A stretch of 41,572 nucleotides of DNA, taken from assembly GCA_026388255.1 (NCBI GenBank), contig JAPLKC010000026.1, positions 1 to 41,572 on the forward strand. Direction: 5' to 3'. This document shows, piece by piece, positions 1-41,572 of the stretch (its first letter is position 1; each line of letters starts with the position of its first letter). The position numbers and the translations under genes were made by a program. Below the pieces are notes generated by a model that did no database searches, was not told where the DNA came from, and worked only from the letters and a program-made list of their open reading frames with translations. This stretch comes from Pseudomonadota bacterium. Lineage in GTDB: Bacteria; Desulfobacterota; Syntrophorhabdia; Syntrophorhabdales; Syntrophorhabdaceae.

Positions 1-3000
1 TAAAACTCTATCCTTACACCTGCATTGACACTTTGTGCAACATACTTGCTCTCACCGATCTGCGCACCATAGTTGACTGAGAGGGAAAGGGCATTCTTTG
101 TTACTACGGTAATACCTGCCCCGAGAGAGAGGGAGCTTCTGTCCGGGGATGCTGTCGCAACACTGAAGGGAGAACTTCCCTGTGCCAGTTGTCCCGTTAC
201 GCTCTGGCTATCCCGTGCAAACTCATATCCGTAGGAAGCGCGGATACCGGGTATAACAAGTGCATTATCTGTCTGCCAGGCATAGGATAATTTAGCCCCA
301 ATATTTCCCTGGATGGATTCGATGTTCTGTTTATCCACATCAAGACTTATAGCGCCTGCCCCCCGCTCGGTATAGCCGTCTATGCCAAGTTTGATATACT
401 GGAGGGACATGGTGGGGGTGATCATCCATTGCTTTACTTTGAACTCATGTCCCATACCTCCATAGGCGTTGAATTGATTACCCCGGGGACGTGAAAAAGC
501 AGTGCGGTCAAGACCGGGAAAGACGATCCTGCGGGTATTATCGTAGTTTGAAAGACCGTAACTTATCTGGCCGTCTATGAAGAACTCCTTCCGGTAGTAG
601 GTACCGTAGGCGCCGAAGGCATAACTGTCTATTTTCACCTTACTGCCGTTATTGTCTACATTCCCTTGTGAGTTGCTCATACCCAGCATAACACCGGCAA
701 TGAAGTTCTTTGTAAAACGGTAATCGCTTCCCATGGTAATACCTGCAGTGGTAAAGTTGTATCCTAAGTAATCGGAGGTATCCTTCTGGTCTCCTGCAAC
801 AGCATCTCCCTTTATAAATAAACCCCAGCGGTCATTCATACCTGAAGGGATCATGCCTGTGAGATCGGAGCCTGCACCGGCAAGGAGGATAGGTTTTGTT
901 CCCTGTCTCAAGGATAACCCGCTTACGCTTATCCCCTGCATGCCATATCTCAGATCGCTTAAACGATCGGAGATGTTGCTGCTCTGGAACCCGGCAGCAG
1001 CAATACCCATGCCGTATTGTGCTTCAGAGCCTTTCGGGGCAAGCTGATCTAAGGCATATGCTGCCTGGCTGTAAGCAGGAAGAGCATCGAGGACGGTTAA
1101 AACAGTATCGAGATCACCTGTTGCCGTATTTCCTACGGAGTTGAGCATAGAACCCATTGCCCTCTGGTTCACGGTAAGGTAAGAGAGAAGGTTCTGATTG
1201 ATGTAATCTCTTTCCACCATGAGATATATCTGGTTCGGGATATCATACTTGGGCTTGAACATTACTGTGGGGGTAATATTGGTGAGAAGGGAAGTGAACT
1301 GTCCTGTTACCCCTGATGAGGCGGTAAGGATAGTGCCGAACTTCGTCTTTATTGCCGGGATATAGCCCCCTGTCCATGAGGTCTCGAGGATGCCTTTCAA
1401 GTCAGCAGCGCCGTTTATGGCAAGGAGATCGTTGCTTGTCGGGGAGGCTATCTCGATTAAGAGCTTTCCTTGAGTGTCCTGATAATAGTCGCCGGTTATG
1501 GTAATGGTACCGATGGAGTTACCCGGTTTTATCGTACCTGACGAATGGTAGAAGCCATAAGGGGCAATAATTTCACCGGTACCGGAGACAATGCCGCCAT
1601 CAAGGTATAAAAGCCCATCTTCGGGATCTTCGTCGTCTGAATCCCTGGTAGACATCTTAACTTTACCATTGACATTCAATTCTCCGCTTGTAACTCGGAT
1701 CTTTTCGCTCACCTCAAGGGTTGTATTCGTTTGATTCTTAAAGATATCGCCGGAGTTTTGTAATGTCATGGATTTGGCCTTGATATTATCTGTCTGTGTT
1801 GTGGCACCCCCGGTGCTTAAGACTATCTTGCCCATAAGCAAGGTAACTCCGTAACTTTTCCATGTGCCCACGTTATTGTTTACGGTATCGCCCATGTTGA
1901 TGGTCCATGTGCCGCTTGTCTTGTCTGTTCCGCCAAGCGGGTCCTCTCCCCAGAAGGCATTGGTAAGGAATGTCCAGCTAAAGTTTGTAACACTTGTGGT
2001 ATCCTGCTTGTCGGAGGCAAGGCTGGATGTGGAATAAAAAAGGCAGCTTTTTGTTGTGTATGGGGATGTGACACTGGCCGTCAGGTCACCACGCTTTGAA
2101 TGGGTAAAATTGAGATCAACCTCTACACCCTCAAGAGGCTGCCTCAAGGAGGCGGTCAACTCTGTTGTAGTCAGGGTAAAGGACTTACTTGTCCCGCCGA
2201 CACCGGAGGTGCTGATTTTTGCAATAGATTCATTTACTGTCTTGGTCCCCGTGGCATAAGATGTCTGAGGGGTCACATAGGTGACTTTTTTCACGGTCTC
2301 TACAAACTTGCCGGCATCGATGTTGCCGAAACCGTAATTAGGATTAAACCAGTTGCCTCCCCCGTTTTTAACCCATCCCGTATCAGTGGAGTCGACTTTG
2401 GTACTTGTCAAAACAAGGACATGTTTGGCAATACGAACATCCATAGCGGGGTTTGCCTCTTTCCCTAATGCCAGTATGCCGGAGACGAGAGGCGCCGATG
2501 AGGATGTACCACCGAATGTGGCCGTGTAATTGGTATTAGGAAAAGTATCATCATAATCACCCTGTTTGTTTGAGTCGGAATACTTATTGTACCCGTAATC
2601 ATCACCGGTGCGGTCTGTGGTGGTAACACCGAATCCTTTATAATCGCTACGGTTTGAAGGGGCCGTAACAAAAACGCTTGCTCCATAACTGCTGTAATCG
2701 GTATACTTGCCGTCGCTGCCCAGGGCTGCTACATTAATGACATCCCTGTAACTGTTTGCTATAGTTTTGTTTGTATCCTCATTTGCTTTACCCCTGTCAT
2801 TGCCTGCGGAAAATACATGGATTACCCCGTTGGCCGCCGTCTTGGCCAGAGACTGCAAAACTATGCTTTCCTCGCTGACAAAGGGTGCTTTTGCTCCGTA
2901 ACTGTGGTTTTTAATGGCTATTTCAGGTTTGGTCTTCATTGTAAACTTTCCTGTATTCTTATCGAACGTTACCCCGCTCCCCCATATATAGGCATTAAAT

Positions 3001-3572
3001 TCATCCTCATCTGTCTGGTCACCGCTCAAAAGACGCATCCCCGCGATAGTGGCGTATGGAGCAGCCCCGGTACCGCCGATCTTGTTACCCCCCCTGGCAG
3101 CGGCCACTCCCGCGACAGAGGTGCCGTGGTTATCTTTCAGGAGCACCGGTCCCTGTGTCTCCGATATATTACCGTTCAAAAACGAGCGGCTCAATTTGGT
3201 GCTGTAATTATCCTTAAGATCTTCTTGTGTTCCTTCTACACCGTCGTCAATTATCCCTATTACAACCCCCTTTCCCGTATATCCCAGATTCCATGCACCT
3301 TTTAGATTTGCATCCACAAGGGAATTTTTCATGGTTTCATTTCTTTCCAGTGATTTGATATACACGGTTATCTCCGAGGGTGCTGTGTTTTGCAAATACC
3401 ACTGCCCCGGGAAGTACTTATATGTATCGTCTTTTTCGTTGTACAGGAAAAAAGGGTCGTCCGGTACAAAAGGCGTTAGTGTCGCACCTGAAAGAAGCAG
3501 AGGAAACAGCATTAAAATAATGCCGCCAATAATATTTCCGATGCAAAATCTTAAACCCCTATCAAACCGCAT
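1..3572 (-). CDS. S8 subtilase autotransporter with P-domain and outer-membrane barrel
   Basis: This is a secreted or surface-anchored serine protease. The ATG at 3572 follows AGGGG and opens a Sec signal peptide of about 30 residues. The catalytic triad is visible: Asp109 in IIDDGVEG, His149 in NHGTSVAG and Ser357 in GGTSSSAP. A kexin-type P-domain follows, recognisable by WTFLTNAFWGEDPLGG and DTVNNNVGTWKS. Next come a passenger/linker with PGNSIGTITITGDY and a C-terminal autotransporter beta-barrel of about 280 residues. I translated selected stretches at both ends and in the middle, and all keep one frame. The last sense codon (positions 5-3) is Phe within GVRIEF, the usual C-terminal residue of barrel proteins. 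It is followed by TA at positions 2-1, so only the final base of the stop is missing; the protein is 1190 residues. The substrate is unknown: it could mature the cell's own surface proteins or degrade external protein. Confidence 0.93.
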   Translation of the reverse strand, partial: MRFDRGLRFCIGNIIGGIILMLFPLLLSGATLTPFVPDDPFFLYNEKDDTYKYFPGQWYLQNTAPSEITVYIKSLERNETMKNSLVDANLKGAWNLGYTGKGVVIGIIDDGVEGTQEDLKDNYSTKLSRSFLNGNISETQGPVLLKDNHGTSVAGVAAARGGNKIGGTGAAPYATIAGMRLLSGDQTDEDEFNAYIWGSGVTFDKNTGKFTMKTKPEIAIKNHSYGAKAPFVSEESIVLQSLAKTAANGVIHVFSAGNDRGKANEDTNKTIANSYRDVINVAALGSDGKYTDYSSYGASVFVTAPSNRSDYKGFGVTTTDRTGDDYGYNKYSDSNKQGDYDDTFPNTNYTATFGGTSSSAPLVSGILALGKEANPAMDVRIAKHVLVLTSTKVDSTDTGWVKNGGGNWFNPNYGFGNIDAGKFVETVKKVTYVTPQTSYATGTKTVNESIAKISTSGVGGTSKSFTLTTTELTASLRQPLEGVEVDLNFTHSKRGDLTASVTSPYTTKSCLFYSTSSLASDKQDTTSVTNFSWTFLTNAFWGEDPLGGTDKTSGTWTINMGDTVNNNVGTWKSYGVTLLMGKIVLSTGGATTQTDNIKAKSMTLQNSGDIFKNQTNTTLEVSEKIRVTSGELNVNGKVKMSTRDSDDEDPEDGLLYLDGGIVSGTGEIIAPYGFYHSSGTIKPGNSIGTITITGDYYQDTQGKLLIEIASPTSNDLLAINGAADLKGILETSWTGGYIPAIKTKFGTILTASSGVTGQFTSLLTNITPTVMFKPKYDIPNQIYLMVERDYINQNLLSYLTVNQRAMGSMLNSVGNTATGDLDTVLTVLDALPAYSQAAYALDQLAPKGSEAQYGMGIAAAGFQSSNISDRLSDLRYGMQGISVSGLSLRQGTKPILLAGAGSDLTGMIPSGMNDRWGLFIKGDAVAGDQKDTSDYLGYNFTTAGITMGSDYRFTKNFIAGVMLGMSNSQGNVDNNGSKVKIDSYAFGAYGTYYRKEFFIDGQISYGLSNYDNTRRIVFPGLDRTAFSRPRGNQFNAYGGMGHEFKVKQWMITPTMSLQYIKLGIDGYTERGAGAISLDVDKQNIESIQGNIGAKLSYAWQTDNALVIPGIRASYGYEFARDSQSVTGQLAQGSSPFSVATASPDRSSLSLGAGITVVTKNALSLSVNYGAQIGESKYVAQSVNAGVRIEF

Positions 3573-3733
3573 ATCGCCCCTACTTTATGTTTGTTACATG
3601 TTTTATTATAGCTTACTACTTTTGACATCCGCACCTTTTGAGATATATAAACCCAAATAATACATTTGCCCTCAGTTAGTCCTTAACAAAAATTCTCCTT
3701 TAGGCAATGCACTTGGAAGTCGAATCTACCTTT

Positions 3734-5386
3734 TCATATTCCATTCACGCCAAGTTTTTTTCCGATGTCTTCCTTCAGAGCCTTTTTGTCGGCCTTTCCG
3801 ATATTTGTAAGGGGGATCTTTTCAATGAATTCGACCCGTTCCGGTAATTGCATAACTGATGCCCCGGAGCCTCTCAGATAGGCAATGAGTTCCTCAAAGG
3901 AAAGGGCTGCCCCTTCTTTGAGCTGTATGTAGGCGCATATACGTTCACCCAATGTCTTGTCAGGCATGCCAATGACGGCAACATCAGCAACGGCGGGATG
4001 GGAGCTGATCAATCGCTCGATACCTACCGCGCTTATCGTTTCTCCGCCGCGCAGGATGGTTTCTTTGATTCTGCCTGTAATCATGATAGTGCCGGATTGG
4101 TCAATCTTTGCAAGATCACCGGTTTTGAAGAACCCGTCCTCAGTAAATGTTAACAAGTTATCTTCATGGGATTTAAAGTAACCGGTAAAAATATTCGGGC
4201 CCTTTGTGGTAAGTTCTCCTTCATGATCAGGCGGGACTTCCTGTCCGTTCTGATCAACGATCCTGAATCGCGCATAAGGGCAGTCTATTTTGCCTACAGT
4301 GGTACAAATTGTCTCTATGTCTGCGTCGAGACGTGTCATGGAGCCGGAGCCTTCTGCGGAACCGAAGGCATTTACAAATTTACAGTTAAGTTTATCATAA
4401 ATGCTCCTTACCAGTTCCGGGGTACTGGGAGCGCCGCCTGCATAAATTTTCTTAAGAGAGCTGAGATCGTATTGTTTTAAATTATCAAGGGTTAACATTC
4501 TCTGAACAAGAGCAGGCACAGTGGGGAATGCCGTTACCTTTTCCCGTTCTATAACACTGCAGATATCCTGAGCCTCTGTTGAATCGGTGAGCACATATTT
4601 TGCAAAGTTAAAAAAGGCTCCTCCCACACCGTTATGCATAGCTTGTGCGTGGCTGACAGGAGCAGCGGTCAGCACAACGTCATTACTTGTTATCTCCCAG
4701 GCCCTTGAATGATACTCAACGCTTGCAATGTAGTCATTGTGTGTCCTTGGAACGGCTTTGGGCAAGCCCGTTGTACCGCCTGTAAGAAGTATCATCGAAA
4801 CTTCCATAGGATCAGGGCGTCTGGCTGCAAGCCCTGCAAGGGATGAGGACGTCAACTTTCCTTCATCAATCAGTTTCTCCAGCGGTATAAAGGCCTTGTT
4901 TTCCTGTGCCCTCACCGATATGAGATGCTTGAGTTCTTTATTTTCCTCCATTACCTGCTGTATGATGGGCAGAAAATCGATTTTTTTGTACTGTTCGGGA
5001 CCGATCCATGCTACGGGATGTGTCAGGCTGCAAATATGCTTGATTTCTGCAAGACCATGGCGTGCAATGAGAAGGACTGTTATTGCCCCTATTTTTTGCA
5101 GCGCGTAAAAAGTGATTATATACTCATGCCAGTTTGGAATCTGAAGCAAGACAAAATCCCGTTGAGCTATCCCCAACTCTATAAAGCTCACTGCAAGACG
5201 ATCTACCTTTTCGCGCAGTTGCTCATAGGTAAAACTCGCATTATCGTCTGCGAGACATTCTTTTTGAGGGTAGATATCGGTAGCTTTGTCGAACATATCT
5301 CCCCATGTAAGACCCAGCCAATACCTGTACTTGTTGTATCTTTCAATATCTTCCTGTCTGTACGGTTCAAATCCTTCTATGGGCAT
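3734..5386 (-). CDS. Acyl/aryl-AMP ligase of the ANL superfamily (EntE/DhbE-like)
   Basis: The 550-residue protein activates a carboxylic acid as its adenylate and may pass it to CoA or a carrier thiol. Family core motifs are present: the P-loop LTGGTTGLPK (201-210), NAFGSAEG, TGDLAKID, the hinge GRIKETILRGGE and the C-terminal catalytic-lysine motif PLTNIGKADKKAL. The N-terminal part, with LQIPNWHEYI near residue 81, resembles 2,3-dihydroxybenzoate-AMP ligases and related aryl-acid ligases. The ATG at 5386 has a good ribosome site, CAGGAGG, 6 bases upstream. No siderophore, carrier-protein or aromatic-degradation genes are nearby, so the substrate cannot be read from context. A benzoate- or fatty-acid-CoA ligase role is equally possible. 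The gene stands alone, with no recognisable terminator between it and the autotransporter gene. Confidence 0.88.
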   Translation of the reverse strand: MPIEGFEPYRQEDIERYNKYRYWLGLTWGDMFDKATDIYPQKECLADDNASFTYEQLREKVDRLAVSFIELGIAQRDFVLLQIPNWHEYIITFYALQKIGAITVLLIARHGLAEIKHICSLTHPVAWIGPEQYKKIDFLPIIQQVMEENKELKHLISVRAQENKAFIPLEKLIDEGKLTSSSLAGLAARRPDPMEVSMILLTGGTTGLPKAVPRTHNDYIASVEYHSRAWEITSNDVVLTAAPVSHAQAMHNGVGGAFFNFAKYVLTDSTEAQDICSVIEREKVTAFPTVPALVQRMLTLDNLKQYDLSSLKKIYAGGAPSTPELVRSIYDKLNCKFVNAFGSAEGSGSMTRLDADIETICTTVGKIDCPYARFRIVDQNGQEVPPDHEGELTTKGPNIFTGYFKSHEDNLLTFTEDGFFKTGDLAKIDQSGTIMITGRIKETILRGGETISAVGIERLISSHPAVADVAVIGMPDKTLGERICAYIQLKEGAALSFEELIAYLRGSGASVMQLPERVEFIEKIPLTNIGKADKKALKEDIGKKLGVNGI

Positions 5387-5789
5387 GTGAAACCTCCTGA
5401 GTTTTTGAAATGTTAATTCTCATGGTGCAATAGCTTTGTTTTAATCTATATTTGTTCAAAAATGAAGTTTTATCTAACCGATTGATCCCTGTTTTGTCCA
5501 ATTTTATTTCATTTTTCTGTTGTTTAAATGTGATGTCATTGAAATTATTGGGTTTATTGCCTCTTGCGCGCTTTGCTAAGGTTAATCCGTAATGAAACCT
5601 AATCAGTGCATTTTATTTTCTTAGGGTTTTTTATTTGAGTGGGCAGCGGTATGGAAGAAATACTCATCTGCTGTTATCTGTTGATGGATAAGTACGGCTT
5701 TATCTATATCATCATGATTTGTTTGATTTTATTTTTTTGAATGTGTAATATCTTGTACATAAAAACATTAAACTAAGGGGGAGTAAAAA
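5387..5789. other. AT-rich spacer between divergent AMP-ligase and ParB-like genes
   Basis: This 403-base spacer must hold the promoters for the minus-strand ligase and the plus-strand ParB-like gene. I see only AT-rich sequence, with no convincing paired promoter boxes, no repeat and no conserved gene. A short hydrophobic ORF beginning with the ATG at 5651 (about 29 codons) lacks a clear ribosome site and is not called. The ribosome site of the ParB-like gene, AAGGGGGAG, lies at 5775-5783. Confidence 0.6.
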
Positions 5790-6734
5790 ATGGCAACAAA
5801 GAAAACAGTAGAAAGTCCGGAATTTTTGTACCTGCCTCTGGGAAGTATTATCGTGGAAGAACAGGTTCGCACAGGTATTGACACAACAAGCGAGTCCTTT
5901 AAAGCTCTTATGTTGTCAATTAAAGACAAGGGTGTATTAGAGCCTGTACTTGTAACGCAAAGAGATGACAGATATCTTTTGCTCTGTGGGGAAAGACGAT
6001 ATCTGGCAGCGCAAAAACTGGGATTGGAAACTATTCCGGCAAGGGTAGTTAATGCCGTTACTCAAAAGGATGAAATACTGGCCATCCAATTGACAGAAAA
6101 TCTCCAACGGGAAGACTTAAATCCTATAGATCAGGCCAAAGGCATACTTGCATATATTCAGGCAAAATATCCTGACAAAGGGTACAATTTGGATGGGGTA
6201 ATTAACGAGCTAATGAATTACAACCTGAAACCAGAAAAGGTATCGGAGACTATGACGGAAACAGTTTCCGTCATAAGCAAAATCGCTGGAAAGTCAACAA
6301 GGACGATGCTTAACGTGATATCACTTTTAAAACTGGTTCCTAAAATTCAGGAGGTAATTTCGAATGGAACACTGCCTGTTTCGCAGGGATATCTCTTTGC
6401 CGCGAACATCGGAAGTCCTGACTTTTTTACCATATTTGATGAAATAATGGAGACGCCTGTAACCAATGCAAAATTAGAAAAGATGCTTACCGCATACAAA
6501 AAAGCCAAACCTAAATCAACATCAAGACCCATACCCATTAAAAAGAAGGTTGCCGTCTTACAAAATGCAAAATCATATTTTGAGAAAAAGACCGGGATGT
6601 ATGCGAAACCTGAACTTCAGACATTCCTTGATGAACTGCGGGTTTTAGTATCTTTCATGGAAGAGCAGTTTCAGAAAGCCCCGGCAACTGTACCGGATAA
6701 CATAGCAACCAAGAAGCCGTCGGTATCGGTGTAA
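5790..6734 (+). CDS. Orphan ParB/Spo0J-family protein
   Basis: This 314-residue protein has the ParB N-terminal nucleotide-binding fold. Visible motifs are GVLEPVLVTQRDDRYLLLC, the GERRYLAAQKLG box that binds CTP in characterised ParBs, and LTENLQREDLNPIDQA. A helix-turn-helix region around residues 140-210 follows, then a basic, Lys-rich tail. The start is the ATG after AAGGGGGAG. Chromosomal ParB normally sits beside ParA, but no ParA lies here, and no sequence resembling the consensus parS palindrome was noticed. It may be a plasmid- or island-derived ParB, a ParB-like transcription regulator or a nucleoid-occlusion-like factor. The unusual hairpin-rich block starts 21 bases after its stop codon and could be linked to it. 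Confidence 0.85.
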   Translation: MATKKTVESPEFLYLPLGSIIVEEQVRTGIDTTSESFKALMLSIKDKGVLEPVLVTQRDDRYLLLCGERRYLAAQKLGLETIPARVVNAVTQKDEILAIQLTENLQREDLNPIDQAKGILAYIQAKYPDKGYNLDGVINELMNYNLKPEKVSETMTETVSVISKIAGKSTRTMLNVISLLKLVPKIQEVISNGTLPVSQGYLFAANIGSPDFFTIFDEIMETPVTNAKLEKMLTAYKKAKPKSTSRPIPIKKKVAVLQNAKSYFEKKTGMYAKPELQTFLDELRVLVSFMEEQFQKAPATVPDNIATKKPSVSV

Positions 6735-6755
6735 CATGCGCGTTTTCGGCGACTG

Positions 6756-6797
6756 CAACTACAAGCCCTTACCCAAAATGGTAAGAGTTTGCAGTTG
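6756..6797. repeat. 18-bp near-perfect stem-loop between convergent genes
   Basis: The arms are 6756-6773 and 6780-6797, with the 6-base loop CAAAAT. Sixteen of 18 positions pair in plus-strand RNA (one is G-U) and 17 of 18 in minus-strand RNA (two are G-U). It lies 21 bases after the ParB-like stop, between convergent genes, so it may stop transcription in either direction. Neither side has a T-tract, so a plain intrinsic terminator is not well supported. Confidence 0.6.
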
Positions 6798-6819
6798 ACC
6801 TGATGAGAAGGGTAGAGAA

Positions 6820-6995
6820 AATCCTGAGAGCAAGGATTACCTAAAGAAATGCGGCTGTTAAGTTCTTATCGGGGTGAGTCTTTTTAACACCTACGAAGTT
6901 AGTATGTGGTTTTTAATTCACAGCCGGGTATTACGGAACGAAAGATAGCAACATACGACTCACCGGGAGGAGTCGCATATGACTCCAATCCGGTG
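6820..6995. ncRNA. Candidate structured RNA with pseudoknot-like pairing
   Basis: No gene is recognisable in 6735-7198, but 6820-6995 is dense in complementary segments. There is a 6-bp hairpin at 6820-6838. CGGCTGT (6852-6858) pairs with ACAGCCG (6920-6926). GGTGAGTC (6873-6880) pairs with GACTCACC (6957-6964). GTATGT (6902-6907) pairs with ACATAC (6951-6956), directly stacked on the previous helix. The first long-range helix crosses the second, giving a pseudoknot topology. Downstream, GGAGTC (6969-6974) pairs with GACTCC (6981-6986). CACCGG (6961-6966) can pair with CCGGTG (6990-6995), which competes with the 8-bp helix and would suit a switch. The plus orientation was used, but DNA inverted repeats do not fix the strand. 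The family is not recognised. Confidence 0.4.
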
Positions 6996-7198
6996 GAGCC
7001 GATAGTTAGCAAATCATTGTTATCATTAACCTTACAATAGTTATCTCTCATTAGGAATTCAAATGTCAACAGCCTGTTGGAAAACTTTCTTTCATCATAA
7101 TGTTTGCCGGCAAATTGAAGCAAAACCTTGTGCACACAACAATAAGAACAGAAAAGATTGGTATGCAGCCGAATTGTTCCATTATCAGCCAGCCGGTA

Positions 7199-8785
7199 TC
7201 ATGATCTTTCCAAAACCCGGCGAATGGCGGCAGCCATCTCTGTAGGTTTTATTGGCTTCCTTAGTATTTCCCTGATACCGGCCTTGCGCGACGCCTCTTC
7301 GATGTCTTGATGGACATAACCCGAACAGAGAATTACGGGAATGTTAATGTTACTCTCCTCCATCTTTTCTGCAATCTCAATACCTGTAAGGTTCGGCATG
7401 GTATAATCGGTTATAAGGAGGTCGAAGTCGGCGGAATGGCTTCGTAACGTTTCCAGTGCCAGCAGGCTGTCTGTGAAGATTGTGACTTTGTATTCGAGGA
7501 TGGTGAGTATGTCCAAAAAGGCGCTGGCTATTTGTTTCTCATCATCGACAAGCATTATTCTTTCGCTTCCATGGGGGAGATTGTCTGATGCATCATTGTC
7601 GGCAAGCTTCATTTCTAACGAGACAACGGGCATAATAATATCAAAGGTTGAGCCTCTATTGACTTCACTGGTTATGATGATGGTACCGCTTATTTTCCTT
7701 ACAATACCGTGGATGAGGGAAAGACCTAATCCTGTCCCATCCCCTTTCGGTTTTGTTGTAAAGAATGGATCAAAAATGTGGTCAATTATTTCCGGCTTTA
7801 TGCCGCACCCTGTGTCTGACACCCTGAGAAGGACATATTTCCCCGGATGAATATCAGGATGAAGCTTTGCGAATGTTTCATCCACATCCATATCTTCAAG
7901 GGTTATATCAATCACACCTTTAGTGTCCTTCATAGCATAGGCAGCGTTGGTACAAAGGTTGACGATGAGTTGGTGAATCTGTGTCGGGTCAGCAATGATA
8001 ACAGCGGTGCTTTTCAGATTGGTCAGCAATTCGATAGTGGAGGGGATTGATGCTCTGAGAAGTTTTATTGCTTCATTGATGATATATTTTGGCATAATCT
8101 CCTTGAGTTCCAGTTCCGTTTGCCTGCTGAAAGTAAGAATTTGTTTGACCAGGCCCCGGGCTCTTTCCGCTGCCTTCAGCACTTCTGAAACATACCTTTT
8201 TGCCCTGGCCGGATCGTTTTCTTCGATCAATGCCAGTTCGGCATATCCGAAGATCCCGCTTAGAATGTTATTGAAATCATGTGCAATACCCCCGGCCAGT
8301 GTTCCTATGGCCTCGATCTTCTGGGCTTGACGAAGTCTTGATTCCACCGTCAGTTCATGGGTTATATCCCGGCAGATCTCAAGATAGTTGAAAATATGCC
8401 CCTTCCTGTCCTGAAGTGGAATGATAATCGTTTCCAGTATAGCCGATCCAGAGGCGTCTTTATTGATTTTGAGACGGCCTGTCCACATATTGTGCGAGTC
8501 AAGGCAACGCCAGATCTCTTCCTCTGGAGTATCATTGACATTTGCTAAGAGGGGCTGTGTGCCTATGATTTCCCCGGAAGGCCGTTGCATCAATTTTTCC
8601 ATGGCGAGATTGACAAACTCGATTCTCTTGTCATGTCCTATCATGGTGACCATTTCTCCTGAATGGAGCGTCACCTGTTTGAGGGTTTCGATGGCCCTCT
8701 GAGCCGGAGTGCTTATTTTCTGCGATAGAATAACAATGCTGACCACGGTAATGGCAAGAAAGATGAGGCCGACCAGAATAATCAT
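7199..8785 (-). CDS. PAS hybrid histidine kinase with C-terminal receiver (3' part of a split sensor kinase)
   Basis: The 528 residues comprise one membrane helix (2-22), a PAS domain (about 40-145), a phosphoacceptor helix with His169 in GGIAHDFNNIL, a catalytic ATPase domain (N-box QLIVNLCTNAAYAM, then DTGCGIKP and GTGLGLSL) and a receiver domain with Asp460 in LLITDYTMPNLTG. It should autophosphorylate and pass phosphate to its own receiver. The ATG overlaps the stop of the upstream cache-sensor gene in an ATGA, so the two are probably translationally coupled. In related single-chain kinases this membrane helix is the second transmembrane segment, directly after the dCache sensor. The pair therefore looks like one ancestral gene broken in two. 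No DNA-binding output partner is adjacent. Confidence 0.88.
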   Translation of the reverse strand: MIILVGLIFLAITVVSIVILSQKISTPAQRAIETLKQVTLHSGEMVTMIGHDKRIEFVNLAMEKLMQRPSGEIIGTQPLLANVNDTPEEEIWRCLDSHNMWTGRLKINKDASGSAILETIIIPLQDRKGHIFNYLEICRDITHELTVESRLRQAQKIEAIGTLAGGIAHDFNNILSGIFGYAELALIEENDPARAKRYVSEVLKAAERARGLVKQILTFSRQTELELKEIMPKYIINEAIKLLRASIPSTIELLTNLKSTAVIIADPTQIHQLIVNLCTNAAYAMKDTKGVIDITLEDMDVDETFAKLHPDIHPGKYVLLRVSDTGCGIKPEIIDHIFDPFFTTKPKGDGTGLGLSLIHGIVRKISGTIIITSEVNRGSTFDIIMPVVSLEMKLADNDASDNLPHGSERIMLVDDEKQIASAFLDILTILEYKVTIFTDSLLALETLRSHSADFDLLITDYTMPNLTGIEIAEKMEESNINIPVILCSGYVHQDIEEASRKAGIREILRKPIKPTEMAAAIRRVLERS

Positions 8786-9492
8786 GTTATCAGCCCCGGT
8801 TCTTCTTTAGTCTTGAAACGGAAGTCTTTGTCGGGATGGATAATGATCGGTTTTTTGGCATCAACAAGGTAAGCGTACCCTGTTTCGCCCAGCTTCACGG
8901 CGTTTATAGGGTCGAGTATGAATTTGATGTGCTGGAAGACAACTGCGGCTCCCACAAAGCCATGCTTTTCCGAGACGATGGGTGCGCACAGAGCAATGCC
9001 CATATCCCCCGTTGCCCTGTTGGCTACTAAAGGAATACTTATATTGGCCTTGCCGGCCTTTGCAGTAAGAAAATACGGACGGTCGGAAAGATCAAGGCCG
9101 GCACGCTTCACATCGTCGGCATCAGCCCGGACAATGCCGTTCATGTCTGTTACAAAGAGCGAACCTTGATGTGCTCCGCTCAGGTGAAAGACATCCTCCA
9201 ATCTCTTCTGGATAAAGCGGTAGTTGCCCGAAGCCGCTGCCGCTCTTATTTCCGCATCACGAGCGACGGCGGAAACGAAATTGAACTCCCTACTGAGCGC
9301 GCTCTGCGCAAGACCGGACAAATCAACGGCAATCTGCTTTGCTTTTTCTTCGGACAGGCGATCGAGGGAGCGGGACAATTGAGTATATGTCACGACTCCG
9401 GCAAGGATAAAAGGTATTACTACGGCGGCGATACCGCCGTATATCATCTTGGCACGAAGACCCATACTCTTGAACATAGTCAAAATCTGCAC
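8782..9492 (-). CDS. dCache sensor fragment (5' part of a split sensor kinase)
   Basis: The 236-residue protein has one N-terminal membrane helix (about 14-34) and an extracytoplasmic dCache-type region, with QGSLFVTDMNGIVRADADD, DLSDRPYFLTAKAG and LGETGYAYLVDAKKPIIIHPD. Such domains bind small ligands such as amino acids or carboxylates. The protein ends abruptly at EEPGLIT. The final part of the membrane-proximal cache subdomain is absent, as are the usual roughly 60 residues before the second membrane helix. That helix instead begins the next gene, one frame away. The annotated start is GTG at 9492, only one base from a GAGG; ATG codons at 9477 and 9465 are alternatives, so the start is uncertain. 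It may still work as a separate sensor subunit, or it may be decayed. Confidence 0.75.
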   Translation of the reverse strand: MQILTMFKSMGLRAKMIYGGIAAVVIPFILAGVVTYTQLSRSLDRLSEEKAKQIAVDLSGLAQSALSREFNFVSAVARDAEIRAAAASGNYRFIQKRLEDVFHLSGAHQGSLFVTDMNGIVRADADDVKRAGLDLSDRPYFLTAKAGKANISIPLVANRATGDMGIALCAPIVSEKHGFVGAAVVFQHIKFILDPINAVKLGETGYAYLVDAKKPIIIHPDKDFRFKTKEEPGLIT

Positions 9493-9495
9493 CTC

Positions 9496-9509
9496 GCAAT
9501 GATCATTGC
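9496..9509. promoter_or_regulatory. Perfect 14-bp palindrome at the sensor-gene start
   Basis: GCAATGATCATTGC is its own reverse complement and lies 4-17 bases upstream of the GTG start of the cache-sensor gene, partly over its ribosome-binding region. It could be an operator, or a hairpin limiting initiation. No protein can be assigned. Confidence 0.35.
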
Positions 9510-9646
9510 TGCGTCAAACAACCGTTCCGGAGTAAGAAGACATGCATGTTCTCTCAGCGTCTATAGATTCGGTTCAAAAATTATTTCAACTCTAATCCAC
9601 CGAATGATTTTTGTCAATCATAATAAGAGGAAACATATGGCAGTTT

Positions 9647-9923
9647 AATGGTGTGTCTGTGAAAATGGGGGAAGATAAAAAATCAAAGGACGGGTGGAAG
9701 CGAGGGTTTCTCAACTTATCTGTTTTAGCTCTTAACTTTACACCTCTTATTTATTTACCTAATCCTGCAAATATTTTGCAACCAAAAACTTTTTACCAAT
9801 TCATTAAATGCCATTTGTAACCGAGCATATGAAGTGCTGAAATCAAAAACTCTCTTTCAGGCAGAAACTGCGAAGCCAAGTACCTTAGGCAAAAAACGCA
9901 TTGTGTAGCCATGACACACCATT
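9647..9923. repeat. MITE-like segment bounded by 11-bp inverted repeats
   Basis: AATGGTGTGTC at 9647-9657 is exactly repeated in inverted form, GACACACCATT, at 9913-9923, bounding 277 bases. A plus-strand frame with a protein-like end closes 4 bases inside the right repeat. This resembles an internally deleted insertion sequence. I could not see a target-site duplication, and 11-bp repeats can arise by chance. Confidence 0.3.
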
Positions 9924-9960
9924 TGATGGCTGATGCCTATACCTACAGTGTACGAATAAA

Positions 9961-11106
9961 TTAATAAATATCAAAAACGACAAGCTTGACGGGAACGGCG
10001 CCATTCAAAAACGATGCTTTCTTTTGAGGTTTCAATCCTATTTCATTCAAAGGTGATGATACGGGCGCGAGAATCCCGCAGCGCCAACCCTTAAAGTAAT
10101 TTTTTAGGTGGTCGCCGATGGCGCGCAAAAAATCCGCACTAACATCTTTTTCCGTCATTCTCACGCCATAAGGAATATTGGCAATCAGGAGTCCGTGTTC
10201 AGCCGGTTTTTCTGTGTTAAAGAAGTCTTTTGTTTCAAACTGAACAATTTTATTTAATTGTGCATTGGTGACGGTTTTTTTGGCGATCTCGACAAATTGA
10301 TGCTCGATATCAGAAGCAAATATTCCCACATTTGCGGGCTTTTCAGACGCACGTGCCTGACTCTGAATGTTCTCCCAAAGTCCTGAATCAAAATCAAGCA
10401 GATATTCAAAGCCAAACCCACCTTTCTTCCTGTGTATCAACGGAGCCCGATTGATTGCAATCTGCGCGGCTTCGACGACGATCGTGCCGCTGCCGCACAT
10501 GGGATCAAAGAAACTCATGGTCCCGTCGTATTCACAGGCCGCGAGAAGTGCCGCGGCCAGCGTTTCCTTCAAGGGAGCCGGGTGGCCATCAACCCGGTAT
10601 CCCCGCTTATGAAGGCTCTCAAGAGAGGTATCGACGCTGACCATAAGGCGTTTGTTGTGTAAATAACCTGTGATCCCGATAACGGCGTCCCGGGAACTTT
10701 GGTTGGGTGTGATTTTCAGATGATGTTGAAAACAATCGTTGATTGCTTCGCGTATTTTGCTGCCGATCAAATGATTGGGGATATTGCCCTCGTCGTTGGA
10801 AGCGAACACATTGATACTGATTGGATGTTTGTGTGAAAAGAGTTCGTCAAAGCGAATCCTCTTAGCTTTGTCAAAGATAATGGTAGGAGATTGGGCCGGG
10901 ATTTCTTTTAAAACCCGGCAAATTCGGCTTGCCAGGCGTGAGTGTAAGTGAGCCTTGTAAGCGACTTCCTTCGAAGCAGAAAAGTAAACGACCCGATAGG
11001 CAATCTGTATGCCGGTTCCGCCAATTAAAGCTATTTCTTTTGCTAAAAGGCCCGTTAGTTCATCGGGGCAAGTTGCATAAAGCTGATATTCCAATTTAGT
11101 CTCCAT
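9961..11106 (-). CDS. rlmL: THUMP-domain 23S rRNA guanine-N2 methyltransferase, RlmL/YpsC type
   Basis: This SAM-dependent enzyme is expected to methylate a guanine of 23S rRNA in the cytoplasm. The N-terminal half (about 1-160) is a ferredoxin-like plus THUMP RNA-binding region. SLESLHKRGYR and then the SAM-binding motif FFDPMCGSGTIVVEAA are typical of the family. The 381-residue length matches stand-alone YpsC-type enzymes, not the fused E. coli RlmKL. The catalytic motif, normally NPPY, reads NIPY (Asn310-Ile311-Pro312-Tyr313), an unusual change next to the catalytic Asn. It may still be active, or its target may differ. The start codon at 11106 is ATG. Confidence 0.88.
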   Translation of the reverse strand: METKLEYQLYATCPDELTGLLAKEIALIGGTGIQIAYRVVYFSASKEVAYKAHLHSRLASRICRVLKEIPAQSPTIIFDKAKRIRFDELFSHKHPISINVFASNDEGNIPNHLIGSKIREAINDCFQHHLKITPNQSSRDAVIGITGYLHNKRLMVSVDTSLESLHKRGYRVDGHPAPLKETLAAALLAACEYDGTMSFFDPMCGSGTIVVEAAQIAINRAPLIHRKKGGFGFEYLLDFDSGLWENIQSQARASEKPANVGIFASDIEHQFVEIAKKTVTNAQLNKIVQFETKDFFNTEKPAEHGLLIANIPYGVRMTEKDVSADFLRAIGDHLKNYFKGWRCGILAPVSSPLNEIGLKPQKKASFLNGAVPVKLVVFDIY

Positions 11107-11235
11107 GAATTATTTTAATAAATGTGATCTCACCCCTAATGTATTAAGTCCTGGCTGCTGAAGTATAGGTTAATTCTACTTGATCAGGAACAGGATGTCA
11201 ACGCAACCAAGTTTTCCTTGCCCGCTTTACTGCCC

Positions 11236-11263
11236 TTGACTCAACAAAAAATGTGCTTATAAT
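11236..11263 (+). promoter_or_regulatory. Sigma-70 promoter of the msrA gene
   Basis: TTGACT (11236-11241) and a perfect TATAAT (11258-11263) are separated by 16 bases. Transcription should start near 11270. An ATG at 11270 would then have no leader, which favours the downstream ATG at 11303 as the msrA start. Confidence 0.7.
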
Positions 11264-11302
11264 GATTCAATGATATTATATTTTCATCTTGATGAATACA
11301 AG

Positions 11303-12103
11303 ATGTCAATTATAAGGGTTCTGGCAGTTGTTTGCGGGATCTTCCTCCTTGCTGCTTGCAGCGCATCGAGAACCGAAAATAAATGTGTAAATACTAAAAA
11401 GGAGAACAACGATATGACATCAGAAATGGGAAGTCCTGGACGCAACGTTCTGCCTCTCAATACAGAGATACCGATGCCTGCGGGGCAGGAGACGGCAATA
11501 TTCGGTATGGGGTGATTCTGGGGTCCTGATGCCCGGTTCGGGCATAATAGCGGTGTTCTCCGTACTCAAGTCGGATATGCAGGAGGAACAAAGATAAATC
11601 CTTCCTACCACAGCCTTGGAGACCACACCGAGACAATACGTATTTATTATGATTACAATAAGGTTTCTTATGAAGAACTCCTGGAAATCTTCTGGGCCAA
11701 CCATGACCCATTTGCGCGATCCTGGTCAAAGCAGTACAAGTCCATTGTCTTTTACCGTAATGATGAGCAGAAAAGGCTTGCTTTTGAAACAAAGACAAGG
11801 CTTGAAGAGAAATTAAAACAGAAAATATATACGGAGATTGTCCCGGAGAATGGGTTTTACCCTGCGGAGGATTACCACCAGAAATATTATCTCAGGAACA
11901 GTACGGAGTTGATGCGTTTCTTTAAGGATATTTATCCGGAAGATGCTGATTTTGTGGCATCCACCGCTGCGGCCCGCATCAACGGATATATCGGCGGTTA
12001 TGGAAAAGGCCCGGAGCTTGAAAAGAATTTAACCGGAATAGGATTATCTCCCGAAACTGTTAAAAAACTTCTTGTTGTTTTAAATGGAAAGCAGCATCAC
12101 TGA
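11303..12103 (+). CDS. msrA: Lipoprotein MsrA with in-frame UGA at the catalytic position (probable selenoprotein)
   Basis: This peptide-methionine (S)-S-oxide reductase repairs oxidised methionine. The frame is continuous from 11303 to 12103 except for one TGA at 11513-11515. That TGA falls exactly at the catalytic residue of the family's GCFWG motif, read here as GM-G-U-FWG (Sec71). Downstream family motifs are intact in the same frame: QVGYAGG, DHTETIRIYYD and EDYHQKYY. A hairpin fitting the bacterial SECIS follows. The N-terminus has a lipobox, LLAAC, with Cys19, so the enzyme is probably an exported lipoprotein. There are no cysteines after the UGA, so no C-terminal resolving thiol. The ATG at 11303 is preferred over 11270 because of the promoter position; its ribosome site is weak. 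The alternative is a Cys-to-stop nonsense mutation. selA/selB are not in the window. Confidence 0.82.
11529..11545 (+). promoter_or_regulatory. SECIS-like hairpin after the msrA UGA
   Basis: ATGCCCG (11529-11535) and CGGGCAT (11539-11545) form a perfect 7-bp stem with loop GTT. The loop begins with G and starts 20 bases after the UGA. This meets the known bacterial SECIS rule of a short loop with an early G placed about 16-37 bases past the UGA. It lies within the coding region, as bacterial SECIS elements do. Confidence 0.68.
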
Positions 12104-12154
12104 GTGGGCTGCATCTACAGCAAAGAACAGAGTCATTAAGAGGAGGTGAGCAGA

Positions 12155-12346
12155 ATGACCCAGTGGCAATGTGAGAAGTGCGGATATACCTTCGGGGCGG
12201 ATGCGCCTCTTGATCGATGCCCTTCGTGCAAAGAAACTTGCACCTTTCGCGATGTAACCTGTTACACGCCTGATTGTGGAGGGCCGGGGAATGTTGATCC
12301 GCAAATTATATCGGAGAAAAAGGGCGGCATCGGGAATAAGCGATAA
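12155..12346 (+). CDS. Small rubredoxin-like zinc-ribbon protein
   Basis: This 63-residue protein has Cys pairs CEKC and CPSC near the N-terminus, spaced like a rubredoxin-type knuckle. Three further Cys lie in ETCTFRDVTCYTPDCGG. It probably binds zinc or iron; an electron-transfer or redox-protection role is plausible in an anaerobe but unproven. The ATG at 12155 is chosen because AGGAGGTGAG (12141-12150) is well placed for it. The GTG at 12146 lies inside that ribosome site. It follows msrA by 51 bases on the same strand and may be cotranscribed, suggesting an oxidative-stress pairing. Confidence 0.8.
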   Translation: MTQWQCEKCGYTFGADAPLDRCPSCKETCTFRDVTCYTPDCGGPGNVDPQIISEKKGGIGNKR

Positions 12347-12423
12347 AAAAGTGGAGTACGGGACAGAGGAGCGCTGGACAGGATGTCCTTTAAAATGATA
12401 TATCAGCGAAGGGAGATTACTGC

Positions 12424-13158
12424 ATGGAGGAGAATAAAAGAGAGATGAAAGGACCTGAAAGGCTTAACAACAAAGACATAAGAGCCATTATATTCGATAT
12501 TGATGGTACCCTTGTTGATACATTCGAGGTTTATCAAAAGGTGTTTAATAAAGGTATTGCTCAGTTTGGTGTGCCGCCTGCGACACAGGAGGTTTTGCGC
12601 GATTATCTGGCAAAGGGATTAAGCCTGCGTCAGATCTTAGAGAAAGTATTTCCATACCCGATAGATGATGATACCTACGCAACGTGCAGGACAGAGATTC
12701 TTGAGCTTTTCCAAAAAGCGGAAATTGGAGAAGTGAAAGCTTTTCCGGGAACAGAAGAATTGTTTGGTCATTTACAACAGAAAGGTATAAAAATTGGTAT
12801 TGCTACAGGAAGAATGTCATCCAACGAGGATGAATGGACCAGATTCAGGAAATTGGGACTTGACGGGTATATAAGTGCCATAGTGACCTCAAAGGAGATA
12901 AAATTCAGAAAGCCGTCCCCCGATGTTATTATTGAATGCGCAAAGAGACTCGATGTTCCAGCGGAGACATGTATTGCAATAGGAGATACCGTATCGGATA
13001 TACACGCTGCAAAACAGGCAGGGTCCCTTGCAGCAGCAGTTACTACCGGTCATGAGGATGAAGATAATCTTTTAAGAGAGCATCCCGATTTTCTCTTTCA
13101 TAGTGTCGGTGATCTTGCCCTCTACCTTAAGCAGAACCTGCCGGACGCACAATCATAA
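12424..13158 (+). CDS. HAD-family phosphatase (phosphoglycolate-phosphatase-like)
   Basis: The 244-residue protein has all four HAD motifs: FDIDGTLVD with nucleophile Asp25 and acid Asp27, IGIATGR, the lysine in RKPSPD, and IGDTVSDIHAAKQAG. A helical cap lies between motifs I and II (about 35-100). It hydrolyses a phosphate monoester; the family includes phosphoglycolate phosphatase, pyrophosphatase PpaX and sugar phosphatases, and the substrate cannot be told from sequence. It sits on the same strand as msrA and the zinc-ribbon gene, separated from the latter by 77 bases. Confidence 0.85.
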   Translation: MEENKREMKGPERLNNKDIRAIIFDIDGTLVDTFEVYQKVFNKGIAQFGVPPATQEVLRDYLAKGLSLRQILEKVFPYPIDDDTYATCRTEILELFQKAEIGEVKAFPGTEELFGHLQQKGIKIGIATGRMSSNEDEWTRFRKLGLDGYISAIVTSKEIKFRKPSPDVIIECAKRLDVPAETCIAIGDTVSDIHAAKQAGSLAAAVTTGHEDEDNLLREHPDFLFHSVGDLALYLKQNLPDAQS

Positions 13159-13269
13159 TATAATAAGACATCCCTTTAAAATTGTTATGAATTTGCTGGA
13201 TGGTGCTTGCACAAATATGACAGAAAATAGAAATCAGGTGTTTTTGCAAGGGTATCTGAATTTGTTTTT

Positions 13270-13302
13270 GACTATTCACTGTTCACTAACGACTATTCAC
13301 TG
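13270..13302. repeat. Two direct copies of a 12-base repeat
   Basis: GACTATTCACTG occurs at 13270-13281 and 13291-13302, with a related GTTCACT between them. It lies in the 196-base spacer between the convergent HAD and O-antigen-ligase genes, where no other feature was seen. It looks like simple repeat drift. Confidence 0.4.
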
Positions 13303-13354
13303 TAGTTAAGATCCGAGATATGCTTCACGAGATACGACCGGCAGAAAGAGCCGC

Positions 13355-15142
13355 CTAAGGTGTGATTTGTTGTTTTACTGCAGCAAGCCCCTTTAGTCTC
13401 TCCGCCTTCTCGCTGTAATTCCTATAGAGCTTCAGATTGCCTTCAGCTCTGGAGCATTCTGCAAGTTTAAGGCAAGCCAGGATTCTTAGAGGATCGAGTG
13501 GAGCATATTTGCTAAGAAATTTATCCACGTCCATTAAAAGTTTAACGGACTCAGCAAACCTTCCTGTTGCTTTGTAAAAATTTGCCATTTCAATTTTATA
13601 CATCTGATTGTAAGGAAATAGCTCCGTTGCCTTAACAAGATATCTTTCTGATAACTCGTGCTTACCGGTATTGAAGTAAAACTTTGCAATGCCGATATAT
13701 ATTTCGCCATTAACACTATTTAAATTTAACGCTTTTAAGTAGTACTTTTCCGTATCTTGCGACAATTGTTCGCTTTTCTGCTTAGATGACATATATATCT
13801 GACTTAAGAAATCGGCCATACTTTCCTGGACCATTGATGAAGCGTAACTAAAAGAAGAAGCATAAAACAAATATTTGTAAGCCCCGTCTATATCCTGACT
13901 TTCAACAGTATTTTTTGCCTTATTTAAATAGTAAAAACCGATATATTGTGGAACTATCAAAGCAAAGAAGAAAATCAGGATTGAATAATTGGCAGCTTTT
14001 TTCATCCATGCCTTGACTTCAATAAAATTAATCGTACTATCCGTCTCTGTAACTATTAAAGCAGCGAGGGTATAAAATATCACCTGAAAGGGAGGAGCAG
14101 GGAAATTATACTCAACAAGGTTATGAAATAAATATGCAAACAGCGCAGCTTTAAAAAAATAATTAGTTGAAAATATAGATCTTTTTAACACAATTATGAC
14201 AAATAACGCAAAGAATATAAAACCGATTATGCCTAATTCAACAAGTATGTTAAGAAACATATTGTGCGTATGGACTTGCATTCTTTGCAGATAAGGATTG
14301 GCTATTGTTTTAATAAGGCCGAGATATGAATTTATGCCATGGCCGAAAAAAGGTGATTTTAAAAAAAGCTTTAACGTATCCTGATGTTGATAGTATTTTT
14401 GAACAATACTTTTGGTTCCCTTTTCCAAGGTGGCATTTACAGGTGAGATTGCGTTATGTTGCACTGTCATAAAAAGATCCAGGATATACGGAAAAATCAG
14501 ATAAAATGCAAATGCAACAGAAGCCCCAAAAATTAGACGGATAAATGCCTTTTTTTCTTTACTTTTAAATAAAAAATATAAAACTACAAGAAGCGACAAA
14601 AACATAGAAAGTATCCCGGCCCGTGATGTTGACATTAGATCTGAAAATATCAGAAATGATGTAATCCAGACCAGGGACGTCTTTTTATATTTCCAGTATA
14701 AATACATGGATAAAGGGATAAGTGGCGTAAGAAAACCGGAATAGGTATTCGGATTATAAAAAAAACCTTTAGGAGTATCATGGATTGCCTGAAATGCTCC
14801 AAGGGCAGCGTTTATAACACCGCAAAAAACGAGAACAAAAAGCAGTCTGTCTTCCCAGTTCTCATAATTTCTTAGCATTAAATAAAGCAGTCCGCCGGAT
14901 AGCAAGGAAGACGAAAACATAATAGAAGCCCATTTATCCTCAGCCCATAAAGCAGATGCTGCTGCATAGAGAGAAAAAATCAAAACAACAAGCACATCTT
15001 TTTTTATTTTTATAGAAGGAGAAAACCACAAAAAGAGGATAATTGTGAGAATAAAAAATATTAGAATTCCATATGCCGGAGATAAATAGCCGCCTAAAAG
15101 AGAAGCGTATGCGGCAATGCACAAGAGCATAATGCTTTTCAT
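13355..15142 (-). CDS. O-antigen ligase / oligosaccharyltransferase-like membrane protein with TPR tail
   Basis: The 595-residue protein has roughly ten to twelve hydrophobic helices and the O-antigen ligase-type loop VHTHNMFLNILVELG. After a last helix near residue 395 it carries a soluble tail of TPR-like helical repeats (about 420-590). Enzymes of this family move lipid-linked glycans onto lipid A or onto proteins; PglL/TfpO members modify pilins. It is coupled to the upstream YfhO gene through an ATGA overlap and lies just downstream of three pilin genes. Pilin O-glycosylation is therefore the favoured inference, while lipopolysaccharide ligation is the alternative. Confidence 0.82.
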   Translation of the reverse strand: MKSIMLLCIAAYASLLGGYLSPAYGILIFFILTIILFLWFSPSIKIKKDVLVVLIFSLYAAASALWAEDKWASIMFSSSLLSGGLLYLMLRNYENWEDRLLFVLVFCGVINAALGAFQAIHDTPKGFFYNPNTYSGFLTPLIPLSMYLYWKYKKTSLVWITSFLIFSDLMSTSRAGILSMFLSLLVVLYFLFKSKEKKAFIRLIFGASVAFAFYLIFPYILDLFMTVQHNAISPVNATLEKGTKSIVQKYYQHQDTLKLFLKSPFFGHGINSYLGLIKTIANPYLQRMQVHTHNMFLNILVELGIIGFIFFALFVIIVLKRSIFSTNYFFKAALFAYLFHNLVEYNFPAPPFQVIFYTLAALIVTETDSTINFIEVKAWMKKAANYSILIFFFALIVPQYIGFYYLNKAKNTVESQDIDGAYKYLFYASSFSYASSMVQESMADFLSQIYMSSKQKSEQLSQDTEKYYLKALNLNSVNGEIYIGIAKFYFNTGKHELSERYLVKATELFPYNQMYKIEMANFYKATGRFAESVKLLMDVDKFLSKYAPLDPLRILACLKLAECSRAEGNLKLYRNYSEKAERLKGLAAVKQQITP

Positions 15143-17532
15143 TTACGCCTCTTAATAATATAAACAGATAAAGCTATACCGATTATTGTCAGAAAGGCGC
15201 CTGAATAAAAGGAAAGCGGTACATACTTTAAAACAACGGAATGCTTGCCCTTTGGGGCTTCAATTGCCCGGAAAGCAAGGTTTGCCCTGTATATCCTGGT
15301 CTGTCTGCCGTCAATGTATGCCTTCCAGCCCGGATAGAATGTATCGCTTACATATAAAAACATATCCTTATCAGCCTCATATTCCAGGATAACCGTGTTA
15401 GCCAGATATGACACCAGTTTTACTTTACCTTTATGCTCATTTTTAGTTTTTTGATTTTTAATTTCAGGTCCTCGAGTTCTAACTGTTATTTTATTATTTT
15501 TTATATCAACAGGCTTGCTGTCTTTGATAACAAGATTATTTTTATTGCCTTCAGTATCAGTTATCAATATTAATTCCTTTTTCAGATCAATACTTTTATC
15601 CTTAAGTTTTTCAATGGCTGTTGCTTCGTTATTTACAAAATGAATCTTGTCAAAAAGGAGAAACCTGTCGGTATGCGCCAAATACTCATAAAGATACACC
15701 TTTTTCCCGCCAATTTTAATACTGTTAATAGTTTTAAATTTATTGTCTTTAATTTTATAAGATGCAATTAAATATCGGATGCCGGATGCGTCAAGTCCCC
15801 TTTTCGCCTCTTCAATGGTACCAGTGCCAAACATTGTGTTTAGGAATATCTCATTTTGTTTTACTCTCAATACTTCAGAGCCGCTGGCAGCATATAACCC
15901 GAATATCGGTGCATATGCTGCAGCCAGAATTCCCCGGTCTTGAGGAAATTTATTAAATTCAGCATTTGTTTTTGGCGTAACAAAAAAACGTTCGGTATTT
16001 TTGGAAGTTATGAGATTATTTAAAAAATCATGATTTTCCATATATGCTTTCCATGGGATAGTGGCATAAAAGCTATAACTGGCGAGAAATAGGTCTGTTG
16101 TTAATAAAATAAGCAGTATCTGCAGAACAATCTTTTTATGTTTTACCCTGAGATATATAAGTAACATGAGACAAAAGAGAAATGAAAAAAAGAGAAATCT
16201 TTTGACATTATGGAGATTAAAATTAATATCATGATACGCAGGGGGTTTAATCCCAATTTTATCAAGAAAATTATATATATTATCATTGAAAAGGACAACA
16301 TATCCCCAGATAAGGACCAGTATAAATCCGAAATAAAATGAAATATATACGACATTTTTTACCCGCCCTGTATTTTCAGCTATACCTTTTCTGAAAACAT
16401 CAAGGCCAAGACCTGATGTAACTGCAATAACAAAGAAAAAGACAAAGAGGAATTTCACAGGATATCGAACACTGCTGAAAGGAGGAATATGATATAAAAG
16501 TTTGTACAGCAGTGTATTGCCTCCAAGAGCAAATAAAAAAGATATAAAGATGAGCGTTATAAAGATCCATTTCCTTCTGTCTCTGGATACAAAATAAAAT
16601 GAAGATAAAACAAAGGGGATAACGCCAAGGTACACCGTTTTTAACCATGATTGGTTTTGCCAGTATTTTTGAGTGTCCAGCATATAACCATAAAAATCCG
16701 GTAAAAAAAATTGTATAAAATCCTTCCATGCAAAAGACCATATTGTTGCCTCAAAATAACTCAAGCCGCTTGCCCGTATGCTGTTTGTTTTTAATTCGTA
16801 AAAGGGAAACAACTGGATTGAAGAAAGAAGCATAAATAGCAATATAACAAGAGAGATAGCAATTGCCCTTTCTTTTATTCCCTTCCATATTGTATTAATG
16901 AAACCCGAAGGGGTTTCATCGGTTGTAAATAAATTGAGAAAGATTGATATGATTATTAATACAAATATTGTCATAATAACAATCTCAGGCGCTCCGGCAA
17001 GGAACTGCATGGTAAGCGAAATTGCCGTATATGCTAAATATCTTTTATGCTTATCGTCAAAATATTTAAGAAAAAACATAATAATAAGAGGAAACCATGA
17101 TACCGAAAAGAGATGGGGAAGTAGATTATGGACAGACATGAGGTAGCCTGAGAGCATAAAAACAACTCCACCGGCAAAGGAAGCTGTTTTTGAAGCCTTA
17201 CAGTATCTCAAAAAAAGGCATGTAGTTACACCGGCAAAGTAAAAATGTAAAATAATCAACCAGTTCCAGACAATATTGAATGGAAATAAAAGATATAGAA
17301 TGTGAGGCGGGTAAAAAACACCCGGCTGCAGGGTTGCAAGCAGGGGGATGCCCGAATAGTTATAGGGATTCCATAATGGGAACTGAAAGGATTTTGCAAG
17401 CTCTACCCATAGAATTTTAGGAGGTATAAAGAAAACAGACAAGTCCCTTTCTATAAAGATAGTTTTTGAAGACAGAACAGGATTAAAATAAATTATAACG
17501 ATAATAAAGAGTAAAATATTGGCAAAGATCAT
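15139..17532 (-). CDS. YfhO-family multipass membrane protein, probable GT-C glycosyltransferase
   Basis: The 797-residue protein has many membrane helices in its first 500 residues. It carries the YfhO-type early loop, with IERDLSVFF and PLWNPYNYSGIPLLATLQPG, where an acidic residue is expected to be catalytic. A soluble C-terminal domain is followed by a final helix near residue 780. B. subtilis YfhO is implicated in lipoteichoic-acid glycosylation, so a polyprenyl-phosphate-sugar-dependent transfer is likely here. It overlaps the O-antigen-ligase-like gene by four bases and follows the pilins, fitting a surface-glycan or pilin-glycan role. The ATG at 17532 has only a weak ribosome site. 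Confidence 0.8.
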   Translation of the reverse strand: MIFANILLFIIVIIYFNPVLSSKTIFIERDLSVFFIPPKILWVELAKSFQFPLWNPYNYSGIPLLATLQPGVFYPPHILYLLFPFNIVWNWLIILHFYFAGVTTCLFLRYCKASKTASFAGGVVFMLSGYLMSVHNLLPHLFSVSWFPLIIMFFLKYFDDKHKRYLAYTAISLTMQFLAGAPEIVIMTIFVLIIISIFLNLFTTDETPSGFINTIWKGIKERAIAISLVILLFMLLSSIQLFPFYELKTNSIRASGLSYFEATIWSFAWKDFIQFFLPDFYGYMLDTQKYWQNQSWLKTVYLGVIPFVLSSFYFVSRDRRKWIFITLIFISFLFALGGNTLLYKLLYHIPPFSSVRYPVKFLFVFFFVIAVTSGLGLDVFRKGIAENTGRVKNVVYISFYFGFILVLIWGYVVLFNDNIYNFLDKIGIKPPAYHDINFNLHNVKRFLFFSFLFCLMLLIYLRVKHKKIVLQILLILLTTDLFLASYSFYATIPWKAYMENHDFLNNLITSKNTERFFVTPKTNAEFNKFPQDRGILAAAYAPIFGLYAASGSEVLRVKQNEIFLNTMFGTGTIEEAKRGLDASGIRYLIASYKIKDNKFKTINSIKIGGKKVYLYEYLAHTDRFLLFDKIHFVNNEATAIEKLKDKSIDLKKELILITDTEGNKNNLVIKDSKPVDIKNNKITVRTRGPEIKNQKTKNEHKGKVKLVSYLANTVILEYEADKDMFLYVSDTFYPGWKAYIDGRQTRIYRANLAFRAIEAPKGKHSVVLKYVPLSFYSGAFLTIIGIALSVYIIKRRK

Positions 17533-17552
17533 TTTTTCAGAAGATCATTCAC

Positions 17553-17583
17553 AAAAAAAGGGATACTGAAATCCCCCTTTTTT
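17553..17583 (-). terminator. Intrinsic terminator after the distal pilin gene
   Basis: On the minus strand, a G-rich arm with a flanking A-run pairs with a CCC-containing arm that ends in seven T residues (17559-17553). It begins about 15 bases after the stop of the pilin gene ending at 17599 and so separates the pilins from the YfhO gene. The A-run on the other side would let it act in both directions. Confidence 0.72.
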
Positions 17584-17598
17584 ATTCTTCAATAAATA

Positions 17599-17991
17599 TT
17601 ACCAGTTAGCACCGGTAGTGGTTATGCCTGCATATGTTGTAGGAACGTTGGGAAGCGGATTCATAGAGAACTGAAATTCAAACCCGGAAACATTGATCGT
17701 AATGGTATTGCCGCCAGGAGCGGTTACGGTTATGCCTTGATAGTCCATATTGCCTAAAATATTGCTCCACGTGTATGAGCCGGTCTGGCTATTCATCAAC
17801 ATGGTTGAATACTGAATTATATTCGCACCCCTTGCGGCCCCGAGAAAGCCTTGCGCCACGCCTCTTGCAGCCTGTTTATGAAGATCGGTGTACTTAGGAA
17901 CTGCGACAGCAGCGAGTATCCCGAGGACGATGATAATGATAATTAATTCGATGAGCGTAAAACCTTTTTTATTTCTTAATAATTTTATCAA
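17599..17991 (-). CDS. pilA: Type IV pilin (third of three, divergent)
   Basis: The 130-residue prepilin has a short basic leader, the prepilin-peptidase site KKG/FTLIEL and a hydrophobic N-terminal helix ending in ILAAVAVPKY, all standard for type IV pilins. The globular part differs from the other two pilins, but the tail PNVPTT is shared. The called start is TTG at 17991, with only GGCGGG upstream. The adjacent codon is ATA, which would give the same 8-residue leader length as its neighbours. There are no cysteines for the C-terminal disulfide loop found in many pilins. It is followed by a terminator. Confidence 0.88.
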   Translation of the reverse strand: MIKLLRNKKGFTLIELIIIIIVLGILAAVAVPKYTDLHKQAARGVAQGFLGAARGANIIQYSTMLMNSQTGSYTWSNILGNMDYQGITVTAPGGNTITINVSGFEFQFSMNPLPNVPTTYAGITTTGANW

Positions 17992-18121
17992 ACATCCCGC
18001 CTTTTATTTGTTTATATTTTAGAGCATCACAAGATGTAAAACAATCCATATTTATTCCTGCTAAACTTAATTCATTCTTGTACTCACACATCCTTTTAAA
18101 AATTGTTTTTTATTAATCTGA

Positions 18122-18147
18122 AAGGAGGGCGTGATATGACCCTCCTT
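18122..18147. terminator. 8-bp GC-rich hairpin between pilin genes
   Basis: AAGGAGGG (18122-18129) and CCCTCCTT (18140-18147) flank a 10-base loop, 78 bases downstream of the middle pilin's stop. Reading in the gene direction, only TTTC follows, so termination would be partial at best. It could instead protect the upstream pilin mRNA or set pilin ratios. Confidence 0.45.
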
Positions 18148-18224
18148 GTATTCAAAAATTGTTAGACATCTCTTACGATCATAATACTAGTACATAGATT
18201 TAAATATGTTCTCTGTAACCCTCA

Positions 18225-18608
18225 TCATGGCGAATTTCTTGTTATATTGCCAAGGGTGGTCGGTACATTAGGAGTCGGACTAACTGAATATATATAAGTA
18301 CTTCCACTAATTATTGCGGTTACGGTGGTGCCTACCGGTGTGCCTAACGTTATTCCGTCAGCTTGTACTTGACTAATTATGGCTGACATTGAATATTCTC
18401 CTGTTGTATTATTAAGCAGTCTGTTAGAAAATACAATACTGTTAGCGCTTCTCATGGTGCCAAGCAATGCATCAGCCGCCGCATCTGCCGCATTCTTTCT
18501 CATATCAATATACTTAGGGACTGCTACTGCAGCAAGGATGCCGAGTATGATGATAATGATAACAAGCTCGATGAGCGTAAAACCTTTTGAGTTCCTGATT
18601 GTTTTTAT
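18225..18608 (-). CDS. pilA: Type IV pilin (second of three) with apparent AUA start codon
   Basis: The pilin has the site SKG/FTLIEL and the hydrophobic helix ending AVAVPKYIDMRK, and is a clear tandem paralog of the next pilin (18708-19082). That paralog starts ATG with leader MDAIKNSK. Here the aligned position (18608-18606) is ATA, giving IKTIRNSK, the same length. A strong ribosome site, AGGAGG (18620-18615), sits 6 bases before this ATA and nowhere near another start. The only conventional in-frame options are a TTG at 18683 or an ATG at 18674, which would add 25 or 22 basic residues and read through the ribosome site. I therefore place the start at ATA. It may be a weak non-canonical start, or a mutation reducing this pilin. 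Confidence 0.75.
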   Translation of the reverse strand: MKTIRNSKGFTLIELVIIIIILGILAAVAVPKYIDMRKNAADAAADALLGTMRSANSIVFSNRLLNNTTGEYSMSAIISQVQADGITLGTPVGTTVTAIISGSTYIYSVSPTPNVPTTLGNITRNSP

Positions 18609-18707
18609 TTGACACCTCCTGTTTATTCTATGGTGTTTTTTTCTATCATGTTTATACTGCTTATATCTGCACATATTGCGCAATGTTTACCTGCAAATCC
18701 CATTTTG

Positions 18708-19082
18708 CTACCTTGTTATATTGCCGAGAGTGGTTGGTACATTAGGAGTCGGGTTCAGCGTATATAAATAAGTACTTCCGCCGACCGTTGCGCTTACAGT
18801 TGTATTCCCCGGCGTACCGAACGTTACCCCGTCAGCCTGTACCTGATTTACAATAACTCCCATTGTGTAAGTGCCTGTTGTGTTGTTGAGCAACCTGTTT
18901 GAGAATAAAATGCTGTTAGCGCTTCTCATGGTGCCAAGCAACGCATCAGCCGCACCGTCAGCGGCATTTTTTCTCATATCAATATACTTCGGGACTGCAA
19001 CTGCAGCAAGTATACCAAGTATGATGATGATAATAACAAGTTCGATGAGTGTAAAACCTTTTGAGTTTTTGATCGCATCCAT
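18708..19082 (-). CDS. pilA: Type IV pilin (first of three, probable major pilin)
   Basis: The 124-residue prepilin has leader MDAIKNSK, cleavage before FTLIEL and the conserved Glu5 of mature pilins. A hydrophobic helix runs to AVAVPKYIDMRKNAAD, followed by a small beta domain without cysteines ending in PNVPTTLGNITR. The ATG at 19082 has GGAGG 8 bases upstream. It lies first behind a candidate sigma-54 promoter and is therefore likely the most expressed of the three. The short length fits compact geobacter- or pseudopilin-like pilins. Major pilin versus pseudopilin cannot be settled from sequence. Confidence 0.9.
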   Translation of the reverse strand: MDAIKNSKGFTLIELVIIIIILGILAAVAVPKYIDMRKNAADGAADALLGTMRSANSILFSNRLLNNTTGTYTMGVIVNQVQADGVTFGTPGNTTVSATVGGSTYLYTLNPTPNVPTTLGNITR

Positions 19083-19126
19083 TTAAAAAACCTCCATGCT
19101 TTGATTTCTATATTGCACTATTAAAA

Positions 19127-19142
19127 GCAATTTTTATACCAC
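19127..19142 (-). promoter_or_regulatory. Candidate sigma-54 promoter for the pilin genes
   Basis: On the minus strand the site reads TGGTATAAAAATTGC. It has GG at -24 and GC at -12 with exactly 10 bases between, as sigma-54 requires. Transcription would start near 19115, leaving a 33-base leader to the pilin ATG. The sigma-54 activator gene ends 318 bases upstream. The rest of the 378-base spacer (19083-19460) is AT-rich and would hold the activator sites, but none was identified. Confidence 0.6.
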
Positions 19143-19460
19143 ACAATTGATGTTTTCATTAATAACCAGTAAATTTATTTTGCAAAGATAGTAATCAAGT
19201 AAATTGAAGCAGTTATTTATGTAGGTTTTTCCTACAGCAACAGCATTATGTTAATAAAATAAAATCATCGACAAAAATACATCACAATTTTTGTAGTTGT
19301 ACTACAAAATATGGAGATAATTTAATGCTTCCTTGATCTCAATGCCAGTATTGAGATTAAAATTAAGGATGATAATAAAAGCGGCAAAAACAAGAATGGA
19401 CCCACATGGATTGTATTTATAAAACACACAAATTATCGCAAATTGTATGCCCTGATAATC

Positions 19461-20816
19461 TTATTCCGGCAATGTTTCCACATTGTACTTTTTTACCCTG
19501 TACCACATACTTCTCTCAGTAATGCCAAGAAGTTTTGCTGCCTTGCCCTGGTGCCCTTTTGTCCTGCTTAATGCATCCATTATCATTTTTCTTTCTACTT
19601 CAGAAATTGCCACATCCAGAGTTTTGCCTGATGAAAATATATCCTGAACCGAAAAGTCACCGCGCAGGTAAAGCGGTAAATCGTCTATAGTGACAATGCC
19701 CCTTTCACACATTATGGATGATCTCTTTATTACATTGATAAGCTCTCTTACATTTCCGGGCCACTCATGCTCCGCCAGTATGTTTTTTACCGCAGGTTCA
19801 ATCTTTATAAAATCTCCTGTATCTTTTGAGGCATCAAGCAAAAAACGGTCTATTAAATGGTTCAGATCTTCTTTTCTTTCCCGTAACGGCGGTATAATTA
19901 TGTGAATCTGCGAAAGCCTGTGAAATAGATCTTCCCTGAATTTTCCGTTTTTTATTTCTGTTTCGAGAACTTTGTTTGTAGTTGCCATTATTCTCAGATT
20001 AATTTTTCGATTCTTTACCCCTCCCAATCTTTCAATTTCCCTTGTTTCGATAACCCTTAAAAGCTTTGCCTGAAGATAAGGGCTCATCTCCCCGATCTCG
20101 TCAAGTACAATTGTGCCGTTGTCAGCCAGTTCGAACTTCCCCTGTTTCGTCTGTGCTGCGCCGGTAAAAGCCCCACGCTCATAACCGAAAAGCTCGCTCT
20201 CAAGCAGGTTATCGGGTATTGAAGCGCAATTCACAACAACAAACATACCCTTCCTTTTTGACAATTTATGGATCAGATGAGCAATTACTTCTTTTCCAAC
20301 ACCTGTTTCTCCTGTAATTAATACAGATATGTCCTTCTCGGCAATTTTTTCTACAGTCCTGAATATTTCTCTCATGGAGGCAGTTTTGCCCACAACTCCA
20401 TAATATTCCGTATCGGAAAGTTCTTCTTCCTTTGTGTGCTCAATAGCTTCCTCAATTCCTTTTTTATGCAGGACTCTTTTTACCATGATCTTCAGTTCAT
20501 CAAGTGCAATAGGTTTAATAAAAAAATCGGTTGCACCGCGTTCTATTGCTTCCATGGCATTTTTCTTTGTTCCAAAGGCTGTAATAATAATTATAGGGGT
20601 ATTGACCTTTTTTTTGATCTCATGGATGGCGGTTAAACCATCAACCCCTGGAAGTTTAATATCCATTATAATAAGAGCAATATTTCTGTTAATGTTTATG
20701 TATGCATCTTCGTACGATTCATAGGACGATACTGCATAGCCCTCTCCCTTTAAAGCTTCTTCAAGAAAAAACCTGACGCCGCCGTCATCCTCAATAATGA
20801 TAATCTGTTCGTTCAT
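19461..20816 (-). CDS. pilR: PilR-like sigma-54-dependent response regulator
   Basis: The 451-residue protein has a receiver (phosphoacceptor Asp52 in IIMDIKLPG), an AAA+ activator domain with TGETGVGKE (Walker A), YERGAFTGA (the sigma-54 contact loop) and LDEIGEM (Walker B), and a Fis-type helix-turn-helix in KAAKLLGITERSMWYRVKK. When phosphorylated it would remodel sigma-54 RNA polymerase. It overlaps the upstream kinase gene by four bases and precedes a candidate sigma-54 pilin promoter, as PilS-PilR does in pseudomonads. Regulation of the pilins is therefore the best inference. Confidence 0.9.
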   Translation of the reverse strand: MNEQIIIIEDDGGVRFFLEEALKGEGYAVSSYESYEDAYININRNIALIIMDIKLPGVDGLTAIHEIKKKVNTPIIIITAFGTKKNAMEAIERGATDFFIKPIALDELKIMVKRVLHKKGIEEAIEHTKEEELSDTEYYGVVGKTASMREIFRTVEKIAEKDISVLITGETGVGKEVIAHLIHKLSKRKGMFVVVNCASIPDNLLESELFGYERGAFTGAAQTKQGKFELADNGTIVLDEIGEMSPYLQAKLLRVIETREIERLGGVKNRKINLRIMATTNKVLETEIKNGKFREDLFHRLSQIHIIIPPLRERKEDLNHLIDRFLLDASKDTGDFIKIEPAVKNILAEHEWPGNVRELINVIKRSSIMCERGIVTIDDLPLYLRGDFSVQDIFSSGKTLDVAISEVERKMIMDALSRTKGHQGKAAKLLGITERSMWYRVKKYNVETLPE

Positions 20817-21841
20817 TTAAAGCCTGGCAAAGTTATGGTGAATTTTGTTCCTTCATCACCTGTCTCAACGTTAATATCACCGCCATGCATCCTTATATTT
20901 CTGATGCTTATAAAAAGTCCGAGACCTCTTCCGCCCTTTCTTTTAGAAAAAAAGGGTTTAAATATCGCTTCAATGTCTTCGGTTTTGATGATTGAACTCT
21001 TATTGTATACCAGAATTGTAAGGATGTTGTTATTTTTTATTTCAATTCTTACGTATCCACCTTCAACTTCATGCTGAAAGGCGTTCTTCAATAGATTATA
21101 AACAGCCTGAAAAATTCTCGTTCTATCTCCTCTAAAAATGATACTTTCAGAATCAGTTACAAAATCACATTTTATATGGTTAAACTGTCCACGCAGGGTA
21201 TTTAACGATTCTTTAACGATCAGATTTATGTCAAATTCTTCATGCTCTATCGAATCATCGGTAAAATCAAGCAATTCTTTTGTAAAAGCATCAATTTTTC
21301 TTGCAGAATCAAGTATTGCGTCAATATATGTTGTTGCCTGTTTCCCAATCAAATTTTCTCTCAAAAGCTCACTCATACCAGTTATGGTGTTAAGGGGATT
21401 TCTTACTTCATGGGCGACCATAAGGGACATGTAACCCAGCGGGACAATATAATCGAGCCTCTCAATATCTTTTTTTATATCGCTGTGCGTTTTTTCTCCG
21501 CCAAAGTCCTTCTGTTTTGCCAGTTCCGTCAATTTTTCTATGAGGGTATAAACCTCCATCATTTGACCTTTTTCTTTTCTGAATTCACCGAACCTGACAA
21601 TGTGTTCGACCTTTTTCACCAGATTTATAACAGGTTGAGTGATTGCTGATATAATTAAAAAAGAACAAAGTGTAGAAAACAGAGAAACAACATAAATAAA
21701 AATAAAATAACTGCCGGAAAAATGTTTTGCACTTACATATCCAACCATGGCCGAGAGAATGCTTGTAAGAAACACAACAAAAGGTATAATGGTATTTAAA
21801 CTATATCGTAAGTTCTTAGGATCATTAAATATGCTTTTCAT
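20813..21841 (-). CDS. pilS: PilS-like sensor histidine kinase
   Basis: This 342-residue kinase has two membrane helices (about 17-36 and 46-68) with almost no periplasmic loop. A linker leads to the phosphoacceptor His144 in MVAHEVRNPLN and an ATPase domain with QAVYNLLKNAFQHE and GGRGLGLFISI. It has no PAS domain and no large sensor domain, so it probably senses a membrane event; in pseudomonads PilS senses the pilin in the membrane. The ATGA overlap with the response regulator gene and the position 3 bases after pilC indicate one transcript. Confidence 0.85.
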   Translation of the reverse strand: MKSIFNDPKNLRYSLNTIIPFVVFLTSILSAMVGYVSAKHFSGSYFIFIYVVSLFSTLCSFLIISAITQPVINLVKKVEHIVRFGEFRKEKGQMMEVYTLIEKLTELAKQKDFGGEKTHSDIKKDIERLDYIVPLGYMSLMVAHEVRNPLNTITGMSELLRENLIGKQATTYIDAILDSARKIDAFTKELLDFTDDSIEHEEFDINLIVKESLNTLRGQFNHIKCDFVTDSESIIFRGDRTRIFQAVYNLLKNAFQHEVEGGYVRIEIKNNNILTILVYNKSSIIKTEDIEAIFKPFFSKRKGGRGLGLFISIRNIRMHGGDINVETGDEGTKFTITLPGFK

Positions 21842-21844
21842 TAT

Positions 21845-23065
21845 CTATCCCCCTTTCAACGCTGACATCATATTCCACCAGGGCATCATTACGGCAAGGG
21901 CTAAAAATAATATCATGACAGACAAAACAACAGTCATGATTGGTTCTATCCATGCGGATAAACGGCCTATCGAATATGTAACCTCCCTGTCATAATGTAT
22001 GGATACCTCCCGCAGCATCTCTTCGAGTGATCCCGTCTCCTCACCGGTTGATACAAGGTGTATAACGAGTGAGGGGAATATCTTACTTTCTTTTAACGGT
22101 TTTGATATGCCTTTGCCTTTTTCTATCTTACCCTGTATCTCAATGATTTTCTGCGCGATGTACTCATTTCCTACTGTTCTTGCAACTATTTCGAGAGTTC
22201 TAATTACAGGTACGCCTGCCCTTACCATATTCTCAAACATATAAGCAAAGCGGCTCATACATATTTTTAATATAATCTGTCCGATAATAGGGACCTTTAA
22301 TTTATATTTGTCAAAGACCAATTTACCCTTTTTAGTTTGTATATAGAATATCAGGGCAGCAATAATGGCGGCGATAGCGCTGAAAGTATATACACCGTAT
22401 GATTGAACCAGTGTATTGATAGAAAGCATGATTTTTGTGGGAAGCGGCAGTTCCACTTTAGAACTTTTAAATAAAACGGCAAAACGGGGTATTACAAATG
22501 TTACTATAACAAAAAAAGCTACAACTATGCCGCTTATAACCATTATCGGATATCGCATGGCAGATTTTAGCATCTCTTTTGTCTTCATTTGAAATTCCAG
22601 AATACCTGAAAGCTTTTCCAGGACATCTTCAAGCAAACCACCCATTTCTCCTGCCCTGACCATGCTGATGTACATTTCAGGGAATACTCCCTTATGCCTT
22701 TCGATAGCATCAGAAAAACCTGTACCCTTATCAATATCCTGATGAATGTTGCCTATAATCTGTTTCAGCTTTGGGCTTGTAGTTTGCTCTTCAAGCGCTT
22801 TAAGGCCGGATATAATTGGAATCCCTGCTTTCACAATAGTCTGGAGTTGCCTTGTAAAGAATATGAGATCATCATATTTGACCTTCTGATAGCGCATGAA
22901 AAAACCCTGTAAGTCTAAAGATCCTTTTTTTTCTTCAACGACCGATACAGGGAGCAAACCCATACCGTCAAGTTGCATGTAAACTATGCTCCTGTTCTCT
23001 GCTTCCATAATGCCCTGCACCAGAGAACCTCTGTCATCTCTTGCCCTGTAAGTGAATTTTCCCAT
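21845..23065 (-). CDS. pilC: PilC/GspF inner-membrane platform protein
   Basis: The 406-residue protein carries the N-terminal GspF signature (FTYRARDDRGSLVQG) and two repeats of the T2SSF domain. These have FTRQLQTIVKAGIPI and MVRAGEMGGLLEDVL in the first and FAYMFENMVRAGVPV and LVSTGEETGSLEEML in the second. Membrane helices lie near 170-192, 220-240 and 375-397. It is the rotor/platform coupling the PilB ATPase to pilin insertion. It lies one base after pilB. Confidence 0.93.
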   Translation of the reverse strand: MGKFTYRARDDRGSLVQGIMEAENRSIVYMQLDGMGLLPVSVVEEKKGSLDLQGFFMRYQKVKYDDLIFFTRQLQTIVKAGIPIISGLKALEEQTTSPKLKQIIGNIHQDIDKGTGFSDAIERHKGVFPEMYISMVRAGEMGGLLEDVLEKLSGILEFQMKTKEMLKSAMRYPIMVISGIVVAFFVIVTFVIPRFAVLFKSSKVELPLPTKIMLSINTLVQSYGVYTFSAIAAIIAALIFYIQTKKGKLVFDKYKLKVPIIGQIILKICMSRFAYMFENMVRAGVPVIRTLEIVARTVGNEYIAQKIIEIQGKIEKGKGISKPLKESKIFPSLVIHLVSTGEETGSLEEMLREVSIHYDREVTYSIGRLSAWIEPIMTVVLSVMILFLALAVMMPWWNMMSALKGG

Positions 23066-23066
23066 A

Positions 23067-24758
23067 CTAATCTATCTTTGTTGTATTTAAAGCTTCCTCA
23101 AGGGTGGTAATGCCGGCGATAGCTTTTTTCACTGCATCATCCTTCATTTCCGTCATGCCGTGTGCCTTTGCAGTCTTTTTTATGACTTCACTGGAAGATT
23201 TTTCAACAATTAGTGCTCGTATACTGTCGTCAACAATGAGGACTTCAAACACTCCCGTCCTTCCTTTATAACCCGTATATTTACATACAGGGCATCCCCT
23301 GCCTCTGTAAAGGGGGATATCTTCCTTAACATTTATACTGTCAAGAATTGATCTGGGAGGCATATATTCCTCTTTACATTCAGTACAAATTTTTCTTAAC
23401 AGTCTCTGTGCAATCACGCATGTTAGCGATGATGCTACAAGAAAAGGCTCGACGCCCATTTCCACAAGCCTTGTCGCGGAACCTGCTGCATCATTTGTAT
23501 GAAACGTGGAAAGTACGATATGACCCGTAAGGGCTGAATGGACTGCAATTGTTGCCGTTTCTCTGTCCCTTATCTCGCCTACCATTATAACGTCGGGGTC
23601 CTGCCTCAAAATTGCCCTTAAACCGACATCAAAGGTAAGGCCGGCTCTCGGGTTTACCTGAGACTGTGAAATTGATTCGATAGTATATTCAACTGGATCC
23701 TCTATGGTAATGATATTCTTTTCCGGTGTATTGATAAAGTTAAGGATGGCATATAGCGAAGTAGACTTGCCGCTTCCTGTAGGTCCTGTAGAAAGGATAA
23801 ATCCGTAGGGTCTTTTTAAAACACTCTTAATTTTTTCTTCGTCTTCGGAAAAAAAACCTATCCTGTCTATACCATAGAGGGCGGCGCTTTTATCGAGCAT
23901 CCTCAAGACAGCCTTTTCTCCGTATATTGTCGGATATGTAGAAACCCTTATGCCGAGATCTTTTGTACCTTCTTTTATATCGAACCGGCCATCCTGAGGT
24001 ATTCTCGATTTAGCAATATCCATGCCCGCAACAATCTTTATTCTCGATACAATAGGAAGAAACATCTTTTTCGGCGGTGCAGGTATTTCTCTCAGCTTTC
24101 CATCTATCCTCATTCGAATCCTTAGTGTTTTTTCCCCTGGCTCTATATGAATATCACTTGCGTTATCGGCCACTGCCTGTGTAAGAAGACTGTTTACAAA
24201 CCTTATTACAGGCTCTTCATCTCCTGGTTCAAAAGTGACTTTTTCCTCCTCCTCTTCCTCCTCGTGTTTGGCTGCCCCCTCTTCCTCTTTCATTTTTTGC
24301 AGGGTCTCTTCCACAATAGTTTTTACGCCATAATATTTTTCAAGAGCCCTCTTCATCTCTCCTTCGGTTGTTATGCAAGGATCTACTTCCATTCTTACAA
24401 TTCTTGTAACCTCATCCATTGCATTTATATCCAGAGGGTCAACCATGGCAAGCTTTAAGATATTAAAACGTCTCTCAAAAGGCATGATGAGATAATTTTT
24501 TGCAATATCATCACTAATCAAGTTTGCCAGTTCTCTCGGAATGTCCTTTTCGTCAAGAATAACGATAGGTATTCCAAGTTGTTTGCTGACTGTATCAATA
24601 ATGTCCCTTTCTGTAAGAAAACCCATCCTGATAAGTACTTTACCAAGTCTCTCACCGTATTTTCTTTGTTCAATAAGCGCTTTGGAAAGATCTTCCTCTC
24701 GCAGTCTTTTAGCTTCTATAAGGATTTCGCCCAGCTTTTTTCTTATCCGTTGAATCAT
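23067..24758 (-). CDS. pilB: PilB/GspE extension ATPase
   Basis: The 563-residue protein has an N-terminal MshE/GspE-type region (about 1-150), an acidic Glu-rich linker near 160-173 and a hexameric ATPase domain. Walker A is GPTGSGKS with Lys331. The Walker B region is ILRQDPDVIMVGEIRDRET. A zinc-binding four-Cys motif is formed by CTEC and CPVC. It powers pilus polymerisation. No second ATPase (PilT) gene is in the window, so retraction is either absent or encoded elsewhere. MshEN-type N-termini can bind c-di-GMP in some proteins; whether this one does is not shown. Confidence 0.93.
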   Translation of the reverse strand: MIQRIRKKLGEILIEAKRLREEDLSKALIEQRKYGERLGKVLIRMGFLTERDIIDTVSKQLGIPIVILDEKDIPRELANLISDDIAKNYLIMPFERRFNILKLAMVDPLDINAMDEVTRIVRMEVDPCITTEGEMKRALEKYYGVKTIVEETLQKMKEEEGAAKHEEEEEEEKVTFEPGDEEPVIRFVNSLLTQAVADNASDIHIEPGEKTLRIRMRIDGKLREIPAPPKKMFLPIVSRIKIVAGMDIAKSRIPQDGRFDIKEGTKDLGIRVSTYPTIYGEKAVLRMLDKSAALYGIDRIGFFSEDEEKIKSVLKRPYGFILSTGPTGSGKSTSLYAILNFINTPEKNIITIEDPVEYTIESISQSQVNPRAGLTFDVGLRAILRQDPDVIMVGEIRDRETATIAVHSALTGHIVLSTFHTNDAAGSATRLVEMGVEPFLVASSLTCVIAQRLLRKICTECKEEYMPPRSILDSINVKEDIPLYRGRGCPVCKYTGYKGRTGVFEVLIVDDSIRALIVEKSSSEVIKKTAKAHGMTEMKDDAVKKAIAGITTLEEALNTTKID

Positions 24759-24791
24759 TTATTGTTTCCTGCCCCCTGATGTTTTAAATAA

Positions 24792-25115
24792 TCACCCATG
24801 CTTGCCACCGCATATGCATTTTCCCATTTTCCTGCTCAAAAGATCGTTGGGATTTTGCTCCATGGTATGTATTCCGTATTCCTTGCCGAGCTCAATTGAA
24901 GAATATACTTGCACACCTTCAAAAGTTTCGTACTGCCATGCTTTTGTCGTTGTTATTAATACACTGCGTATCTCTTCACTTCCAAAAATAATATCGCTGA
25001 GTTTTATGATATTTCTATTATTTCCCAATACTGGTAATCCCTTGAAAATAGAGATGCTCTTTACGCCTTGAGAAATACCTTTTTCAACGATTTCTGGTAA
25101 ATTGACTTTCTTCAA
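24792..25115 (-). CDS. Small pilus-operon protein of unknown family with C-terminal CxCGG
   Basis: This 107-residue soluble protein has no signal peptide or membrane helix. It begins with a TTG (25115), overlaps the end of the TPR gene by 32 bases and ends 33 bases before pilB. The body contains ISIFKGLPVLGNNRNIIKL and SVLITTTKAWQYETFEG. The extreme C-terminus, GKCICGGKHG, has two Cys and a His that could bind a metal. I recognise no family. The position between secretin-side and motor-side genes suggests a pilus assembly or regulatory accessory protein, but that is inference. The start is uncertain because the ribosome site is weak. Confidence 0.65.
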   Translation of the reverse strand: MKKVNLPEIVEKGISQGVKSISIFKGLPVLGNNRNIIKLSDIIFGSEEIRSVLITTTKAWQYETFEGVQVYSSIELGKEYGIHTMEQNPNDLLSRKMGKCICGGKHG

Positions 25116-26226
25116 GAACCTTTAACCTCTCAATAACCTTGTTCTTTTCTTCTCTTTTCCCGCCTTCTCGAAGATAGAATCTGTAGTATTTAATAGCCTC
25201 TTGAACTTCACCCATGTCATCCTTTATAAGCGCGAGAGACAGGTATGCCGAAGGGTCTTTGTTGCCCCTCCTGATCAAATTTTCAAGCGCCCTCGAAGCT
25301 TCATCGTACCTTCTTTGAGCACGCAAAAGGCCTGAAAAGTTAATGTAGGCTTCAGCCCCGTCTTTATCCATATCGATCGCTTTTTTAAAATATTCTTCCG
25401 CAAGCTTCTTATCCCCCTCTCTCATAAGAAGAATACCTATGTTGTTGTATGCCTTTGTATAACCTGGTTTTTTCTCGAGAATCTTTCTGAAATATATCAA
25501 TGCCTCGTTTACATTACCTTCTCTCATAGCAATGACGCCAAGATTATTTAAAACCTCTATGTTGTCAGGTTTTTCAGATAAAATCTTTAAATACAGCTTT
25601 TTTGCCTCATTTGTCCTGCCTTTTTCTGTTTCTAAAAGCGCTTCATTGTACATAGTCATAATTTTTTCTTCATCAACTCTCATTACAACAACCTTTGTAT
25701 TTTCCATTAACGCTGAAGACATCTCTTCTCTCGGATTGACAGGCGTGGCCGAGGAATAAGCATAAGGCTTATTTGCCCTGGCAGCCTTCTTTTTCAGAGC
25801 TGCAATCTCTTTTGGCTCACGCTCTGCCTTTTCTTCACGAACGGTTTCTGTGAAATGTGCTTTTACTTTTTGAGGTTTACTCATCAATATTTCATCTTCT
25901 GTTTTTGTCTTGGAAACAGTCTTTGCAAAGGCTTCGGTTTTTTCCTCAGTTTTTTTTGCAGTTTCAATTTTAGCGACAGGTTTAGATACAGTATCAGGCT
26001 GCTCCTTTAAAACTATTGTTTTTGAAGGGGTTTGTGCAGGTTTTGCCTTAAGCATAATCGGCAAAACCGAGGCAAGTAAAATCACGCCTGCCGAGGCTGA
26101 CAGAATGATATAAAAAGCTTTTTTATTTTTTGTATATACACCCTGTATACCGCCGCCTTCAAACCTGGGCTTGATCCTTTTCCTCTCCTCCTGAGCCTTT
26201 TTTAAGGCATCAAGGATAAGACTCAT
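25084..26226 (-). CDS. Membrane-anchored TPR protein, GspB/MshN-like
   Basis: The protein starts MSLILDALKKAQEERKR, the N-terminal signature of GspB/MshN-type T2SS and MSHA accessory proteins. It has one membrane helix (about 38-59) and a long, Lys/Glu/Thr-rich linker (60-180). Four or five TPR units (about 185-375) include ALLETEKGRTNEAKKLYLK and AYNNIGILLMREGDKKLAE. It is 380 residues. In MSHA systems the homolog supports secretin or pilus assembly in the periplasm. It is coupled to the secretin gene by a four-base overlap. Confidence 0.85.
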   Translation of the reverse strand: MSLILDALKKAQEERKRIKPRFEGGGIQGVYTKNKKAFYIILSASAGVILLASVLPIMLKAKPAQTPSKTIVLKEQPDTVSKPVAKIETAKKTEEKTEAFAKTVSKTKTEDEILMSKPQKVKAHFTETVREEKAEREPKEIAALKKKAARANKPYAYSSATPVNPREEMSSALMENTKVVVMRVDEEKIMTMYNEALLETEKGRTNEAKKLYLKILSEKPDNIEVLNNLGVIAMREGNVNEALIYFRKILEKKPGYTKAYNNIGILLMREGDKKLAEEYFKKAIDMDKDGAEAYINFSGLLRAQRRYDEASRALENLIRRGNKDPSAYLSLALIKDDMGEVQEAIKYYRFYLREGGKREEKNKVIERLKVLEESQFTRNR

Positions 26227-27764
26227 GGGGCATCCTTTCCGTATATTATTCTTGGGGTTAAGAATATAACAAGTTCGGTTCTATATGAAGTATTGGTTTG
26301 CGTCTTAAAAAAATTTCCCAACCCCGGTATAGACATAAGACCTTTTACCCCTTGTTCATCGCTTGTCGAAAAGTCCTTTATAAGCCCACCGATTATAATA
26401 GATTCCCCTTCTCTCACCTTAACAAGGGTATCCACCTCCCTAACGGAAAGTACAGGCGCGGTAACCTTTGTGCCGCCTACAGTGGACTCCGCTGTACGCA
26501 GTTTCTCCGTCAACATGGGGTGTATATTCATGACTATATTGCCCTGATTGTCTATCTGGGGCACGACATCCAGCACAAGACCGATGGTAACATATTTAGG
26601 GGTTTGTGTTGTTACAGCGGGACTGCCGGAAGTTACCGTCGTTGTTGTCTCAAAGAAAACGTCTTCAGTTGCAACCTTTATTACTGCCCTTTGGTTGTTC
26701 AATGTTGCAATCTTTGGACTTGAAACAATATTTATTTTCCCCTGCGTTCTTAAAAGGTCTATAAACGAATCGAATCTGCCTCTGCCCACGCCGAAACGTA
26801 CATATTGTTCAGGGGCGTTTAATTTTGTTAAGTCGTCAATCTTGGGAATATTAAACAATTTGGTTTGAGGAACAACAAGGGCTTGTTCAATGTTCAATGC
26901 AAACCCCTGCCATTGGGCTCCGATAAGACTCCAATTGATGCCTTCCTTTGATTCTTCAGTAAGCATTACCTCTACGATCTTTGCCTCTATCATTACCTGC
27001 CTTTGAACGGTCCCTTCAACCGTCTCAAGAAACAGCGCAATATTTTTAAGGCTCTTCGGGTAATCCATGACCATAATCACCGATGCCTGCCTGTTTAAGA
27101 TAAATTTCCCTTCAGGAGAGAGGAAGTTCTTTATATTATTCTCTATATCTCTCCACAAATCCGATTCCGTGCCCGTTGACACTACAATATTTGCACTACC
27201 GCCACCGGTTGCAGTTGTTGCGCCGGTGCCGCCGGATACAGCACCACTTGTGCTTCCCGTAACAGTGCCGCCCGCTTGTGTGGTGGTTCTGCCTGTCGAG
27301 GTTGCCCCACTTATGAAACCTATCCCTGTTTTATTTAAAGTAATATAGTTCAGGGTAAATATCCTCATCTCGATCTTCGGTTTTGAAACATAAATGCTTC
27401 TATCCTCAATCTTGAATGAATAATTGAGCGGTTCAAGAATATATTCAATGGCTTTGTTCAATGTTACATTTTTTAAATCCACGGTGCATACGCCCTTTAC
27501 ATCAGGCTCTATAATAATGTTGTAATTGGTCTGTTTGGATATAGCCCTCAGTACATCTTTTACATCGGCATCTCTTAATGAAAACGAAAAGACCTCTTTA
27601 GGCCCTTCAATTTCTATCCTTCTTGCCTTTTCTGTTTGAGGCATTACAGGGCTTACAATATCAACAGGTTGTAATACTTTAGACTTTTCCTTGACTGGCT
27701 CCACAGAAGCGCATGACGATAAAAATAGAAGCAATGCAAGAATGTAACAAACATTCATATTCAT
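26223..27764 (-). CDS. pilQ: T4P/MSHA-type secretin lipoprotein (PilQ/MshL-like)
   Basis: This 513-residue outer-membrane channel has a lipoprotein signal peptide (LLLFLSSC) and an STN-type N-domain around 60-130 (SFSLRDADVKDVLRAIS). A Gly/Ser/Thr-rich segment (about 152-200) follows, then the secretin barrel domain with RQVMIEAKIVEVML, SSPKIATLNNQRAVIK and GESIIIGGLI. It is shorter than typical PilQ and lacks AMIN domains, which makes it closer to MshL. It forms the exit pore and should work with the PilP-like protein encoded immediately upstream. Confidence 0.9.
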   Translation of the reverse strand: MNMNVCYILALLLFLSSCASVEPVKEKSKVLQPVDIVSPVMPQTEKARRIEIEGPKEVFSFSLRDADVKDVLRAISKQTNYNIIIEPDVKGVCTVDLKNVTLNKAIEYILEPLNYSFKIEDRSIYVSKPKIEMRIFTLNYITLNKTGIGFISGATSTGRTTTQAGGTVTGSTSGAVSGGTGATTATGGGSANIVVSTGTESDLWRDIENNIKNFLSPEGKFILNRQASVIMVMDYPKSLKNIALFLETVEGTVQRQVMIEAKIVEVMLTEESKEGINWSLIGAQWQGFALNIEQALVVPQTKLFNIPKIDDLTKLNAPEQYVRFGVGRGRFDSFIDLLRTQGKINIVSSPKIATLNNQRAVIKVATEDVFFETTTTVTSGSPAVTTQTPKYVTIGLVLDVVPQIDNQGNIVMNIHPMLTEKLRTAESTVGGTKVTAPVLSVREVDTLVKVREGESIIIGGLIKDFSTSDEQGVKGLMSIPGLGNFFKTQTNTSYRTELVIFLTPRIIYGKDAP

Positions 27765-28264
27765 TGTTGCACCTCTGTTGAGGGCTCTTTTATGGATGCT
27801 TCGCCTACCATGCTTGCCACCGGAATCACCCTTCTCTGGCCTTTACGAACGAGAATAACTCTGTCCTTCCATATTTCCTGGACTTTTTCATCTCCTATAA
27901 AATCGCCTCTTTCTACAATATCATTCCCTATTATTGCCAGTCTTCCTTTCTTGCTTTCAAGCACAGCAACCAATTTAAGCCCTATTTTGGGCTGTTGAAT
28001 GCGTTTCTCATCTACTAATTTAGGCAGTTGAAAAGGGTCTCTGTCCCATGTAAAATTAACTTTTACAATTTGTGGCCTGTTAGTTTCAGGCTGCTCGGCC
28101 TGGATAACAGAAGGTTGGGATGAAGATTGCCGGGCTGTCGTGACAGTATCAACGGAGAGGGGTATTTTGTACGGCGGTTTCTTTTTCCCTGTAAAAAAAA
28201 ACGTATATGCCGAAAATGCTATGGCAAGAACAAGGCCAATTATGATGGGTTTACTTACTTTCAA
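27761..28264 (-). CDS. pilP: PilP-like periplasmic alignment protein
   Basis: The 167-residue protein has one N-terminal membrane helix (7-25), a proline/glutamine-rich linker and a small beta domain. The domain starts FTWDRDPFQLPK and continues with LKLVAVLESKKGRLAIIGNDIVERGDFIG, the GspC-HR/PilP fold. It links the inner-membrane PilNO complex to the secretin. It anchors by a membrane helix, not by a lipid as classical PilP does. It overlaps pilO by 14 bases and the secretin gene by 4. Confidence 0.82.
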   Translation of the reverse strand: MKVSKPIIIGLVLAIAFSAYTFFFTGKKKPPYKIPLSVDTVTTARQSSSQPSVIQAEQPETNRPQIVKVNFTWDRDPFQLPKLVDEKRIQQPKIGLKLVAVLESKKGRLAIIGNDIVERGDFIGDEKVQEIWKDRVILVRKGQRRVIPVASMVGEASIKEPSTEVQQ

Positions 28265-28811
28265 ATGTCTTTTTTTCCTTCCATGCTTTGAATTCTATCA
28301 CAAATTTTCCTGTTAAAACAGGGTATTCCTTTTCATCATAAGACAGCTTTGCATTCAATATCCCTTTAAAAGAGTTATTGCCTTCCAGTTCCTCAAGAAA
28401 TTTTCCCATTTCTAAAAATCTTCCCTTTAATCCGATTTCAAATATGGGGTACGTCAACATAGATGCCCTTTTCTTATCAATTGATGTGAATGAACTATTA
28501 AAATCTGTGATAAGTATGCCGTTTTTCTTTGCCGTCCTTACTATGTCTTTCATAACTCCAGGAAAATCATCAAAAACAGGAATATTTGCCTGAAAGGTTT
28601 TTATTAACTGCTCCATTTTTGCGCCTCTATTCTTAATCTGAAGCATATTATTGATATCGTTATCTATCGCCTGCTCTTCTGTCTTTAACTTGGAAAGTTC
28701 CTGATTTTTCAGTTTGATTTTTGACGATAGAGGCATATAGAAGGCCAATACCCATGCAATAATAACAATCACCGGCGTTGCAAACCATACATATAAAGGT
28801 TTAAATTTCAT
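28251..28811 (-). CDS. pilO: PilO-like inner-membrane alignment protein
   Basis: The 186-residue bitopic protein has a membrane helix at about 8-26, a coiled coil (about 30-70) and a ferredoxin-like periplasmic domain containing GVMKDIVRTAKKNGILITDF and the PilO-like FEIGLKGRFLEMGKFLEELE. It would heterodimerise with the PilN part of the upstream fusion. It overlaps that gene by 11 bases. Confidence 0.88.
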   Translation of the reverse strand: MKFKPLYVWFATPVIVIIAWVLAFYMPLSSKIKLKNQELSKLKTEEQAIDNDINNMLQIKNRGAKMEQLIKTFQANIPVFDDFPGVMKDIVRTAKKNGILITDFNSSFTSIDKKRASMLTYPIFEIGLKGRFLEMGKFLEELEGNNSFKGILNAKLSYDEKEYPVLTGKFVIEFKAWKEKKTFESK

Positions 28812-30468
28812 AAGCAGAACACCTTCCGGTAATAACGAATTCCATAACTTTTCCGTTCCCTATTTCCTTTAATTCCTTGCTCGATACCTTTACGTTCTGA
28901 ATAAACCCGGACCTGTCAAGCATTATGATAAAACTTAAAAGTATTGGTTCAAGCATCTCTGCTTCGCCATAAATATATCCTTTTATCCCAACAATGTAGT
29001 CATTCCCGAATGCAGGTCCAGTAGTCTGCACAAGATCTTTCGGGGCGCCATCATTTGTCGTTTCTTTCTGGGTGCTCTCTTTTACAGTTTCTTTTACAGC
29101 ATCCTTTACTTGCATAGTTTCCTGAGACGATGCATCTTTCCGCAAATCTTTAGAAGATGGCACAATTTGTCTTTCTTTGGCAAAATCTATCTCTCTTATA
29201 AATACATCCTTCGGCAGATGAGAAGATAAGTACTTCAGTAATAAAACAAAGGTTTTGTCTTTTTTTTGTGTTTCACTAAGCAAGGGCACAAGCTCATCAT
29301 ATCTTGAAGGAGAGATGGTTCCGCCAATCTGCTTCAATTGTGCCTGTTTATTTAAAATGCTTACCTTTTGTAATTTGATAGATAATTCAGGTTTACTATA
29401 GTTGCTCCAGACATTCAAAGAAAGGATTATGAGTAAAGCCAGAATTCCTATTGTTCCTGTTCTAATCCATTTTTTATAGATCGCTTCTTTTTCACGTATC
29501 TTAATTTCCGGAGGCAACAGGTTAACAAGGGATTCTTTCCGCGTACAAAGCACATATGCCGGTAAAAATTCATCATCAATATTTACAGGCATCTCAAGAT
29601 GTCCAACTTCCTCAACAAGAGAATTTCCTATTTTCTCAATAATATTTGGAATCATTGAGCCTCTGCCGGATATATAAACCTTCACAATGGGCATGTCGGG
29701 ACTTTTTTGATTATATACGCTGAATGTTCTCTGCATTTCTCCAATAAGCCTTTCAAAAGGCAGACTTAAAATCTCATTCGACCTATCATCAAATCCCTTT
29801 TCTCTTTTATATTCTTCAGCTTCATCATAGCTAACACCGAGTCCGCTGATTAAAACATCAGTAAAACTTTCCGAGGCCGTCATGATCTCTCTTACAAACC
29901 TGAGTTTCTTTCTGTTAAGTATATATATGCCTGTTTGCCTTCCTCCTATATCAACCACTGCAACGGAGCCGTCCTGTCTATCTTCAATTATGGGGGTATA
30001 TATAAAGCCTACGTCAGTTATCAGAACAATATCTTTGAAGCCGGTCCTGTCTAATAAGGTTAACATGTTATTCACATAGTCCCTTTGGACCCCTACAAAC
30101 ATAACTTCTTCTTTTCTTATTCCTCTTTCATCTATCTCGCCAAGCAATACAAATTCATAGACCATTTCTTCAAGCGGCATTGGAACAATCTTTGATGCAG
30201 ACCAGTTAATGGCTTCTTTTATTTCTTCTTTCGGCAGGGTTGGTATTGTAAATGTTTTCTTCAGGATGTCCTGAGAGGTGATGCTCAGGGCTGTTTCAAT
30301 ATTGCCGCCCTCCCTTATTTTTATATCGGAAAGTATTATAGCAAGGTTGTCTAAGTCACCTTGATAAGGGTAGTCGCCTTTTGAAACAAGTTCTCCCTTA
30401 TCTTTTTTCCCTCTCCACCGGGTATATTTTACACTTACTGTTCCGACATCTATGCCGAGAATATCCAT
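28801..30468 (-). CDS. pilMN: PilM-PilN fusion protein
   Basis: The 555-residue protein joins two normally separate T4P proteins. Residues 1 to about 310 are PilM, an actin-like ATP-binding fold with DILGIDVGTVSVKYTRW at the start and SVAVVDIGGRQTGIYIL as the second phosphate loop. From about 320, LVNLLPPEIKIREKEAIYK is the PilN motif that free PilN uses to bind PilM. A membrane helix (about 343-360), a coiled coil and a periplasmic domain with a Lys/Thr-rich insert complete PilN. Fusing the two fixes their 1:1 ratio. It lies 5 bases after the HTH regulator gene. Confidence 0.9.
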   Translation of the reverse strand: MDILGIDVGTVSVKYTRWRGKKDKGELVSKGDYPYQGDLDNLAIILSDIKIREGGNIETALSITSQDILKKTFTIPTLPKEEIKEAINWSASKIVPMPLEEMVYEFVLLGEIDERGIRKEEVMFVGVQRDYVNNMLTLLDRTGFKDIVLITDVGFIYTPIIEDRQDGSVAVVDIGGRQTGIYILNRKKLRFVREIMTASESFTDVLISGLGVSYDEAEEYKREKGFDDRSNEILSLPFERLIGEMQRTFSVYNQKSPDMPIVKVYISGRGSMIPNIIEKIGNSLVEEVGHLEMPVNIDDEFLPAYVLCTRKESLVNLLPPEIKIREKEAIYKKWIRTGTIGILALLIILSLNVWSNYSKPELSIKLQKVSILNKQAQLKQIGGTISPSRYDELVPLLSETQKKDKTFVLLLKYLSSHLPKDVFIREIDFAKERQIVPSSKDLRKDASSQETMQVKDAVKETVKESTQKETTNDGAPKDLVQTTGPAFGNDYIVGIKGYIYGEAEMLEPILLSFIIMLDRSGFIQNVKVSSKELKEIGNGKVMEFVITGRCSAYEI

Positions 30469-30473
30469 TTGTT

Positions 30474-30797
30474 TTAAGCCATTCCCATTAATTTAAGTTT
30501 CTCTAATGCCATATGAGTAAGATCAATATTTCTCCGTTTACCCGGCTCTTTTTCCAGATAACCTTTTTTACGAAGAGGTTCTATAAAAGTTGCAGCGCTG
30601 TTTGTCTTCAAGTTCATTTTATTTGCTATTTCTCGTTGTGTAGGATAATACCTGTGTTCTATAAAATAATTATACAGATAAATAAGGCACTCTGCCTGCC
30701 TTCCAGTTAAAGGAGGCAATGATCTCAATTCTTCATTCTTTCCAATATCCATTGAAGTTGTTTTTATGACATCCTTTTGACCCTCCACTGGATCCAT
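30474..30797 (-). CDS. LexA-type winged-helix protein without protease domain
   Basis: This 107-residue protein is mainly the LexA DNA-binding fold: LTGRQAECLIYLYNYF, then RYYPTQREIANKMNLKTNSA and a wing RKKGYLEKEPGKRRNIDL. The LexA Ser/Lys self-cleaving domain is absent, so it would not respond to RecA by cleavage. It starts the pilus operon, 5 bases before pilMN, with a good ribosome site (AAGGAG). A perfect palindrome lies just upstream at the expected transcription start, which suggests autoregulation and control of the whole pilus operon. Confidence 0.8.
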   Translation of the reverse strand: MDPVEGQKDVIKTTSMDIGKNEELRSLPPLTGRQAECLIYLYNYFIEHRYYPTQREIANKMNLKTNSAATFIEPLRKKGYLEKEPGKRRNIDLTHMALEKLKLMGMA

Positions 30798-30812
30798 CTG
30801 CCTTCTCCTTTA

Positions 30813-30827
30813 TTGCATAGTATGCAA
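30813..30827. promoter_or_regulatory. Palindromic operator before the pilus operon
   Basis: TTGCATA-G-TATGCAA is a perfect 7+1+7 inverted repeat ending 16 bases before the ATG of the HTH gene. On the minus strand a TATAAT box (30840-30835) puts the start of transcription near 30828, so the palindrome would overlap the first transcribed bases, a classic repressor position. Confidence 0.6.
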
Positions 30828-30852
30828 ATAAGTAATTATAGTAGTATATTAA

Positions 30853-30872
30853 TATGTATTCATAATAGTATG
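30853..30872. promoter_or_regulatory. Cluster of further operator half-sites
   Basis: TATG (30853-30856), CATA (30861-30864) and TATG (30869-30872) repeat the half-sites of the operator at 30813. ATAGTATG at 30865-30872 exactly matches 30817-30824, followed by a similar A-rich stretch. They lie upstream of the likely -10 box. The rest of the 279-base spacer (30798-31076) is AT-rich with no other feature seen. Confidence 0.45.
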
Positions 30873-31076
30873 TGAAAAGAAAACTGTCAAGCTTTTAATT
30901 TTAACGATGTTTCATATTTTCATGCTTTTTGCCTGGAACGACAGAATGCCGGTTTTACAAAGGTCTCAAGGTGCTTGACGGCTTATTTAATTCTATTGTC
31001 TGAATTATTAAGGATTGAAAAGTACTGATGTATTGATATTAAAAGAATTATTTATTACGTTTATCTTTCCTTCGTT

Positions 31077-32375
31077 TTAATATACTGCTATATAGTTCTT
31101 GCCGAGAGCTTTAGCTTTGTGTGTGGTTCTAACAACAAGTGAAAGAAGTGTGGCAATATCCATTTTGCCGTTTATCTGAATAAGCCCAATGCCAATCGTC
31201 AAGTTGCTTTTTGTATAATCAAAAATAAAATTGTGCTGATTAATAATATTTTGCAATCTTTCGGCAGCCAGCCTTGCCTCTGCCATACTGATCCCTCTGA
31301 ATAATATTGCAAATTCATCTCCCTCAAACCTAAAGGCGCTGTCTCCGGTGCGCAAGCTTTTACTTAACAACTTTCCCACGGCTATTAAAACCTCATCGCC
31401 TGTGTTATGACCGAAGGAATGATTAATCTCTTTAAAATCATCAATATCAAGAAAAAGAAGAGCGCTTAAATTCCCTCTTCTTTCGGACTTTTTTGCTTTA
31501 TCAATTGTTATGCGTAATGCCAATTCTAAAGAGTGTCTGTTAGGAAGACCCGTAAGCATATCATAGTTAGCAAAACGAAGAAGTTTATGTTCGCTTTTTT
31601 TAAGCTCAGTCATATCTTCACACGAAACTACAAATTCTCCATTGACAATTTTTACAGGAATGAAATTGACAATTTTTTCTGTTTTATCTTTGCATGTTAT
31701 AGTGAGAATCCAAGAATTTTTTTTCCCTGATTCTTCATCTATAGCATTATTCAGCCATGTTAGCATTATTTCATGTCTGTATTTAGGATCGGGAAATACT
31801 TTCCTGAACCATGTTTTCCAATCAGGAAGTTCATCCAGGCTATATCCGAAAAGTTCCTGAAATTTTTTATTTATGTATTCAAATTTGCCGTTTTTATTTA
31901 TTAGGATAATGCCGAATGGCGCATTTTCAAATGCAGTGATAAATTTCATTTTTTCATTGTGCAACTCTTCCTCTATCTTCATTAGATGAGAGATGTCACG
32001 GATTATGACCATCATGTAATATTCGTGGATGCCTTCGATAACTGAAAATGAAGCTTCAACGAATATTTTTAATCCATTTTTTTTTGTAAAGGAAAATGGG
32101 ACTATTTTGTCCTTCAATTCTCCTGAAAGGATTCCAATATTTTTTATGGAATTATTCTTACCGGCATTATCTGAAAGAAAGTTTTCGACCTCCTTCCCTA
32201 TCATCTCGGCACTGGTATAACCGAACATCTTTTCTGCGGCAGCATTCCAAAGAGTTATTTTTCCTTTCTTATCAATCAGAAAAACAGCGTCATTGGCCAA
32301 AGTAATCGTTTTAGCAAATATGCTGGAGGTTTTCTCTAAAGCTTCATTTTTAGATTCATGTTCTTTTGAGGTCAT
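31077..32375 (-). CDS. PAS-PAS-GGDEF diguanylate cyclase
   Basis: The 432-residue soluble protein has two PAS domains (about 18-135 and 140-262) and a GGDEF domain (about 265-432). The signature is EGDEF (351-355) in place of GGDEF. An inhibitory-site motif, RTGD, sits exactly five residues before it, as in feedback-regulated cyclases. It would make c-di-GMP in response to redox, light or a small ligand sensed by PAS. The first Gly to Glu change may lower activity, though other variants with an altered first residue function. It lies next to the pilus operon on the same strand but is separated by a 279-base regulatory spacer. Confidence 0.88.
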   Translation of the reverse strand: MTSKEHESKNEALEKTSSIFAKTITLANDAVFLIDKKGKITLWNAAAEKMFGYTSAEMIGKEVENFLSDNAGKNNSIKNIGILSGELKDKIVPFSFTKKNGLKIFVEASFSVIEGIHEYYMMVIIRDISHLMKIEEELHNEKMKFITAFENAPFGIILINKNGKFEYINKKFQELFGYSLDELPDWKTWFRKVFPDPKYRHEIMLTWLNNAIDEESGKKNSWILTITCKDKTEKIVNFIPVKIVNGEFVVSCEDMTELKKSEHKLLRFANYDMLTGLPNRHSLELALRITIDKAKKSERRGNLSALLFLDIDDFKEINHSFGHNTGDEVLIAVGKLLSKSLRTGDSAFRFEGDEFAILFRGISMAEARLAAERLQNIINQHNFIFDYTKSNLTIGIGLIQINGKMDIATLLSLVVRTTHKAKALGKNYIAVY

Positions 32376-32933
32376 TGTATTCCCTTGTTTTATGATCCGG
32401 CTCTATATTGAGTAAGGAAACATCTTTTTTTATTGAGGTATCCATTTTATTATTTTAAATAATATATCGGCTTTGTCAAAGATTTTCTTTACCTCATTTA
32501 CTATCAAAATTTCAGAGCATCGCTTTCGCTGTGAATAAGCATACAATATAAAATTATTTATTAAATGTAAAGAATTGAAAAATAATCAGAATAATCCATC
32601 CTTTTTATCGCGCTATGATTTAATGTATATTATGCCGGAAGCAAAGGGTGCTTGCAATGCCGGACTTGACAGGTCTGCACCATATCAGAATCCCGGAATA
32701 ACCCCGCAAACTGGATGTTGTTTAGCAAGAAAAGCTGCTGTCTTTTGGCTCAATGACAAACTCGCAGCAAGCCGTGGGCAATCTGCCTGCAGGTAATTAA
32801 TGCAGAATCCTTTGATGCACAAGCGTCTTTATTGCTGTTCTTTTAAGGGAGTTTTCTTAAAACAGTGCCATATTAATGATAAATATGAAGGAATAAATGT
32901 GTTAAAATACCAATCGAAAGGACGGTGTAAAAA
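32376..32933. other. Long leader upstream of the MoxR cluster
   Basis: This spacer of 558 bases contains no recognised gene. Most is AT-rich, but about 32634-32800 is clearly more GC-rich and holds short complementary arms such as AAGCA/TGCTT around AAGGG (32638-32652) and the palindrome CCTGCAGG. A 73-codon plus-strand ORF (32575-32796) resembles nothing I know and has no good ribosome site. A leader RNA or decayed gene is possible. The ribosome site for the MoxR gene, GAAAGGA, is at 32916-32922. Confidence 0.45.
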
Positions 32934-33866
32934 ATGGAGACAGAGAACAACAGGATCAAACATATTATCAAATCGCTTTCAAGCTATTTGCACGGAAAAG
33001 ATAAACCGCTACGATTATCTCTTATATCGTTTCTTTCAAGGGGGCATTTGCTTATAGAAGACCTGCCGGGGCTTGGAAAAACAACCCTTGCTATCGGTAT
33101 TGCCAAGTCACTGGGCCTCACTTTTGGCAGGATTCAATGCACAAGCGATCTCTTGCCAACCGATATTACAGGCTTGTCCATATATAATAAAAGCTCCGGC
33201 GAATTTGAATTCCATCCCGGTCCGATTTTTAACAATATTGTACTGTGCGATGAAATCAACAGAGCAACCCCGAAAACTCAAAGTGCGCTTTTGGAGGCTA
33301 TGGGGGAAAAACAGGTTACAATAGAGGGTAAAACATACAAGCTGCCGAGATTGTTTTCCGTTATAGCAACACAGAATCCGGTTGAGCAATTTGGAACATT
33401 TCCATTGCCGGAATCACAGCTTGACAGGTTTATGATGAAAATTAGTATTGGGTATCCATCTCATGATGCTGAAAAGGAAATACTGAAAGTAGGGAGCAGA
33501 AGAGAGGAGATTTACAGCATTGAGCCTGTAATGAACAAAGAAGAGGTGGCGCAGCTTCAAGCAGGCATTGAAAATAATACATATATTTCCGATAAAATAC
33601 TCAATTACACACTTGCCATTATCGAAGCAACAAGAGGTAACGGCTATCTGGCCTCAGGATTGTCAACGCGCGGGGCCTTAACCTTGATAAATACTGCAAA
33701 GGCAAATGCCTATTTTCATGGAAGGGATTTTGTGATACCCGAGGATATTAAAGAACTGTCGGAATATACAATACCGCACAGGGTATTATTCAAAGAAGAA
33801 TATGAAACACTTGATAAGAAGGAGATTATAAAATCCTTAATAGAAAAAATACCTACCCCGGCGTAA
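32934..33866 (+). CDS. MoxR-family AAA+ ATPase
   Basis: The 310-residue protein has Walker A EDLPGLGKTTLA, Walker B LCDEINRATPKTQSALLEAM and sensor 1 IATQNPVEQFGTFPLPESQLDRF, all typical of MoxR. Family members act as chaperones maturing enzyme complexes or cell-envelope proteins, usually with a DUF58 partner. It is followed directly by such a gene and by a transglutaminase-like gene, the common MoxR-DUF58-TgpA arrangement. The start is the ATG at 32934. Confidence 0.92.
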   Translation: METENNRIKHIIKSLSSYLHGKDKPLRLSLISFLSRGHLLIEDLPGLGKTTLAIGIAKSLGLTFGRIQCTSDLLPTDITGLSIYNKSSGEFEFHPGPIFNNIVLCDEINRATPKTQSALLEAMGEKQVTIEGKTYKLPRLFSVIATQNPVEQFGTFPLPESQLDRFMMKISIGYPSHDAEKEILKVGSRREEIYSIEPVMNKEEVAQLQAGIENNTYISDKILNYTLAIIEATRGNGYLASGLSTRGALTLINTAKANAYFHGRDFVIPEDIKELSEYTIPHRVLFKEEYETLDKKEIIKSLIEKIPTPA

Positions 33867-34744
33867 TAAAGATTACAAAGGCAGGTTTTCTCTATATACT
33901 GCTGACGATATTTCTTGGTGTTTCCGCAGTAAATACCGGCAACAATCTCATGTATCTGATTGTTGCTGCGCTTTTAAGCTTTATGGGTATTTCAGGTTTT
34001 TTCGGCAAGAGTAATTTATCAAAAATTACTGTGGAAGTGGAATTTCCATCGGAAGTATATGCAAATATCAATTTCCCTTTGAAATTAACATTGAAAAACA
34101 AGAGGAAGCTGCTGCCTGTTTTTCTCTTAAGGGTGCAGATAGATGATTATTCCATTTTTTTCCCCTTTGTGGACGTGAAGGGTGAATCGACAAGATATGT
34201 TGATGTCACTTTTAGAAAAAGAGGTGAATATGAGATCAGGGATATTTATATCAGCTCTGTATTTCCATTTAATTTTTTTACAAGATACAAGGCACTTAAA
34301 GATACCTTTCATTTTATCGTATTCCCTGAGCTTAAAAGATGTGACCTGTTGAGCATTTACGAAAAAGGCAGGAGAATGAAGGGAGAAAAGATTACTGATA
34401 GAATAGGGTATGAATCGGATATTATTTCCATACGGGAATATGTTTACGGCGATCCGTTGAAATATATCAACTGGAAGGCCACTGCAAAAACCGGAAAATT
34501 GAAGACAAAGGAACTTTCAACCCTTGCCTACCAGCCGATTATCATCAATTTTGATAAGGTGGCGATAAAAGACTTGGAAGAGAAACTTTCCTGTATTGCT
34601 TACTCTCTCCTCCAGGTCCTGAAAAAACATATGCCTATCGGATTGAAGATAAACAACAGGTTATACGAACCCGGGGCTTCACGCGTACATAAAATTAATA
34701 TGTTAAAAGAACTGGCGCTTTATAAGCCTGCAAACGGTGATTAA
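33812..34744 (+). CDS. DUF58 protein, MoxR partner (start uncertain)
   Basis: The DUF58 protein has two N-terminal membrane helices, with VSAVNTGNNLMYLIV between them, a beta-rich middle and the signature SIREYVYGDPLKYINWKATAK. The first ATG, at 33950, would cut off the first helix, which is clearly encoded upstream in frame from about 33866 (starting IKITKAGFLYILL). In-frame start options are TTG at 33812, which overlaps the MoxR gene by 55 bases and is used here, or ATA at 33866, overlapping the MoxR stop by one base. No strong ribosome site decides between them. It probably recruits MoxR to a membrane client. Confidence 0.72.
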
Positions 34745-34749
34745 TAGAT

Positions 34750-36705
34750 ATGAGATGGTTTAATAACAGGGATCAAAAGATAAATATCGAGACCATTGTC
34801 AAGGCAATCACCTATCTGGTAAGCATAATCGGTTTTATCGCAATCTTTAATCACGTAAATATTATATTTTCAGCCACTTTTTTGGCATTACTCTTATTCT
34901 CGTTGTTTTTCGAGTTAAACAGGAAATTTTATTTTCCCAGATGGACGCTCAATATCCTGTCCATAGTGGTAATTGTCTTATCTTTCTATAGGTTTAATGT
35001 CGGCAACCTTGTTGCACAGATAATAGAAGCCCTTCTAATACTTCTTGCAATAAAACTCCTTGAAGATAAAAAATTCAGGGATTACATGCAAATATATGCA
35101 ATCACCCTCTTTTTGCTCGCCGGTCTCGGGCTACTTTCACTTGATATAGCTTTTGCTGTATACCTTTTTATACTTGTAATTCTATTAACTATTTCAATTG
35201 TTTTACTTACATATTACTCGCAGGACCCGAATTTAGAGTTGCCGAGATATATGGTGTTAAAGATAGTTCTAAAATCCATGTACATACCTCTGCTTGCCGT
35301 TCCTCTCACCGTTGTCATGTTTGTAATATTACCCCGTACACATTACCCGATTCTAAATTTTCTTAACAGGGCAGATAAGGCAAAGACAGGTTTTACGGAC
35401 AACGTCAGGCTCGGCGGTGTTTCCGGCATCCAGGAGGATTCGAGTGCGATATTGCGGGTAAACATGGAAAAGATTGACAACGATGCCCTCTACTGGCGCG
35501 GGGTTGTGCTTGATCATTTTGACGGTAGTTCGTGGAAAAGCTCGCAGAAGTATATGGTGTCTACGGCAAAGCGTATTGACATAAAAGGTAAAAGGATCAC
35601 CCAGACTGTCTATCTTGAACCTTATGAAAATATATATCTTTTTGCTTTAGACAAGCCTGTTTTTATATCATTAAAGGGCACTAAGAAAAATACGGATTTG
35701 ACATACACTTCATCAGGATTTATTGAAAAGAGGACACGATATAATGCGGTTTCGATAATTTCCAATATAATCGGCGATGACACAATTGATGAAGATATAT
35801 ATCTTCAAGTGCCTGAAGATTTATCTTCGAAGATAACGGATTTGGTTCGTAGTTTGGCCCCAGGCAAAGACAAGGAAGAAGATATACAATTAATCCATAG
35901 ATTTTTGAACAACAGCTCATATAAATACTCCCTGGAAAACCTGCCAATTTCCAAAACCCCTCTCGAAGATTTCCTTTTTAATGTCAAACACGGTAATTGT
36001 GAATATTTTGCATCAGCCTATGCGGTTATGTTGAGGATTGCCGGTATTCCTTCGCGGCTGATTGGCGGGTACAGAGGTGGATATTACAACGATATGGGAG
36101 GATATTACCTGGTGCCGCAAAAGAATGCACATGTATGGGTAGAGGCATATGTAAAAAATAAGGGTTGGGTGCGAATCGACCCCACGCCGGCGGGCATAGA
36201 AGCTTTTTCATCCCCCTTGAAGGGTAATTTATTGTTCAGACTGAACCTGTTCCTCGATACAATAAATTATTACTGGTTTGCCTTTGTTATAAACTATAAT
36301 TTTGAAAGACAGTTGAGTATACTCAGTTCATTAAGGAAAGCTTTCAAAAAACCCTCAATAGCACTGACATTTAATAAAGAAAAAACTGTGAAATACGGTA
36401 TTATTCTTTTTCTTATAACGGCAGCAGCATTAACAGCTTACTATATTACAGTAAAAGGCATCAGGAGAGAGACCGGGGAGAAGAGGCTGCTTTCAAAATT
36501 TTTAAACAAAATGGAAAGACAGGGGTATAAGAAAAAGGAATCGCAGGGGCTTGAGGAGTTTGTCTTAACAATTCCGGATGATGAAATAAAAAGGCACTCC
36601 CTGAAATTTGTAATAGAGTTTGAAAAACTATTTTACCGGGACCAAACATTTAAAGAAAATCATATAATAGACTTAAAAAAAATGATAGATTTGATTAAAA
36701 TATAA
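34750..36705 (+). CDS. Transglutaminase-like membrane protein, TgpA family
   Basis: The 651-residue protein has about six N-terminal membrane helices (15-205), an extracytoplasmic transglutaminase-fold domain and a further helix (about 538-560) with a cytoplasmic DUF4129-like tail. The papain-like triad is visible: Cys417 in GNCEYFASAYAVML, His461 in NAHVWVEAY and Asp477 in WVRIDPTP. It may crosslink or cleave peptides in the periplasm; the P. aeruginosa homolog TgpA is important for growth. It follows the DUF58 gene by five bases. Confidence 0.9.
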   Translation: MRWFNNRDQKINIETIVKAITYLVSIIGFIAIFNHVNIIFSATFLALLLFSLFFELNRKFYFPRWTLNILSIVVIVLSFYRFNVGNLVAQIIEALLILLAIKLLEDKKFRDYMQIYAITLFLLAGLGLLSLDIAFAVYLFILVILLTISIVLLTYYSQDPNLELPRYMVLKIVLKSMYIPLLAVPLTVVMFVILPRTHYPILNFLNRADKAKTGFTDNVRLGGVSGIQEDSSAILRVNMEKIDNDALYWRGVVLDHFDGSSWKSSQKYMVSTAKRIDIKGKRITQTVYLEPYENIYLFALDKPVFISLKGTKKNTDLTYTSSGFIEKRTRYNAVSIISNIIGDDTIDEDIYLQVPEDLSSKITDLVRSLAPGKDKEEDIQLIHRFLNNSSYKYSLENLPISKTPLEDFLFNVKHGNCEYFASAYAVMLRIAGIPSRLIGGYRGGYYNDMGGYYLVPQKNAHVWVEAYVKNKGWVRIDPTPAGIEAFSSPLKGNLLFRLNLFLDTINYYWFAFVINYNFERQLSILSSLRKAFKKPSIALTFNKEKTVKYGIILFLITAAALTAYYITVKGIRRETGEKRLLSKFLNKMERQGYKKKESQGLEEFVLTIPDDEIKRHSLKFVIEFEKLFYRDQTFKENHIIDLKKMIDLIKI

Positions 36706-36906
36706 TGTGAATATGAAATCATGGAAAAAGAAGGCAAAAAAATTTATGTTTATGCACAATTTAAGAGCCAAAAAATATATTAGACTTAAGTGAGGCAGAG
36801 CCTGTCTATTATTATATCAGTCTGTTTTTGAATGTCCGGAAATAAGCGATAGCGATTACGGCATATAAGGGACAGGCGTTAAGAAGACCACAAGAGGAAG
36901 CCGGTT

Positions 36907-37386
36907 ATGAATGAAAAGTATATTAGTCCAATTATAACTGCTGTAAAGTATGTGTTTAAAGCTATGCTTGATATCGATATAGAGCACGGCATTCCATTTG
37001 TTAAAGACAACAGAAAATTGTCAGGCGATATTACAGGAGTAATGGCGCTCTCAGGAGCCGAGGGGGAACAGAAAGGGATGCTTGCTTTCAGCACTTCAAA
37101 ACAAGGGGCATTGGCGATATACAAAAAACTAATGCACCAGGAGTTTCAAGAGATCAACGCAGAGATTATTGATGGAACAGGAGAACTCACAAACATTATT
37201 TCAGGACGTGCCAGGTATGAGCTTGAAAGAGAAGGTGTTCACCTTTATGCACATGTGCCTATGATATTTTCGGGAAATAATGCTGAAGTCAATTTTATTA
37301 CCAAAATATCCATCATATCCATACCATTTCTCTTCGTCATAGATGAAAAAAGGTTAGAGGTGAATGTGGATTTTATGTTCGAATGA
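36907..37386 (+). CDS. cheX: CheX-family chemotaxis phosphatase-like protein
   Basis: The 159-residue protein has the CheX layout: ISPIITAVKYVFKAMLDI at the N-terminus, the DITGVMALSG strand and the catalytic helix DGTGELTNIISGRARYEL, with Glu and Asn in the E-x-x-N pattern. CheX removes phosphate from CheY-like receivers. No CheA/CheY or flagellar genes are here, so its target may be one of the receiver proteins encoded downstream. The ATG at 36907 is preceded by AAGAGGAAG. Confidence 0.87.
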   Translation: MNEKYISPIITAVKYVFKAMLDIDIEHGIPFVKDNRKLSGDITGVMALSGAEGEQKGMLAFSTSKQGALAIYKKLMHQEFQEINAEIIDGTGELTNIISGRARYELEREGVHLYAHVPMIFSGNNAEVNFITKISIISIPFLFVIDEKRLEVNVDFMFE

Positions 37387-37556
37387 TTGTTTTGTATGCA
37401 GTAAAGTCAGTAACGTATGAAAGAATTTAGCATGTCTGTCGTTCATTATTATGTGATAAACAGAAAACTGATTGATAACATTTTAAAATTATTGTAAATT
37501 AATTCATACACAGATTATATACAACGGATAATGAAAGCTGAAGGGGACAGGGGGGT

Positions 37557-39095
37557 ATGCACAGCCTTCGCTCATCAATCATAACAGGTTCAAATTTTAA
37601 TAAATTTTTTGCGACATTATTCTGGCTTTTGATGTGCGCAGGGCTTTATCTCTCTAAACTCTACAGTTTCGTTCTCTTTCACAGTATGGTAGAAATATTT
37701 TCTGTCATCATCGCCTTCGGCGTTTTTATGGTTGCCTGGAACTCACGCCGGCTTATAACTAATAACTTCATTCTTTTTATCGGGATTGCCTACTTTTTTG
37801 TAGGATGGATTGATCTCATACATACCTTTGCATATAAAGGGATAAACATATTCAAAGAATTTGATACAGATCTTGCGTCCCAGTTATGGATAGCAGGCAG
37901 ATTCATGGAGAGCATCTCTCTCCTTATTGCGCCGTTGTTTTTGCAGAAGAGGCTGAAACCCCGTATAGTTTTTGCCGGTTATCTCTTCATAACTATCTGT
38001 TTATTGGCATCCATTTTTTATTTCAGGGTATTTCCAGATTGTTTTATCGAGGGTAGGGGTTTAACCAGGTTTAAGATTTTCAGTGAGTACATTATTTCGT
38101 CAATTCTTGCAGCTTCAATCGTTCTCCTTTTTCGACACAGGGATAAATTCGATAAAAGCGTATTGTCCCTTATTGCCTGTTCGATACTCTTTACGATAGG
38201 CTCTGAACTGTGTTTCACCTTATATATGGATGTTTACGGCCTTTCAAACTTTGTAGGCCATTTTTTTAAGGTTGTCTCTTTTTATTTTATGTACAGGGCT
38301 ATGATTGAGATTGGCCTTGAGAAGCCGTACAGCTTTCTTTTGAGAGATTTTAAAGTAAGTGAAGCGGCGTTAAAACATCATCAGGAGGAGCTCGAAGAGC
38401 TTGTCAAAGAAAGGACAAATGAATTAAGGGCAACGAACGAACAACTCATTGAGGTAAGTAAAAGACTCGGAGAAGCCGAAGATAATGAAAGACGTAGAAT
38501 ATCAAGAGAATTACACGACACGGTTGGCCAGAACCTCACTGCTCTTGGAATAACCCTGAATATCCTTAGATCTAAATTGCTTCAAGAAGCGTCTGACGCT
38601 GTCTGTTTGCGTATCGATGACGCCCTGGCAATGGTTGAGGAAACAACGGAAAATATCCGTAGTGTTATATCCCAATTGAGACCTCCTGTTCTCGATGACT
38701 ATGGTTTATTTGCAGCATTACGTTCCTTCGGAGAGCACTTCTCTTTGAGGACAAGCATAAATGTTGTACTTGAAGGCGAGGAAACATTCCCAAAACTAAA
38801 CATGTACATCGAAGGGGCATTATTTCGTATTACCCAGGAGGCGCTGAATAACGCGGCAAAACATGCCCGTGCAAGCAAGATAATCGTGTCTCTGAAAAAC
38901 CATGTTGACCATGTGACACTTACTATTAAAGATGACGGTGTGGGTTTCGATCCCAATAATATCACTAATATTAAAAGGCTTGATAAATGGGGTCTTACAA
39001 ATATCAAGGAGCGCGCTATGTCGGTAGGAGGACGTTGCCATATTGAAAGCAGTCCTGGAAAAGGCGCGCAAATAACCGTGGAGGTGGCATTGTGA
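37557..39095 (+). CDS. MASE3-domain NarX/DegS-type histidine kinase
   Basis: The 512-residue protein has an N-terminal MASE3 membrane sensor of about seven helices (15-262), a coiled coil (275-310), a HisKA_3 phosphoacceptor domain with His320 in RRISRELHDTVGQN and an ATPase domain (WGLTNIKERA). MASE3 ligands are unknown. The next gene, a NarL-type response regulator, starts within its stop codon (GTGA), so the pair is a cognate two-component system. The ATG at 37557 follows GGGGACAGGGGG. Confidence 0.9.
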   Translation: MHSLRSSIITGSNFNKFFATLFWLLMCAGLYLSKLYSFVLFHSMVEIFSVIIAFGVFMVAWNSRRLITNNFILFIGIAYFFVGWIDLIHTFAYKGINIFKEFDTDLASQLWIAGRFMESISLLIAPLFLQKRLKPRIVFAGYLFITICLLASIFYFRVFPDCFIEGRGLTRFKIFSEYIISSILAASIVLLFRHRDKFDKSVLSLIACSILFTIGSELCFTLYMDVYGLSNFVGHFFKVVSFYFMYRAMIEIGLEKPYSFLLRDFKVSEAALKHHQEELEELVKERTNELRATNEQLIEVSKRLGEAEDNERRRISRELHDTVGQNLTALGITLNILRSKLLQEASDAVCLRIDDALAMVEETTENIRSVISQLRPPVLDDYGLFAALRSFGEHFSLRTSINVVLEGEETFPKLNMYIEGALFRITQEALNNAAKHARASKIIVSLKNHVDHVTLTIKDDGVGFDPNNITNIKRLDKWGLTNIKERAMSVGGRCHIESSPGKGAQITVEVAL

Positions 39096-39745
39096 GCATC
39101 ACTGTTTTTTTGGCTGATGACCATGCTGTGTTGCGAGAGGGGCTTAAGCTTCTTCTTGAATCGCAAGAGGATATTATAGTAAGCGGTAATGCTGCAAACG
39201 GACGTGATGCTGTCAGGCAGACAATAAAACTCCGTCCGGACGTGATAATAATGGATATTTCCATGCCTGAACTCAATGGTATTGACGCGACTTATCAGAT
39301 ACTGGAGGTGTGCCCGTCAACCAGGATTATCATACTTTCAATGCATGCTGCTTCCGAACATATTTTGCGAGCCCTGAAGGCAGGCGCCCGCGGCTATCTC
39401 CTTAAGGAATCGGCCGGCAAAGAAATAATTCAAGCTGTACGGACTGTGTATGGCGGCGGCCGATATCTGAGCCTGAAGATCTCGGATAATCTCATAGATA
39501 ATTATCTGCAGAGATATGGAGATAATGATATCGATAATCCTTTGTCAAGACTAAGCCCGCGGGAAAAGGAAATTATGCAGCTTGTAGCGGAAGGTAAGTC
39601 AAGTATCGAGATTGCAAATATTATTTTTCTTTCTCCTAAGACCGTTGAAACATACAGAAGCCGTCTGATGCAGAAACTCAATGTCAGAGATATTACAGGG
39701 CTCATTAAGATCGCCTTGAAGCATGACTTGATCCCGCTGGAGTAA
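39092..39745 (+). CDS. NarL/FixJ-type response regulator
   Basis: The 217-residue regulator has a receiver domain with phosphoacceptor Asp55 (IIMDISMPELNG), the Thr/Ser and Lys switch residues, and a LuxR-type helix-turn-helix (LSPREKEIMQLVAEGKS to SPKTVETYRSRLMQKL). It starts with GTG overlapping the kinase stop codon. Its target promoters are not evident in the window. Confidence 0.93.
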   Translation: MSITVFLADDHAVLREGLKLLLESQEDIIVSGNAANGRDAVRQTIKLRPDVIIMDISMPELNGIDATYQILEVCPSTRIIILSMHAASEHILRALKAGARGYLLKESAGKEIIQAVRTVYGGGRYLSLKISDNLIDNYLQRYGDNDIDNPLSRLSPREKEIMQLVAEGKSSIEIANIIFLSPKTVETYRSRLMQKLNVRDITGLIKIALKHDLIPLE

Positions 39746-39852
39746 AGACGAGGAAATTTTTAAATAATTTATCATACACTCCCTATCTGATTTATCAAAC
39801 TCTCCTGACATACATGAAACAAATTATTTTTTATTATTAGACTATAATTGTT

Positions 39853-40248
39853 ATGGAGCAATACGAAATGACCATTTTAATTGTTGACGATCATTTGAAT
39901 ATGCGTAGGATGATTAAAGAATGGCTTGAGGAGGAATTCTCTCAATTCAATTTTGTTTTGGCTTCAAACGCCAGAGAAGCCATCAGTTTTTGTCAAAATA
40001 TATCGCCGCGCCTGGTAATTATGGATATAAACCTCCCGGATATAAGCGGTATTGATGCCATATCGGATATAAAAGCGATCAGACCTTTTACTGATATAGT
40101 TATGCTTACTATTCATGAAAACGGTGCATACCGTGAAGCTGCAGACAAAGCTGGTGCAAGCGCATATGTTACAAAGCGGGAATTATACGAAGACCTTATA
40201 CCCGTATTGAGTAATTTACTGTATAACCAGGAAAGGTTAGAACAATGA
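39853..40248 (+). CDS. Receiver-only response regulator (CheY-like)
   Basis: This 131-residue single receiver domain has the acidic pair in ILIVDDH, phosphoacceptor Asp58 in LVIMDINLPDISG and the Lys near residue 110 (AYVTKREL). It has no output domain, so it may act by protein contact or as a phosphate sink; CheX, encoded upstream, could dephosphorylate it. A TATAAT sequence (39843-39848) lies just before the ATG, but no matching -35 box is clear. Confidence 0.88.
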   Translation: MEQYEMTILIVDDHLNMRRMIKEWLEEEFSQFNFVLASNAREAISFCQNISPRLVIMDINLPDISGIDAISDIKAIRPFTDIVMLTIHENGAYREAADKAGASAYVTKRELYEDLIPVLSNLLYNQERLEQ

Positions 40249-40264
40249 AAAGAACTTTTATATT

Positions 40265-40286
40265 TATTGATAATAGCTTATCAATA
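40265..40286. terminator. 9-bp AT-rich stem-loop after the receiver gene
   Basis: TATTGATAA (40265-40273) and TTATCAATA (40278-40286) pair perfectly around the loop TAGC, 17 bases after the stop. No T-tract follows, so it could slow RNA decay rather than terminate. Confidence 0.4.
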
Positions 40287-40298
40287 CATTCCTACCCC

Positions 40299-40380
40299 AT
40301 GCATGGTACACCATTGAATTTGCCGGTACCCCCAACCCCCCCCCAACGTCGGCAACATACCATACCGGTGTGCCATGCAT
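40299..40380. repeat. Hyphenated inverted repeat with poly-C loop
   Basis: ATGCATGGTACACC (40299-40312) matches GGTGTGCCATGCAT (40367-40380) in inverted form at 13 of 14 positions, the other being a T-G pair. Inside, TTGCCG (40320-40325) pairs with CGGCAA (40350-40355). The loop contains runs of five and nine C residues. It resembles a REP/MITE-type element or a DNA secondary-structure site and lies in the 393-base spacer 40249-40641. Confidence 0.5.
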
Positions 40381-40395
40381 TCAATATAATATAAC

Positions 40396-40571
40396 TGCAA
40401 GAAAGATTCGGTCTCATGTGAACCAGAGGAGTACCACGCCGATTTTTTGATCGAAAACGACCCGACATTCAAAACCAGAATTGAAAAGCGTTATCGGAAT
40501 ATAAGACCACCGGGGGGATAGATGCCGATGCTCTTATAAAAGTTTTAGAAAGCCACCGGAATCCGTCGTAA
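40396..40571 (+). pseudogene. Frameshifted relic of a small gene, antitoxin-like tail
   Basis: A plus-strand frame from about 40396 reads EEYHADFLIENDPTFKTRIE and then RYRNIRPPGG, and stops at TAG 40519. The +1-shifted frame continues IDADALIKVLESHRNPS to a TAA at 40569-40571. The switch falls in a run of six G (40512-40517); one extra G would restore a single frame. No start codon is present upstream, where the poly-C inverted repeat ends. The DP-F-RIE and DADALIKVLE pattern recalls the C-terminal tail of small type II antitoxins, but this is a guess. Confidence 0.45.
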
Positions 40572-40641
40572 CGGACGGCTAAAACTGTTACGAGTATTTG
40601 TTATCTTTCAAATTAACAGAATGCAGCAAAATATTATACGT

Positions 40642-41154
40642 TCAGTTGTCTATCGAAGACCCTTGCCCATGACCACCAGCCAGCCATCCGATCCCGCTGT
40701 CTCTCAGAAACTTCTGCGTATTTCCATCCCCCAGCAGGGCGGCATGCTGATAATCCATCAAGGCGCGCATTCCTTCCCCCAGTATTGCATATATTTTTGC
40801 CCGAAAGGCGTAGACTTCTGCATATCCCGGGTCAAGCTTCAGGGCCTCGTTGAGGTCTGAAATGGCATCTTTATATTTCTCATTTTCTGCTTTTAGAGTT
40901 GCGCGAATAAAATATGGCTCCGGCATTTTAGGGTTAAGCCTGATCGCCTTGTTCACGTCTCTCATTGCCTGTCTGTTGCGGCTTGTCTTTACGTAAACAT
41001 ATGCCCTTAGGACATAGAGGCCTGCTTGAGTAGAGTCAAACCGTATTGCCTTTGTGTATGCTTTAATTGCACCTTCGAGGTCGCCTATTCCCTGAAATTC
41101 TGTTCCCTGTGTGAGCCATGCAAGAGAATTATCTTTGTCGGTTTTCTTTTTCAT
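40642..41154 (-). CDS. Small TPR-repeat protein
   Basis: The protein is 170 residues from the ATG at 41154, which has AAGAGG 6 bases upstream; a longer version from TTG at 41202 is less likely. It has three TPR units with alternating small/aromatic patterns: GDLEGAIKAYTKAIRFDS, NRQAMRDVNKAIRLNPKMPE and YKDAISDLNEALKLDPGYAE. It ends in a short Gly-rich tail and has no signal peptide. It is a general protein-interaction scaffold; the partner is unknown. Confidence 0.82.
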   Translation of the reverse strand: MKKKTDKDNSLAWLTQGTEFQGIGDLEGAIKAYTKAIRFDSTQAGLYVLRAYVYVKTSRNRQAMRDVNKAIRLNPKMPEPYFIRATLKAENEKYKDAISDLNEALKLDPGYAEVYAFRAKIYAILGEGMRALMDYQHAALLGDGNTQKFLRDSGIGWLAGGHGQGSSIDN

Positions 41155-41326
41155 TGTTGTCCTCTTAACTGTTATCATATATATAAAATCAATAATACTC
41201 AAGAGTTAATCATTGACTGGTATGCCGTTGATATGGTTATAAATACCAGAAAACAACTGTGTTTTGATATCGAGTGCATGACCTTTCGTGGATAGTTGTG
41301 AATTATGGAAAGAAATACGCGCTATG

Positions 41327-41375
41327 TGGGCCAAACGCAACGAAAGCTACAACGTTGCCATATACTTCCGGCCCA
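41327..41375. repeat. Nested inverted repeats upstream of the FMN reductase-like gene
   Basis: TGGGCC (41327-41332) pairs with GGCCCA (41370-41375), and inside it GCAACG (41337-41342) pairs with CGTTGC (41353-41358). It lies 42 bases before the downstream ATG and could be a leader hairpin or an operator. Confidence 0.35.
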
Positions 41376-41416
41376 TGGGTGCTATATTAGGAAGCAAAGA
41401 AAAGGAGACAGAGCTC

Positions 41417-41572
41417 ATGAAAATGATAGCGATAAACGGAAGCCCGAGAAAGAAATGGAACACGGCAACCCTTCTTCAAAAAGCCCTGGATGGGGCCGCA
41501 TCCCGGGGAGCGGACACCGAACTTGTCCACCTCTATGATCTCAGTTACAGGGGATGTATAAGCTGCTTCGCA
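41417..41572 (+). CDS. NADPH-dependent FMN reductase / flavodoxin-fold protein (3' truncated by window)
   Basis: Only the first 52 residues are present and the frame is open to the window end. MKMIAINGSPRKKWNTATLL is the FMN-binding phosphate loop of the FMN reductase/iron-sulfur flavoprotein family. The following GADTELVHLYDLSYRGCISC is typical, with Cys residues in the Y-GC--C pattern that often start a cluster-binding motif in iron-sulfur flavoproteins. AAAGGAG sits 9 bases before the ATG. It is probably a redox enzyme of the anaerobic cytoplasm. Confidence 0.85.
   Translation, partial: MKMIAINGSPRKKWNTATLLQKALDGAASRGADTELVHLYDLSYRGCISCFA

Follow-up and report, generated by a model that had tools for sequence, protein, structure and literature searches.

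The msrA gene at positions 11303-12103 of the window (the whole stretch of DNA that was analysed, 41,572 nucleotides) almost certainly encodes a selenocysteine-containing MsrA of the type represented by the Clostridium oremlandii enzyme (CoMsrA). The 266-residue product is a predicted lipoprotein and appears to belong to an exported selenocysteine (Sec) form of MsrA that is apparently widespread and little described; Sec in MsrA is already known, and the location outside the cytoplasm is the less described part. The window is an entire contig (C26) of a draft genome (3.83 Mb, 98% complete), and a genome search recovered this MsrA as the only one; all features with window coordinates given here are on the forward strand. 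Reading of the frame, together with domain and homologue matches, delineates 266 codons followed by a TGA stop, with a single internal stop. The latter, as originally predicted, is a TGA at the catalytic position of the motif (G-U-FWG; 11513-11515, residue 71), which the sequence and the comparison of homologues indicate is read as Sec. The expectation that the frame continues as MsrA past this codon is borne out by a full-length family match; domain search delimits the MsrA catalytic domain (PF01625, 1.2e-43) at 11492-11908 and a C-terminal helical domain (PF20939, residues 216-250) at 11948-12052. Downstream of the TGA, comparison of the window with the sister species yields dN of 0.13 versus dS of 0.54, a pattern indicative of persisting purifying selection.

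A TGA also appears to be the genuine stop of msrA (12101-12103): in the comparison with the sister species, the frames of the two genomes diverge beyond this codon, and in the sister species it is followed by a ribosome-binding site and then by the next ATG. Reassignment of TGA to a different amino acid throughout the genome would account for the read-through of the in-frame TGA, but this explanation has next to no probability given that msrA itself terminates at TGA, that the Trp of the same motif is encoded by TGG and that the full set of sel genes is present; it was ruled out by the use of TGA stops. The sel genes, which the original prediction proposed as a check on Sec decoding, were all found in the genome search: selA (2e-146), selB, selD and selC, with the tRNA-Sec encoded by the last of these scoring 74 bits, above the cut-off. 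The selD gene (L043:1402-2427) contains an in-frame TGA of its own, within RGAGUASKIG, and SelD of this genome is thus itself a predicted TGA-containing selenoprotein. Among the 14 carriers of TGA-containing msrA that are discussed below, SelB is present in all 13 that were searched, and a tRNA-Sec scores above the cut-off, under stricter filters, in eight. In the remaining six carriers, no tRNA-Sec above the cut-off was found, and all five of these that were searched have selB; the missing tRNA-Sec likely reflects gaps in draft genomes. SelB and tRNA-Sec would insert Sec at the UGA, directed by a hairpin located just downstream.

The same codon is TGA across a broad range of homologues. A survey covering 99 genomes, among them that of the window, detected a long-form MsrA homologue in 14, each with a single TGA that always falls on the same codon; 13 of the carriers are relatives in the window's GTDB-style family. 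Nearly all other MsrA matches in the surveyed genomes consist of the catalytic domain only, with no internal stop. Scanning of contigs from genomes of different phyla yielded 80 loci; 75 of them were automatically readable at the catalytic codon, with TGA in 60 and TGC or TGT in 15. Addition of the 14 family members and removal of four repeated loci produced a comparison set of 70 TGA forms, 56 of them from other taxa, and 15 Cys forms. In a tree of 86 rows, in which the deep branches are weak, Sec and Cys forms are intermixed, and about five changes between them are needed. One of the Cys forms, a Dehalococcoidia MsrA (L051:5001-5744), has TGC at the catalytic codon and yet retains a perfect 12-bp hairpin at the place of the SECIS; it falls within a Sec clade (support 98/86) and looks like a recent reversion from Sec to Cys with a fossil SECIS. 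Separately, six loci of Haloarcula-type archaea (L101, L106, L107, L109, L110 and L126) encode MsrA of a length that accommodates the helical domain, with Cys and no hydrophobic signal, and are followed by a conserved neighbour gene.

The SECIS-like hairpin of the window gene (ATGCCCG-GTT-CGGGCAT, 11529-11545), identified by folding and conservation, consists of two arms (11529-11535 and 11539-11545) and a GTT loop (11536-11538); the 7-bp stem, the loop starting with G and the 20-nt spacing from the TGA to the loop are all as described from the sequence in the original prediction. Folding energy alone gives little support: the 48-nt piece that had been proposed for folding gives z = 0.17 and does not stand out, whereas a tight 24-nt piece gives z = -2.95. 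Longer stretches not being significant, folding energy was dropped as a proof of the SECIS, and conservation was used instead. With positions numbered from the T of the TGA, the stem pairs 20-30, 21-29 and 22-28 are formed in 70 of 70 TGA forms, and the loop is GTT in 68. Pair 19-31, between an Ala or Ser codon in one strand of the stem and the initial base of the next codon in the opposite strand, alternates between G-C and T-A among the TGA forms, that is, the lower stem shows covariation; the lower stem pairs 19-31 and 18-32 exceed all 2000 shuffles, although shuffling ignores relatedness and the counts therefore do not amount to strict probabilities. The Gly codon of the stem is GGG in all 70 TGA forms compared to 192 of 966 Gly codons in more distal parts of these genes (Fisher 7e-46), and where Ser follows this Gly, it is encoded by AGY in all 28 cases among the TGA forms (p 4e-15). 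In the Cys forms, the stem Gly is GGG in five of 15, and pair 20-30 is formed in five of 15. Both comparisons, of TGA forms with Cys forms and of the stem codons with the remaining codons of those genes, show a large contrast, and these patterns indicate that the hairpin is conserved at the RNA level in the TGA forms and mostly lost in the Cys forms; the 70 TGA forms comprise a clean SECIS alignment with covariation.

Because the hairpin is conserved at the RNA level in the TGA forms, the TGA is interpreted as a Sec codon rather than as a nonsense mutation. The TGA is one base away from TGC or TGT, so that a mutation or a sequencing error in a Cys-type msrA, leaving a pseudogene, might be envisaged; this is hardly conceivable in view of the same TGA in 14 family genomes and many phyla, the purifying selection downstream of it and the hairpin that is retained in TGA forms but mostly lost in Cys forms. 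The conserved TGA in combination with the hairpin rules out a pseudogene. Decoding of the UGA as Sec, the core of the original prediction, is thus upheld by the presence of the sel genes, by relatives that carry TGA, not TGC, in the homologous column and by the strong conservation of the hairpin. Standard gene callers, which treat TGA as a stop, would overlook such msrA genes or annotate them in truncated form.

The best PDB match in the sequence search is the C. oremlandii MsrA (2e-59, residues 64-260), far ahead of ordinary MsrA; the alignment to 4LWJ spans both domains and reaches residue 205 of that structure. The match to PF20939, a Pfam helical domain named for the selenoprotein form, scores 24.5 bits versus a cut-off of 23.7. 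A fold search with an AlphaFold model ranked CoMsrA first, at about 48% identity; the model, in which Cys stands for Sec, is of moderate confidence (pLDDT 66.5) and was used as support only. The GUFWG motif, the TGA with the SECIS-like hairpin, PF20939 and the lack of a resolving Cys, the features tested for this type, are all found in the window MsrA which, judging from the sequence, is a CoMsrA-type methionine-S-sulfoxide reductase. There is indeed no Cys after the UGA, as had been observed; this absence was originally regarded as unusual but is normal for the type, being shared by the C. oremlandii enzyme, which has been characterised and is of the 1-Cys type. The predicted mature chain contains two Cys, both before the UGA, namely Cys19 of the lipobox and Cys28. 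The latter, located in the linker, is common to the window protein and the sister species only, and this conservation would be compatible with a role as the resolving residue in this genus; such a role is improbable considering that other family members lack Cys28 and that the stretch is modelled with pLDDT below 50.

The N-terminus of the window MsrA, MSIIRVLAVVCGIFLLAAC (11303-11359), contains a basic residue, a hydrophobic stretch and a lipobox (LAAC) preceding and including Cys19, and thus by sequence pattern supports the lipoprotein signal that had been proposed. We consider it very probable that the window Sec-MsrA is exported; the general secretion route would deliver the protein, with a predicted lipid anchor at Cys19, and the anchored enzyme would repair oxidised methionine in envelope proteins. 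Family relatives have ordinary lipoboxes, and in one genus (g8) the lipobox is preceded by a twin-arginine-like RRSF motif; in one MsrA of this genus, the lipobox Cys is lost. As gauged by a simple scan for hydrophobicity and a lipobox pattern, which is crude and not a trained predictor, a hydrophobic or weakly hydrophobic segment is present at the N-terminus of 62 of the 70 TGA forms, accompanied by a lipobox match in 35 of the 62; the other eight TGA forms, one of which is cut by a contig end, have no such segment. About a third of the TGA forms, with a hydrophobic segment and no lipobox match, fit a variant interpretation under which the protein is an exported selenoprotein but the N-terminal segment is a membrane anchor or an ordinary signal; for the window protein this is unlikely, given the clear LAAC lipobox and its LVAC counterpart in the sister species. 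The export segment being typical of the TGA relatives, CoMsrA, which lacks one, may be the exception. No mention of export of Sec-MsrA was found in the literature searched, the coverage of which is incomplete and does not settle priority.

Directly 3' of msrA is a gene for a small, 63-residue rubredoxin-like protein (PF21349; 12155-12346), probably co-transcribed, as suggested by domain search and comparison with the sister species; it has its own ribosome-binding site which, together with the start, is kept in the sister species. A HAD hydrolase gene follows, and a divergent gene for an RlmL-like methyltransferase is located upstream of msrA. Across the distant loci compared, no conserved redox partner was found beside msrA; at a few of the loci compared, msrB adjoins msrA.

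The inventory of methionine sulfoxide reductases in the genome covered MsrA and MsrB. The sole MsrB (L127:1438-2088) has a lipobox signal and a single further Cys, in RYC, with Thr in the position where CGWPSF-type MsrB has Cys; the MsrB of the sister species has a signal segment and no clear lipobox. Both Msr enzymes of this genome seem to work in the envelope. In the predicted reaction, Sec71 would attack the sulfoxide, with the release of methionine, the established chemistry of the MsrA family. Given that the catalytic and helical domains lack a resolving Cys, the oxidised selenium would require an outside reductant. Four CcdA/DsbD-type membrane proteins are encoded in the genome, two of which directly adjoin a thioredoxin, and both of these thioredoxins contain a CIPC motif and begin with an export segment; the two pairs (L145:1439-2639 and L147:1315-2514) are very similar and reside on different contigs. 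One of these thioredoxins would be the most likely source of electrons for the oxidised selenium, by analogy with Streptococcus pneumoniae, where an exported Msr is partnered by surface thioredoxins and CcdA (PMC3914529). That a CcdA-fed exported thioredoxin is the reductant of the window MsrA has, in our estimate, a little less than an even chance, and the proposal is weakened by the fact that thioredoxin does not serve the characterised CoMsrA as a reductant (PMC4479559). Somewhat more tentatively still, all MsrA/MsrB repair in this organism might be extracytoplasmic: Sec-MsrA and the one-Cys MsrB each have a lipoprotein signal and lack the customary resolving Cys, and exported thioredoxins fed by CcdA would recharge both. 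If so, envelope repair in this organism would form a system that depends on selenium and is recycled by a route unlike the glutaredoxin route of CoMsrA.

Sec at the active site is a feature that the window MsrA shares with eukaryotic Sec-MsrA, such as that of Chlamydomonas. The closest characterised counterpart, CoMsrA (PDB 4LWJ, 4U66), has the same Sec at GUFWG and the same combination of a catalytic and a C-terminal helical domain, both without a resolving Cys; it contains one Sec and no Cys, requires the helical domain and has 20-fold the activity of its own Cys form (PMC4333827, PMC4479559). In contrast to the window protein with its N-terminal lipoprotein signal, CoMsrA consists of 209 residues and has its catalytic residue already at position 16, which leaves no space for a signal. 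Furthermore, CoMsrA uses glutaredoxin as the reductant, not thioredoxin (PMC4479559), whereas the sole glutaredoxin match in the window genome lies within a frame of 94 codons, which has no room for a signal in addition to the domain. With respect to location, the window MsrA resembles PilB of Neisseria (PMC6210582) and the SpMsrAB2-Etrx-CcdA system of Streptococcus pneumoniae (PMC3914529), in which methionine sulfoxide reductases function outside the cytoplasm, and the window genome, too, encodes CcdA and exported thioredoxins. However, PilB and SpMsrAB2 are Cys enzymes and MsrA-MsrB fusions, whereas the window MsrA contains Sec and is separate from MsrB, and, unlike in those systems, the CcdA-thioredoxin pairs of the window genome are encoded on contigs other than that of msrA.
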